Source of the DNA: Daphnia pulex
Taxonomy: Eukaryota > Arthropoda > Branchiopoda > Diplostraca > Daphniidae
Assembly: GCF_021134715.1 (NCBI RefSeq)
Contig: NC_060026.1
Span: 5,084,001 to 5,148,000 of the forward strand
Direction of reading: 5' to 3'
DNA length: 64,000 nucleotides
Below, piece after piece: positions 1 to 64,000 of this stretch. The notes beneath the pieces are model-generated. The model was not told the DNA's origin. It made no database searches and saw only the letters and a list, made by a program, of their open reading frames with translations. Numbering within the stretch: position 1 is the stretch's first letter; each line of letters starts with the position of its first letter. The position numbers were made by a program, and so were the translations under genes.

Positions 1-1
1 C

Positions 2-118
2 AGATTTTTAACAGATTTTAAGTGTAACATTAAAATGGCAGGGAATGTTAGTTTTGGGTCATCGAAGTGGACTAAGAAAAGGAGAAACAAGCGATTAGCT
101 ACTGAGGATTACAACTAA
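2..118 (+). CDS. possible 3' end of a host protein gene (partial)
   Basis: One reading frame is open from the left edge to a TAA at 116-118, giving 39 residues that end in a basic stretch (KKRRNKRLATEDYN). AATAAA signals follow 46 bp after the stop, as expected for a last exon running in from outside the window. An internal ATG lies at 35. I do not recognise the protein and see no domain. The frame is short enough to be chance, so the call rests mainly on the basic C-terminus plus the nearby poly(A) signal. Confidence 0.3.
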   Translation, partial: RFLTDFKCNIKMAGNVSFGSSKWTKKRRNKRLATEDYN

Positions 119-1033
119 CCGATTGATCTGTAAGTCTGTAACTGAATATTTATCTTAACCGCAAATAAATAAAAAGAAACTGTAGACTATTGTAAACTGT
201 ATATTTTAATAAGCGATGAATGAGTATAATCAAATTATTACTTTTATAAGTAATGTTGAGCCATATATATATAGGAATGACCAATTTGAACTATTACCAG
301 ACAAGTAAAAAGTATGCTAGTCACGGTTGAACTAGCTTGAAGTACATTTTTAAATATATTTTACCTAAAATGCACCATACTTTTAATTATCAAGCATCCG
401 CCTACCTTACAAAAAGACAAGCAAATATGCCAACTTATACTTAGTTCTGGATTGCTTGCCGCTCGCTTTGCTTTAAGTATTAAAAATCAAGTTTTGTACT
501 TCGAAGCATTGCAAGTATGGGCGTTGCTAGAGTTCCGTCTCCCTGTTTTATCAGAATCGAGTTAAACTTTCCGCAAGGTTTTTTCATACTTGTGGAGCTC
601 TAACCTAGTACCGCGCAACCTTGTTACAAGTTTATTTTTTTGGACAAGCTTGATGTCGCGTACGGGATACCTTCACATAGACTTCTAATTTCACTAATAA
701 AAAACTTATATAAAAACAAACCATTTTTAATATAAAAAAATATTCTCTAAATTTCACCTTTTGCCCATACCTATTATACGTACCTACAACGCGTAGGTTT
801 TTAGGTTGTAAATAAAAAACAATCAGTAGGCCTAATTATTTTGTGTCTGTGCCTGACCACCCCACATGCCGCATTTGTTTAACCTCTTTTTAATATCACG
901 ATTTATTTCGATCAAATTAAGCGAAACCCTAGATTAAAAATTCAATACTAGAATTAGCTGAAACAGTTAGGAAATATGTTAAGGGGAAAAATTCGAGCTG
1001 ATTTAAAGGTTAATAATTTCAAGCCAGATCAGA
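119..1033. other. AT-rich DNA without a recognised gene
   Basis: Apart from the poly(A) signals, I see no ORF of note, no tRNA, no clear repeat and no similarity to the array unit. Array homology starts abruptly at about 1034, in the middle of the convergent spacer. Confidence 0.6.
164..173 (+). promoter_or_regulatory. possible poly(A) signal
   Basis: Two overlapping AATAAA hexamers (164-169 and 168-173) lie shortly after the stop codon at 116-118. This is the usual metazoan cleavage/polyadenylation signal and would end the partial gene at the left edge. Confidence 0.35.
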
Positions 1034-1136
1034 TGTTGAAAAGAAGAAACCAGCCAAATACATTTCCAGGTTAAGGATACATGAGTATTGGGTGAAATGG
1101 ACTCCAATTAAATGTTAATTGTCGGTAAATTCGTTC

Positions 1137-1259
1137 GACATTGACTGTGTGCGACCTCTATATTTCAGCTGCTTCTCAGCAAACAAAAGAACAACAAAAA
1201 CGGGGGATAGGTGAGATATGGCGCTCAGGTGGGCGGACCTTTCCCTTAGACACATCAGA
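1137..1259 (+). repeat. left inverted terminal repeat of the DIRS-like element
   Basis: Reverse complement of 3742-3864 over 123 bp with one difference. Inverted rather than direct terminal repeats separate DIRS elements from LTR retrotransposons. Confidence 0.92.
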
Positions 1260-1288
1260 TCTCTTTTCGCTCTCGTTGTGCAAACATC

Positions 1289-2162
1289 ATGTCGGATCCC
1301 GAACAGTCGAGCGATTCTAGCTCAAATTCTAGTAGTTCAGGCTCCGACTCATCAAGAAGAGGAGGCGTAAAGAAATTTCGTCTCTCAAGTGAAAAGTCAG
1401 CTAGTTTGGCCGACTGGGTCGTATCGGGTTTAGATGACACTCGAGCGAAAAGTGCTAGAGAGGCCTTTAGACCCAAACTATATAAAGAAGAACGCCAACC
1501 TGCTGATCAACCCCAATCTAGATGATGCATTCTACATCCGGCTGAAGGCAGTTAAGTCATCTTCGGCAGCCAAAACCAACATCGACCCAATCGAGAAAAT
1601 CTACAGGAACCAAACCTTTAAGATACTTGACTTAGTCAAGCCCATCATGTTTCTAGCAAGTCAGCTCAAGAAGAAGAAGAAATCCCGAGCCGACGCCAAG
1701 GCGGTCAAAACAGCTCTGAAGCTCTGGGCGGTGGTGTACCACGACATCACGAACGCGCGACGCCGCAACATTCTGGCCCAAATCTACCCACAGAATATTG
1801 GGCTGCTAGACGACAAGGCTGTCCTGCCAACGGGTGGGGAACACCTCTTCGGTTCGAAGTTCACCCAGGCCCTGGTCGAGCAAGTGAAAACTCTGAACGC
1901 TCTCGAAAATGCGGGAGGCCCTCGCGCGTCCGGATCTAAAGGTGGCCATGATCAACGCCAAGCGAATCGCGATTTCAGCCACCCTCCTTCATCTTCAGGC
2001 GGTCGCTATTCCAATTTTAAAGGATCTCGGTATGTCCAATCTATTCTCTTTTCCTATTATGTTTTTTTTTCTCCTGGACGCATAGCGCGTTTTATGTTGA
2101 ATTGTCAAGACCGGCTTTCGATCGGTGGAATTTATCAACGGTGGCCCAATATCTACAACTAA
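1289..2162 (+). pseudogene. gag-like ORF1 remnant of the DIRS-like element
   Basis: An acidic/serine-rich start is followed by a stretch with the helical pattern common in DIRS ORF1 proteins (LVKPIMFLASQLK, then a Lys/Arg-rich run) and a Gly/Ser/Arg-rich tail. It is disrupted. The assignment to DIRS gag is by recalled family resemblance plus position just inside the left ITR. Confidence 0.6.
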
Positions 2163-2359
2163 ATTCTATTTGTGATCCCGTCCAACTCTCTATTCAGCCA
2201 AAGGGGCACCTCGTTTAGACACGCAATTCGGGAGCGGATTGGCTCACCAAATTGAACTTGAATGACTCATACTTGTCCGTCTCAATTTTTCTTTTTTGGA
2301 AGGCCTTTTGAAATTCCTTCAGTTTAAATGGGGGTTGGGGCGTTTTTCTCGAATTCGTG

Positions 2360-2375
2360 CCCCCCCCCCCCCCCC
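2360..2375 (+). repeat. C16 homopolymer inside the DIRS-like element
   Basis: Sixteen consecutive C residues, followed by a T-rich run. It is probably replication slippage, and the exact length may be a sequencing artefact. Confidence 0.8.
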
Positions 2376-2927
2376 TTCTTTTTTAAACTCAAAGTGATGG
2401 GCGTTCACCAGACTATTAAGGGGAGTGGTAACCTTCCTGCGGAAGAACGACCTTCGCCTCGAATTTTACCGGGATGAGATTTTAATCTCGGCGCACTTGT
2501 ATAGCCTCAAGTATAGCTTTGCCCCAGCACACTTCCGTGCTCTTCGGATCCCCCTAGATCCCAAGCCGGATGATCATCTGATCAGGTCGAGAGAACAATT
2601 ACGTTTCGGAAGAGGCTCGTAGAAGTCCTTCTCGGGTGGTTTCAAAGGCAGATTTTACATCTGGCCGTCCGCTCATTTTTTTCCCGACGGCGGATTTGTC
2701 CATTGCGTCGGATGCATCCTTTTAAAGAAGGGAGGGGGGGCAGTATGGAACGAATAAGGACTAGGAAACTAGCCGAGATTGCCCTAGCAACACCACTGAC
2801 CTAACCCGTCCCTGATAGAGCTAGCAACGGAAATTCCGCTCCTTCTCTTCCCATCCAAGTAGGCTGATCTCCCCGTTGGGGGAGGGTCATCCATTGACAG
2901 GAACGAATCCATCTGTGTTATCGCTCG

Positions 2928-3191
2928 GTGGTTCTCCGGAGTTGTCTGGAAGAACGAGCCTTTCCGAAGGAAATTATCGAGCTCATACTGGGAGCAATTC
3001 AATCGAATACGCACCCTGCATACCAGTCCGCTGAGGTCGCTTGGAGCAGTTGGTGTAATCAACGGAACCACAATTCTCTGTTGTCTGGCGTCAAGGAGGT
3101 ATTAGCTTTCCTTGTTAATTTTCATTCCAGCAAGAGCTGCAGCACGGTGGGAAGGAACCCTCCGACAACTAATCGCACGAAAGAGTATTGA
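2928..3191 (+). pseudogene. tyrosine-recombinase-like remnant of the DIRS-like element
   Basis: The translation resembles the N-terminal SAM-like/core-binding part of DIRS and Ngaro recombinases: a helix ending in ILGAIQSNT, then HPAYQSAEVAWSSWC and a VLAFLVNF helix. In that family a chain of this form precedes the catalytic domain. The catalytic part is not recognisable here. The fragment lies before the internal complementary region, the normal gene order for DIRS. Confidence 0.6.
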
Positions 3192-3349
3192 CGCTTTTTA
3201 GACGAAATGCCGATTTGGTGGCGCATCCATCTTACACAGTCCAGCAGGGCTCCCACGAGCTCCAAATTTCAATCAGGCGTTGGTAACTGTCGACCATCAG
3301 GGGGTCTTATCTTATATCTTGTTATATCTGGTTATATCTTGCTTTAAAG

Positions 3350-3460
3350 ACACAGTCAATGTCGAACGAATTTACCGACAATTGGTAAATTGTTCGAGCG
3401 AGCTTTAGCTCGCGATGAACAATTTGGATTGTTGGGGGAATGGAGTGAAGACATTAACTG
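3350..3460 (+). repeat. internal complementary region (ICR) of the DIRS-like element
   Basis: 3350-3383 is the exact reverse complement of the left edge (1117-1150). 3380-3460 is the reverse complement of the right edge (3854-3934) with one mismatch. The two arms share a single AATT at 3380-3383, the tetranucleotide also present at both insertion edges. In DIRS replication the ICR serves as template to complete and join the ends into a circle, so this layout is strong family evidence. Confidence 0.92.
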
Positions 3461-3741
3461 TCTTCTAACCACCCATCCCGCCCACTTCATTCCCGTTATC
3501 ATTATTTTATTTAACTTGAATAAGGTGCAGCATCCGTTTATTGACGGCCCACTAATTCCTCTTTCCTTTTATCTTTTTGCTAGATCCAACAAGGATAGCC
3601 ACAGATCCAATTTCGACCTTGGCTCACCCAATCCCGCCAATAAAGGCGATCAGAACAACAACAACAAATAGGCCATTTGAACCATGGATCGCCTTACACA
3701 TTTTCCGTTAAGCCAGATCCACAGTTTGTTTTGCTTCCAAT

Positions 3742-3864
3742 TCTGATGTGTCTAAGGGAAAGGTCCGCCCACCTGAGCGCCATCTCTCACCTATCCCCCG
3801 TTTTTGTTGTTCTTTTGTTTGCTGAGAAGCAGCTGAAATATAGAGGTCGCACACAGTCAATGTC
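3742..3864 (-). repeat. right inverted terminal repeat of the DIRS-like element
   Basis: Inverse partner of 1137-1259. Beyond it the right end carries an extra ~70 bp (to 3934) that has its complement only in the ICR, as is normal for the unequal ends of DIRS. Confidence 0.92.
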
Positions 3865-4003
3865 TTCACTCCATTCCCCCAACAATCCAAATTGTTCATC
3901 GCGAGCTAAAGCTCGCTCGAACAATTTACCAATTAATGTCACTAAAACACTAGTCTACAGAATTTTCTATGAAAATGTAACTCTACGTGTGACATTACTT
4001 TAA

Positions 4004-4075
4004 TGATCTCGACATGATTTGAACACGCAACCTCCTGATCTGGAGTCAGGCGCGCTACCGTTGCGCCACAAAATC
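4004..4075 (-). tRNA. tRNA-Trp-CCA: tRNA-Trp(CCA), first copy, right of the DIRS insertion
   Basis: 72 nt cloverleaf with the anticodon at 4041-4043. Compared with the array consensus it has U6 and U63, both leaving G-U wobble pairs, so the fold is kept. The spacer on its 3' side is the half-unit interrupted by the DIRS element. Confidence 0.85.
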
Positions 4076-4355
4076 CTGAGTAATAACCCAATTTATATCA
4101 TGCTACTTGTGGAAGTGCAGAGTATTTCAAGAAGTAGAAGACCCGGTTGTAAAATTGATTATCACTTGATTAAATTTAGTCTTTTGAAAGATTCAGCCTG
4201 AGTAGTCAGCGGATTTCTTACTTTCTCAGTGGATATTTTCATCGCCGCAAGCCTTGGTTACCATACTGAAAGCTGACCGGCTTGGGTCTGGTCGACGGCT
4301 ACAACAGACGGGACGTCGTCGTTCAAATTAAATCAATTATCCTTCTTATACTCCA

Positions 4356-4426
4356 GGATCGATGGTTCAGTGGTAGAATGCTCGCCTGCCACGCGGGCGG
4401 CATGGGTTCAATTCCCGGTCGATGCA
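4356..4426 (+). pseudogene. tRNA-Gly(GCC)-like, decayed
   Basis: Anticodon GCC at 4388-4390 is kept, but C2 is G (mismatch in the acceptor stem) and the 5' side of the T stem starts AT instead of CC. It is the first tRNA-Gly of the array and typical of edge decay. Confidence 0.65.
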
Positions 4427-4976
4427 TTTTGTATCATGCATCATGTAGAATCTACTCATTTAAGCTTCGTTGGATAAAATCCTTGCGCACTACCCTTGCG
4501 GACGGAACGTAGTGGTGATGGAAGAAATTTCTTTTCAGCGGACTCTATTTTTTCGTGCCGTTTTTGTGCATGTTAGTTAAATTTCCTTTGATAATACCGA
4601 TTTGCGAAAAAACTATTTGTAGAAAAAGGGGTAAAAATGATTTCCATCGTAAGACTCTGTGTTTGCATTTGGGAAACCCAAGATAGTTATCAGTTCAAAC
4701 TGGTCCCAGCTGTAGTCGTAATCGACATTCAGACGCAAACATTCGCCTTTTTCTAAACTAACTCTGTTGTATATTATCCCATTCCCAAAACTTTAGTCTC
4801 CTATACCTACAGTCGACATTTGTTGAAAAGAAGAAACCAGCCAAATACATTTCCAGGTTAAGGATACATGAGTTTTGAGAGAAATGGATTCCAATGAAAT
4901 GTTAATTAATGTCACTAAAACAGTAGTCTGCAGATTTATCCATAAAAATGTAACTCTACGTGTGACACTTCTTTTT

Positions 4977-5048
4977 TTATCTCGACGTGATTTGAACACG
5001 CAACCTCCTGATCTGGAGTCAGGCGTGCTACCGTTGCGCCACGAAATC
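4977..5048 (-). tRNA. tRNA-Trp-CCA: tRNA-Trp(CCA) variant with A24 and A72
   Basis: Anticodon at 5014-5016. G24 is A, giving a C11-A24 mismatch in the D stem. C72 is A, giving G1-A72. The rest matches the consensus. A24 is the position of the E. coli Hirsh suppressor change. Confidence 0.65.
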
Positions 5049-5328
5049 CTGAGTTATAATCAAATTTATATTATACTACTTGCGGAAGTGCAGAGTTTTT
5101 CAAGAAGTAGTAGATCCGGTTGTAAAATTGATAATCACCCGATTAAATTTAGTCTTTTGAAAGATTCAGCCTGAGTAGTCAGCGGATTTCTTACTTTCTC
5201 AGTGGATATTTTCATCGCCACAAGCCTTGGTTTCCATACTGAAAGCTGACCGGCTTGGGTGTAGTTTTTTGCTACAACAGACGGGACGTCGTCGTTGATA
5301 TTCAATCAAAAATCTTTAGTAACATCAT

Positions 5329-5398
5329 GTATCGATGGTTCAGTGGTAGAATGCCCGCCTGCACGCGGGCGGCCCGGGTTCGGTTCCCCGTCGATGCA
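5329..5398 (+). pseudogene. tRNA-Gly-like with anticodon-loop deletion
   Basis: 70 nt. One base is missing from the anticodon loop (CTGCAC instead of CTGCCAC), so the loop has six bases. The T stem also has a C-C clash and the acceptor has U2. Not expected to decode. Confidence 0.75.
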
Positions 5399-5947
5399 TT
5401 TTGTATCATGCATCATGTAGAATCTACTCATTTAAGCTTCGTTGGATAAAATCCTTGCGCACAACCTGTGCGGATGGAACGTAGTGGTGATGGAAGCAAT
5501 CTCTTTTCAGGGGAATCTATATTTTCGTGCCGTTTTGGTGCATGTTAGTTAAATTTCCTTTGATAATACCGATTTACGAAAAAATTATTTGTAGAAAAAG
5601 GGTAAAAATGATTTCCATCGTAAGACTCTGTGTTTGCATTTGGGAAACCCGAGATAGTTATCGGTTCAAACTGGTCCCAGCTGTAGTCGTAATCGACATT
5701 CAGACGCAAACATTCGCCTTTTTCTAAACTAACTCTGTTGCATGTTATCCCATTCCCAAAACTTTAGTCTCCTATAACTACAGTCGACATTTGTTGAAAA
5801 GAAGAAACCAGCCAAATACATTTCCAGGTTAAGGATACATGAGTTTTGAGAGAAATGGATTCCAATGAAATGTTAATTAATGTCACTAAAACAGTAGTCT
5901 GCAGATTTATCCATGAGATTGTAACTCTACGTGTGACACTTCTTTTT

Positions 5948-6019
5948 TGATCTCGACGTGATTTGAACACACAACCTCCTGATCTGGAGTCAGGCGCGCT
6001 ACCGTTGCGCCACGAAATC
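5948..6019 (-). tRNA. tRNA-Trp-CCA: tRNA-Trp(CCA)
   Basis: Anticodon at 5985-5987. The single change from consensus is U50, a G-U wobble in the T stem. Foldable. Confidence 0.9.
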
Positions 6020-6299
6020 CTGAGTTATGATCAAATTTATATTATACTACTTGCGGAAGTGCAGAGTTTTTCAAGAAGTAGTAGATTCGGTTGTAAAATT
6101 GATTATCACCCGATTAAATTTAGTCTTTTGAAAGATTCAGCCTGAGTAGTCAGCGGATTTCTTACTTTCTCAGTGGATATTTTCATCGCCACAAGCCTTG
6201 GTTTCCATACTGAAAGCTGACCGGCTTGGGTGTAGTCGACGGCTACAACAGACGTGACGTCGTCGTTGATATTCAATCAAAAATCTTTAGTAAGATCTT

Positions 6300-6370
6300 G
6301 CATCGACGGTTCAGTGGTAGAATGCTCGCCTGCCACGCGGGCGGCCCGGGTTCGATTCCTGGTCGATTCA
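6300..6370 (+). tRNA. tRNA-Gly-GCC: tRNA-Gly(GCC) variant, weakened
   Basis: Anticodon at 6332-6334. U8 is C, U71 faces C2 in the acceptor stem, and one T-stem pair is a wobble. Loss of the near-universal U8 makes function doubtful. Confidence 0.5.
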
Positions 6371-6920
6371 TTTTGTATCATGCATCATGTAGAATCTACT
6401 CATTTAAGTTTCGTTGGATAAAATCCTTGCGCACAACCTGTGCGGACGGAACGTAGTGGTGATGGAAGCAATCTCTTTTCAGCGGACTCTATTTTTTCGT
6501 GCCGTTTCGATGCATGTTAGTTAAATTTCCTTTGATAATACCGATTTGCGAAAAAACTATTTGTAGGAAAAGGGGTAAAAATGATTTCTATCGTAAGACT
6601 CTGTGTTTGCATTTTGGAAACCCGAGATAGTTATCGGTTCAAACTGGTTCCAGCTGCAGCCGTAATCGACATTCAGACGCAAACATTCGCCTTTTTCTAA
6701 ACTAACTCTGTTGTATGTTATCCCATTCCCAAAACTTTAGTCTCATATACCTACAGTCGACATTTGTTGAAAAGAAGAAACCAGCCAAATACATTTCCAG
6801 GTTAAGGATACATGAGTATTGAGAGAAATGGATTCCAATGAAATGTTAATTAATGTCACTAAAACAGTAGTCTGCAGAATTATCCATGAAAATGTAACTC
6901 TACGTGTGACACTTCTTTTT

Positions 6921-6992
6921 TTATCTCGACGTGATTTGAACACGCAACCTCCTGATCTGGAGTCAGACGCGCTAACGTTGGGCCACGAAATC
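6921..6992 (-). pseudogene. tRNA-Trp(CCA)-like, D arm damaged
   Basis: Anticodon at 6958-6960 is intact. G19 is U and G12 is C, which breaks the D loop and the D stem, and C72 is A. The D arm is also the Pol III A box, so expression may be hit too. Confidence 0.6.
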
Positions 6993-7271
6993 CTGAGTTA
7001 TAATCTTATTTATATCATACTATTTGCGGAAGTGCAGAGTTTTTCAAGAAGTAGTAGATCCGGTTGTAAAATTGATTATCACCCGATTAAATTTAGTCTT
7101 TTGAAAGATTCAGCCTGAGTAGTCAGGGGATTTCTTACTTTCTCAATGGATATTTCATCGCCTCAAGCCTTGGTTTCCATACTGAAAGCTGACCGGCTTG
7201 GGTGTGGTCGACGGCTACAACATACGGGACGTCGTCGTTGATATTCAATCAAAAATCTTTGATACAGTCCA

Positions 7272-7342
7272 GCATCGATGGTTCAGTGGTCGAATGTTCG
7301 CCTGCCACGCGGGCGGCCCGGGTTCAATTCCCGGTCGATGCA
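7272..7342 (+). tRNA. tRNA-Gly-GCC: tRNA-Gly(GCC) variant
   Basis: Anticodon at 7304-7306. A21 is C, U27 makes a wobble with G43, and A57 is allowed. Foldable apart from the A21 change. Confidence 0.75.
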
Positions 7343-7892
7343 TTTTGTATCATGCATCATGTAGAATCTACTCATTTAAGTTTCGTTGAATAAAATCCTT
7401 GCGCACAACCTGTGCGGACGGAACGTAGTGGTGATGGAAGCAATCTCTTTTCAGCGGACTCTATTTTTTCGTGCCGTTTTGGTGCATGTTAGTTAAATTT
7501 CCTTTGATAATACCGATTTGCGAAAAAACTATTTGTAGGAAAAGGGGTAAAAATCATTTCCATCGTAAGACTCTGTGTTTGCATTTTGGAAACCCGAGAT
7601 AGTTATCGGTTCAAACTGGTTCCAGCTGTAGTCGTAATCGACATTCAGACGCAAACATTCGCCTTTTTCTAAACTAACGCTGTTGTATGTTATCCCATTC
7701 CCAAAACTTTAGTCTCCTATACCTACAGTCGACATTTGTTGAAAAGAAGAAACCAGCCAAAAACATTTCCAGGTTAAGGATACGTGAGTATTGAGAGAAA
7801 TGGATTCCAATGAAATGTTAATTAATGTCACTAAAACAGTAGTCTGCAGAATTATCTATGAAAATATAACTCTACGTATGACACTTCTTTTT

Positions 7893-7964
7893 TTATCTCG
7901 ACGTGATTTGAACACGCAACCTCCTGATCTGGAGTCAGGCGCGCTACCGTTGCGCCACGAAACC
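7893..7964 (-). tRNA. tRNA-Trp-CCA: tRNA-Trp(CCA) with G1-A72
   Basis: Anticodon at 7930-7932. The terminal acceptor pair is G1-A72 and G2 wobbles with U71, so the acceptor end is weak. Other arms are consensus. Confidence 0.7.
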
Positions 7965-8245
7965 CTGAGTTATATTCTAATTTATATCATACTAGTTGCG
8001 GAAGTGCAGAGTTTTTCAAGAAGTAGTAGATCCGGTTGTAAAATTGATTATCACCCGATTAAATTTAGTCTTTTGAAAGTTTCAACCTGAGTAGTCAGGG
8101 GATTTCTTACTTTCTCAGTGGATATTTTCATCACCACAAGCCTTGGTTTCCATACTGAAAGCTGACCGGCTTGGGTGTGGTCGACGGCTACAACAAACGG
8201 GACGTCGTCGTTAAATATTCAATCAAAAATCTTTGATATGGTCCA

Positions 8246-8316
8246 GCATCGATGGTTCAGTGGTAGAATGCTCGCCTGCCACGCGGCCGGCCCGGGTTCA
8301 ATTCCCGGTCGATGCA
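8246..8316 (+). tRNA. tRNA-Gly-GCC: tRNA-Gly(GCC) with anticodon-stem mismatch
   Basis: Anticodon at 8278-8280. C43 faces C27 at the base of the anticodon stem. Otherwise near consensus. Confidence 0.65.
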
Positions 8317-8866
8317 TTTTGTATCATGCATCATGTAGAATCTACTCATTTAAGTTTCGTTGGATAAAATCCTTGCGCACAACCTGTGCGGACGGAACGT
8401 AGTGGTGATGGAAGCAATCTCTTTTCAGCGGACTCTATTTTTTCGTGCCGTTTTGGTGCATGTTAGTTAAATTTCCTTTGATAATACCGATTTGCGAAAA
8501 AACTATTTGTAGGAAAAGTGGTAAAAATGATTTCCATCGTAAGACTCTGTGTTTGCATTTTGGAAACTCGAGATAGTTATCGGTTCAAACTGGTCCCAGC
8601 TGTAGTCGTAATCGACATTCAGACGCAAACATTCGCCTTTTTCTAAACTAACTCTGTTGTATGTTATCCCATTCCCAAAACTTTAGTCTCCTATACCTAC
8701 AGTCGACATTTGTTGAAAAGAAGAAACCAGCCAAATACATTTCCAGGTTAAGGATACATGAGTATTGAGAGAAATGGATTCCAATGAAATGTTAATTAAT
8801 GTCACTAAAACAGTAGTCTGCAGAATTATCCATGAAAATGTACCTCTACGTGTGACACTTCTTTTT

Positions 8867-8938
8867 TGATCTCGACGTGATTTGAACACGCAACCTCCTG
8901 ATCTGGAGTCAGACGCGCTACCGATGCGCCAAGAAATA
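8867..8938 (-). pseudogene. tRNA-Trp(CCA)-like, acceptor stem damaged
   Basis: Anticodon at 8904-8906. U1-C72 and U7-C66 mismatches occur at both ends of the acceptor stem, with U15 and U27 as further changes. The same change set recurs at 37802 and 42428, showing long-range exchange in the array. Confidence 0.65.
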
Positions 8939-9218
8939 CTGATTTATAAACTAATTTATATTATACTATTTGCGGAAGTGCAGAGTTTTTCTAGAAGTAG
9001 TAGATCCGGTTGTAAAATTGATTATCACCCGATTAAATTTAGTCTTTTGAAAGATTCAGCCTGAGTATTCAGGGGATTTCTTACTTTCTCAGTGGATATT
9101 TTCATCGCCACAAGCCTTGGTTTCCATACTGAAAGCTGACCGGCTTGGGTGTAGTCGACGGCTACAGCAGACGGGACGTCACCGTTGATATTTAATCAAA
9201 AATCTTTCCTATGGCCCA

Positions 9219-9289
9219 GCATCGATGGTTCAGTGGTAGAATGCTCGCCTGCCACGCGGGCGGCCCGGATTCGATTCCCGGTCGATGCA
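9219..9289 (+). tRNA. tRNA-Gly-GCC: tRNA-Gly(GCC) with A53
   Basis: Anticodon at 9251-9253. G53 is A, which breaks the conserved 53-61 pair and alters the B box. The rest is consensus. Confidence 0.6.
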
Positions 9290-9839
9290 TTTTGTATCAT
9301 GCATCATGTAGAATCTACTCATTTAAGTTTCGTTGGATAAAATCCTTGCGCACAGCCCGTGCGGACGGAACGTAGTGGTGATGGAAGCAATCTCTTTTCG
9401 GCGGACTCTATTTTTTCGTGCCGTTTTTGTGCATGTTAGTTAAATTTCCTTTGATAATACCGATTTGCGAAAAAACTATTTGTAGGAAAAGGGGTAAAAA
9501 TGATTTCCATCGTAAGACTCTGTGTTTGCATTTTGGAAACCCGAGATAGTTATCGGTTCAAACTGGTTCCAGCTGTAGTCGTAATCGACATTCAGACGCA
9601 AACATTCGCCTTTTTCTAAACTAACGCTGTTGTATGTTATCCCATTCCCAAAACTTTAGTCTCCTATACCTACAGTCGACATTTGTTGAAAAGAAGAAAC
9701 CAGCCAAAAACATTTCCAGGTTAAGGATACGTGAGTATTGAGAGAAATGGATTCCAATGAAATGTTAATTAATGTCACTAAAACAGTAGTCTGCAGAATT
9801 ATCCATGAAAATATAACTCTACGTATGACACTTCTTTTT

Positions 9840-9911
9840 TGATCTTGACGTGATTTGAACGCGCATCCTCCTGATCTGGAGTCAGGCGCGCTACCGCTGC
9901 GCCACGAAATC
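9840..9911 (-). tRNA. tRNA-Trp-CCA: tRNA-Trp(CCA), weakened
   Basis: Anticodon at 9877-9879. A67 faces C6 and C52 faces A62, one mismatch in each of the acceptor and T stems. G15 is a normal purine choice. Confidence 0.55.
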
Positions 9912-10080
9912 CTGAGTTGTAATCTAATTTATATCATACTAGTTGCGGAAGTGCAGAGTTTTTCAAGAAGTAGTAGATCCGGTTGTAAAATTGATTATCA
10001 CCCGATTAAATTTAGTCTTTTGAAAGTTTCAACCTGAGTAGTCAGGGGATTTCTTACTTTCTCAGTGGATATTTTCATCG

Positions 10081-10126
10081 CCACAAGCCTTGGTTTCCAT
10101 ACTGAAAGCTGACCGGCTTGGGTGTG
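10081..10126. repeat. conserved inverted repeat in the divergent spacer
   Basis: Arms CCACAAGCC (10081-10089) and GGCTTGGGTGTGG (10114-10126) can pair with a small bulge around a 24 bp loop. The motif lies ~65-110 bp upstream of tRNA-Gly and recurs in nearly every unit. Function unknown: it could be a transcript fold, a protein-binding site or chance. Confidence 0.5.
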
Positions 10127-10191
10127 GTCGACGGCTACAACAGACGGGACGTCGTCGTTGATATTCAATCAAAAATCTTTAGTATAGTCCA

Positions 10192-10262
10192 GCATCGATG
10201 GTTCAGTGGTAGAATGCTCGCCTGCCACGCGGGCGGCCCGGGTTCGATTCCCGGTCGATGCA
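10192..10262 (+). tRNA. tRNA-Gly-GCC: tRNA-Gly(GCC), consensus copy
   Basis: Decodes GGC/GGU as glycine in cytosolic translation. The 71 nt cloverleaf has a perfect 7 bp acceptor stem (GCATCGA with TCGATGC), discriminator A and D loop AGTGGTA. The anticodon loop is CTGCCAC with GCC at 10224-10226, and the T arm is CCGGG-TTCGATT-CCCGG. A box and B box (GGTTCGATTCC) are intact, there is no intron and no encoded CCA. TTTT follows the last base directly, an ideal Pol III terminator. This exact sequence is the most common tRNA-Gly in the array. Standard tRNA numbering is used in all entries. Confidence 0.97.
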
Positions 10263-10266
10263 TTTT
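10263..10266 (+). terminator. Pol III terminator of tRNA-Gly (type example)
   Basis: TTTT begins immediately after the discriminator base. The same T4 follows almost every tRNA-Gly copy in the array, so the 3' trailer should be very short. Confidence 0.85.
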
Positions 10267-10812
10267 GTATCATGCATCATGTAGAATCTACTCATTTAAG
10301 TTTCGTTGGATAAAATCCTTGCGCACAGCCCGTGCGGACGGAACGTAGTGGTGATGGAAGCAATCTCTTTTCAGCGGACTCTATTTTTTCGTGCCGTTTT
10401 TGTGCATGTTAGTTAAATTTCCTTTGATAATACCGATTTGCGAAAAAACTATTTGTAGGAAAAGGGGTAAAAATGATTTCCATCGTAAGACTCTGTGTTT
10501 GCATTTTGGAAACCCGAGATAGTTATCGGTTCAAACTGGTTCCAGCTGTAGTCGTAATCGACATTCAGACGCAAACATTCGCCTTTTTCTAAACTAACGC
10601 TGTTGTATGTTATCCCATTCCCAAAACTTTAGTCTCCTATACCTACAGTCGACATTTGTTGAAAAGAAGAAACCAGCCAAAAACATTTCCAGGTTAAGGA
10701 TACGTGAGTATTGAGAGAAATGGATTCCAATGAAATGTTAATTAATGTCACTAAAACAGTAGTCTGCAGAATTATCCATGAAAATATAACTCTACGTATG
10801 ACACTTCTTTTT

Positions 10813-10884
10813 TTATCTCGACGTGATTTGAACGCGCAACCTCCTGATCTGGAGTCAGGCGCGCTACCGCTGCGCCACGAAATC
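10813..10884 (-). tRNA. tRNA-Trp-CCA: tRNA-Trp(CCA) with G1-A72
   Basis: Anticodon at 10850-10852. A72 faces G1, C52 faces A62 in the T stem, and G15 is normal. A TATAAATT lies at -22 to -15 (10899-10906 on the - strand), a plausible TFIIIB-favouring flank. Confidence 0.6.
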
Positions 10885-11164
10885 CTGAGTTGTAATCTAA
10901 TTTATATCATACTACTTGCGGAAGTGCAGAGTTTTTCAAGAAGTAGTAGATCCGGTTGTAAAATTGATTATCACCCGATTAAATTTAGTCTTTTGAAAGT
11001 TTCATCCTGAGTAGTCAGGGGATTTCTTACTTTCTCAGTGGATATTTTCATCGCCACAAGCCTTGGTTTCCATACTGAAAGCTGACCGGCTTGGGTGTGG
11101 TCGACGGCTACAACAAACGGGACGTCGTCGTTGATATTTAATCAAAAATCTTTAATTTAGTCCA

Positions 11165-11235
11165 GCATCGATGGTTCAGTGGTAGAATGCTCGCCTGCCA
11201 CGCGGGCGGCCCGGGTTCGATTCCCGGTCGATGCA
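11165..11235 (+). tRNA. tRNA-Gly-GCC: tRNA-Gly(GCC), consensus copy
   Basis: Identical to the consensus, with the anticodon at 11197-11199 and T4 terminator at the 3' end. Confidence 0.96.
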
Positions 11236-11294
11236 TTTTGTATCATGCATCATGTAGAATCTACTCATTTAAGTTTCGTTGGATAAAATCCTTG

Positions 11295-11309
11295 CGCACA
11301 ACCTGTGCG
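11295..11309 (+). other. conserved spacer hairpin (type example)
   Basis: CGCACA-ACC-TGTGCG, a perfect 6 bp stem with a 3 base loop, 59 bp after tRNA-Gly. Present in nearly all units, with the loop variants GCC and ACC. It lies beyond the T4 terminator, so it would be in RNA only after read-through. Role unknown. Confidence 0.55.
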
Positions 11310-11786
11310 GACGGAACGTAGTGGTGATGGAAGTAATCTCTTTTCGGCGGACTCTATTTTTTCGTGCCATTTTTGTGCATGTTAGTTAAATTTCCTTTGA
11401 TAATACCGATTTGCGGAAAAACTATTTGTAGGAAAAGGGGTAAAAATGATTTCCATCGTAAGACTCTGTGTTTGCATTTTGGAAACCCGAGATAGTTATC
11501 GGTTCAAACTGGTTCCAGCTGTAGTCGTAATCGACATTCAGACGCAAACATTCGCCTTTTTTCTAAACTAACGCTGTTGTATGTTATCCCCTTCCCAAAA
11601 CTTTAGTCTCCTATACCTACAGTCGACATTTGTTGAAAAGAAGAAACCAGCCAAAAACATTTCCAGGTTAAGGATACTTGAGTATTGAGAGATATGGATT
11701 CCAATGAAATGTTAATTAATGTCACTAAAACAGTAGTCTGCAGAATTATCCATGAAAATGTAACTCTACGTGTGACACTTCTTTTT

Positions 11787-11858
11787 TTATCTCGACGTGA
11801 TTTGAACACGCAACCTCCTGATGTGGAGTCAGGCGCGCTTCCGTTGCGCCACGAAATC
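11787..11858 (-). tRNA. tRNA-Trp-CCA: tRNA-Trp(CCA) with C37
   Basis: Anticodon CCA at 11824-11826, but position 37, next to the anticodon, is C instead of G. Also A72 and A20. A pyrimidine at 37 is rare and should weaken codon pairing. Confidence 0.6.
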
Positions 11859-12138
11859 CTGAGTTAAGATCTAATTTATATCATACTAATTGCGGAAGTG
11901 CAGAGTTTTTCAAGAAGTAGTAGATCCGGTTGTAAAATTGATTATCACCCGATTAAATTTAGTCTTTTGAAAGTTTCAACCTGATTAGTCAGGGGATTTC
12001 TTACTTTCTCAGTGGATATTTTCATTGTTACAAGCCTTGGTTTCCATATTGAAAGCTGACCGGCTTGGGTGTGGTCGACGGCTACAACATACGGGACGTC
12101 GTCGTTGATATTCAATCAAAAATCTTTAGTACGTTCCA

Positions 12139-12209
12139 GCATCGATGGTTCAGTGGTAGAATGCTCGCCTGCCACGCGGGCGGCCCGGGTTCGATTCCCG
12201 GTCGATGCA
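12139..12209 (+). tRNA. tRNA-Gly-GCC: tRNA-Gly(GCC), consensus copy
   Basis: Consensus sequence with the anticodon at 12171-12173. Confidence 0.96.
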
Positions 12210-12761
12210 TTTTGTATCATGCATCATGAAGAATCTACTCATTTAATTTTCGTTGGATAAAATCCTTGCGCACAACCTGTGCGGACGGAACGTAGTGGTG
12301 ATGGAAGCAATCTCTTTTCGGCGGACTCTATTTTTTCGTGCCGTTTTTGTGCATATTAGTTAAATTTCCTTTGATAATACCGATTTGCGAAAAAACTATT
12401 TGTAGGAAAAGGGGTAAAAATGATTTCCATCGTAAGACTCTGTGTTTGCATTTTGGAAACCCGAGATAGTTATCGGTTCAAACTGGTTCCAGCTGTAGTC
12501 GTAATCGACATTCAGACGCAAACATTCGCCTTTTTTCTAAACTAACGCTGTTGTATGTTATCCCATTCCCAAAACTTTAGTCTCCTATACCTACAGTCGA
12601 TATTTTGTTGAAAAGAAGAAACCAGCCAAAAACATTTCCAGGTTAAGGATACATGAGTATTGAGAGAAATGGATTCCAATGAAATGTTAATTAATGTCAC
12701 TAAAACAGTAGTCTGCAGAATTATCCATGAAAATGTAACTCTACGTGTGACACTTCTTTTT

Positions 12762-12833
12762 TGATCTCGACGTGACTTGAACACGTAACCTCCTGATCTG
12801 GAGTCAGGCGCGCTACCGTTGCGCCACGAAATC
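12762..12833 (-). tRNA. tRNA-Trp-CCA: tRNA-Trp(CCA)
   Basis: Anticodon at 12799-12801. A49 pairs better with U65 than the consensus G, and G59 is a loop change. All stems hold. Confidence 0.92.
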
Positions 12834-13113
12834 CTGAGTTATAATCTAATTTATATCATACTAATTGCGGAAGTGTAGAGTTTTTCAAGAAGTAGTAGAT
12901 CCGGTTGTAAAATTGATTATCACCCGATTAAATTTAGTCTTTTGAAAGTTTCAACCTGAGTAGTCAGGGGATTTCTTACTTTCTCAGTGGATATTTTCAT
13001 TGCCACAAGCCTTGGTTTCCATACTGAAAGCTGACTGGCTTGGGTGTGGTCGACGGCTACAACATACGGGACGTCGTCGTTGATATTAAATCAAAAATCT
13101 TTAGTACGGTCCA

Positions 13114-13184
13114 GCATCGATGGTTCAGTGGTAGAATGCTCGCCTGCCACGCGGGCGGCCCGGGTTCGATTCCCGGTCGATGCA
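13114..13184 (+). tRNA. tRNA-Gly-GCC: tRNA-Gly(GCC), consensus copy
   Basis: Consensus sequence with the anticodon at 13146-13148. Confidence 0.96.
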
Positions 13185-13735
13185 TTTTGTATCATGCATC
13201 ATGAAGAATCTACTCATTTAATTTTCGTTGGATAAAATCCTTGCGCACAACCTGTGCGGACGGAACGTAGTGGTGATGGAAGCAATCTCTTTTCGGCGGA
13301 CTCTATTTTTTCGTGCCGTTTTTGTGCATGTTAGTTAAATTTCCTTTGATAATACCGATTTGCGAAAAAACTATTTGTAGGAAAAGGGGTAAAAATGATT
13401 TCCATCGTAAGACTCTGTGTTTGCATTTTGGAAACCCGAGATAGTTATCGGTTCAAACTGGTTCCAGCTGTAGTCGTAATCGACATTCAGACGCAAACAT
13501 TCGCCTTTTTTCTAAACTAACGCTGTTGTATGTTATCCCATTCCCAAAACTTTAGTCTCCTATACCTACAGTCGACATTTGTTGAAAAGAAGAAACCAGC
13601 CAAAAACATTTCCAGGTTAAGGATACATGAGTATTGAGAGAAATGGATTCCAATGAAATGTTAATTAATGTCACTAAAACTTTAGTCTGCAGAATTATTC
13701 ATGAAAATGTAACTCTTCGTGTGACACTTCTTTTT

Positions 13736-13807
13736 TGATCTCGACGTGATTTGAACACGCAACCTCCTGATCTGGAGTCAGGCGCGCTACCGTTGCGCCA
13801 CGAAATC
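13736..13807 (-). tRNA. tRNA-Trp-CCA: tRNA-Trp(CCA), consensus copy
   Basis: Decodes UGG as tryptophan. The 72 nt cloverleaf has acceptor GATTTCG paired with CGAGATC (one G-U), discriminator A, D stem GCGC/GCGC and D loop AACGGTA. The anticodon stem-loop is CCTGA-CTCCAGA-TCAGG with CCA at 13773-13775, and the T arm is GCGTG-TTCAAAT-CACGT. No intron, no encoded CCA. On its own strand the gene is followed by A6. The first run of four T comes only ~28 nt further on, so the 3' trailer should be longer than that of tRNA-Gly. Confidence 0.97.
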
Positions 13808-14084
13808 CTGACTTATGACCTAATTTATATCATACTAATTGCGGAAGTGCAGAGTTTTTCAAGAAGTAGTAGATCCGGTTCTAAAATTGATTATCACCCG
13901 ATTAAATTTAGTCTTTTGAAAGTTTCAACCTGAGTAGTCAGGGGATTTCTTACTTTCTCAGTGGATATTTTCATCGCCACAAGCCTTGGTTTCCATACTG
14001 AAAGCTGACCGGCTTGGGTGTGGTCGACGGCTACAACATACGGGACGTCGTTGACATTAAATCAAAAATCTTTAGTATAGTCCA

Positions 14085-14155
14085 GCATCGATGGTTCAGT
14101 GGTAGAATGCTCGCCTGCCACGCGGGCGGCCCGGGTTCGATTCCCGGTCGATGCA
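14085..14155 (+). tRNA. tRNA-Gly-GCC: tRNA-Gly(GCC), consensus copy
   Basis: Consensus sequence with the anticodon at 14117-14119. Confidence 0.96.
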
Positions 14156-14705
14156 TTTTGTATCATGCATCATGAAGAATCTGCTCATTTAGTTTTCGTT
14201 GGATAAAATCCTTGCGCACATCCTGTGCGGACGGAACGTAGTGGTGATGGAAGCAATCTCTTTTCGGCGGACTCTATTTTTTCGTGCCGTTTTTGTGCAT
14301 GTTAGTTAAATTTCCTTTGATAATACCGATTTGCGAAAAAAATATTTGTAGGAAAAGGGGTAAAAATGATTTCCATCGTAAGACTCTGTGTTTGCATTTT
14401 GGAAACCCGAGATAGTTATCGGTTCAAACTGGTTCCAGCTGTAGTCGTAATCGACATTCAGACGCAAACATTCGCCTTTTTTCTAAACTAACGCTGTTGT
14501 ATGTTATCCCATTCCCAAAACTTTAGTCTCCTATACCTACAGTCGACATTTGTTGAAAAGAAGAAACCAGCCAAAAACATTTCCAGGTTAAGGATACATG
14601 AGTATTGAGAGAAATGGATTCCAATGAAATAATAATTAATGTCACTAAAACGTAGTCTGCAGAATTATCCATGAAAATGTAACTCTACGTGTGACACTTC
14701 TTTTT

Positions 14706-14777
14706 TGATCTCGACGTGTTTTGAACACGCAACCTCCTGATCTGGAGTCAGGCGCGCTACCGTTGCGCCACGAAATC
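14706..14777 (-). tRNA. tRNA-Trp-CCA: tRNA-Trp(CCA)
   Basis: Anticodon at 14743-14745. The only change is A60 in the T loop. Confidence 0.93.
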
Positions 14778-15057
14778 CTGAGTTATAATCTAATTTATAT
14801 CATACTAATTGCGGAAGTGCAGAGTTTTTCAAGAAGTAGTAGATCCGGTTGTAAAATTGATTATCACCCGATTAAATTTAGTCTTTTGAAAGTTTCAACC
14901 TGAGTAGTCAGGGGATTTCTTACTTTCTCAGTGGATATTTTCATCGCCACAAGCCTTGGTTTCCATACTGAAAGCTGACCGGCTTGGGTGTGGTCGACGG
15001 CTACAACAGACGGGACGTCGTCGTTGATATTGAATCAAAAATCTTTAGTATAGTCCA

Positions 15058-15128
15058 GCATCGATGGTTCAGTGGTAGAATGCTCGCCTGCCACGCGGGC
15101 GGCCCGGGTTCGATTCCCGGTCGATGCA
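15058..15128 (+). tRNA. tRNA-Gly-GCC: tRNA-Gly(GCC), consensus copy
   Basis: Consensus sequence with the anticodon at 15090-15092. Confidence 0.96.
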
Positions 15129-15679
15129 TTTTGTATCATGCATCATGTAGAATCTACTCATTTAAGTTTCGTAGGATAAAATCCTTGCGCACAGCCTGTG
15201 TGGACGGAACGTAGTGGTGATGGAAGCAATCTCTTTTCGGCGGACTCTATTTTTTCGTGCCGTTTTTGTGCATGTTAGTTAAATTTCCTTTGATAATACC
15301 GATTTGCGAAAAAACTATTTGTAGGAAAAGGGGTAAAAATGATTTCCATCGTAAGACTCTGTGTTTGCATTTTGGAAACCCGAGATAGTTATCGGTTCAA
15401 ACTGGTTCCAGCTGTAGTCGTAATCGACATTCAGACGCAAACATTCGCCTTTTTTCTAAACTAACGCTGTTGTATGTTATCCCATTCCCAAAACTTTAGT
15501 CTCCTATACCTACAGTCGACATTTGTTGAAAAGAAGAAACCAGCCAAAAACATTTCCAGGTTAAGGATACATGAGTATTGAGAGAAATGGATTCCAATGA
15601 AATGTTAATTAATGTCACTAAAACAGTAGTCTGCAGAATTATCCACGAAAATATAACTCTACGTGTGACACTTCTTTTT

Positions 15680-15751
15680 TGATCTCGACGTGATTTGAAC
15701 ACGCAACCTCCTGATCTGGAGTCAGGCGCGCTACCGTTGCGCCACGAAATC
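15680..15751 (-). tRNA. tRNA-Trp-CCA: tRNA-Trp(CCA), consensus copy
   Basis: Consensus sequence with the anticodon at 15717-15719. Its 5' flanking divergent spacer is cut 88 bp away by the composite insert starting at 15840. Confidence 0.96.
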
Positions 15752-16479
15752 CTGAGTTATAACCTAATTTATATCATACTACTTGCGGAAGTGCAGAGTT
15801 TTTCAAGAAGTAGTAGATCCGGTTGTAAAATTGATTATCCCTGAGGTATATTTATATACGAAGGTCCTTAACAATATAGGGTGTGGGGTATAGGGGGTAG
15901 GATAGTAGTAGCTAGTAGTGAAATTCAGAGGGTTTAATGTCCATTTTGTAATCCTTTATACGTTTCTTCCCTGAATGACCAATCTTCACCAAATTTTGTA
16001 CATAATTCTGTCCAAATTTAATACATTGCGTAACGGGGTTTAGATTTGTTTTTATTACTGTTTTAGAAATTTAATTTGCGTATTTGTTACCTAGCTGGTT
16101 GCCGAATCCTAGTTAGTGAATTCGCTTTTTTGCGTAACCTTCCAACTGTCAGTGCATGCTCAGTGTAAACAAAAAGAAAAAAAAAGTTTGGATTTTCCCT
16201 AGCAAGACAAGTTTTCTGCTATGGGAGTGGAGAGTATTAATTATTTGATTTGGTTGTTATGTTCGATTTCGATTTCGTCTTTATTCTTCTTTTTACTTTG
16301 TATTTTCCCACTCTTATTTTTTTAACCCTTTTTGTTTTATTATTACCTCTTTTTGTTTACTATTTTTTATCTTGATTTTAATAAATTTGGTTGTCCAAGT
16401 AAAATTTCCATGCCTCCTTTTTTAACAGTAAGTCATCAACCAAGAAGTTTAGGAACATTTTAAAAATGTTAGATTATAT

Positions 16480-16720
16480 TCATTTTGAAGCTCTGGGTCA
16501 TCTCTCCCTTCTTCCTCTGTCCTCTTCTCGGTCATCAAGATCTTCTTGCGGTCGTGAAGAGTTACCACCAATCTTCCACTTCCATTTACCTCCGAAAGCT
16601 TATTAAGAGGAATTTTTTAAAAAATTACAAACTTAGTTTTCCTTTCCGACTTGATCGAGATTAGAACTCCGAACCATGCGAATGGCTGTCTGGGTTGATG
16701 ACCATTAGACCGTCATTGTT
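16480..16720 (-). mobile_element. tRNA-derived SINE, copy A (older)
   Basis: On the - strand an A-box-like TGGTCTAATGG-type motif (complement at 16702-16713) is followed ~35 nt later by a B-box-like GAGTTCTAATCTC (16657-16669). Next come an AT-rich link and a body with GGAGGTAAATGG-like sequence, ending towards 16480. The B box is less perfect than in copy B. The family is not recognised. Confidence 0.6.
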
Positions 16721-16863
16721 ATATCATTGGAAGGGAAAAAATGGCTATGATGGTAGCTCGCTATCTATAAGCCAAAACTCATGTAATGCAACATGTGACC
16801 GCATGATATAATTGTATTGTTACTATAGTAATAACTGTTACTTTAACTTAATATAAACATGAA

Positions 16864-16912
16864 GTGCGACGTGGGGTGGCGGGGCGAAGCCTCAGCCACA
16901 CCCAAGTCGCAC
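16864..16912. repeat. GC-rich 49 bp hairpin, copy A
   Basis: Outer arms GTGCGAC and GTCGCAC are perfect complements. Inside lie GTGGGGTGGCGGGGC and GCCTCAGCCACACC, which pair in part around a GAA loop. Flanks (an AT-rich tail with ATTAGTCAATTAGTTA) match copy B. It could be the terminal hairpin of a small transposable element. Confidence 0.6.
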
Positions 16913-17021
16913 CACTCATAATATTGACAGATTATTAGTCAATTAGTTAATAAGAATCAAATCATTTAAGAAAATAAAGGGAAACAGAATTTTCCAAATA
17001 TAATAGTATGTTTGTTCATAC

Positions 17022-17260
17022 TCATTTTGAAGCTCTGGGTCATCTTTCTCTTCTTCCCTTGTCCTCTCCACAGTCATCAAGATCTTTTAGTGGTCGTGAA
17101 GAGTTACCACCGATCTTCCACTTCCATTTACCTCCGAAAGTTTTTTAAGTGTAATTTTTCAAAAGTTACAAATTTAAATTTCCTCAATGACATCATCGAG
17201 ATTCGAACCTCGAACCATATGAGTGGCAGCCCGGGTTGCTAACCATTAGACCAACATTTA
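17022..17260 (-). mobile_element. tRNA-derived SINE, copy B
   Basis: On the - strand the A box TGGTCTAATGG (complement 17243-17253) and the B box GAGGTTCGAATCTC (complement 17198-17211) are close to the Pol III consensus. The tRNA-like head includes CTGCCAC, the same seven bases as the tRNA-Gly(GCC) anticodon loop, though the stem around it does not pair well. The body is similar to copy A. No long A tail is visible. Confidence 0.65.
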
Positions 17261-17551
17261 CATAAGGTCTAAGGGAAAGCGTGGTCCGGTTCGTGTGTAC
17301 ACCGAACAATGTTACGAAAGACGAAGTAAAGCTATAGTAATATCGCTAGCGACGCTACCATCGGTATCGATTTCGGAACCGGTCGTAAAACATTTAGGTT
17401 ATATGCCTGAATTAAGATTTTTTCAATGGTGGTTTAATCTAACTGCTATAAGAGCACATCCATTTCTCTATAGTTTATATGTAACTAATAATTTTTCCAA
17501 TTTCATGTTACTATAGTAATAAATGTTGCTATAACTTAATCTAAACATGAA

Positions 17552-17600
17552 GTGCGACGTGGGGTGGCGGGGCGAAGCCTCCGCCACACCTAAGTCGCAC
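17552..17600. repeat. GC-rich 49 bp hairpin, copy B
   Basis: Same structure as 16864-16912, with GCCTCCGCC pairing better with GGCGGGGC than the copy A version. Copy spacing is 688 bp, while the SINE spacing is ~541 bp, so ~150 bp was gained between SINE and hairpin in copy B (or lost in A). Confidence 0.6.
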
Positions 17601-17971
17601 CACTCATAATATTAACAGATTATTAGTCAATTAGTTATAAAGAATCAATTATGAAAGAGAATAAAGGGAAACAGAATTTTCCAAACGTTATAGTATGTAT
17701 TAATCTACCATAACCTTTATTTTCTGTCTCTTTAACGTTTAAAAAAATTACCGAAGGATATTACCGAATGAATCTTGTCACCCGATTAAATTTAGTCTTT
17801 TGAAAGTTTCAACCTGAGTAGTCAGGGGATTTCTTACTTTCTCAGTGGATATTTTCATTGCCACAAGCCTTGGTTTCCATACTGAAAGCTGACCGGCTTG
17901 GGTGTGGTCGACGGCTACAACATACGGGACGTCGTCGTTGATATTCGATCAAAAATCTTTAGTATGGTCGA

Positions 17972-18042
17972 GCATCGATGGTTCAGTGGTAGAATGCTCG
18001 CCTGCCACGCGGGCGGCCCGGGTTCGATTCCCGGTCGATGCA
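17972..18042 (+). tRNA. tRNA-Gly-GCC: tRNA-Gly(GCC), consensus copy
   Basis: Consensus sequence with the anticodon at 18004-18006. First array gene right of the composite insert. Confidence 0.96.
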
Positions 18043-18593
18043 TTTTGTATCATGCATCATGAAGAATCTACTCATTTAATTTTCGTTGGATAAAATCCTT
18101 GCGCACAACCTGTGCGGACGGAACGTAGTGGTGATGGAAGCAATCTCTTTTCGGCGGACTCTATTTTTTCGTGCCGTTTTTGTGCATGTTAGTTAAATTT
18201 CCTTTGATAATACCGATTTGCGAAAAAACTATTTGTAGGAAAAGGGGTAAAAATGATTTCCATCGTAAGACTCTGTGTTTGCATTTTGGAAACCCGAGAT
18301 AGTTATCGGTTCAAACTGGTTCCAGCTGTAGTCGTAATCGACATTCAGACGCAAACATTCGCCTTTTTTCTAAACTAACGCTGTTGTATGTTATCCCATT
18401 CCCAAAACTTTAGTCTCCTATACCTACAGTCGACATTTGTTGAAAAGAAGAAACCAGCCAAAAACATTTCCAGGTTAAGGATACATGAGTATTGAGAGAA
18501 ATGGATTCCAATGAAATGTTAATTAATGTCACTAAAACTTTAGTCTGCAGAATTATCCATGAAAATGTAACTCTTCGTGTGACACTTCTTTTT

Positions 18594-18665
18594 TGATCTC
18601 GACGTGATTTGAACACGCAACCTCCTGATCTGGAGTCAGGCGCGCTACCGTTGCGCCACGAAATC
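18594..18665 (-). tRNA. tRNA-Trp-CCA: tRNA-Trp(CCA), consensus copy
   Basis: Consensus sequence with the anticodon at 18631-18633. Confidence 0.96.
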
Positions 18666-18942
18666 CTGACTTATGACCTAATTTATATCATACTAATTGC
18701 GGAAGTGCAGAGTTTTTCAAGAAGTAGTAGATCCGGTTCTAAAATTGATTATCACCCGATTAAATTTAGTCTTTTGAAAGTTTCAACCTGAGTAGTCAGG
18801 GGATTTCTTACTTTCTCAGTGGATATTTTCATCGCCACAAGCCTTGGTTTCCATACTGAAAGCTGACCGGCTTGGGTGTGGTCGACGGCTACAACATACG
18901 GGACGTCGTTGATATTAAATCAAAAATCTTTAGTACGGTCTA

Positions 18943-19013
18943 GCATCGATGGTTCAGTGGTAGAATGCTCGCCTGCCACGCGGGCGGCCCGGGTTCGATT
19001 CCCGGTCGATGCA
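18943..19013 (+). tRNA. tRNA-Gly-GCC: tRNA-Gly(GCC), consensus copy
   Basis: Consensus sequence with the anticodon at 18975-18977. Confidence 0.96.
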
Positions 19014-19563
19014 TTTTGTATCATGCATCATGAAGAATCTACTCATTTAATTTTCGTTGGATAAAATCCTTGAGCACAACCTGTGCGGACGGAACGTAGT
19101 GGTGATGGAAGCAATCTCTTTTCGGCGGACTCTATTTTTTCGTGCCGTTTTTGTGCATGTTAGTTAAATTTCCTTTGATAATACCGATTTGCGAAAAAAC
19201 TATTTGTAGGAAAAGGGGTAAAAATGATTTCCATCGTAAGACTCTGTGTTTGCATTTTGGAAACCCGAGATAGTTATCGGTTCAAACTGGTTCCAGCTGT
19301 AGTCGTAATCGACATTCAGACGCAAACATTCGCCTTTTTCTAAACTAACGCTGTTGTATGTTATCCCATTCCCAAAACTTTAGTCTCCTATACCTACAGT
19401 CGACATTTGTTGAAAAGAAGAAACCAGCCAAAAACATTTCCAGGTTAAGGATACATGAGTATTGAGAGAAATGGATTCCAATGAAATGTTAATTAATGTC
19501 ACTAAAACAGTAGTCTGCAGAATTATCCACGAAAATATAACTCTACGTGTGACACTTCTTTTT

Positions 19564-19635
19564 TGATCTCGACGTGATTTGAACACGCAACCTCCTGATC
19601 TTGACTCAGGCGCGCTACCGTTGCGCCACGAAATC
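19564..19635 (-). tRNA. tRNA-Trp body with anticodon CAA
   Basis: All stems match tRNA-Trp, but the loop is GTCAAGA: C35 became A and C32 became G. The anticodon CAA (19601-19603) would read the leucine codon UUG. U33 and G37 are kept. Tryptophanyl-tRNA synthetase reads CCA as a main identity element, so charging is uncertain. It could be inactive, a Trp-for-Leu missense tRNA, or recruited elsewhere. Confidence 0.8.
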
Positions 19636-19915
19636 CTGAGTTATAATCTAATTTATATCATACTACTTGCGGAAGTGCAGAGTTTTTCAAGAAGTAGTAG
19701 ATCCGGTTGTAAAATTGATTATCACCCGATTAAATTTAGTCTTTTGAAAGTTTCAACCTGAGTAGTCAGGGGATTTCTTACTTTCTCAGTGGATATTTTC
19801 ATCGCCACAAGCCTTGGTTTCCATACTGAAAGCTGACCGGCTTGGGTGTGGTCGACGGCTACAACAAACGGGACGTCGTCGTTGATATTCAATCAAAAAT
19901 ATTTAGTTTGGTCCA

Positions 19916-19986
19916 GCATCGATGGTTCAGTGGTAGAATGCTCGCCTGCCACGTGGGCGGCCCGGGTTTGATTCCCGGTCGATGCA
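19916..19986 (+). tRNA. tRNA-Gly-GCC: tRNA-Gly(GCC) with U56
   Basis: Anticodon at 19948-19950. C56 is U in the T loop (B box), and U40 wobbles with G30. C56 normally contacts G19, so activity may be reduced. Confidence 0.6.
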
Positions 19987-20506
19987 TTTTGTATCATGCA
20001 TCATGTAGAATCTACTCATTTAAGTTTCGTTGGATAAAATCCTTGCGCACAACCTGTGCGGACGGAACGTAGTGGTGATGGAAGCAATCTCTTTTCGGCG
20101 GACTCTATTTTTTCGTGCCGTTTTTGTGCATGTTAGTTAAATTTCCTTTGATAATACCGATTTGCGAAAAAAACTATTTGTAGGAAAAGGGGTAAAAATG
20201 ATTTCCATCGTAAGACTCTGTGCTTGCATTTTGGAAACCCGAGATAGTTATCGGTTCAAACTGGTTCCAGCTGTAGTCGTAATCGACATTCAGACGCAAA
20301 CATTCGCCTTTTTTCTAAACTAACGCTGTTGTATGTTATCCCATTCCCAAAACTTTAGTCTCCTATACCTACAGTCGACATTTGTTGAAAAGAAGAAACC
20401 AGCCAAAAACATTTCCAGGTTAAGGATACATGAGTATTGAGAGAAATGGATTCCAATGAAATGTTAATTAATGTCACTAAAACAGTAGTCTGCAGAATTA
20501 TCCATG

Positions 20507-20510
20507 AAAA
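20507..20510 (-). terminator. likely first Pol III terminator of tRNA-Trp (type example)
   Basis: AAAA on + is TTTT on the - strand, 28 nt beyond the tRNA-Trp 3' end at 20539. It is the first run of four T on that strand, and similar runs (sometimes T5) occur at the same place in most units. Confidence 0.55.
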
Positions 20511-20538
20511 TGTAACTCTACGTGTAACACTTCTTTTT

Positions 20539-20610
20539 TGATCTCGACGTGATTTGAACACGCAACCTCCTGATCTGGAGTCAGGCGCGCTACCGTTGCG
20601 CCACGAAATC
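20539..20610 (-). tRNA. tRNA-Trp-CCA: tRNA-Trp(CCA), consensus copy
   Basis: Consensus sequence with the anticodon at 20576-20578. Confidence 0.96.
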
Positions 20611-20890
20611 CTGAGTTGTAATCTAATTTATATCATACTAATTGCGGAAGTGCAGAGTTTTTCAAGAAGTAGTAGATCCGGTTGTAAAATTGATTATCAC
20701 CCGATTAAATTTAGTCTTTTGAAAGTTTCAACCTGAGTAGTTAGGGGATTTCTTACTTTCTCAGTGGATATTTTCATCGCCACAAGCCTTGGTTTCCATA
20801 CTGAAAGCTGACGTGCTTGGGTGTGGTCGACGGCTACAACAGACGGGATGTCGTCGTTGATATTGAATCAAAAATCTTTAGTATAGTGCA

Positions 20891-20961
20891 GCATCGATGG
20901 TTCAGTGGTAGAATGCTCGCCTGCCACGCGGGCGGCCCGGGTTCGATTCCCGGTCGATGCA
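20891..20961 (+). tRNA. tRNA-Gly-GCC: tRNA-Gly(GCC), consensus copy
   Basis: Consensus sequence with the anticodon at 20923-20925. Confidence 0.96.
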
Positions 20962-21512
20962 TTTTGTATCATGCATCATGTAGAATCTACTCATTTAAGT
21001 TTCGTAGGATAAAATCCTTGCGCACAGCCTGTGTGGACGGAACGTAGTGGTGATGGAAGCAATCTCTTTTCGGCGGACTCTATTTTTTCGTGCCGTTTTT
21101 GTGCATGTTAGTTAAATTTCCTTTGATAATACCGATTTGCGAAAAAACTATTTGTAGGAAAAGGGGTAAAAATGATTTCCATCGTAAGACTCTGTGTTTG
21201 CATTTTGGAAACCCGAGATAGTTATCGGTTCAAACTGGTTCCAGCTGTAGTCGTAATCGACATTCAGACGCAAACATTCGCCTTTTTTCTAAACTAACGC
21301 TGTTGTATGTTATCCCATTCCCAAAACTTTAGTCTCCTATACCTACAGTCGACATTTGTTGAAAAGAAGAAACCAGCCAAAAACATTTCCAGGTTAAGGA
21401 TACATGAGTATTGAGAGAAATGGATTCCAATGAAATGTTTATTAATGTCACTAAAATAGTAGTCTGCACAATTATCCATGAAAATATAACTCTACGTGTG
21501 AAACTTCTTTTT

Positions 21513-21584
21513 TGATCTCGACGTGATTTGAACACTTAACCTCCTAATCTTGAGTCAGGCGCGCTACCGTTGCGCCACGAAATC
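21513..21584 (-). tRNA. tRNA-Trp body with anticodon CAA, T stem weakened
   Basis: The loop is CTCAAGA with CAA at 21550-21552 (UUG, Leu). Unlike the 19564 copy it keeps C32, so the two CAA changes probably arose separately. A50 faces G64 in the T stem and U40 wobbles with G30. Confidence 0.55.
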
Positions 21585-21864
21585 CTGATTAATAGTTTAA
21601 TTTATATCATACTACTTGCGGAAGTGCAGAGTTTTTCAAGAAGTAGTAGATCCGGTTGTAAAATTGATTATCACCCGATTAAATTTAGTCTTTTGAAAGT
21701 TTCAACCTGAGTAGTCAGGGGATTTCTTACTTTCTCAGTGGATATTTTCATCGCCACAAGCCTTGGTTTCCATACTGAAAGCTGACCGGCTTGGGTGTGG
21801 TCGACGGCTACAACAGAAGGGACGTCGTCGTTGATATTTAATCAAAAATCTTTAATATGGTCCA

Positions 21865-21935
21865 GCATCGATGGTTCAGTGGTAGAATGCTCGCCTGCCA
21901 CGCGGGCGGCCCGGGTTCGATTCCCGGTCGATGCA
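21865..21935 (+). tRNA. tRNA-Gly-GCC: tRNA-Gly(GCC), consensus copy
   Basis: Consensus sequence with the anticodon at 21897-21899. Confidence 0.96.
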
Positions 21936-22486
21936 TTTTGTATCATGCATCATGTAGAATCTACTCATTTAAGTTTCGTTGGATAAAATCCTTGCGCACA
22001 ACCTGTGCGGACGGAACGTAGTGGTGATGGAATCAATCTCTTTTCATCGGACTCTATTTCTTCGTGCCGTTTTTGTGCATGTTAGTTAAATTTCCTTTGA
22101 TAATACCGATTTGCGAAAAAACTATTTGTAGGAAAAGGGGTAAAAATGATTTCCATCGTAAGACTCTGTGTTTGCATTTTGGAAACCCGAGATAGTTATC
22201 GGTTCAAACTGGTTCCAGCTGTAGTCGTAATCGACATTCAGACGCAAACATTCGCCTTTTTTCTAAACTAACGCTGTTGTATGTTATTCCATTCCCAAAA
22301 CTTTAGTCTCCTATACCTACAGTCGACATTTATTGAAAAGAAGAAACCAGCCAAAAACATTTCCAGGTTAAGGATACATGAGTATTGAGAGAAATGGATT
22401 CCAATGAAATGTTAATTAATGTCACTAAAACAGTAGTCTGCAGAATTATCCATGAAAATATAACTCTACGTGTGACACTTCTTTTT

Positions 22487-22558
22487 TGATCTCGACGTGA
22501 TTTAAACACGCAACCTCCTGATCTGGAGTCAGGCGCGCTACCGTTGCGCCATGAAATC
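22487..22558 (-). pseudogene. tRNA-Trp(CCA)-like, T loop and acceptor changed
   Basis: Anticodon at 22524-22526. U56 replaces the invariant C56 and A7 faces C66. The B box is damaged. Confidence 0.55.
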
Positions 22559-22773
22559 CTGAGTTATAATTTAATTTATATCATACTAATTGTGGAAGTG
22601 CAGAGTTTTTCAAGAAGTAGTAGATCCGGTTGTAAAATTTATTATCACCCGATTAAATTTAGTCTTTTGAAAGTTTCGACCTGAGTAGTCAGGGGATTTC
22701 TTACTTTCTCAGTGGATATTTTCATCGCCACAAGCCTTGGTTTCCATACTGAAAGCTGACCGGCTTGGGTGTG

Positions 22774-22815
22774 GTCGACGTTCAGTCGACGTCAGACGTT
22801 CAGACGTCGACGAAC
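22774..22815. repeat. local GACGT-rich palindromic insertion
   Basis: Where other units read GTCGACGGCTACAAC, this one has a longer stretch with GTCGAC three times and GACGT four times in alternating orientation. It looks like fold-back template slippage around the GTCGAC palindrome. Unique in the window. Confidence 0.75.
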
Positions 22816-22865
22816 AGACGGGACGTCGTTGTTGATATTTAATCAAAAATCTTTAGTTTAGTCCA

Positions 22866-22936
22866 GCATCGATGGTTCAGTGGTAGAATGCTCGCCTGCC
22901 ACGCGGGCAGCCCGGGTTCGATTCCCCGTCAATGCA
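22866..22936 (+). pseudogene. tRNA-Gly(GCC)-like, two stem mismatches
   Basis: Anticodon at 22898-22900. C64 faces C50 in the T stem and A68 faces C5 in the acceptor stem. Confidence 0.55.
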
Positions 22937-23486
22937 TTTTGTATCATGCATCATGTAGAATCTACTCATTTAAGTTTCGTTGGATAAAATCCTTGCGCAC
23001 AACCTGTGCGGACGGAACGTAGTGGTGATGGAAGTAATCTTATTTCGGCAAACTCTATTTTTTCGTGCCGTTTTTGTGCATGTTAGTTAAATTTCCTTAG
23101 ATAATACCGATTTGCGAAAAAACTATTTGTAGGAAAAGGGGTAAAAATGATTTCCATCGTAAGACTCTGTGTTTGCATTTTGGAAACCCGAGATAGTTAT
23201 CGGTTTAAACTGGTTCCAGCTGTAGTCGTAATCGACATTCAGACGCAAACATTCGCCTTTTTCTAAACTAACGCTGTTGTATGTTATCCCATTCCCAAAA
23301 CTTTAGTCTCCTATACCTACAGTCGACATTTGTTGAAAAGAAGAAACCAGCCAAAAACATTTCCAGGTTAAGGATACGTGAGTATTGAGAGAAATGGATT
23401 CCAATAAAATGTTAATTAATGTCACTAAAACAGTAGTCTGCAGAATTATCCATAAAAATATAACTCTACGTATGACACTTCTTTTT

Positions 23487-23558
23487 TTATCTCGACGTGA
23501 TTTGAACACGCAACCTCCTGATCTGGAGTCAGGCGCGCTACCGTTGCGCCACGAAATC
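23487..23558 (-). tRNA. tRNA-Trp-CCA: tRNA-Trp(CCA) with G1-A72
   Basis: Anticodon at 23524-23526. Consensus except A72. Confidence 0.8.
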
Positions 23559-23838
23559 CTGAGTAATAATCTAATTTATATCATACTACTTGCGGAAATG
23601 CAGAGTATTTCAAGAAGTAGTAGATCCGGTTGTAAAATTGATTATCACCCGATTAAATTTAGTCTTTTGAAAGTTTCAACCTGATTAGTCAGGGGATTTC
23701 TTACTTTCTCAGTGGATATTTTCATCGCCACAAGCCTTGGTTTCCATACTGAAAGCTGACCGGCTTGGGTGTGGTCGACGGCTACAACAAACGGGACGTC
23801 GTCGTTGATATTGAATCAAAAATCTTTAGTATGGTCCA

Positions 23839-23909
23839 GCATCGATGGTTCAGTGGTAGAATGCTCGCCTGCCACGCGGGCGGCCCGGGTTCGATTCCCG
23901 GTCGATGCA
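23839..23909 (+). tRNA. tRNA-Gly-GCC: tRNA-Gly(GCC), consensus copy
   Basis: Consensus sequence with the anticodon at 23871-23873. Confidence 0.96.
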
Positions 23910-24451
23910 TTTTGTATCATGCATCATGTAGAATCTACTCATTTAAGTTTCGTTGGATAAAATCCTTGCGCACAACCTGTGCGGACGGAACGTAGTGGTG
24001 ATGGAAGCAATCTCTTTTCGGCGGACTCTATTTTTTCGTGCCGTTTTTGTGCATGTTAGTTAAATTTCCTTTGATAATACCGATTTGCGAAAAAACTATT
24101 TGTAGGAAAAGGGGTAAAAATGATTTCCATCGTAAGACTCTGTGTTTGCATTTTGGAAACCCGAGATAGTTATCGGTTCAAACTGGTTCCAGCTGTAGTC
24201 GTAATCGAACTTCAGACCCAAACATTCGCCTTTTTCTAAACTAACGCTGTTGTATGTTATCCCATTCCCAAAACTTTAGTCTCCTATACCTACAGTCGAC
24301 ATTTGTTGAAAAGAAGAAACCAGCCAAAAACATTTCCAGGTTAAGGATACATGAGTATTGAGAGAAATGGATTCCAATGAAATGTTAATTAATGTCACTA
24401 AAACAGTAGTCTGCAGAATTATCCATGAAAATATAACTCTTCGTGCTTTTT

Positions 24452-24523
24452 TGATCTCGACGTGATTTGAACACTAAACCTCCCGATCTGGAGTCAGGCG
24501 CGCTACCGTTGCGCCACGAAATC
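24452..24523 (-). pseudogene. tRNA-Trp(CCA)-like, T stem damaged (sub-family with 27358, 56081, 57047)
   Basis: Anticodon at 24489-24491. U49-U65 and A50-G64 leave only three T-stem pairs, and G41 wobbles. The flank lacks a short stretch before the T6 tract. The shared changes mark one lineage. Confidence 0.55.
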
Positions 24524-24803
24524 CTGAGTTATAATTTAATTTATATCATGCTAATTGCGGAAGTGCAGAGTTTTTCAAGAAGTAGTAGATCCGGTTGTAA
24601 AATTGATTATCACCCGATTAAATTTATTCTTTTGAAAGTTTCAACCTGAGTAGTCAGGGGATTTCTTACTTTCTCAGTGGATATTTTCATCGCCACAAGC
24701 CTTGGTTTCCATACTGAAAGCTGACCGGCTTGGGTGTGGTCGACGGCTACAACAAACGGGACGTCGTCGTTGATATTAAATCAAAAATATTTAGTATGGT
24801 CCA

Positions 24804-24874
24804 GCATCGATGGTTCAGTGGTAGAATGCTCGCCTGCCACGAGGGCGGCCCGGGTTCGATTCCCGGTCGATGCA
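24804..24874 (+). tRNA. tRNA-Gly-GCC: tRNA-Gly(GCC) with A40
   Basis: Anticodon at 24836-24838. A40 faces G30 in the anticodon stem. The same variant occurs at 27710 in the duplicated block. Confidence 0.65.
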
Positions 24875-25419
24875 TTTTGTATCATGCATCATGTAGAATC
24901 TACTAAGTTTCGTTGGATAAAATCCTTGCGCACAACCTGTGCGGACGGATCGTAGTGGTGATGGAAGCAATCTCTTTTCGGCGGACTCTATTTTTTCGTG
25001 CCGTTTTTGTGCATGTTAGTTAAATTTCCTTTGATAATACCGATTTGCGAAAAAACTATTTGTAGGAAAAGGGGTAAAAATGATTTCCATCGTAAGACTC
25101 TGTGTTTGCATTTTGGAAACCCGAGATAGTTATCGGTTCAAACTGGTTCCAGCTGTAGTCGTAATCGACATTCAGACGCAAACATTCGCCTTTTTCTAAA
25201 CTAACGCTGTTGTATGTTATCCCATTCCCAAAACTTTAGTCTCCTATACCAACAGTCGACATTTGTTGAAAAGAAGAAACCAGCCAAAAACATTTCCAGG
25301 TTAAGGATACATGAGTATTGAGAGAAATGGATTCCAATGAAATGTTAATTAATGTCACTAAAACAGTAGTCTGCAGAATTATCCATAAAAATGTAACTCT
25401 ACGTGTGACATTTCTTTTT

Positions 25420-25491
25420 TTATCTCGACGTGATTTGAACACGCAACCTCCTGATCTGGAGTCAGGCGCGCTACCGTTGCGCCACGAAATC
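25420..25491 (-). tRNA. tRNA-Trp-CCA: tRNA-Trp(CCA) with G1-A72
   Basis: Anticodon at 25457-25459. Consensus except A72. Confidence 0.8.
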
Positions 25492-25771
25492 CTGAGTAAT
25501 AATCTAATTTATATCATACTAATTGCGGAAGTGCAGAGTTTTTCAAGAAGTAGTAGATCCGGTTGTAAAATTGATTATCACCCGATTAAATTTAGTCTTT
25601 TGAAAGTTTCAACCTGAGTAGTCAGGGGATTTCTTACTTTCTCAGTGGATATTTTCATGGCCACAAGCCTTGGTTTCCATACTGAAAGCTGACCGGCTTG
25701 GGTGTGGTCGACGGCTACAACATACGGGACGTCGTCGTTGATATTCAATCAAAAATCTTTAGTACGGTCCA

Positions 25772-25842
25772 GCATCGATGGTTCAGTGGTAGAATGCTCG
25801 CCTGACACGCGGGCGCCCCGGGTTCGATTCCCGGTCGATGCA
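25772..25842 (+). tRNA. tRNA-Gly body with anticodon GAC
   Basis: The loop is CTGACAC with GAC at 25804-25806, which reads the valine codons GUC/GUU. All stems pair, and only the variable loop differs (CGCC). The duplicate at 28678 keeps GCC, so the change post-dates the block duplication. Eukaryotes normally use AAC, not GAC, for valine. Glycyl-tRNA synthetase uses the anticodon as an identity element, so charging is uncertain. Confidence 0.85.
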
Positions 25843-26391
25843 TTTTGTATCATGCATCATGAAGAATCTACTCATTTAAGTTTCGTTGGATAAAATCCTT
25901 GCGCACAACCTGTGCGGACGGAACGTAGTGGTGATGGAAGCAATCTCTTTTCGGCGGACTCTATTTTTTCGTGCCGTTTTTGTGCATGTTAGTTAAATTT
26001 CCTTTGATAATACCGATTTGCGAAAAAACTATTTGTAGGAAAAGGGGTAAAAATGATTTCCATCGTAAGACTCTGTGTTCGCATTTTGGAAACCCGAGAT
26101 AGTTATCGGTTCAAACTGGTTCCAGCTGTAGTCGTAATCGACATTCAGACGCAAACATTCGCCTTTTTCTAAACTAACGCTGTTGTATGTTATCCCATTC
26201 CCAAAACTTTAGTCTCCTATACCTACAGTCGACATTTGTTGAAAAGAAGAAACCAGCCAAAAACATTTCCAGGTTAAGGATACATGAGTATTGAGAGAAA
26301 TTGATTCCAATGAAATGTTAATTAATGTCACTAAAACAGTAGTCTGCAGAATTATCCATGAAAATATAACTCTACGTGTGACACTTTTTTT

Positions 26392-26463
26392 TGATCTCGA
26401 CGTGATTTGAACACGCAACCTCCTGATCTGGAGTCAGGCGCGCTACCGTTGCGCCACGAAATC
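26392..26463 (-). tRNA. tRNA-Trp-CCA: tRNA-Trp(CCA), consensus copy
   Basis: Consensus sequence with the anticodon at 26429-26431. Confidence 0.96.
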
Positions 26464-26743
26464 CTGAGTTATAATCTAATTTATATCATACTAATTGCGG
26501 AAGTGCAGAGTTTTTCAAGAAGTAGTAGATCCGGTTGTAAAATTGATTATCACCCGATTAAATTTAGTCTTTTGAAAGTTTCAACCTGAGTAGTCAGGGT
26601 ATTTCTTACTTTCTCAGTGGATATTTTCATCGCCACAAGCCTTGGTTTCCATACTGAAAGCTGACCGGCTTGGGTGTGGTCGACGGCTACAACAAACGGG
26701 ACGTCGTCGTTGATATTGAATCAAAAATCTTAATTATGGTCCA

Positions 26744-26814
26744 GCATCGATGGTTCAGTGGTAGAATGCTCGCCTGCCACGCGGGTGGCCCGGGTTCGAT
26801 TCCCGGTCGATGCA
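26744..26814 (+). tRNA. tRNA-Gly-GCC: tRNA-Gly(GCC)
   Basis: Anticodon at 26776-26778. The only change is T for C at the first variable-loop base. Confidence 0.94.
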
Positions 26815-27357
26815 TTTTGTATCTTGCATCATTTAGAATCTACTCATTTAAGTTTCGTTGGATAAAATCCTTGCGCACAACCTGTGCGGACGGAACGTAG
26901 TGGTGATGAAAGCAATCTCTTTTCGGCGGACTCTATTTTTTCGTGCCGTTTTTGTGCATGTTAGTTAAATTTCCTTTGATAATACCGATTTGCGAAAAAA
27001 CTATTTGTAGGAAAAGGGGTAAAAATGATTTCCATCGTAAGACTCTGTATTTGCATTTTGGAAACCCGAGATAGTTATCGGTTCAAACTGGTTCCAGCTG
27101 TAGTCGTAATCGACATTCAGACGCAAACATTCGCCTTTTTTCTAAACTAACGCTGTTGTATGTTATCCCATTCCCAAAACTTTAGTCTCCTATACCTACA
27201 GTCGACATTTATTGAAAAGAAGAAACCAGCCAAAAACATTTCCAGGTTAAGGATACATGAGTATTAAGAGAAATGGATTCCAATGAAATGTTAATTAATG
27301 TCACTAAAACAGTAGTCTGCAGAATTATCCATGAAAATATAACTCTTCGTGCTTTTT

Positions 27358-27429
27358 TGATCTCGACGTGATTTGAACACTAAACCTCCCGATCTGGAGT
27401 CAGGCGCGCTACCGTTGCGCCACGAAATC
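27358..27429 (-). pseudogene. tRNA-Trp(CCA)-like, T stem damaged
   Basis: Same sequence as the copy at 24452, with the anticodon at 27395-27397. Part of the block duplicated with an offset of 2906 bp. Confidence 0.55.
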
Positions 27430-27709
27430 CTGAGTTATAATTTAATTTATATCATGCTAATTGCGGAAGTGCAGAGTTTTTCAAGAAGTAGTAGATCCGG
27501 TTGTAAAATTGATTATCACCCGATTAAATTTATTCTTTTGAAAGTTTCAACCTGAGTAGTCAGGGGATTTCTTACTTTCTCAGTGGATATTTTCATCGCC
27601 ACAAGCCTTGGTTTCCATACTGAAAGCTGACCGGCTTGGGTGTGGTCGACGGCTACAACAAACGGGACGTCGTCGTTGATATTAAATCAAAAATATTTAG
27701 TATGGTCCA

Positions 27710-27780
27710 GCATCGATGGTTCAGTGGTAGAATGCTCGCCTGCCACGAGGGCGGCCCGGGTTCGATTCCCGGTCGATGCA
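27710..27780 (+). tRNA. tRNA-Gly-GCC: tRNA-Gly(GCC) with A40
   Basis: Duplicate of 24804, with the anticodon at 27742-27744 and the same G30-A40 mismatch. Confidence 0.65.
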
Positions 27781-28325
27781 TTTTGTATCATGCATCATGT
27801 AGAATCTACTAAGTTTCGTTGGATAAAATCCTTGCGCACAACCTGTGCGGACGGATCGTAGTGGTGATGGAAGCAATCTCTTTTCGGCGGACTCTATTTT
27901 TTCGTGCCGTTTTTGTGCATGTTAGTTAAATTTCCTTTGATAATACCGATTTGCGAAAAAACTATTTGTAGGAAAAGGGGTAAAAATGATTTCCATCGTA
28001 AGACTCTGTGTTTGCATTTTGGAAACCCGAGATAGTTATCGGTTCAAACTGGTTCCAGCTGTAGTCGTAATCGACATTCAGACGCAAACATTCGCCTTTT
28101 TCTAAACTAACGCTGTTGTATGTTATCCCATTCCCAAAACTTTAGTCTCCTATACCAACAGTCGACATTTGTTGAAAAGAAGAAACCAGCCAAAAACATT
28201 TCCAGGTTAAGGATACATGAGTATTGAGAGAAATGGATTCCAATGAAATGTTAATTAATGTCACTAAAACAGTAGTCTGCAGAATTATCCATAAAAATGT
28301 AACTCTACGTGTGACATTTCTTTTT

Positions 28326-28397
28326 TTATCTCGACGTGATTTGAACACGCAACCTCCTGATCTGGAGTCAGGCGCGCTACCGTTGCGCCACGAAATC
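28326..28397 (-). tRNA. tRNA-Trp-CCA: tRNA-Trp(CCA) with G1-A72
   Basis: Duplicate of 25420, with the anticodon at 28363-28365. Confidence 0.8.
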
Positions 28398-28677
28398 CTG
28401 AGTAATAATCTAATTTATATCATACTAATTGCGGAAGTGCAGAGTTTTTCAAGAAGTAGTAGATCCGGTTGTAAAATTGATTATCACCCGATTAAATTTA
28501 GTCTTTTGAAAGTTTCAACCTGAGTAGTCAGGGGATTTCTTACTTTCTCAGTGGATATTTTCATGGCCACAAGCCTTGGTTTCCATACTGAAAGCTGACC
28601 GGCTTGGGTGTGGTCGACGGCTACAACATACGGGACGTCGTCGTTGATATTCAATCAAAAATCTTTAGTACGGTCCA

Positions 28678-28748
28678 GCATCGATGGTTCAGTGGTAGAA
28701 TGCTCGCCTGCCACGCGGGCGCCCCGGGTTCGATTCCCGGTCGATGCA
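28678..28748 (+). tRNA. tRNA-Gly-GCC: tRNA-Gly(GCC), duplicate of the GAC copy
   Basis: Anticodon GCC at 28710-28712. It shares the CGCC variable loop with 25772, which makes it the unmutated sister of the GAC gene. Confidence 0.94.
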
Positions 28749-29297
28749 TTTTGTATCATGCATCATGAAGAATCTACTCATTTAAGTTTCGTTGGATAAA
28801 ATCCTTGCGCACAACCTGTGCGGACGGAACGTAGTGGTGATGGAAGCAATCTCTTTTCGGCGGACTCTATTTTTTCGTGCCGTTTTTGTGCATGTTAGTT
28901 AAATTTCCTTTGATAATACCGATTTGCGAAAAAACTATTTGTAGGAAAAGGGGTAAAAATGATTTCCATCGTAAGACTCTGTGTTCGCATTTTGGAAACC
29001 CGAGATAGTTATCGGTTCAAACTGGTTCCAGCTGTAGTCGTAATCGACATTCAGACGCAAACATTCGCCTTTTTCTAAACTAACGCTGTTGTATGTTATC
29101 CCATTCCCAAAACTTTAGTCTCCTATACCTACAGTCGACATTTGTTGAAAAGAAGAAACCAGCCAAAAACATTTCCAGGTTAAGGATACATGAGTATTGA
29201 GAGAAATTGATTCCAATGAAATGTTAATTAATGTCACTAAAACAGTAGTCTGCAGAATTATCCATGAAAATATAACTCTACGTGTGACACTTTTTTT

Positions 29298-29369
29298 TGA
29301 TCTCGACGTGATTTGAACACGCAACCTCCTGATCTGGAGTCAGGCGCGCTACCGTTGCGCCACGAAATC
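29298..29369 (-). tRNA. tRNA-Trp-CCA: tRNA-Trp(CCA), consensus copy
   Basis: Consensus sequence with the anticodon at 29335-29337. Confidence 0.96.
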
Positions 29370-29648
29370 CTGAGTTAAATCTAATTTATATCATACTAAT
29401 TGCGGAAGTGCAGAGTTTTTCAAGAAGTAGTAGATCCGGTTGTAAAATTGATTATCACCCGATTAAATTTAGTCTTTTGAAAGTTTCAACCTGAGTAGTC
29501 AGGGGATTTCTTACTTTCTCAGTGGATATTTTCATGGCCACAAGCCTTGGTTTCCATACTGAAAGCTGACCGGCTTGGGTGTGGTCGACGGCTACAACAT
29601 ACGGGACGTCGTCGTTGATATTCAATCAAAAATCTTTAGTACGGTCCA

Positions 29649-29719
29649 GCATCGATGGTTCAGTGGTAGAATGCTCGCCTGCCACGCGGGCGCCCCGGGT
29701 TCGATTCCCGGTCGATGCA
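29649..29719 (+). tRNA. tRNA-Gly-GCC: tRNA-Gly(GCC)
   Basis: Anticodon at 29681-29683. Carries the CGCC variable loop and is otherwise consensus. Confidence 0.94.
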
Positions 29720-30268
29720 TTTTGTATCATGCATCATGAAGAATCTACTCATTTAAGTTTCGTTGGATAAAATCCTTGCGCACAACCTGTGCGGACGGAA
29801 CGTAGTGGTGATGGAAGCAATCTCTTTTCGGCGGACTCTATTTTTTCGTGCCGTTTTTGTGCATGTTAGTTAAATTTCCTTTGATAATACCGATTTGCGA
29901 AAAAACTATTTGTAGGAAAAGGGGTAAAAATGATTTCCATCGTAAGACTCTGTGTTCGCATTTTGGAAACCCGAGATAGTTATCGGTTCAAACTGGTTCC
30001 AGCTGTAGTCGTAATCGACATTCAGACGCAAACATTCGCCTTTTTCTAAACTAACGCTGTTGTATGTTATCCCATTCCCAAAACTTTAGTCTCCTATACC
30101 TACAGTCGACATTTGTTGAAAAGAAGAAACCAGCCAAAAACATTTCCAGGTTAAGGATACATGAGTATTGAGAGAAATTGATTCCAATGAAATGTTAATT
30201 AATGTCACTAAAACAGTAGTCTGCAGAATTATCCATGAAAATATAACTCTACGTGTGACACTTTTTTT

Positions 30269-30340
30269 TGATCTCGACGTGATTTGAACACGCAACCTCC
30301 TGATCTGGAGTCAGGCGCGCTACCGTTGCGCCACGAAATC
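30269..30340 (-). tRNA. tRNA-Trp-CCA: tRNA-Trp(CCA), consensus copy
   Basis: Consensus sequence with the anticodon at 30306-30308. Confidence 0.96.
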
Positions 30341-30620
30341 CTGAGTTATAATCTAATTTATATCATACTAATTGCGGAAGTGCAGAGTTTTTCAAGAAGT
30401 AGTAGATCCGGTTGTAAAATTTATTATCACCCGATTAAATTTAGTCTTTTGAAAGTTTTAACCTGAGTAGTCAGGGGATTTCTTACTTTCTCAGTGGATA
30501 TTTTCATCGCCACAAGCCTTGGTTTCCATACTGAAAGCTGACCGGCTTGGGTGTGGTCGACGGCTACAACATACGGGACGTCGTCGTTGATATTCAATCA
30601 AAAATCTTTAGTACGTTCCA

Positions 30621-30691
30621 GCATCGATGGTTCAGTGGTAGAATGCTCGCCTGCCACGCGGGCGGCCCGGGTTCGATTCCCAGTCGATGCA
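30621..30691 (+). tRNA. tRNA-Gly-GCC: tRNA-Gly(GCC) with A64
   Basis: Anticodon at 30653-30655. A64 faces C50 in the T stem. The same variant occurs at 38154. Confidence 0.65.
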
Positions 30692-31242
30692 TTTTGTATC
30701 ATGCATCATGAAGAATCTACTCATTTAAGTTTCGTTGGATAAAATCCTTGCGCACAACCTGTGCGGACGGAACGTAGTGGTGATGGAATCAATCTCTTTT
30801 CATCGGAATCTATTTTTTCGTGCCGTTTTTGTGCATGTTAGTTAAATTTCCTTTGATAATACCGATTTGCGAAAAAACTATTTGTAGGAAAAGGGGCAAA
30901 AATGATTTCCATCGTAAGACTCTGTGTTTGCATTTTGGAAACCCGAGATAGTTATCGGTTCAAACTGGTTCCAACTGTAGTCGTAATCGACATTCAGACG
31001 CAAACATTCGCCTTTTTTCTAAACTAACGCTGTTGTATGTTATCCCATTCCCAAAACTTTAGTCTCCTATACCTACAGTCAACATTTGTTGAAAAGAAGA
31101 AACCAGCCAAAAACATTTCCAGGTTAAGGATACATGAGTATTGAGAGAAATAGATTCCAATGAAATGTTGATTAATGTCACTACAACAGTAGTCTGCAGA
31201 ATTATCCATGAAAATATAACTCTACGTGTGACACTTCTTTGT

Positions 31243-31314
31243 TGATCTCGACGTGATTTGAACACGCAACCTCCTGATCTGGAGTCAGGCGCGCTACCGT
31301 TGCGCCACAAAATC
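31243..31314 (-). tRNA. tRNA-Trp-CCA: tRNA-Trp(CCA)
   Basis: Anticodon at 31280-31282. U6 wobbles with G67 and the rest is consensus. It lies left of the deleted unit. Confidence 0.9.
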
Positions 31315-31406
31315 CTGAGTTATAATCTAATTTATATCATACTAATTGCGGAAGTGCAGAGTTTTTCAAAAAGTAGTAGATCCGGTTGTAAAATTGATTA
31401 TCACCC

Positions 31407-31423
31407 GATTCCCGGTCGATGCA
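31407..31423 (+). pseudogene. tRNA-Gly stump (3' 17 nt only)
   Basis: The divergent spacer jumps from CACCCGATT straight into GATTCCCGGTCGATGCA, removing ~205 bp including the promoter boxes and anticodon. The deletion joins at a shared GATT. An identical stump lies at 38940. Confidence 0.9.
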
Positions 31424-31973
31424 TTTTGTATCATGCATCATGTAGAATCTACTCATTTAAGTTTCGTTGGATAAAATCCTTGCGCACAGCCTGTGCGGAC
31501 GGAACGTAGTGGTGATGGAAGCAATCTCTTTTCGGCGGACTCTATTTTTTCGTGCCGTTTTTGTGCATGTTAGTTAAATTTCCTTTGATAATACCGATTT
31601 GCGAAAAAACTATTTGTAGGAAAAGGGGTAAAAATGATTTCCATCGTAAGACTCTGTGTTTGCATTTTGGAAACCCGAGATAGTTATCGGTTCAAACTGG
31701 TTCCAGCTGTAGTCGTAATCGACATTCAGACGCAAACATTCGCCTTTTTCTAAACTAACGCTGTTGTATGTTATCCCATTCCCAAAACTTTAGTCTCCTA
31801 TACCTACAGTCGACATTTGTTGAAAAGAAGAAACCAGCCAAAAACATTTCCAGGTTAAGGATACATGAGTATTGAGAGAAATGGATTCCAATAAAATGTT
31901 AATTAATGTCACTAAAACAGTAGTCTGCAGAATTATCCATAAAAATATAACTCTACGTATGACGCTTCTTTTT

Positions 31974-32045
31974 TGATCTCGACGTGATTTGAACACGCAA
32001 CCTCCTGATGTGGAGTCAGGCGCGCTACCGTTGCGCCACGAAATC
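31974..32045 (-). tRNA. tRNA-Trp-CCA: tRNA-Trp(CCA) with C37
   Basis: Anticodon at 32011-32013. C37 is the only change from consensus. Confidence 0.75.
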
Positions 32046-32325
32046 CTGAGTTATAATCTAATTTATATCATACTAATTGCGGAAGTGCAGAGTTTTTCAA
32101 GAAGTAGTAGATCCGGTTGTAAAATTGATTATCACCCGATTAAATTTAGTCTTTTGAAAGTTTTAACCTGAGTAGTCAGGGGATTTCTTACTTTCTCAGT
32201 GGATATTTTCATCGCCACAAGCCTTGGTTTCCATACTGAAAGCTGACCGGCTTGGGTGTGGTCGACGGCTACAACATACGGGACGTCGTCGTTGATATTA
32301 AATCAAAAATCTTTAGTACGTTCCA

Positions 32326-32396
32326 GCATCGATGGTTCAGTGGTAGAATGCTCGCCTGCCACGCGGGCGGCCCGGGTTCGATTTCCGGTCGATGCA
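32326..32396 (+). tRNA. tRNA-Gly-GCC: tRNA-Gly(GCC) with U61
   Basis: Anticodon at 32358-32360. U61 turns the conserved 53-61 pair into G-U and alters the B box. Confidence 0.75.
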
Positions 32397-32946
32397 TTTT
32401 GTATCATGCATCATGAAGAATCTACTCATTTAAGTTTCGTTGGATAAAATCCTTGCGCACAACCTGTGCGGACGGAACGTAGTGGTGATGGAAGCAATCT
32501 CTTTTCGGCGGACTCTATTTTTTCGTGCCGTTTTTGTGCATGTTAGTTAAATTTCCTTTGATAATACCGATTTGCGAAAAAACTATTTGTAGGAAAAGGG
32601 GTAAAAATGATTTCCATCGTAAGACTCTGTGTTCGCATTTGGGAAACCCGAGATAGTTATCGGTTCAAACTGGTTCCAGCTGTAGTCGTAATCGACATTC
32701 AGACGCAAACATTCGCCTTTTTCTAAACTAACGCTGTTGTATGTTATCCCATTCCCAAAACTTTAGTCTCCTATACCTACAGTCGACATTTGTTGAAAAG
32801 AAGAAACCAGCCAAAAACATTTCCAGGTTAAGGATACATGAGTATTGAGAGAAATGGATTCCAATGAAATGTTAATTAATGTCACTAAAACAGTAGTCTG
32901 CAGAATTATCCATGAAAATGTAACTCTACGTGTGACACTTCTTTTT

Positions 32947-33018
32947 TTATCTCGACGTGATTTGAACACGCAACCTCCTGATCTGGAGTCAGGCGCGCTA
33001 CCGTTGCGCCACGAAATC
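32947..33018 (-). tRNA. tRNA-Trp-CCA: tRNA-Trp(CCA) with G1-A72
   Basis: Anticodon at 32984-32986. Consensus except A72. Confidence 0.8.
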
Positions 33019-33298
33019 CTGAGTAATAATCTAATTTATATCATACTAATTGCGGAAGTGCAGAGTTTTTCAAGAAGTAGTAGATCCGGTTGTAAAATTG
33101 ATTATCACCCGATTAAATTTAGTCTTTTGAAAGTTTCAACCTGAGTAGTCAGGGGATTTCTTACTTTCTCAGTGGATATTTTCATGGCCACAAGCCTTGG
33201 TTTCCATACTGAAAGCTGACCGGCTTGGGTGTGGTCGACGGCTACAACATACGGGACGTCGTCGTTGATATTCAATCAAAAATCTTTCGTACGGTCCA

Positions 33299-33369
33299 GC
33301 ATCGATGGTTCAGTGGTAGAATGCTCGCCTGCCACGCGGGCGGCCCGGGTTCGATTCCCGGTCGATGCA
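33299..33369 (+). tRNA. tRNA-Gly-GCC: tRNA-Gly(GCC), consensus copy
   Basis: Consensus sequence with the anticodon at 33331-33333. Confidence 0.96.
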
Positions 33370-33918
33370 TTTTGTATCATGCATCATGAAGAATCTACTC
33401 ATTTAAGTTTCGTTGGATAAAATCCTTGCGCACAACCTGTGCGGACGGAACGTAGTGGTGATGGAAGCAATCTCTTTTCGGCGGACTCTATTTTTTCGTG
33501 CCGTTTTTGTGCATGTTAGTTAAATTTCCTTTGATAATACCGATTTGCGAAAAAACTATTTGTAGGAAAAGGGGTAAAAATAATTTCCATCGTAAGACTC
33601 TGTGTTCGCATTTTGGAAACCCGAGATAGTTATCGGTTCAAACTGGTTCCAGCTGTAGTCGTAATCGACATTCAGACGCAAACATTCGCCTTTTTCTAAA
33701 CTAACGCTGTTGTATGTTATCCCATTCCCAAAACTTTAGTCTCCTATACCTACAGTCGACATTTGTTGAAAAGAAGAAACCAGCCAAAAACATTTCCAGG
33801 TTAAGGATACATGAGTATTGAGAGAAATTGATTCCAATGAAATGTTAATTAATGTCACTAAAACAGTAGTCTGCAGAATTATCCATGAAAATATAACTCT
33901 ACGTGTGACACTTTTTTT

Positions 33919-33990
33919 TTATCTCGACGTGATTTGAACACGCAACCTCCTGATCTGGAGTCAGGCGCGCTACCATTGCGCCACGAAATC
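33919..33990 (-). tRNA. tRNA-Trp-CCA: tRNA-Trp(CCA) with G1-A72
   Basis: Anticodon at 33956-33958. A72, and T for C at D-loop position 17. Confidence 0.78.
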
Positions 33991-34262
33991 CTGAGTTATA
34001 ATCTAATTTATATCATACTAATTGCGGAAGTGCAGAGTTTTTCAAGAAGTAGTAGATCCGGTTGTAAAATTGATTATCACCCGATTAAATTTAGTCTTTT
34101 GAAAGTTTTAACCTGAGTAGTCAGGGGATTTCTTACTTTCTCAGTGGATATTTTCATCGCCACAAGCCTTGGTTTCCATACTGAAAGCTGACCGGCTTGG
34201 GTGTGGTCGACGGCTACAACATACGGGACGTCGTCGTTGATATTAAATCAAAAATCTTTCCA

Positions 34263-34333
34263 TCATCGATGGTTCAGTGGTAGAATGCTCGCCTGCCACG
34301 CGGGCGGCCCGGGTTCGATTCCCGGTCGATGCA
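34263..34333 (+). tRNA. tRNA-Gly-GCC: tRNA-Gly(GCC) with U1 and shortened 5' flank
   Basis: Anticodon at 34295-34297. G1 is T, facing C at the other end of the acceptor stem. The ~8 bp just upstream (AGTACGTT in sisters) is missing. Confidence 0.6.
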
Positions 34334-34883
34334 TTTTGTATCATGCATCATGAAGAATCTACTCATTTAAGTTTCGTTGGATAAAATCCTTGCGCACAAC
34401 CTGTGCGGACGGAACGTAGTGGTGATGGAAGCAATCTCTTTTCGGCGGACTCTATTTTTTCGTGCCGTTTTTGTGCATGTTAGTTAAATTTCCTTTGATA
34501 ATACCGATTTGCGAAAAAACTATTTGTAGGAAAAGGGGTAAAAATGATTTCCATCGTAAGACTCTGTGTTCGCATTTTGGAAACCCGAGATAGTTATCGG
34601 TTCAAACTGGTTCCAGCTGTAGTCGTAATCGACATTCAGACGCAAACATTCGCCTTTTTCTAAACTAACGCTGTTGTATGTTATCCCATTCCCAAAACTT
34701 TAGTCTCCTATACCAACAGTCGACATTTGTTGAAAAGAAGAAACCAGCCAAAAACATTTCCAGGTTAAGGATACATGAGTATTGAGAGAAATGGATTCCA
34801 ATGAAATGTTAATTAATGTCACTAAAACAGTAGTCTGCAGAATTATCCATGAAAATGTAACTCTACGTGTGACACTTCTTTTT

Positions 34884-34955
34884 TTATCTCGACGTGATTT
34901 GAACACGCAACCTCCTGATCTGGAGTCAGGCGCGCTACCGTTGCGCCACGAAATC
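34884..34955 (-). tRNA. tRNA-Trp-CCA: tRNA-Trp(CCA) with G1-A72
   Basis: Anticodon at 34921-34923. Consensus except A72. Confidence 0.8.
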
Positions 34956-35235
34956 CTGAGTAATAATCTAATTTATATCATACTAATTGCGGAAGTGCAG
35001 AGTTTTTCAAGAAGTAGTAGATCCGGTTGTAAAATTGATTATCACCCGATTAAATTTAGTCTTTTGAAAGTTTCAACCTGAGTAGTCAGGGGATTTCTTA
35101 CTTTCTCAGTGGATATTTTCATGGCCACAAGCCTTGGTTTCCATACTGAAAGCTGACCGGCTTGGGTGTGGTCGACGGCTACAACATACGGGACGTCGTC
35201 GTTGATATTCAATCAAAAATCTTTAGTACGGTCCA

Positions 35236-35306
35236 GCATCGATGGTTCAGTGGTAGAATGCTCGCCTGCCACGCGGGCGGCCCGGGTTCGATTCCCGGTC
35301 GATGCA
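35236..35306 (+). tRNA. tRNA-Gly-GCC: tRNA-Gly(GCC), consensus copy
   Basis: Consensus sequence with the anticodon at 35268-35270. Confidence 0.96.
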
Positions 35307-35855
35307 TTTTGTATCATGCATCATGAAGAATCTACTCATTTAAGTTTCGTTGGATAAAATCCTTGCGCACAACCTGTGCGGACGGAACGTAGTGGTGATG
35401 GAAGCAATCTCTTTTCGGCGGACTCTATTTTTTCGTGCCGTTTTTGTGCATGTTAGTTAAATTTCCTTTGATAATACCGATTTGCGAAAAAACTATTTGT
35501 AGGAAAAGGGGTAAAAATGATTTCCATCGTAAGACTCTGTGTTCGCATTTTGGAAACCCGAGATAGTTATCGGTTCAAACTGGTTCCAGCTGTAGTCGTA
35601 ATCGACATTCAGACGCAAACATTCGCCTTTTTCTAAACTAACGCTGTTGTATGTTATCCCATTCCCAAAACTTTAGTCTCCTATACCTACAGTCGACATT
35701 TGTTGAAAAGAAGAAACCAGCCAAAAACATTTCCAGGTTAAGGATACATGAGTATTGAGAGAAATGGATTCCAATGAAATGTTAATTAATGTCACTAAAA
35801 CAGTAGTCTGCAGAATTATCCATGAAAATATAACTCTACGTGTGACACTTTTTTT

Positions 35856-35927
35856 TGATCTCGACGTGATTTGAACACGCAACCTCCTGATCTGGAGTCA
35901 GGCGCGCTACCATTGCGCCACGAAATC
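35856..35927 (-). tRNA. tRNA-Trp-CCA: tRNA-Trp(CCA)
   Basis: Anticodon at 35893-35895. The only change is T17 in the D loop. Confidence 0.94.
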
Positions 35928-36207
35928 CTGAGTTATAATCTAATTTATATCATACTAATTGCGGAAGTGCAGAGTTTTTCAAGAAGTAGTAGATCCGGTT
36001 GTAAAATTGATTATCACCCGATTAAATTTAGTCTTTTGAAAGTTTTAACCTGAGTAGTCAGGGGATTTCTTACTTTCTCAGTGGATATTTTCATCGCCAC
36101 AAGCCTTGGTTTCCATACTGAAAGCTGACCGGCTTGGGTGTGGTCGACGGCTACAACATACGGGACGTCGTCGTTGATATTAAATCAAAAATCTTTAGTA
36201 CGTTCCA

Positions 36208-36278
36208 GCATCGATGGTTCAGTGGTAGAATGCTCGCCTGCCACGCGGGCGGCCCGGGTTCGATTCCCGGTCGATGCA
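36208..36278 (+). tRNA. tRNA-Gly-GCC: tRNA-Gly(GCC), consensus copy
   Basis: Consensus sequence with the anticodon at 36240-36242. Confidence 0.96.
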
Positions 36279-36827
36279 TTTTGTATCATGCATCATGAAG
36301 AATCTACTCATTTAAGTTTCGTTGGATAAAATCCTTGCGCACAACCTGTGCGGACGGAACGTAGTGGTGATGGAAGCAATCTCTTTTCGGCGGACTCTAT
36401 TTTTTCGTGCCGTTTTTGTGCATGTTAGTTAAATTTCCTTTGATAATACCGATTTGCGAAAAAACTATTTGTAGGAAAAGGGGTAAAAATGATTTCCATC
36501 GTAAGACTCTGTGTTCGCATTTTGGAAACCCGAGATAGTTATCGGTTCAAACTGGTTCCAGCTGTAGTCGTAATCGACATTCAGACGCAAACATTCGCCT
36601 TTTTCTAAACTAACGCTGTTGTATGTTATCCCATTCCCAAAACTTTAGTCTCCTATACCTACAGTCGACATTTGTTGAAAAGAAGAAACCAGCCAAAAAC
36701 ATTTCCAGGTTAAGGATACATGAGTATTGAGAGAAATGGATTCCAATGAAATGTTAATTAATGTCACTAAAACAGTAGTCTGCAGAATTATCCATGAAAA
36801 TATAACTCTACGTGTGACACTTTTTTT

Positions 36828-36899
36828 TGATCTCGACGTGATTTGAACACGCAACCTCCTGATCTGGAGTCAGGCGCGCTACTGTTGCGCCACGAAATC
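36828..36899 (-). tRNA. tRNA-Trp-CCA: tRNA-Trp(CCA) with A18
   Basis: Anticodon at 36865-36867. The conserved G18 of the D loop is A, which may weaken D-T loop docking. Confidence 0.7.
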
Positions 36900-37179
36900 C
36901 TGAGTTATAATCTAATTTATATCATACTAATTGCGGAAGTGCAGAGTTTTTCAAGAAGTAGTAGATCCGGTTGTAAAATTGATTATCACCCGATTAAATT
37001 TAGTCTTTTGAAAGTTTTAACCTGAGTAGTCAGGGGATTTCTTACTTTCTCAGTGGATATTTTCATCGCCACAAGCCTTGGTTTCCATACTGAAAGCTGA
37101 CCGGCTTGGGTGTGGTCGACGGCTACAACATACGGGACGTCGTCGTTGATGTTCAATCAAAAATCTTAAGTACGTTCCA

Positions 37180-37250
37180 GCATCGATGGTTCAGTCGTAG
37201 AATGCTCGCCTGCCACGCGGGCGGCCCGGGTTCGATTCCCGGTCGATGCA
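37180..37250 (+). tRNA. tRNA-Gly-GCC: tRNA-Gly(GCC) with C18
   Basis: Anticodon at 37212-37214. G18 is C, in the A box and the D-T loop contact. Confidence 0.65.
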
Positions 37251-37801
37251 TTTTGTATCATGCATCATGAAGAATCTACTCATTTAAGTTTCGTTGGATA
37301 AAATCCTTGCGCACAACCTGTGCGGACGGAACGTAGTGGTGATGGAAGCAATCTCTTTTCGGCGGACTCTATTTTTTCGTGCCGTTTTTGTGCATGTTAG
37401 TTAAATTTCCTTTGATAATACCGATTTGCGAAAAAACTATTTGTAGGAAAAGGGGTAAAAATGATTTCCATCGTAAGACTCTGTGTTTGCATTTTGGAAA
37501 CCCGAGATAGTTATCGGTTCAAACTGGTTCCAGCTGTAGTCGTAATCGACATTCAGACGCAAACATTCGCCTTTTTTCTAAACTAACTCTGTTGTATGTT
37601 ATCCCATTCCCAAAACTTTAGTCTCCTATACCTACAGTCGACATTTGTTGAAAAGAAGAAACCAGCCAAATACATTTCCAGGTTAAGGATACATGAGTAT
37701 TGAGAGAAATGGATTCCAATGAAATGTTAATTAATGTCACTAAAACAGTAGTCTGCAGAATTATCCATGAAAATATAACTCTACGTGTGACACTTCTTTT
37801 T

Positions 37802-37873
37802 TTATCTGGACGTGATTTGAACACGCAACCTCCTGATCTGGAGTCAGACGTGCTACCGATGCGCCAAGAAATA
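37802..37873 (-). pseudogene. tRNA-Trp(CCA)-like with U1-A72, A24, U15
   Basis: Anticodon at 37839-37841. C6-C67 and U7-C66 break the inner acceptor stem, and C11-A24 breaks the D stem. The outermost pair is U1-A72, a double change that restores pairing. Related to the 8867 copy. Confidence 0.6.
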
Positions 37874-38153
37874 CTGATTTATAATCTAATTTATATTATA
37901 CTATTTGCGGAAGTGCAGAGTTTTTCAAGAAGTAGTAGATCCGGTTGTAAAATTGATTATCATCCGATTAAATTTAGTCTTTTGAAAGTTTCAACCTGAG
38001 TAGTCAGGGGATTTCTTACTTTCTCAGTGGATATTTTCATCGCCACAAGCCTTGGTTTCCATACTGAAAGCTGACCGGCTTGGGTGTGGTCGACGGCTAC
38101 AACAAACGGGACGTCGTCGTTGATATTGAATCAAAAATCTTTAGTATGGTCCA

Positions 38154-38224
38154 GCATCGATGGTTCAGTGGTAGAATGCTCGCCTGCCACGCGGGCGGCC
38201 CGGGTTCGATTCCCAGTCGATGCA
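38154..38224 (+). tRNA. tRNA-Gly-GCC: tRNA-Gly(GCC) with A64
   Basis: Anticodon at 38186-38188. Same T-stem mismatch as 30621, at an offset of 7533 bp. Confidence 0.65.
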
Positions 38225-38775
38225 TTTTGTATCATGCATCATGTAGAATCTACTCATTTAAGTTTCGTTGGATAAAATCCTTGCGCACAACCTGTGCGGA
38301 CGGAACGTAGTGGTGATGGAATCAATCTCTTTTCATCGGAATCTATTTTTTCGTGCCGTTTTTGTGCATGTTAGTTAAATTTCCTTTGATAATACCGATT
38401 TGCGAAAAAACTATTTGTAGGAAAAGGGGCAAAAATGATTTCCATCGTAAGACTCTGTGTTTGCATTTTGGAAACCCGAGATAGTTATCGGTTCAAACTG
38501 GTTCCAGCTGTAGTCGTAATCGACATTCAGACGCAAACATTCGCCTTTTTTCTAAACTAACGCTGTTGTATGTTATCCCATTCCCAAAACTTTAGTCTCC
38601 TATACCTACAGTCAACATTTGTTGAAAAGAAGAAACCAGCCAAAAACATTTCCAGGTTAAGGATACATGAGTATTGAGAGAAATAGATTCCAATGAAATG
38701 TTGATTAATGTCACTACAACAGTAGTCTGCAGAATTATCCATGAAAATATAACTCTACGTGTGACACTTCTTTGT

Positions 38776-38847
38776 TGATCTCGACGTGATTTGAACACGC
38801 AACCTCCTGATCTGGAGTCAGGCGCGCTACCGTTGCGCCACAAAATC
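38776..38847 (-). tRNA. tRNA-Trp-CCA: tRNA-Trp(CCA)
   Basis: Duplicate of 31243 at an offset of 7533 bp, with the anticodon at 38813-38815 and U6-G67 wobble. Confidence 0.9.
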
Positions 38848-38939
38848 CTGAGTTATAATCTAATTTATATCATACTAATTGCGGAAGTGCAGAGTTTTTC
38901 AAAAAGTAGTAGATCCGGTTGTAAAATTGATTATCACCC

Positions 38940-38956
38940 GATTCCCGGTCGATGCA
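38940..38956 (+). pseudogene. tRNA-Gly stump, duplicate
   Basis: Same deletion junction as 31407, copied as part of a larger block. Confidence 0.9.
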
Positions 38957-39507
38957 TTTTGTATCATGCATCATGTAGAATCTACTCATTTAAGTTTCGT
39001 TGGATAAAATCCTTGCGCACAGCCTGTGCGGACGAAACGTAGTGGTGATGGAAGCAATCTCTTTTCGGCGGACTCTATTTTTTCGTGCCGTTTTTGTGCA
39101 TGTTAGTTAAATTTCCTTTGGTAATACCGATTTGCGAAAAAAACTATTTGTAGGAAAAGGGGTAAAAATGATTTCCATCGTAAGACTCTGTGTTTGCATT
39201 TTGGAAACCCGAGATAGTTATCGGTTCAAACTGGTTCCAGCTGTAGTCGTAATCGACATTCAGACGCAAACATTCGCCTTTTTCTAAACTAACGCTGTTG
39301 TATGTTATCCCATTCCCAAAACTTTAGTCTCCTATACCTACAGTCGACATTTGTTGAAAAGAAGAAACCAGCCAAAAACATTTCCAGGTTAAGGATACAT
39401 GAGTATTGAGAGAAATGGATTCCAATAAAATGTTAATTAATGTCACTAAAACAGTAGTCTGCAGAATTATCCATAAAAATATAACTCTACGTATGACGCT
39501 TCTTTTT

Positions 39508-39579
39508 TGATCTCGACGTGATTTGAACACGCAACCTCCTGATGTGGAGTCAGGCGCGCTACCGTTGCGCCACGAAATC
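39508..39579 (-). tRNA. tRNA-Trp-CCA: tRNA-Trp(CCA) with C37
   Basis: Anticodon at 39545-39547. Duplicate of the 31974 copy. Confidence 0.75.
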
Positions 39580-39859
39580 CTGAGTTATAATCTAATTTAT
39601 ATCATACTAATTGCGGAAGTGCAGAGTTTTTCAAGAAGTAGTAGATCCGGTTGTAAAATTGATTATCACCCGATTAAATTTAGTCTTTTGAAAGTTTTAA
39701 CCTGAGTAGTCAGGGGATTTCTTACTTTCTCAGTGGATATTTTCATGGCCACAAGCCTTGGTTTCCATACTGAAAGCTGACCGGCTTGGGTGTGGTCGAC
39801 GGCTACAACATACGGGACGTCGTCGTTGATATTCAATCAAAAATCTTTAGTACGGTCCA

Positions 39860-39930
39860 GCTTCGATGGTTCAGTGGTAGAATGCTCGCCTGCCACGCGG
39901 GCGGCCCGGGTTCGATTCCCGGTCGATGCA
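39860..39930 (+). tRNA. tRNA-Gly-GCC: tRNA-Gly(GCC) with U3
   Basis: Anticodon at 39892-39894. U3 faces U in the acceptor stem. Otherwise consensus. Confidence 0.65.
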
Positions 39931-40479
39931 TTTTGTATCATGCATCATGAAGAATCTACTCATTTAAGTTTCGTTGGATAAAATCCTTGCGCACAACCTG
40001 TGCGGACGGAACGTAGTGGTGATGGAAGCAATCTCTTTTCGGCGGACTCTATTTTTTCGTGCCGTTTTTGTGCATGTTAGTTAAATTTCCTTTGATAATA
40101 CCGATTTGCGAAAAAACTATTTGTAGGAAAAGGGGTAAAAATGATTTCCATCGTAAGACTCTGTGTTCGCATTTTGGAAACCCGAGATAGTTATCGGTTC
40201 AAACTGGTTCCAGCTGTAGTCGTAATCGACATTCAGACGCAAACATTCGCCTTTTTCTAAACTAACGCTGTTGTATGTTATCCCATTCCCAAAACTTTAG
40301 TCTCCTATACCTACAGTCGACATTTGTTGAAAAGAAGAAACCAGCCAAAAACATTTCCAGGTTAAGGATACATGAGTATTGAGAGAAATGGATTCCAATG
40401 AAATGTTAATTAATGTCACTAAAACAGTAGTCTGCAGAATTATCCATGAAAATATAACTCTACGTGTGACACTTTTTTT

Positions 40480-40551
40480 TTATCTCGACGTGATTTGAAC
40501 ACGCAACCTCCTGATCTGGAATCAGGCGCGCTACCATTGCGCCACGAAATC
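40480..40551 (-). tRNA. tRNA-Trp-CCA: tRNA-Trp(CCA) with U32 and G1-A72
   Basis: Anticodon at 40517-40519. U32 is a normal loop base. A72 and T17 as in neighbouring copies. Confidence 0.78.
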
Positions 40552-40831
40552 CTGAGTTATAATCTAATTTATATCATACTAATTGCGGAAGTGCAGAGTT
40601 TTTCAAGAAGTAGTAGATCCGGTTGTAAAATTGATTATCACCCGATTAAATTTAGTCTTTTGAAAGTTTTAACCTGAGTAGTCAGGGGATTTCTTACTTT
40701 CTCAGTGGATATTTTCATCGCCACAAGCCTTGGTTTCCATACTGAAAGCTGACCGGCTTGGGTGTGGTCGACGGCTACAACATACGGGACGTCGTCGTTG
40801 ATATTAAATCAAAAATCTTTAGTACGTTCCA

Positions 40832-40902
40832 GCATCGATGGTTCAGTGGTAGAATGCTCGCCTGCCACGCGGGCGGCCCGGGTTCGATTCCCGGTCGATG
40901 CA
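40832..40902 (+). tRNA. tRNA-Gly-GCC: tRNA-Gly(GCC), consensus copy
   Basis: Consensus sequence with the anticodon at 40864-40866. Confidence 0.96.
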
Positions 40903-41453
40903 TTTTGTATCATGCATCATGAAGAATCTACTCATTTAAGTTTCGTTGGATAAAATCCTTGCGCACAACCTGTGCGGACGGAACGTAGTGGTGATGGAAG
41001 CAATCTCTTTTCGGCGGACTCTATTTTTTCGTGCCGTTTTTGTGCATGTTAGTTAAATTTCCTTTGATAATACCGATTTGCGAAAAAACTATTTGTAGGA
41101 AAAGGGGTAAAAATGATTTCCATCGTAAGACTCTGTGTTCGCATTTTGGAAACCCGAGATAGTTATCGGTTCAAACTGGTTCCAGCTGTAGTCGTAATCG
41201 ACATTCAGACGCAAACATTCGCCTTTTTTCTAAACTAACTCTGTTGTATGTTATCCCATTCCCAAAACTTTAGTCTCCTATACCTACAGTCGACATTTGT
41301 TGAAAAGAAGAAACCAGCCAAATACATTTCCAGGTTAAGGATACATGAGTATTGAGAGAAATGGATTCCAATGAAATGTTAATTAATGTCACTAAAACAG
41401 TAGTCTGCAGAATTATCCATGAAAATATAACTCTACGTGTGACACTTCTTTTT

Positions 41454-41525
41454 TTATCTGGACGTGATTTGAACACGCAACCTCCTGATCTGGAGTCAGA
41501 CGTGCTACCGATGCGCCAAGAAATC
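41454..41525 (-). pseudogene. tRNA-Trp(CCA)-like with A24, acceptor damaged
   Basis: Anticodon at 41491-41493. As 37802 but with G1, so G1-A72 is unpaired. The 5' flank is of another type, which suggests a conversion junction at the gene start. Confidence 0.6.
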
Positions 41526-41805
41526 CTGAGTAATAATCTAATTTATATTATACTATTTGCGGAAGTGCAGAGTTTTTCAAGAAGTAGTAGATCCGGTTGT
41601 AAAATTGATTATCATCCGATTAAATTTAGTCTTTTGAAAGTTTCAACCTGAGTAGTCAGGGGATTTCTTACTTTCTCAGTGGATATTTTCATCGCCACAA
41701 GCCTTGGTTTCCATACTGAAAGCTGACCGGCTTGGGTGTGGTCGACGGCTACAACAAACGGGACGTCGTCGTTGATATTGAATCAAAAATCTTTAGTATG
41801 GTCCA

Positions 41806-41876
41806 GCACCGATGGTTCAGTGGTAGAATGCTCGCCTGCCACGCGGGCGGCCCGGGTTCGATTCCCGGTCGATGCA
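41806..41876 (+). tRNA. tRNA-Gly-GCC: tRNA-Gly(GCC) with C4
   Basis: Anticodon at 41838-41840. C4 faces A in the middle of the acceptor stem. Shared with 42780. Confidence 0.65.
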
Positions 41877-42427
41877 TTTTGTATCATGCATCATGTAGAA
41901 TCTACTCATTTAAGTTTCGTTGGATAAAATCCTTGCGCACAACCTGTGCGGACGGAACGTAGTGGTGATGGAATCAATCTCTTTTCATCGGAATCTATTT
42001 TTTCGTGCCGTTTTTGTGCATGTTAGTTAAATTTCCTTTGATAATACCGATTTGCGAAAAAACTATTTGTAGGAAAAGGGGTAAAAATGATTTCCATCGT
42101 AAGACTCTGTGTTCGCATTTTGGAAACCCGAGATAGTTATCGGTTCAAACTGGTTCCAGCTGTAGTCGTAATCGACATTCAGACGCAAACATTCGCCTTT
42201 TTTCTAAACTAACTCTGTTGTATGTTATCCCATTCCCAAAACTTTAGTCTCCTATACCTACAGTCGACATTTGTTGAAAAGAAGAAACCAGCCAAATACA
42301 TTTCCAGGTTAAGGATACATGAGTATTGAGAGAAATGGATTCCAATGAAATGTTAATTAATGTCACTAAAACAGTAGTCTGCAGAATTATCCATGAAAAT
42401 ATAACTCTACGTGTGACACTTCTTTTT

Positions 42428-42499
42428 TTATCTGGACGTGATTTGAACACGCAACCTCCTGATCTGGAGTCAGACGTGCTACCGATGCGCCAAGAAATA
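42428..42499 (-). pseudogene. tRNA-Trp(CCA)-like with U1-A72, A24, U15
   Basis: Same changes as 37802, with the anticodon at 42465-42467. Confidence 0.6.
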
Positions 42500-42779
42500 C
42501 TGATTTATAATCTAATTTATATTATACTATTTGCGGAAGTGCAGAGTTTTTCAAGAAGTAGTAGATCCGGTTGTAAAATTGATTATCATCCGATTAAATT
42601 TAGTCTTTTGAAAGTTTCAACCTGAGTAGTCAGGGGATTTCTTACTTTCTCAGTGGATATTTTCATCGCCACAAGCCTTGGTTTCCATACTGAAAGCTGA
42701 CCGGCTTGGGTGTGGTCGACGGCTACAACAAACGGGACGTCGTCGTTGATATTGAATCAAAAATCTTTAGTATGGTCCA

Positions 42780-42850
42780 GCACCGATGGTTCAGTGGTAG
42801 AATGCTCGCCTGCCACGCGGGCGGCCCGGGTTCGATTCCCGGTCGATGCA
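42780..42850 (+). tRNA. tRNA-Gly-GCC: tRNA-Gly(GCC) with C4
   Basis: Anticodon at 42812-42814. Same acceptor mismatch as 41806. Confidence 0.65.
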
Positions 42851-43401
42851 TTTTGTATCATGCATCATGTAGAATCTACTCATTTAAGTTTCGTTGGATA
42901 AAATCCTTGCGCACAACCTGTGCGGACGGAACGTAGTGGTGATGGAATCAATCTCTTTTCATCGGAATCTATTTTTTCGTGCCGTTTTTGTGCATGTTAG
43001 TTAAATTTCCTTTGATAATACCGATTTGCGAAAAAACTATTTGTAGGAAAAGGGGCAAAAATGATTTCCATCGTAAGACTCTGTGTTTGCATTTTGGAAA
43101 CCCGAGATAGTTATCGGTTCAAACTGGTTCCAGCTGTAGTCGTAATCGACATTCAGACGCAAACATTCGCCTTTTTTCTAAACTAACGCTGTTGTATGTT
43201 ATCCCATTCCCAAAACTTTAGTCTCCTATACCTACAGTCAACATTTGTTGAAAAGAAGAAACCAGCCAAAAACATTTCCAGGTTAAGGATACATGAGTAT
43301 TGAGAGAAATAGATTCCAATGAAATGTTGATTAATGTCACTACAACAGTAGTCTGCAGAATTATCCATAAAAATATAACTCTACGTATGACGCTTCTTTT
43401 T

Positions 43402-43473
43402 TGATCTCGACGTGATTTGAACACGCAACCTCCTGATGTGGAGTCAGGCGCGCTACCGTTGCGCCACGAAATC
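43402..43473 (-). tRNA. tRNA-Trp-CCA: tRNA-Trp(CCA) with C37
   Basis: Anticodon at 43439-43441. The gene is of the 31974 type, but the spacer just left of it is of the 31243 type, so this is a recombinant unit. Confidence 0.75.
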
Positions 43474-43753
43474 CTGAGTTATAATCTAATTTATATCATA
43501 CTAATTGCGGAAGTGCAGAGTTTTTCAAGAAGTAGTAGATCCGGTTGTAAAATTGATTATCACCCGATTAAATTTAGTCTTTTGAAAGTTTTAACCTGAG
43601 TAGTCAGGGGATTTCTTACTTTCTCAGTGGATATTTTCATCGCCACAAGCCTTGGTTTCCATACTGAAAGCTGACCGGCTTGGGTGTGGTCGACGGCTAC
43701 AACATACGGGACGTCGTCGTTGATATTAAATCAAAAATCTTTAGTACGTTCCA

Positions 43754-43824
43754 GCATCGATGGTTCAGTGGTAGAATGCTCACCTGCCACGCGGGCGGCC
43801 CGGGTTCGATTCCCGGTCGATGCA
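43754..43824 (+). tRNA. tRNA-Gly-GCC: tRNA-Gly(GCC) with A30
   Basis: Anticodon at 43786-43788. A30 faces C40 in the anticodon stem. Confidence 0.65.
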
Positions 43825-44374
43825 TTTTGTATCATGCATCATGAAGAATCTACTCATTTAAGTTTCGTTGGATAAAATCCTTGCGCACAACCTGTGCGGA
43901 CGGAACGTAGTGGTGATGGAAGCAATCTCTTTTCGGCGGACTCTATTTTTTCGTGCCGTTTTTGTGCATGTTAGTTAAATTTCCTTTGATAATACCGATT
44001 TGCGAAAAAACTATTTGTAGGAAAAGGGGTAAAAATGATTTCCATCGTAAGACTCTGTGTTTGCATTTTGGAAACCCGAGATAGTTATCGGTTCAAACTG
44101 GTTCCAGCTGTAGTCGTAATCGACATTCAGACGCAAACATTCGCCTTTTTCTAAACTAACGCTGTTGTATGTTATCCCATTCCCAAAACTTTAGTCTCCT
44201 ATACCTACAGTCGACATTTGTTGAAAAGAAGAAACCAGCCAAAAACATTTCCAGGTTAAGGATACATGAGTATTGAGAGAAATGGATTCCAATGAAATGT
44301 TAATTAATGTCACTAAAACAGTAGTCTGCAGAATTATCCATGAAAATATAACTCTACGTGTGACACTTCTTTTT

Positions 44375-44446
44375 TGATCTCGACGTGATTTGAACACGCA
44401 ACCTCCTGATCTGGAGTCAGGCGCGCTACCGTTGCGCCACGAAATC
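44375..44446 (-). tRNA. tRNA-Trp-CCA: tRNA-Trp(CCA), consensus copy
   Basis: Consensus sequence with the anticodon at 44412-44414. Confidence 0.96.
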
Positions 44447-44726
44447 CTGAGTTATAATTTAATTTATATCATACTAGTTGCGGAAGTGCAGAGTTTTTCA
44501 AGAAGTAGTAGATCCGGTTGTAAAATTGATTATCACCCGATTAAATTTAGTCTTTTGAAAGTTTCAACCTGAGTAGTCAGGGGATTTCTTACTTTCTCAG
44601 TGGATATTTTCATCGCCACAAGCCTTGGTTTCCATACTGAAAGCTGACCGGCTTGGGTGTGGTCGACGGCTACAACAAACGGGACGTCGTCGTTGATATT
44701 CAATCAAAAATCTTTACTATGGTCAA

Positions 44727-44797
44727 GCATCGATGGTTCAGTGGTAGAATGCTCGCCTGCCACGCGGGCGGCCCGGGTTCGATTCCCGGTCGATGCA
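44727..44797 (+). tRNA. tRNA-Gly-GCC: tRNA-Gly(GCC), consensus copy
   Basis: Consensus sequence with the anticodon at 44759-44761. Confidence 0.96.
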
Positions 44798-45346
44798 TTT
44801 TGTATCATGCATCATGTAGAATCTACTCATTTAAGTTTCGTTGGATAAAATCCTTGCGCGCAACCTGTGCGGACGGAACGTAGTGGTGATGGAAGCAATC
44901 TCTTTTCGGCGGACTCTATTTTTTCGTGCCGTTTTTGTGCATGTTAGTTAAATTTCCTTTGATAATACCGATTTGCGAAAAAACTATTTGTAGGAAAAGG
45001 GGTAAAAATGATTTCCATCGTAAGACTCTGTGTTTGCATTTTGGAAACCCGAGATAGTTATCGGTTCAAACTGGTTCCAGCTGTAGTCGTAATCGACATT
45101 CAGACGCAAACATTCGCCTTTTTCTAAACTAACGCTGTTGTATGTTATCCCATTCCCAAAACTTTAGTCTCCTATACCTACAGTCGACATTTGTTGAAAA
45201 GAAGAAACCAGCCAAAAACATTTCCAGGTTAAGGATACATGAGTATTGAGAGAAATGGATTCCAATGAAATGTTAATTAATGTCACTAAAACAGTAGTCT
45301 GCAGAATTATCCATGAAAATATAACTCTACGTGTGACACTTCTTTT

Positions 45347-45418
45347 TTATCTCGACGTGATTTGAACACGCTACCTCCTGATCTGGAGTCAGGCGCGCTA
45401 CCGTTGCGCCACGAAATC
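45347..45418 (-). tRNA. tRNA-Trp-CCA: tRNA-Trp(CCA) with G1-A72
   Basis: Anticodon at 45384-45386. A72 and A48. Confidence 0.78.
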
Positions 45419-45698
45419 CTGAGTTAAAATCTAATTTATATCATACTACTTGCGGAAGTGCAGAGTTTTTCAAGAAGTAGTAGATCCGGTTGTAAAATTG
45501 ATTATCACCCGATTAAATTTAGTCTTTTGAAAGTTTCAGCCTGAGTAGTCAGGGGATTTCTTACTTTCTCAGTGGATATTTTCATCGCCACAAGCCTTGG
45601 TTTCCATACTGAAAGCTGACCGGCTTGGGTGTGGTCGACGGCTACAACAGACGGGACGTCGTCGTTGATATTCGATCAAAAATCTTTAGTATGGTCCA

Positions 45699-45769
45699 GC
45701 ATCGATGGTTCAGTGGTAGAATGCTCGCCTGCCACGCGGGCGGCCCGGGTTCGATTCCTGGTCGATGCA
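45699..45769 (+). tRNA. tRNA-Gly-GCC: tRNA-Gly(GCC)
   Basis: Anticodon at 45731-45733. U63 wobbles with G51. A 9 bp tandem duplication sits in the spacer ~43 bp downstream. Confidence 0.88.
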
Positions 45770-46328
45770 TTTTGTATCATGCATCATGTAGAATCTACTC
45801 ATTTAAGTTTCGTTGGATTCGTTGGATAAAATCCTTGCGCACAACCTGTGCGGACGGAACGTAGTGGTGATGGAAGCAATCTCTTTTCGGCGGACTCTAT
45901 TTTTTCGTGCCGTTTTGGTGCATGTTAGTTAAATTTCCTTTGATAATACCGATTTTTGAAAAAACTATTTGTAGGAAAAGGGGTAAAAATGATTTCCATC
46001 GTAAGACTCTGTGTTTGCATTTTGGAAACCCGAGATAGTTATCGGTTCAAACTGGTTCCAGCTGTAGTCGTAATCGACATTCAGACGCAAACATTCGCCT
46101 TTTTCTAAACTAACGCTGTTGTATGTTATCCCATTCCCAAAACTTTAGTCTCCTATACCTACAGTCGACATTTGTTGAAAAGAAGAAACCAGCCAAAAAC
46201 ATTTCCAGGTTAAGGATACATGAGTATTGAGAGAAATGGATTCCAATGAAATGTTAATTAATGTCACTAAAACAGTAGTCTGCAGAATTATCCATGAAAA
46301 TATAACTCTACGTTTGACACTTCTTTTT

Positions 46329-46400
46329 TTATCTCGACGTGATTTGAACACGCAACCTCCTGATCTGGAGTCAGGCGCGCTACCGTTGCGCCACGAAATC
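46329..46400 (-). tRNA. tRNA-Trp-CCA: tRNA-Trp(CCA) with G1-A72
   Basis: Anticodon at 46366-46368. Consensus except A72. Confidence 0.8.
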
Positions 46401-46680
46401 CTGAGTTATAATTTAATTTATATCATACTAGTTGCGGAAGTGCAGAGTTTTTCAAGAAGTAGTAGATCCGGTTGTAAAATTGATTATCACCCGATTAAAT
46501 TTAGTCTTTTGAAAGTTTCAACCTGAGTAGTCAGGGGATTTCTTACTTTCTCAGTGGATATTTTCATCGCCACAAGCCTTGGTTTCCATACTGAAAGCTG
46601 ACCGGCTTGGGTGTGGTCGACGGCTACAACAAACGGGACGTCGTCGTTGATATTCAATCAAAAATCTTTACTATGGTCAA

Positions 46681-46751
46681 GCATCGATGGTTCAGTGGTA
46701 GAATGCTCGCCTGCCACGCGGGCGGCCCGGGTTCGATTCCCGGTCGATGCA
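46681..46751 (+). tRNA. tRNA-Gly-GCC: tRNA-Gly(GCC), consensus copy
   Basis: Consensus sequence with the anticodon at 46713-46715. Confidence 0.96.
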
Positions 46752-47301
46752 TTTTGTCTCATGCATCATGTAGAATCTACTCATTTAAGTTTCGTTGGAT
46801 AAAATCCTTGCGCACAACCTGTGCGGACGGAACGTAGTGGTGATGGAAGTAATCTCTTTTCGGCGGACTCTATTTTTTCGTGCCATTTTTGTGCATGTTA
46901 GTTAAATTTCCTTTGATAATACCGATTTGCGGAAAAACTATTTGTAGGAAAAGGGGTAAAAATGATTTCCATCGTAAGACTCTGTGTTTGCATTTTGGAA
47001 ACCCGAGATAGTTATCGGTTCAAACTGGTCCCAGCTGTAGTCGTAATCGACATTCAGACGCAAACATTCGCCTTTTTCTAAACTAACGCTGTTGTATGTT
47101 ATCCCATTCCCAAAACTTTAGTCTCCTATACCTACAGTCGACATTTGTTGAAAAGAAGAAACCAGCCAAAAACATTTCCAGGTTAAGGATACATGAGTAT
47201 TGAGAGAAATGGATTCCAATGAAATGTTAATTAATGTCACTAAAACAGTAGTCTGCAGAAGTATCGATGAAAATATAACTCTACGTGTGACACTTCTTTT
47301 T

Positions 47302-47373
47302 TGATCTCGACGTGATTTGAACACGCAACCTCTTGATCTGGAGTCAGGCGCGCTACCGTTGCGCCACGAAATC
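47302..47373 (-). tRNA. tRNA-Trp-CCA: tRNA-Trp(CCA) with A42
   Basis: Anticodon at 47339-47341. A42 faces C28 in the anticodon stem. Confidence 0.65.
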
Positions 47374-47654
47374 CTGAGTTATAATTTAATTTATATCATA
47401 CTACTTGCGGAAGTGCAGAGTTTTTCAAGAAGTAGTAGATCCGGTTGTAAAATTGATTATCACCCGATTAAATTTGGTCTTTTGAAAGTTTCAACCTGAG
47501 TAGTAAGGGGATTTCTTACTTTCTCAGTGGATATTTTCATCGCCACAAGCCTTGGTTTCCATACTGAAAGCTGACCGGCTTGGGTGTGGTCGACGGCTAC
47601 AACAGACGGGACGTCGTCGTTGATATTCAATTCAAAAATATTTAGTATGGTCCA

Positions 47655-47725
47655 GCATCGATGGTTCAGTGGTAGAATGCTCGCCTGCCACGCGGGCGGC
47701 CCGGGTTCGATTCCCGGTCGATGCA
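47655..47725 (+). tRNA. tRNA-Gly-GCC: tRNA-Gly(GCC), consensus copy
   Basis: Consensus sequence with the anticodon at 47687-47689. Confidence 0.96.
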
Positions 47726-48275
47726 TTTTGTATCATGCATCATGTAGAATCTACTCATTTAAGTTTCGTTGGATAAAATCCTTGCGCACAACCTGTGCGG
47801 ACGGAACGTAGTGGTGATGGAAGCAATCTCTTTTCGGCGGACTCTATTTTTTCGTGCCGTTTTTGTGCATGTTAGTTAAATTTCCTTTGATAATACCGAT
47901 TTGCGAAAAAACTATTTGTAGGAAAAGGGGTAAAAATGATTTCCATCGTAAGACTCTGTGTTTGCATTTTGGAAACCCGAGATAGTTATCGGTTCAAACT
48001 GGTTCCAGCTGTAGTCGTAATCGACATTCAGACGCAAACATTCGCCTTTTTCTAAACTAACGCTGTTGTATGTTATCCCATTCCCAAAACTTTAGTCTCC
48101 TATACCTACAGTCGACATTTGTTGAAAAGAAGAAACAAGCCAAAAACATTTCCAGGTTAAGGATACATGAGTATTGAGAGAAATGGATTCCAATGAAATG
48201 TTAATTAATGTCACTAAAACAGTAGTCTGCAGAATTATCCATGAAAATGTAACTCTAAGTGTGACACTTCTTTTT

Positions 48276-48347
48276 TGATCTCGACGTTATTTGAACACGC
48301 AACCTCCTGATCTAGAGTCAGGCGCGCTACCATTGCACCACGAAATC
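48276..48347 (-). tRNA. tRNA-Trp body with anticodon CUA (amber-reading), T stem weakened
   Basis: The loop CTCTAGA carries CTA at 48313-48315, which reads UAG. A61 breaks the conserved 53-61 pair of the T arm. U11-G24 and T17 are shared with the two sister CUA copies. Probably weak or inactive because of A61. Confidence 0.75.
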
Positions 48348-48627
48348 CTGAGTTGTTATCTAATTTTTATCATACTACTTGCGGAAGTGCAGAGTTTTTC
48401 AAGAAGTAGTAGATCCAGTTGTAAAATTGATTATCACCCGATTAAATTAAGTCTTTTGAAAGTTTCAACCTGAGTAGTCAGGGGATTTCTTACTTTCTCA
48501 GTGGATATTTTCATCGCCACAAGTCTTGGTTTCCATACTGAAAGCTGACCGGCTTGGGTGTGGTCGACGGCTACAACAGACGGGACGTCGTCGTTGATAT
48601 TCAATCAAAAATCTTTAGTATGGTCCA

Positions 48628-48698
48628 GCATCGATGGTTCAGTGGTAAAATGCTCCCCTGCCACGCGGGTGGCCTAGGTTCGGTTCTCGAACGATGCA
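48628..48698 (+). pseudogene. tRNA-Gly(GCC)-like, heavily mutated
   Basis: Anticodon GCC remains at 48660-48662, but changes hit the D stem (A22), anticodon stem (C30), both T-stem strands and the acceptor. Same lineage as 50602 and 52548, each in the same unit as a CUA tRNA-Trp. Confidence 0.75.
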
Positions 48699-49212
48699 TT
48701 TTGTATCATGCATCATATAGAATCTACTCATTTAAGTTTCGTTGGATAAAATCCTTGCGCACAACCTGTGCGGACGGAACGTAGTGGTGATGGAAGCAAT
48801 CTCTTTTCGGTGGACTCTATTTTTTCGTGCCGTTTTTGTGCATGTTAGTTAAATTTCCTTTGATAATACCAATTTGCGAAAAAACTATTTGTAGGAAAAG
48901 GGGTAAAAATGATTTCCATCGTAAGACTCTGTGTTTGCATTTTGGAAACCCGAGATAGTTATCGGTTCAAACTGGTTCCAGCTGTAGTCGTAATCGACAT
49001 TCAGACGCAAACATTCGCCTTTTTCTAAACTAACGCTGTTGTATGTTATCCCATTCCCAAAACTTTAGTCTCCTATACCTACAGTCGACATTTGTTGAAA
49101 AGAAGAAACCAGCCAAAAACATTTCCAGGTTAAGGATACATGAGTATTGAGAGAAATGGATTCCAATGAAATGTTAATTAATGTCACTAAAACAGTAGTC
49201 TGCAGAATTATC

Positions 49213-49240
49213 TACTGCTCTATAAACCGCGGGCGTGGTC
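49213..49240. other. 28 bp insertion in the convergent spacer
   Basis: Found only in this unit, between GAATTATC and CATGAAAATA, 36 bp beyond the 3' end of tRNA-Trp. It includes TATAAA and a GC-rich stretch. Origin unknown; it could be filler DNA from break repair. Confidence 0.8.
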
Positions 49241-49276
49241 CATGAAAATATAACTCTACGTGTGACACTTCTTTTT

Positions 49277-49348
49277 TTATCTCGACGTGATTTGAACACG
49301 CAACCTCCTGATCTGGAGTCAGGCGCGCTACCGTTGCGCCACGAAATC
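49277..49348 (-). tRNA. tRNA-Trp-CCA: tRNA-Trp(CCA) with G1-A72
   Basis: Anticodon at 49314-49316. Consensus except A72. The 28 bp spacer insertion separates this gene from part of its downstream flank. Confidence 0.8.
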
Positions 49349-49628
49349 CTGAGTTATTATCTAATTCATATCATACTACTTGCGGAAGTGCAGAGTTTTT
49401 CAAGAAGTAGTAGATCCGGTTGTAAAATTGATTATCACCCGATTAAATTTAGTCTTTTGAAAGTTTCAGCCTGAGTAGTCAGGGGATTTCTTACTTTCTC
49501 AGTGGATATTTTCATCGCCACAAGCCTTGGTTTCCATACTGAAAGCTGACCGGCTTGGGTGTGGTCGACGGCTACAACAGACGGGACGTCGTCGTTGATA
49601 TACGATCAAAAATCTTTAGTTTGGTCCA

Positions 49629-49699
49629 GCATCGATGGTTCAGTGGTAGAATGCTCGCCTGCCACGCGGGCGGCCCGGGTTCGATTCCCGGTCGATGCA
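49629..49699 (+). tRNA. tRNA-Gly-GCC: tRNA-Gly(GCC), consensus copy
   Basis: Consensus sequence with the anticodon at 49661-49663. Confidence 0.96.
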
Positions 49700-50249
49700 T
49701 TTTGTATCATGCATCATGTAGAATCTACTCATTTAAGTTTCGTTGGATAAAATCCTTGCGCACAACCTGTGCGGACGGAACGTAGTGGTGATGGAAGCAA
49801 TCTCTTTTCGGTGGACTCTATTTTTTCGTGCCGTTTTTGTGCATGTTAGTTAAATTTCCTTTGATAATACCGATTTGCGAAAAAACTATTTATAGGAAAA
49901 GGGGTAAAAATGATTTCCATCGTAAGACTCTGTGTTTGCATTTTGGAAACCCGAGATAGTTATCGGTTCAAACTGGTTCCAGCTGTAGTCGTAATCGACA
50001 TTCAGACGCAAACATTCGCCTTTTTCTAAACTAACGCTGTTGTATGTTATCCCATTCCCAAAACTTTAGTCTCCTATACCTACAGTCGACATTTGTTGAA
50101 AAGAAGAAACAAGCCAAAAACATTTCCAGGTTAAGGATACATGAGTATTGAGAGAAATGGATTCCAATGAAATGTTAATTAATGTCACTAAAACAGTAGT
50201 CTGCAGAATTATCCATGAAAATGTAACTCTAAGTGTGACACTTCTTTTT

Positions 50250-50321
50250 TGATCTCGACGTGATTTGAACACGCAACCTCCTGATCTAGAGTCAGGCGCG
50301 CTACCATTGCACCACGAAATC
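50250..50321 (-). tRNA. structurally intact tRNA-Trp body with anticodon CUA (amber suppressor candidate)
   Basis: Anticodon stem-loop CCTGA-CTCTAGA-TCAGG places CTA at 50287-50289, complementary to the stop codon UAG. The only other changes from consensus are T17 in the D loop and U11, which wobbles with G24, so every stem pairs. Both internal promoter boxes, discriminator A and flanks look normal. Suppressors of this form are known from selection in bacteria, where tRNA-Trp(CUA) is charged largely with glutamine. Eukaryotic charging of such a tRNA is uncertain. It could be a neutral mutant in a redundant array or a natural suppressor. Confidence 0.9.
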
Positions 50322-50601
50322 CTGAGTTATTATCTAATTTTTATCATACTACTTGCGGAAGTGCAGAGTTTTTCAAGAAGTAGTAGATCCGGTTGTAAAA
50401 TTGATTATCACCCGATTAAATTAAGTCTTTTGAAAGTTTCAACCTGAGTAGTCAGGGGATTTCTTACTTTCTCAGTGGATATTTTCATCGCCACAAGTCT
50501 TGGTTTCCATACTGAAAGCTGACCGGCTTGGGTGTGGTCGACGGCTACAACAGACGGGACGTCGTCGTTGATATTCAATCAAAAATCTTTAGTATGGTCC
50601 A

Positions 50602-50672
50602 GCATCGATGGTTCAGTGGTAAAATGCTCCCCTGCCACGCGGGTGGCCTAGGTTCGATTCTCGGTCGATGCA
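50602..50672 (+). pseudogene. tRNA-Gly(GCC)-like, mutated (partner of the CUA copy)
   Basis: Anticodon at 50634-50636. A22, C30 facing C40, and a T stem with A51-C63. Likely non-functional. Confidence 0.7.
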
Positions 50673-51222
50673 TTTTGTATCATGCATCATATAGAATCTA
50701 CTCATTTAAGTTTCGTTGGATAAAATCCTTGCGCACAACCTGTGCGGACGGAACGTAGTGGTGATGGAAGCAATCTCTTTTCGGCGGACTCTAATTTTTC
50801 GTGCCGTTTTTGTGCATGTTAGTTAAATTTCCTTTGATAATACCGATTTGCGAAAAAACTATTTGTAGGAAAAGGGGTAAAAATGATTTCCATCGTAAGA
50901 CTCTGTGTTTGCATTTTGGAAACCCGAGATAGTTATCGGTTCAAACTGGTTCCAGCTGGAGTCGTAATCGACATTCAGACGCAAACATTCGCCTTTTTCT
51001 AAACTAACGCTGTTGTATGTTATCCCATTCCCAAAACTTTAGTCTCCTATACCTACAGTCGACATTTGTTGAAAAGAAGAAACCAGCCAAAAACATTTCC
51101 AGGTTAAGGACACATGATTATTGAGAGAAATGGATTCCAATGAAATGTTAATTAATGTCACTAAAACAGTAGTCTGCAGAATTATCCATGAAAATATAAC
51201 TCTACGTGTAACACTTCTTTTT

Positions 51223-51294
51223 TTATCTCGACGTGATTTGAACAAGTAACCTCCTGATCTGGAGTCAGGCGCGCTACCGTTGCGCCACGAAATC
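51223..51294 (-). tRNA. tRNA-Trp-CCA: tRNA-Trp(CCA), weakened
   Basis: Anticodon at 51260-51262. U51 faces C63 and A72 faces G1. A49 pairs with U65. Confidence 0.55.
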
Positions 51295-51574
51295 CTGAGT
51301 TATAATCTAATTTATATCATACTAATTGCGGAAGTGCAGAGTTTTTCAAGAAGTAGTAGATCCGGTTGTAAAATTGATTATCACCCGATTAAATTTAGTC
51401 TTTTGAAAGTTTCAACCTGAGTAGTCAGGGGATTTCTTACTTTCTCAGTGGATATTTTCATCGCCACAAGCCTTGGTTTCCATACTGAAAGCTGACCGGC
51501 TTGGGTGTGGTCGACGGCTACAACAGACGGGACGTCGTCGTTGATATTCAATCAAAAATCTTTAGTATGGTCCA

Positions 51575-51645
51575 GCATCGATGGTTCAGTGGTAGAGTGC
51601 TCGCCTGCCACGCGGGCGGCCCGGGTTCGATTCCCGGTAGATGCA
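51575..51645 (+). tRNA. tRNA-Gly-GCC: tRNA-Gly(GCC), acceptor mismatch
   Basis: Anticodon at 51607-51609. A67 faces G6 in the acceptor stem, and the third base of the D-stem 3' strand is G instead of A. Confidence 0.6.
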
Positions 51646-52195
51646 TTTTGTATCATGCATCATGTAGAATCTACTCATTTAAGTTTCGTTGGATAAAATC
51701 CTTGCGCACAACCTGTGCGGACGGAACGTAGTGGTGATGGAAGCAATCTCTTTTCGGCGGACTTTATTTTTTCGTGCCGTTTTTTTGCATGTTATTTAAA
51801 TTTCCTTTGATAATACCGATTTGCGAAAAAACTATTTGTAGGAAAAGGGGTAAAAATGATTTCCATCGTAAGACTCTGTGTTTGCATTTTGGAAACCCGA
51901 GATAGTTATCGGTTCAAACTGGTTCCAGCTGTAGTCGTAATCGACATTCAGACGCAAACATTCGCCTTTTTCTAAACTAACGCTGTTGTATGTTATCCCA
52001 TTCCCAAAACTTTAGTCTCCTATACCTACAGTCGACATTTGTTGAAAAGAAGAAACCAGCCAAAAACATTTCCAGGTTAAGGATACATGAGTATTGAGAG
52101 AAATGGATTCCAATGAAATGTTAATTAATGTCACTAAAACAGTAGTCTGCAGAATTATCCATGAAAATGTAACTCTAAGTGTGACACTTCTTTTT

Positions 52196-52267
52196 TGATC
52201 TCGACGTGATTTGAACACGCAACCTACTGATCTAGAGTCAGGCGCGCTACCATTGCACCACGAAATC
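52196..52267 (-). tRNA. tRNA-Trp body with anticodon CUA, anticodon stem weakened
   Basis: CTA at 52233-52235, with the same T17 and U11 as the sister copies. U43 faces C27 at the base of the anticodon stem. Confidence 0.75.
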
Positions 52268-52547
52268 CTGAGTTAATATCTAATTTTTATCATACTACTT
52301 GCGGAAGTGCAGAGTTTTTCAAGAAGTAGTAGATCCGGTTGTAAAATTGATTATCACCCGATTAAATTAAGTCTTTTGAAAGTTTCAACCTGAGTAGTCA
52401 GGGGATTTCTTACTTTCTCAGTGGATATTTTCATCGCCACAAGTCTTGGTTTCCATACTGAAAGCTGACCGGCTTGGGTGTGGTCGACGGCTACAACAGA
52501 CGGGACGTCGTCGTTGATATTCAATCAAAAATCTTTAGTATGGTCCA

Positions 52548-52618
52548 GCATCGATGGTTCAGTAGTAAAATTCTCCCCTGCCACGCGGGCGGCCTAGGTT
52601 CGATTCTCGGTCGATGCA
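52548..52618 (+). pseudogene. tRNA-Gly(GCC)-like, heavily mutated
   Basis: Anticodon at 52580-52582. D-loop G18 or G19 is lost, with A22, C30 and T-stem changes. Third member of the decayed lineage linked to CUA. Confidence 0.75.
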
Positions 52619-53168
52619 TTTTGTATCATGCATCATATAGAATCTACTCATTTAAGTTTCGTTGGATAAAATCCTTGCGCACAACCTGTGCGGACGGAAC
52701 GTAGTGGTGATGGAAGCAATCTCTTTTCGGCGGACTCTAATTTTTCGTGCCGTTTTTGTGCATGTTAGTTAAATTTCCTTTGATAATACCGATTTGCGAA
52801 AAAACTATTTGTAGGAAAAGGGGTAAAAATGATTTCCATCGTAAGACTCTGTGTTTGCATTTTGGAAACCCGAGATAGTTATCGGTTCAAACTGGTTCCA
52901 GCTGGAGTCGTAATCGACATTCAGACGCAAACATTCGCCTTTTTCTAAACTAACGCTGTTGTATGTTATCCCATTCCCAAAACTTTAGTCTCCTATACCT
53001 ACAGTCGACATTTGTTGAAAAGAAGAAACCAGCCAAAAACATTTCCAGGTTAAGGATACATGAGTATTGAGAGAAATGGATACCAATGAAATGTTAATTA
53101 ATGTCACTAAAACAGTAGTCTGCAGAATTATCCATGAAAATATAACTCTACGTGTGACACTTCTTTTT

Positions 53169-53240
53169 TGATCTCGACGTGATTTGAACACGCAACCTCC
53201 TGATCTGGAGTCAGGCGTGCTACCGTTGCGCCACGAAATC
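53169..53240 (-). tRNA. tRNA-Trp-CCA: tRNA-Trp(CCA) with A24 only
   Basis: Anticodon CCA at 53206-53208. The single change is G24 to A, giving C11-A24. In E. coli the same position change (G24A) lets tRNA-Trp(CCA) also read UGA. There it makes a U-A pair, here a C-A mismatch, so transfer of that property is only a possibility. Confidence 0.85.
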
Positions 53241-53520
53241 CTGAGTTATAATTTAATTTATATCATACTACTTGCGGAAGTGCAGAGTTTTTCAAGAAGT
53301 ATTAGATCCGGTTGTAAAATTGATTATCACCCGATTAAATTTAGTCTTTTGAAAGATTCAGCCTGAGTAGTAAGCGGATTTCTTACTTTCTCAGTGGATA
53401 CTTTCATCGCCACAAGCCTTGGTTTCCATACTGAAAGCTGACCGGCTTGGGTGTGGTCGACGGCTACAACAGACGGGACGTCGTCGTTGATATTCAATCA
53501 AAAATCTTTACTATGGTCCA

Positions 53521-53591
53521 TCATCGATGGTTCAGTGGTAGAATGCTCGCCTGCAACGCGGGGGGCCCGGGTTCGATTCCCGGTCGATGCA
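53521..53591 (+). tRNA. tRNA-Gly body with anticodon GCA
   Basis: The loop CTGCAAC carries GCA at 53553-53555, the cysteine anticodon (UGC/UGU). G1 is T, which breaks the terminal acceptor pair, and the variable loop is changed. Charging and activity are doubtful. Confidence 0.65.
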
Positions 53592-54141
53592 TTTTATATC
53601 ATGCATCATGTAGAATCTACTCATTTAAGTTTCGTTGGATAAAATCCTTGCGCACAACCTGTGCGGACGGAACGTAGTGGTGATGGAAGCAATCTCTTTT
53701 CGGCGGACTCTATTTTTTCGTGCCGTTTCGGTGCATGTTAGTTAAATTTCCTTTGATAATACCGATTTTTGAAAAAACTATTTGTAGGAAAAGGGGTAAA
53801 AATGATTTCCATCGTAAGACTCTGTGTTTGCATTTTGGAAACCCGAAATAGTTATCGGTTCAAACTGGTTCCAGCTGTAGTCGTAATCGACATTCAGACG
53901 CAAACATTCGCCTTTTTCTAAACTAACGCTGTTGTATGTTATCCCATTCCCAAAACTTTAGTCTCCTATACCTACAGTCGACATTTGTTGAAAAGAAGAA
54001 ACCAGCCAAAAACATTTCCAGGTTAAGGATACATGAGTATTGAGAGAAATGGATTCCAATGAAATGTTAATTAATGTCACTAAAACAGTAGTCTGCAGAA
54101 TTATCCATGAAAATATAACTCTACGTGTGACACTTCTTTTT

Positions 54142-54213
54142 TGATTTCGACGTGATTTGAACACGCAACCTCCTAATCTGGAGTCAGGCGCGCTACCGTT
54201 GCGCCACGAAATC
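54142..54213 (-). tRNA. tRNA-Trp-CCA: tRNA-Trp(CCA)
   Basis: Anticodon at 54179-54181. A69 improves pairing with U4 and U40 wobbles with G30. Foldable. Confidence 0.92.
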
Positions 54214-54493
54214 CTGAGTTATAATTTAATTTATATCATACTACTTGCGGAAGTGCAGAGTTTTTCAAGAAGTAGTAGATCCGGTTGTAAAATTGATTAT
54301 CACCCGATTAAATTTAGTCTTTTGAAAGTTTCAACCTGAGTAGTCAGGGGATTTCTTACTTTCCCAGTGGATATTTTCATCGCCACAAGCCTTGGTTTCC
54401 ATACTGAAAGCTGACCGGCTTGGGTGTGGTCGACGGCTACAACAAACGGGACGTCGTCGTTGATATTCAATCAAAAATCATTACTGTTGTCAA

Positions 54494-54564
54494 GCATCGA
54501 TGGTTCAGTGGTAGAATGTTCGCCAGGCACGCGGGCCGCCCGGGTTCGATTCCCGGTCGATGCA
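54494..54564 (+). pseudogene. tRNA-Gly-like with loop CAGGCAC
   Basis: The bases TGCC of the normal loop read AGGC, so position 33 is A and the triplet at 54526-54528 is GGC (Ala-like). Loss of U33 should prevent normal decoding. The change looks like a 4 bp event, not four point mutations: GGCA is the reverse complement of TGCC. Confidence 0.65.
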
Positions 54565-55114
54565 TTTTGTATCATGCATCATGTAGAATCTACTCATTTA
54601 AGTTTCGTTGGATAAAATCCTTGCGCACAACCTGTGCGGACGGAACGTAGTGGTGATGGAAGCAATCTCTTTTCGGCGGACTCTATTTTTTCGTGCCGTT
54701 TTTGTGCATGTTAGTTAAATTTCCTTTGATAATACCGATTTGCGAAAAAACTATTTGTAGGAAAAGGGGTAAAAATCATTTCCATCGTAAGACTCTGTGT
54801 TTGCATTTTGGAAACCCGAGATAGTTATCGGTTCAAACTGGTTCCAGCTGTAGTCGTAATCGACATTCAGACGCAAACATTCGCCTTTTTCTAAACTAAC
54901 GCTGTTGTATGTTATCCCATTCCCAAAACTTTAGTCTCCTATACCTACAGTCGACATTTGTTGAAAAGAAGAAACCAGCCAAAAACATTTCCAGGTTAAG
55001 GATACGTGAGTATTGAGAGAAATGGATTCCAATGAAATGTTAATTAATGTCACTAAAACAGTAGTCTGCAGAATTATCCATGAAAATATAACTCTACGTA
55101 TGACACTTCTTTTT

Positions 55115-55186
55115 TTATCTCGACGTGATTTGAACACGCAACCTCCTGATCTGGAGTCAGGCGCGCTACCGTTGCGCCATGAAATC
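55115..55186 (-). tRNA. tRNA-Trp-CCA: tRNA-Trp(CCA), acceptor weakened
   Basis: Anticodon at 55152-55154. A7 faces C66 and A72 faces G1. Confidence 0.6.
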
Positions 55187-55466
55187 CTGAGTTATAATCT
55201 AATTTATATCATACTACTTGCGGAAGTGCAGAGTTTTTCAAGAAGTAGTAGATCCGGTTGTAAAATTGATTATCACCCGATTAAATTTAGTCTTTTGAAA
55301 GTTTCAACCTGAGTAGTCAGGGGATTTCTTACTTTCTCAGTGGATATTTTCATCGCCACAAGCCTTGGTTTCCATACTGAAAGCTGACCGGCTTGGGTGT
55401 GGTCGACGGCTAAAACAAACGGGACGTCGTCGTTGATATTGAATCAAAAATATTTAGTATGGTCCA

Positions 55467-55537
55467 GCATCGATGGTTCAGTGGTAGAATGCTCGCCTGC
55501 CACGCGGGCGGCCCGGGTTCGATTCCCGGTCGATGCA
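55467..55537 (+). tRNA. tRNA-Gly-GCC: tRNA-Gly(GCC), consensus copy
   Basis: Consensus sequence with the anticodon at 55499-55501. Confidence 0.96.
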
Positions 55538-56080
55538 TTTTGTATCATGCATCATTTAGAATCTACTCATTTAAGATTCGTTGGATAAAATCCTTGCGCA
55601 CAACCTGTGCGGACGGAACGTAGTGGTGATGGAAGCAATCTCTTTTCGGCGGACTCTATTTTTTCGTGCCGTTTTTTTGCATGTTAGTTAAATTTCCTTT
55701 GATAATACCGATTTGCGAAAAAACTATTTGTAGGAAAAGGGGTAAAAATGATTTCCATCGTAAGACTCTGTATTTGCATTTTGGAAACCCGAGATAGTTA
55801 TCGGTTCAAACTTGTTCCAGCTGTAGTCGTAATCGACATTCAGACGCAAACATTTGCCTTTTTTCTAAACTAACGCTGTTGTATGTTATCCCATTCCCAA
55901 AACTTTAGTCTCCTATACCTACAGTCGACATTTATTGAAAAGAAGAAACCAGCCAAAAACATTTCCAGGTTAAGGATACATGAGTATTAAGAGAAATGGA
56001 TTCCAATGAAATGTTAATTAATGTCACTAAAACAGTAGTCTGCAGAATTATCCATGAAAATATAACTCTACGTGCTTTTT

Positions 56081-56152
56081 TGATCTCGACGTGATTTGAA
56101 CACTAAACCTCCCGATCTGGAGTCAGGCGCGCTACCGTTGCGCCACGAAATC
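56081..56152 (-). pseudogene. tRNA-Trp(CCA)-like, T stem damaged
   Basis: Anticodon at 56118-56120. Same U49/A50/G41 set as 24452. Confidence 0.55.
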
Positions 56153-56432
56153 CTGAGTTATAATTTAATTTATATCATACTAATTGCGGAAGTGCAGAGT
56201 TTTTCAAGAAGTAGTAGATCCGGTTGTAAAATTGATTATCACCCGATTAAATTTAGTCTTTTGAAAGTTTCAACCTGAGTAGTCAGGGGATTTCTTACTT
56301 TCTCAGTGGATATTTTCATCGCCACAAGCCTTGGTTTCCATACTGAAAGCTGACCGGCTTGGGTGTGGTCGACGGCTACAACAAACGGGACGTCGTCGTT
56401 GATATTCAATCAAAAATATTTAGTATGGTCCA

Positions 56433-56503
56433 GCATCGATGGTTCAGTGGTAGAATGCTCGCCTGCCACGCGGGCGGCCCGGGTTCGATTCCCGGTCGAT
56501 GCA
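56433..56503 (+). tRNA. tRNA-Gly-GCC: tRNA-Gly(GCC), consensus copy
   Basis: Consensus sequence with the anticodon at 56465-56467. Confidence 0.96.
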
Positions 56504-57046
56504 TTTTGTATCATGCATCATTTAGAATCTACTCATTTAAGATTCGTTGGATAAAATCCTTGCGCACAACCTGTGCGGACGGAACGTAGTGGTGATGGAA
56601 GCAATCTCTTTTCGGCGGACTCTATTTTTTCGTGCCGTTTTTTTGCATGTTAGTTAAATTTCCTTTGATAATACCGATTTGCGAAAAAACTATTTGTAGG
56701 AAAAGGGGTAAAAATGATTTCCATCGTAAGACTCTGTATTTGCATTTTGGAAACCCGAGATAGTTATCGGTTCAAACTTGTTCCAGCTGTAGTCGTAATC
56801 GACATTCAGACGCAAACATTTGCCTTTTTTCTAAACTAACGCTGTTGTATGTTATCCCATTCCCAAAACTTTAGTCTCCTATACCTACAGTCGACATTTA
56901 TTGAAAAGAAGAAACCAGCCAAAAACATTTCCAGGTTAAGGATACATGAGTATTAAGAGAAATGGATTCCAATGAAATGTTAATTAATGTCACTAAAACA
57001 GTAGTCTGCAGAATTATCCATGAAAATATAACTCTACGTGCTTTTT

Positions 57047-57118
57047 TGATCTCGACGTGATTTTAACACTAAACCTCCCGATCTGAAGTCAGGCGCGCTA
57101 CCGTTGCGCCACGAAATC
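57047..57118 (-). pseudogene. tRNA-Trp body with anticodon UCA (UGA-reading), T arm damaged
   Basis: The loop CTTCAGA carries TCA at 57084-57086, complementary to the stop codon UGA. It has the damaged T stem of the 24452 lineage and A56 in place of the invariant C56, so the B box is hit. The sister copy at 56081 keeps CCA, so the anticodon change is recent. It is much too short and of the wrong form for tRNA-Sec. Confidence 0.7.
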
Positions 57119-57398
57119 CTGAGTTATAATTTAATTTATATCATACTAATTGCGGAAGTGCAGAGTTTTTCAAGAAGTAGTAGATCCGGTTGTAAAATTG
57201 ATTATCACCCGATTAAATTTAGTCTTTTGAAAGTTTCAACCTGAGTAGTCAGGGGATTTCTTACTTTCTCAGTGGATATTTTCATCGCCACAAGCCTTGG
57301 TTTCCATACTGAAAGCTGACCGGCTTGGGTGTGGTCGACGGCTACAACAAACGGGACGTCGTCGTTGATATTCAATCAAAAATCTTTAGTATGGTCCA

Positions 57399-57469
57399 GC
57401 ATCGATGGTTCAGTGGTAGAATGCTCGCCTGCCACGCGGGCGGCCCGGGTTCGATTCCCGGTCGATGCA
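57399..57469 (+). tRNA. tRNA-Gly-GCC: tRNA-Gly(GCC), consensus copy
   Basis: Consensus sequence with the anticodon at 57431-57433. Confidence 0.96.
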
Positions 57470-58020
57470 TTTTGTACCATGCATCATGTAGAATCTACTC
57501 ATTTAAATTTCGTAGGATAAAATCCTTACGCACAGCCTGTGCGGACGGAACGTAGTGGTGATGGAAGCAATCTCTTTTCGGCGGACTCTATTTTTTCGTG
57601 CCGTTTTTGTGCATGTTAGTTAAATTTCCTTTGATAATACCGATTTGCGAAAAAACTATTTGTAGGAAAAGGGGTAAAAATGATTTCCATCGTAAGACTC
57701 TGTGTTTGCATTTTGGAAACCCGAGATAGTTATCGGTTCAAACTGGTTCCAGCTGTAGTCGTAATCGACATTCAGACGCAAACATTCGCCTTTTTTCTAA
57801 ACTAACGCTGTTGTATGTTATCCCATTCTCAAAACTTTAGTCTCCTATACCTACAGTCGACATTTGTTGAAAAGAAGAAACCAGCCAAAAACATTTCCAG
57901 GTTAAGGATACATGAGTATTGAGAGAAATGGATTCCAATGAAATGTTAATTAATGTCACTAAAACAGTAGTCTGCAGAATTATCCATGAAAATATAACTC
58001 TACGTGTGACACTTCTTTTT

Positions 58021-58092
58021 TTAACTCGACGTGATTTGATCACGCAACCTCCTGATCTGGAGTCAGGCGCGCTACCGTTGCGCCACGAAATC
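58021..58092 (-). pseudogene. tRNA-Trp(CCA)-like, right-end sub-family (U70, A72, A54)
   Basis: Anticodon at 58058-58060. U70 faces U3, A72 faces G1, and U54 is A, which removes a base that is almost universal in the T loop. Founder type of the copies at 59967, 60941, 61915, 62890 and 63864. D arm and anticodon arm are perfect, so partial activity is possible. Confidence 0.55.
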
Positions 58093-58372
58093 CTGAGTTA
58101 TTATCTAATTCATATCATACTACTTGCGGAAGTGCAGAGTTTTTCAAGAAGTAGTAGATCCGGTTGTAAAATTGATTATCACCCGATTAAATTTAGTCTT
58201 TTGAAAGTTTCAGCCTGAGTAGTCAGGGGATTTCTTACTTTCTCAGTGGATATTTTCATCGCCACAAGCCTTGGTTTCCATACTGAAAGCTGACCGGCTT
58301 GGGTGTGGTCGACGGCTACAACAGACGGGACGTCGTCGTTGATATTTTATCAAAAATCTTTAGTTTGGTCCA

Positions 58373-58443
58373 GCATCGATGGTTCTGTGGTAGAATGCTC
58401 GCCTGCCACGCGGGCGGCCCGGGTTCGATTCCCGGTCGATGCA
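58373..58443 (+). tRNA. tRNA-Gly-GCC: tRNA-Gly(GCC) with U14
   Basis: Anticodon at 58405-58407. The conserved A14 of the D loop is T. Otherwise consensus. Confidence 0.65.
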
Positions 58444-58993
58444 TTTTGTATCATGCATCATGTAGAATCTACTCTTTTAAGTTTCGTAGGATAAAATCCT
58501 TGCGCACAACCTGTGCGGACGGAACGTAGTGGTGATGGAAGCAATCTCTTTTCGGCGGACTCTATTTTTTCGTGCCGTTTTTGTGCATGTTAGTTAAATT
58601 TCCTTTGATAATACCGATTTGCGAAAAAACTATTTGTAGGAAAAGGGGTAAAAATGATTTCCATCGTAAGACTCTGTGTTTGCATTTTGGAAACCCGAGA
58701 TAGTTATCGGTTCAAACTGGTTCCAGCTGTAGTCGTAATCGACATTCAGACGCAAACACTCGCCTTTTTCTAAACTAACGCTGTTGTATGTTATCCCATT
58801 CTCAAAACTTTAGTCTCCTATACCTACAGTCGACATTTGTTGAAAAGAAGAAACCAGCCAAAAACATTTCCAGGTTAAGGATACATGAGTGTTGAGAGAA
58901 ATGGATTCCAATGAAATGTTAATTAATGTCACTAAAACAGTAGTCTGCAGAATTATCCATGAAAATGTTACTCTACGTGTGACACTTCTTTTT

Positions 58994-59065
58994 TTATCTC
59001 GACGTGATTTGAACACGCAACCTCCTGATGTGGAGTCAGGCGCGCTTCCGTTGCGCCACGAAATC
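58994..59065 (-). tRNA. tRNA-Trp-CCA: tRNA-Trp(CCA) with C37 and A72
   Basis: Anticodon at 59031-59033. C37, A20 and A72, the same set as 11787 some 47 kb away, which shows long-range sequence exchange. Confidence 0.6.
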
Positions 59066-59344
59066 CTGAGTTATGATCTAATTTATATCATACTAATTGC
59101 GGAAGTGCAGAGTTTTCTTGAAGTAGTAGATCCGGTTGTAAAATTGATTATCACCCGATTAAATTTAGTCTTTTGAAAGTTTCAACCTGATTAGTCAGGG
59201 GATTTCTTACTTTCTCAGTGGATATTTTCATTGTTACAAGCCTTGGTTTCCATACTGAAAGCTGACCGGCTTGGGTGTGGTCGACGGCTACAACATACGG
59301 GACGTCGTCGTTGATATTCAATCAAAAATCTTTAGTACGTTCCA

Positions 59345-59415
59345 GCATCGATGGTTCAGTGGTAGAATGCTCGCCTGCCACGCGGGCGGCCCGGGTTCGA
59401 TTCCCGGTCGATGCA
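59345..59415 (+). tRNA. tRNA-Gly-GCC: tRNA-Gly(GCC), consensus copy
   Basis: Consensus sequence with the anticodon at 59377-59379. Confidence 0.96.
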
Positions 59416-59966
59416 TTTTGTATCATGCATCATGAAGAATCTACTCATTTAATTTTCGTTGGATAAAATCCTTGCGCACAACCTGTGCGGACGGAACGTA
59501 GTGGTGATGGAAGCAATCTCTTTTCGGCGGACTCTATTTTTTCGTGCCGTTTTTGTGCATGTTAGTTAAATTTCCTTTGATAATACCGATTTGCGAAAAA
59601 ACTATTTGTAGGAAAAGGGGTAAAAATGATTTCCATCGTAAGACTCTGTGTTTGCATTTTGGAAACCCGAGATAGTTATCGGTTCAAACTGGTTCCAGCT
59701 GTAGTCGTAATCGACATTCAGACGCAAACATTCGCCTTTTTTCTAAACTAACGCTGTTGTATGTTATCCCATTCCCAAAACTTTAGTCTCCTATACCTAC
59801 AGTCGACATTTGTTGAAAAGAAGAAACCAGCCAAAAACATTTCCAGGTTAAGGATACATGAGTATTGAGAGAAATGGATTCCAATGAAATGTTAATTAAT
59901 GTCACTAAAACAGTAGTCTGCAGAATTATCCATGAAAATATAACTCTACGTGTGACACTTCTTTTT

Positions 59967-60038
59967 TTAACTCGACGTGATTTGATCACGCAACCTCCTG
60001 ATCTGGAGTCAGGCGCGCTACCGTTGCGCCACGAAATC
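59967..60038 (-). pseudogene. tRNA-Trp(CCA)-like, right-end sub-family
   Basis: Anticodon at 60004-60006. Same U70/A72/A54 set as 58021. Confidence 0.55.
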
Positions 60039-60318
60039 CTGAGTTATTATCTAATTCATATCATACTACTTGCGGAAGTGCAGAGTTTTTCAAGAAGTAG
60101 TAGATCCGGTTGTAAAATTGATTATCACCCGATTAAATTTAGTCTTTTGAAAGTTTCAGCCTGAGTAGTCAGGGGATTTCTTACTTTCTCAGTGGATATT
60201 TTCATCGCCACAAGCCTTGGTTTCCATACTGAAAGCTGACCGGCTTGGGTGTGGTCGACGGCTACAACAGACGGGACGTCGTCGTTGATATTTTATCAAA
60301 AATCTTTAGTTTGGTCCA

Positions 60319-60389
60319 GCATCGATGGTTCAGTGGTAGAATGCTCGCCTGCCACGCGGGCGGCCCGGGTTCGATTCCCGGTCGATGCA
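60319..60389 (+). tRNA. tRNA-Gly-GCC: tRNA-Gly(GCC), consensus copy
   Basis: Consensus sequence with the anticodon at 60351-60353. Confidence 0.96.
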
Positions 60390-60940
60390 TTTTGTATCAT
60401 GCATCATGTAGAATCTACTCATTTAATTTTCGTAGGATAAAATCCTTACGCACAGCCTGTGCGGACGGAACGTAGTGGTGATGGAAGCAATCTCTTTTCG
60501 GCGGACTCTATTTTTTCGTGCCGTTTTTGTGCATGTTAGTTAAATTTCCTTCGATAATACCGATTTGCGAAAAAACTATTTGTAGGAAAAGGGGTAAAAA
60601 TGATTTCCATCGTAAGACTCTGTGTTTGCATTTTGGAAACCCGAGATAGTTATCGGTTCAAACTGGTTCCAGCTGTAGTCGTAATCGACATTCAGACGCA
60701 AACATTCGCCTTTTTTCTAAACTAACGCTGTTGTATGTTATCCCATTCTCAAAACTTTAGTCTCCTATACCTACAGTCGACATTTGTTGAAAAGAAGAAA
60801 CCAGCCAAAAACATTTCCAGGTTAAGGATACATGAGTATTGAGAGAAATGGATTCCAATGAAATGTTAATTAATGTCACTAAAACAGTAGTCTGCAGAAT
60901 TATCCATGAAAATATAACTCTACGTGTGACACTTCTTTTT

Positions 60941-61012
60941 TTAACTCGACGTGATTTGATCACGCAACCTCCTGATCTGGAGTCAGGCGCGCTACCGTTG
61001 CGCCACGAAATC
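60941..61012 (-). pseudogene. tRNA-Trp(CCA)-like, right-end sub-family
   Basis: Anticodon at 60978-60980. Same U70/A72/A54 set as 58021. Confidence 0.55.
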
Positions 61013-61292
61013 CTGAGTTATTATCTAATTCATATCATACTTCTTGCGGAAGTGCAGAGTTTTTCAAGAAGTAGTAGATCCGGTTGTAAAATTGATTATC
61101 ACCCGATTAAATTTAGTCTTTTGAAAGTTTCAGCCTGAGTAGTCAGGGGATTTCTTACTTTCTCAGTGGATATTTTCATCGCCACAAGCCTTGGTTTCCA
61201 TACTGAAAGCTGACCGGCTTGGGTGTGGTCGACGGCTACAACAGACGGGACGTCGTCGTTGATATTTTATCAAAAATCTTTAGTTTGGTCCA

Positions 61293-61363
61293 GCATCGAT
61301 GGTTCAGTGGTAGAATGCTCGCCTGCCACGCGGGCGGCCCGGGTTCGATTCCCGGTCGATGCA
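61293..61363 (+). tRNA. tRNA-Gly-GCC: tRNA-Gly(GCC), consensus copy
   Basis: Consensus sequence with the anticodon at 61325-61327. Confidence 0.96.
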
Positions 61364-61914
61364 TTTTGTATCATGCATCATGTAGAATCTACTCATTTAA
61401 TTTTCGTAGGATAAAATCCTTACGCACAGCCTGTGCGGACGGAACGTAGTGGTGATGGAAGCAATCTCTTTTCGGCGGACTCTATTTTTTCGTGCCGTTT
61501 TTGTGCATGTTAGTTAAATTTCCTTTGATAATACCGATTTGCGAAAAAACTATTTGTAGGAAAAGGGGTAAAAATGATTTCCATCGTAAGACTCTGTGTT
61601 TGCATTTTAGAAACCCGAGATAGTTATCGGTTCAAACTGGTTCCAGCTGTAGTCGTAATCGACATTCAGACGCAAACATTCGCCTTTTTTCTAAACTAAC
61701 GCTGTTGTATGTTATCCCATTCTCAAAACTTTAGTCTCCTATACCTACAGTCGACATTTGTTGAAAAGAAGAAACCAGCCAAAAACATTTCCAGGTTAAG
61801 GATACATGAGTATTGAGAGAAATGGATTCCAATGAAATGTTAATTAATGTCACTAAAACAGTAGTCTGCAGAATTATGCATGAAAATATAACTCTACGTG
61901 TGACACTTCTTTTT

Positions 61915-61986
61915 TTAACTCGACGTGATTTGATCACGCAACCTCCTGATCTGGAGTCAGGCGCGCTACCGTTGCGCCACGAAATC
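61915..61986 (-). pseudogene. tRNA-Trp(CCA)-like, right-end sub-family
   Basis: Anticodon at 61952-61954. Same U70/A72/A54 set as 58021, but its 5' flank and the next spacer are of the 58994 type, so it is a recombinant unit. Confidence 0.55.
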
Positions 61987-62266
61987 CTGAGTTATGATCT
62001 AATTTATATCATACTAATTGCGGAAGTGCAGAGTTTTTTAAGAAGTAGTAGATCCGGTTGTAAAATTGATTATCACCCGATTAAATTTAGTCTTTTGAAA
62101 GTTTCAACCTGATTAGTCAGGGGATTTCTTACTTTCTCAGTGGATATTTTCATTGTTACAAGCCTTGGTTTCCATACTGAAAGCTGACCGGCTTGGGTGT
62201 GGTCGACGGCTACAACATACGGGACGTCGTCGTTGATATTCAATCAAAAATCTTTAGTACGTTCCA

Positions 62267-62337
62267 GCATCGATGGTTCAGTGGTAGAATTCTCGCCTGC
62301 CACGCGGGCGGCCCGGGTTCGATTCCCGGTCGATGCA
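62267..62337 (+). tRNA. tRNA-Gly-GCC: tRNA-Gly(GCC) with U26
   Basis: Anticodon at 62299-62301. T at the junction base 26, the same base found in vertebrate tRNA-Gly(GCC), so harmless. Confidence 0.93.
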
Positions 62338-62889
62338 TTTTGTATCATGCATCATGAAGAATCTACTCATTTAATTTTCGTTGGATAAAATCCTTGCGCA
62401 CAACCTGTGCGGACGGAACGTAGTGGTGATGGAAGCAATCTCTTTTCGGCGGACTCTATTTTTTCGTGCCGTTTTTGTGCATGTTAGTTAAATTTCCTTT
62501 GATAATACCGATTTGCGAAAAAACTATTTGTAGGAAAAGGGGTAAAAATGATTTCCATCGTAAGACTCTGTGTTTGCATTTTGGAAACCCGAGATAGTTA
62601 TCGGTTCAAACTGGTTCCAGCTGTAGTCGTAATCGACATTCAGACGCAAACATTCGCCTTTTTTCTAAACTAACGCTGTTGTATGTTATCCCATTCCCAA
62701 AACTTTAGTCTCCTATACCTACAGTCGACATTTGTTGAAAAGAAGAAACCAGCCAAAAAACATTTCCAGGTTAAGGATACATGAGTATTGAGAGAAATGG
62801 ATTCCAATGAAATGTTAATTAATGTCACTAAAACAGTAGTCTGCAGAATTATCCATGAAAATATAACTCTACGTGTGACACTTCTTTTT

Positions 62890-62961
62890 TTAACTCGACG
62901 TGATTTGATCACGCAACTTCCTGATCTGGAGTCAGGCGCGCTACCGTTGCGCCACGAAATC
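62890..62961 (-). pseudogene. tRNA-Trp(CCA)-like, right-end sub-family
   Basis: Anticodon at 62927-62929. Same U70/A72/A54 set plus one variable-loop change. Confidence 0.55.
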
Positions 62962-63241
62962 CTGAGTTATTATCTAATTCATATCATACTACTTGCGGAA
63001 GTGCAGAGTTTTTCAAGAAGTAGTAGATCCGGTTGTAAAATTGATTATCACCCGATTAAATTTAGTCTTTTGAAAGTTTCAGCCTGAGTAGTCAGGGGAT
63101 TTCTTACTTTCTCAGTGGATATTTTCATCGCCACAAGCCTTGGTTTCCATACTGAAAGCTGACCGGCTTGGGTGTGGTCGACGGCTACAACAGACGGGAC
63201 GTCGTCGTTGATATTCCATCAAAAATCTTTAGTTTGGTCCA

Positions 63242-63312
63242 GCATCGATGGTTCAGTGGTAGAATGCTCGCCTGCCACGCGGGCGGCCCGGGTTCGATTC
63301 CCGGTCGATGCA
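63242..63312 (+). tRNA. tRNA-Gly-GCC: tRNA-Gly(GCC), consensus copy
   Basis: Consensus sequence with the anticodon at 63274-63276. Last complete tRNA-Gly in the window. Confidence 0.96.
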
Positions 63313-63863
63313 TTTTGTATCATGCATCATGTAGAATCTACTCATTTAATTTTCGTAGGATAAAATCCTTACGCACAGCCTGTGCGGACGGAACGTAGTG
63401 GTGATGGAAGCAATCTCTTTTCGGCGGACTCTATTTTTTCGTGCCGTTTTTGTGCATGTTAGTTAAATTTCCTTTGATAATACCGATTTGCGAAAAAACT
63501 ATTTGTAGGAAAAGGGGTAAAAATGATTTCCATCGTAAGACTCTGTGTTTGCATTTTGGAAACCCGAGATAGTTATCGGTTCAAACTGGTTCCAGCTGTA
63601 GTCGTAATCGACATTCAGACGCAAACATTCGCCTTTTTTCTAAACTAACGCTGTTGTATGTTATCCCATTCTCAAAACTTTAGTCTCCTATACCTACAGT
63701 CGACATTTGTTGAAAAGAAGAAACCAGCCAAAAATATTTCCAGGTTAAGGATACATGAGTATTGAGAGAAATGGATTCCAATGAAATGTTAATTAATGTC
63801 ACTAAAACAGTAGTCTGCAGAATTATCCATGAAAATATAACTCTACGTGTGACACTTCTTTTT

Positions 63864-63935
63864 TTAACTCGACGTGATTTGATCACGCAACCTCCTGATC
63901 TGGAGTCAGGCGCGCTACCGTTGCGCCACGAAATC
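63864..63935 (-). pseudogene. tRNA-Trp(CCA)-like, right-end sub-family, last copy
   Basis: Anticodon at 63901-63903. Same U70/A72/A54 set. The divergent spacer continues to the window edge, so the array goes on. Confidence 0.55.
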
Positions 63936-64000
63936 CTGAGTTATTATCTAATTCATATCATACTACTTGCGGAAGTGCAGAGTTTTTCAAGAAGTAGTAG

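Follow-up and report, generated by a model that had tools for sequence, protein, structure and literature searches.

A tRNA-Trp copy with an amber-reading anticodon in a tandem tRNA array of Daphnia pulex, probably drifted and unselected

Of ten identical tRNA-Trp genes in C. elegans, eight have yielded the anticodon change CCA to CUA in suppressor screens, and the resulting genes (sup-5, sup-7, sup-21, sup-24, sup-28, sup-29, sup-33 and sup-34) are amber suppressors (PMC4999229). Expression of sup-7 without the promoter of its host gene is described as causing lethality and sterility in worms (PMC4999229). Here we analyse a tRNA-Trp copy of Daphnia pulex that carries the same change, located at 50250-50321 of a stretch of 64,000 nucleotides (hereafter, the window). 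In both species the change produces the same TCTAGA sequence, and in worms the mutations were scored by digestion with XbaI (PMC4999229). However, the worm genes came from suppressor screens, are otherwise identical and have proven activity, whereas the Daphnia copy is a natural member of an array, has two further changes and is a candidate suppressor. Since the worm suppressors work, suppressor activity of the Daphnia copy would be possible in principle.

Regarding the amino acid that such a tRNA would carry, the preliminary description of this locus stated that E. coli tRNA-Trp(CUA) is mostly charged with Gln. This is real, as a review confirms it, but it may not carry over to other organisms, because the plant counterpart is mischarged by LysRS; the same review lists the anticodon bases as part of the Trp identity in several organisms (PMC9976931).

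Predicted stop-reading tRNA genes in the genome of a wild-type animal are also described in Schmidtea mediterranea, where SUP-CTA, SUP-TCA and SUP-TTA tRNAs were predicted and SUP-TTA was detected by northern blot (PMC7962491). Nevertheless, the planarian SUP-TTA has 17 genes and a northern signal (PMC7962491), whereas the CTA copies of Daphnia are three related, predicted genes, and a stem pair is broken in two of these. The cnidarians Hydractinia and Nematostella have comparable tandem arrays of tRNA genes; the descriptions of these arrays on which we draw make no mention of stop-reading copies (PMC11067881), whereas the Daphnia array has such copies. The SYY cluster of tRNA-Ser and tRNA-Tyr genes in Arabidopsis shares with our array the tandem units of two tRNAs, the redundant copies and the presence of tRNA-like pseudogenes. 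Most tissues keep that cluster silent, and it becomes active again in the root tips (PMC12308677).

The array and its CTA copies

The array takes up most of the window and runs off its right end (Table 1), with 61 copies of tRNA-Trp and 58 of tRNA-Gly(GCC). At the gathering score Rfam matched 118 tRNAs, and the Gly copy at 48628 was not among them. We aligned 57 units, having excluded three of the 60 intervals between Trp copies (2914, 731 and 732 bp), and the divergence among these units was 3.0% on average and 7.4% at most. For some counts we used a core set of 51 units, in which six further units at the left edge were dropped.

Table 1. Coordinates of the array, of the tRNA copies with altered anticodons and of associated features, in positions of the window
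Feature	Position	Strand	Source or remark
Tandem array, units of ~973 bp, nearly all with Trp (-) and Gly (+)	4004-64000	.	ARAGORN, Rfam, unit alignment; continues off the right end
tRNA-Trp copy, CTA anticodon	50250-50321	-	ARAGORN and Rfam; 21/21 stem pairs standard
Anticodon CTA (array consensus CCA)	50287-50289	-	
TATA-like hexamer upstream of Trp (-22 to -17)	50338-50343	-	57 aligned units
tRNA-Gly partner of the 50250 unit	50602-50672	+	6 changes; Rfam 39.7 bits
Sister CTA tRNA-Trp, one broken T-stem pair	48276-48347	-	ARAGORN, pair check
tRNA-Gly partner of the 48276 unit	48628-48698	+	9 changes; found by ARAGORN, not listed by Rfam at its gathering score
Sister CTA tRNA-Trp, one broken anticodon-stem pair	52196-52267	-	ARAGORN, pair check
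tRNA-Gly partner of the 52196 unit	52548-52618	+	7 changes; 34.4 bits
tRNA-Trp, TCA (UGA-reading) anticodon, two broken T-stem pairs	57047-57118	-	ARAGORN, pair check
tRNA-Trp, CAA (Leu-type) anticodon	19564-19635		ARAGORN
tRNA-Trp, CAA (Leu-type) anticodon	21513-21584		ARAGORN

The preliminary description had proposed, from the letters alone, a foldable tRNA-Trp at 50250-50321 with all its stems holding, an anticodon at 50287-50289 that pairs with UAG, intact promoter boxes and only two other differences, a U11 and a T in the D-loop. All of this was borne out. The copy scored 64.6 bits with the Rfam tRNA model (cut-off 29), all its stem pairs are standard, as they are in 22 of the 61 Trp copies including this one, and it differs from the array consensus by exactly three changes: a C to T in the D-stem, which leaves U11 wobbling with G24, a C to T in the D-loop and the C35 to T of the anticodon. 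The A and B boxes are present and acceptable, matched by eye to the consensus motifs. As regards a Pol III T-run, the first TTTT downstream of the Trp gene is 28 nt away in each of the three CTA units, and its distance is 20-28 nt in 56 of the 57 aligned units. ARAGORN placed the copy on the minus strand, read its anticodon as cta and labelled it tRNA-Pyl, presumably going by the anticodon alone; the body does not fit a tRNA-Pyl, because only 3 of the 72 positions differ from the tRNA-Trp(CCA) consensus of the array.

One earlier claim did not hold, namely that the CUA anticodon makes this copy unique, since CTA is also present in two other copies, at 48276-48347 and 52196-52267. None of the other 60 Trp copies in the window, however, shares its complete sequence of 72 nt. 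The anticodon change creates a TCTAGA (XbaI) site. Of the five sites of this type in the window, the CTA anticodons account for three, and a fourth, at 8990, is next to the Trp gene of an array unit.

Altered anticodons were found in six of the 61 Trp copies, three of them CTA, two CAA and one TCA. Furthermore, ARAGORN labelled three of the 58 Gly copies as Val, Cys and Ala, and gave no assignment to one further copy. Anticodon changes are therefore common in this array, and reading of UAG is one of the various outcomes. The two CAA units stand apart on the best spacer tree and were grouped in 1% of 200 bootstrap trees; despite this separation, a single origin of both is compatible with the well-supported branches alone.

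Origin and fate of the CTA units

The three CTA copies have a single origin. Their units formed one clade (100/96) in a tree of the 57 units from which the tRNA columns had been removed, and a single clade based on spacers alone means one founding C-to-T change that was duplicated later. The CTA units occupy every second position of the array (48276, 50250 and 52196). A simple duplication of two units, to which this spacing pointed, was considered and rejected because the intervening units (49277, 51223 and 53169) are not close to each other, with 17, 28 and 29 differences between them.

Fourteen changes from the consensus are common to all three CTA units: three in the Trp gene, five in the Gly gene and six in 830 spacer sites. 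Not all of them are private to the CTA units, as four, namely two of the eight in tRNA genes and two of the six in spacer, were also seen elsewhere. The share of the founder's changes that fell in tRNA genes, 8/14, is higher than in the rest of the array, with a p of about 0.006, and the share of C:G>T:A among those tRNA changes, 7/8, is likewise higher, again with a p of about 0.006, both being post hoc values that rest on few events. Judging from this pattern, the anticodon change looks like one among clustered cytosine changes in a single ancestral unit. Decay of CpG as the sole source was rejected, since CpG sites account for only four of the seven common C:G>T:A changes of the tRNA genes and do not include that of the anticodon, and also because the higher variability of the tRNA genes persists at non-CpG sites. 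As the cause of the founder's changes, methyl-CpG decay and transcription-linked deamination are indistinguishable in these data.

After the duplication, the Trp gene acquired one change in the 48276 unit, one in the 52196 unit and none in the 50250 unit. Both changes break a stem pair, so that two of the three descendants, admittedly a small sample, are no longer intact, which argues against selection for the anticodon. The Gly partners have decayed as well: copies identical to the consensus score 66.6 bits with Rfam, and the Gly copies outside the CTA units have at most four changes each, except the one at 5329, which is shifted by an indel. The TATA-like hexamer upstream of the Trp gene reads TATAAA in 49 of the 57 units and TATGAA in five, and the form TAAAAA is confined to the three CTA units. 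As the five TATGAA units are not CTA units, a departure from TATAAA is not peculiar to the CTA lineage.

Constraint and mutation around the tRNA genes

The 46 distinct Trp alleles included 16 (35%) that break a pair, against 42% expected (p=0.37), and three that alter the anticodon, against 1.9 expected. Therefore, judged by such counts, the Trp copies are without detectable constraint. When changes were placed at random over these 46 alleles, which include the CTA change itself, the probability of a one-step CTA was about 0.32 and that of either CTA or TCA about 0.53. Three CTA copies with two new Trp changes between them provide very little power to detect selection.

Leaving the CTA units aside, the Trp body had 0.482 alleles per non-CpG site, against 0.397 and 0.367 in its flanks, and is thus not less variable than them. 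The Gly body had 0.264, against 0.640 in the 5' flank, and was much the same as the 3' flank (0.246). The lower value of the Gly body relative to its 5' flank suggests that some constraint may exist and that the array may not be wholly free of it. These counts on either side of each gene skip the sites that are gapped in more than two units.

In the core set, distinct alleles per non-CpG site numbered 0.46 for the tRNA genes and 0.58 for the 20 bp next to them; the value was 0.39 over 21-40 bp, 0.28 over 41-60 bp and 0.13-0.25 at greater distances. Variability among units is about 1.5- to 4-fold higher in the tRNA genes and their flanks of ~60 bp than in the distal spacer. When the positions were shifted circularly, this excess was matched by one of 972 shifts for the core set and by 10 of 972 for all 57 units. 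Both genes show it on either side, although weakly on the 3' side of Gly (0.263 against 0.15-0.17 in the distal spacer).

The peak of variability resembles transcription-associated mutagenesis, which Thornlow et al. reportedly described at tRNA genes in 2018. A paper that cites it gives elevated rates in the flanks together with strong purifying selection in the bodies (PMC8113476); in contrast, the Trp bodies of our array are unprotected. By analogy, the peak may be a sign of germ-line transcription of the array, now or in the past, and consequently some expression of the CTA copy is possible. Such a peak may also serve as a record, within one genome, of mutation at transcribed tRNA genes.

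Readings of the copy, and other features of the window

In our opinion the copy at 50250-50321 is a drifted, unselected tRNA-Trp copy of a large eukaryotic tandem array, a reading to which we give a probability of about 0.87. From its sequence it is structurally competent, and most likely at most a weak and incidental amber suppressor. One ancestral unit would have acquired several changes of the C-to-T type in both of its tRNA genes, one of which would have turned CCA into CTA, and the turnover of the array would then have copied this unit to three places. With dozens of normal copies around it, the variant would be tolerated, either silent or weakly transcribed, and its tRNA, if transcribed and charged, would compete at most weakly with termination at UAG. 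We infer that tolerance comes from dilution and that the CTA copy has no or weak expression. A counterpoint to drift is that the copy is structurally perfect and that its lineage is present in three units. Under this reading, a large redundant tRNA array can hold stop-reading genes by drift alone, and where a genome has such an array, the prediction of a suppressor tRNA is by itself no evidence of read-through or of a change in the code. If the copy is expressed, it would provide a direct test of the level of natural suppression that an organism tolerates.

A related and unlikely reading starts from the variability peak: in an array transcribed in the germ line, transcription-linked mutation would produce anticodon variants recurrently, stop-reading tRNAs of intact structure among them, and the 50250 copy would be weakly expressed, with low-level read-through of UAG. 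If so, arrays of this kind would be a natural source of standing suppressor variation.

The preliminary description had presented the copy as a natural amber-suppressor candidate. The part of this claim that stands is that it is foldable, pairs with UAG and has acceptable promoter boxes. Its status as a notable natural suppressor found no support: together with two relatives it forms a drifted set within a large array in which altered anticodons are frequent, its Gly partner is decayed, each of its two sisters has a broken stem pair and no signal of selection appeared. It is accordingly very improbable that it is a selected suppressor, expressed, charged with Trp (or Lys or Gln) and giving useful read-through at chosen UAG codons. 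The intact structure, the eight C. elegans genes with the same change that suppress amber (PMC4999229) and the planarian predictions, with SUP-TTA seen on a northern blot (PMC7962491), speak for it. Nevertheless, the sister copies and the Gly partners have already deteriorated, the CTA allele is likely by chance, and the lethality and sterility caused in worms by sup-7 without its host gene's promoter (PMC4999229) also weigh against it.

We give very little credence to a sequencing or assembly artefact with CCA as the true anticodon. Long arrays of nearly identical units are certainly hard to assemble; however, the change is found in three units together with 13 further common changes (four of them also present elsewhere), and the clade is supported without the tRNA columns. 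Finally, that UAG is a sense codon and this copy one of the tRNAs decoding it is extremely improbable in spite of the presence of a UAG-reading gene, since CTA occurs in only three of the 61 Trp copies, two of these with a broken stem pair, and the UGA-reading copy in the same array fits drift.

Some other features of the window can be mentioned. The unit at 50250-51222 had no similar sequence in phage and plasmid DNA, and an exact pattern of 34 bases from the spacer had no match in viral and prokaryote contigs. Two units are short, with 731 and 732 bp between their Trp copies (31243-31974 and 38776-39508), and ARAGORN did not find a Gly gene in them. An insert of ~1.9 kb in one unit (15840-17965) interrupts the array; within it are two pieces related to one another, both of which have a tRNA-like stretch as well as a hairpin-like motif rich in GC, and by eye it is SINE-like. 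Another insert, decayed, is located at 1141-3860 and contains an open reading frame of 242 amino acids (1434-2162) for which there was no Pfam match. By eye it has inverted terminal stretches of ~100 bp, and it may resemble a retrotransposon of the DIRS type.
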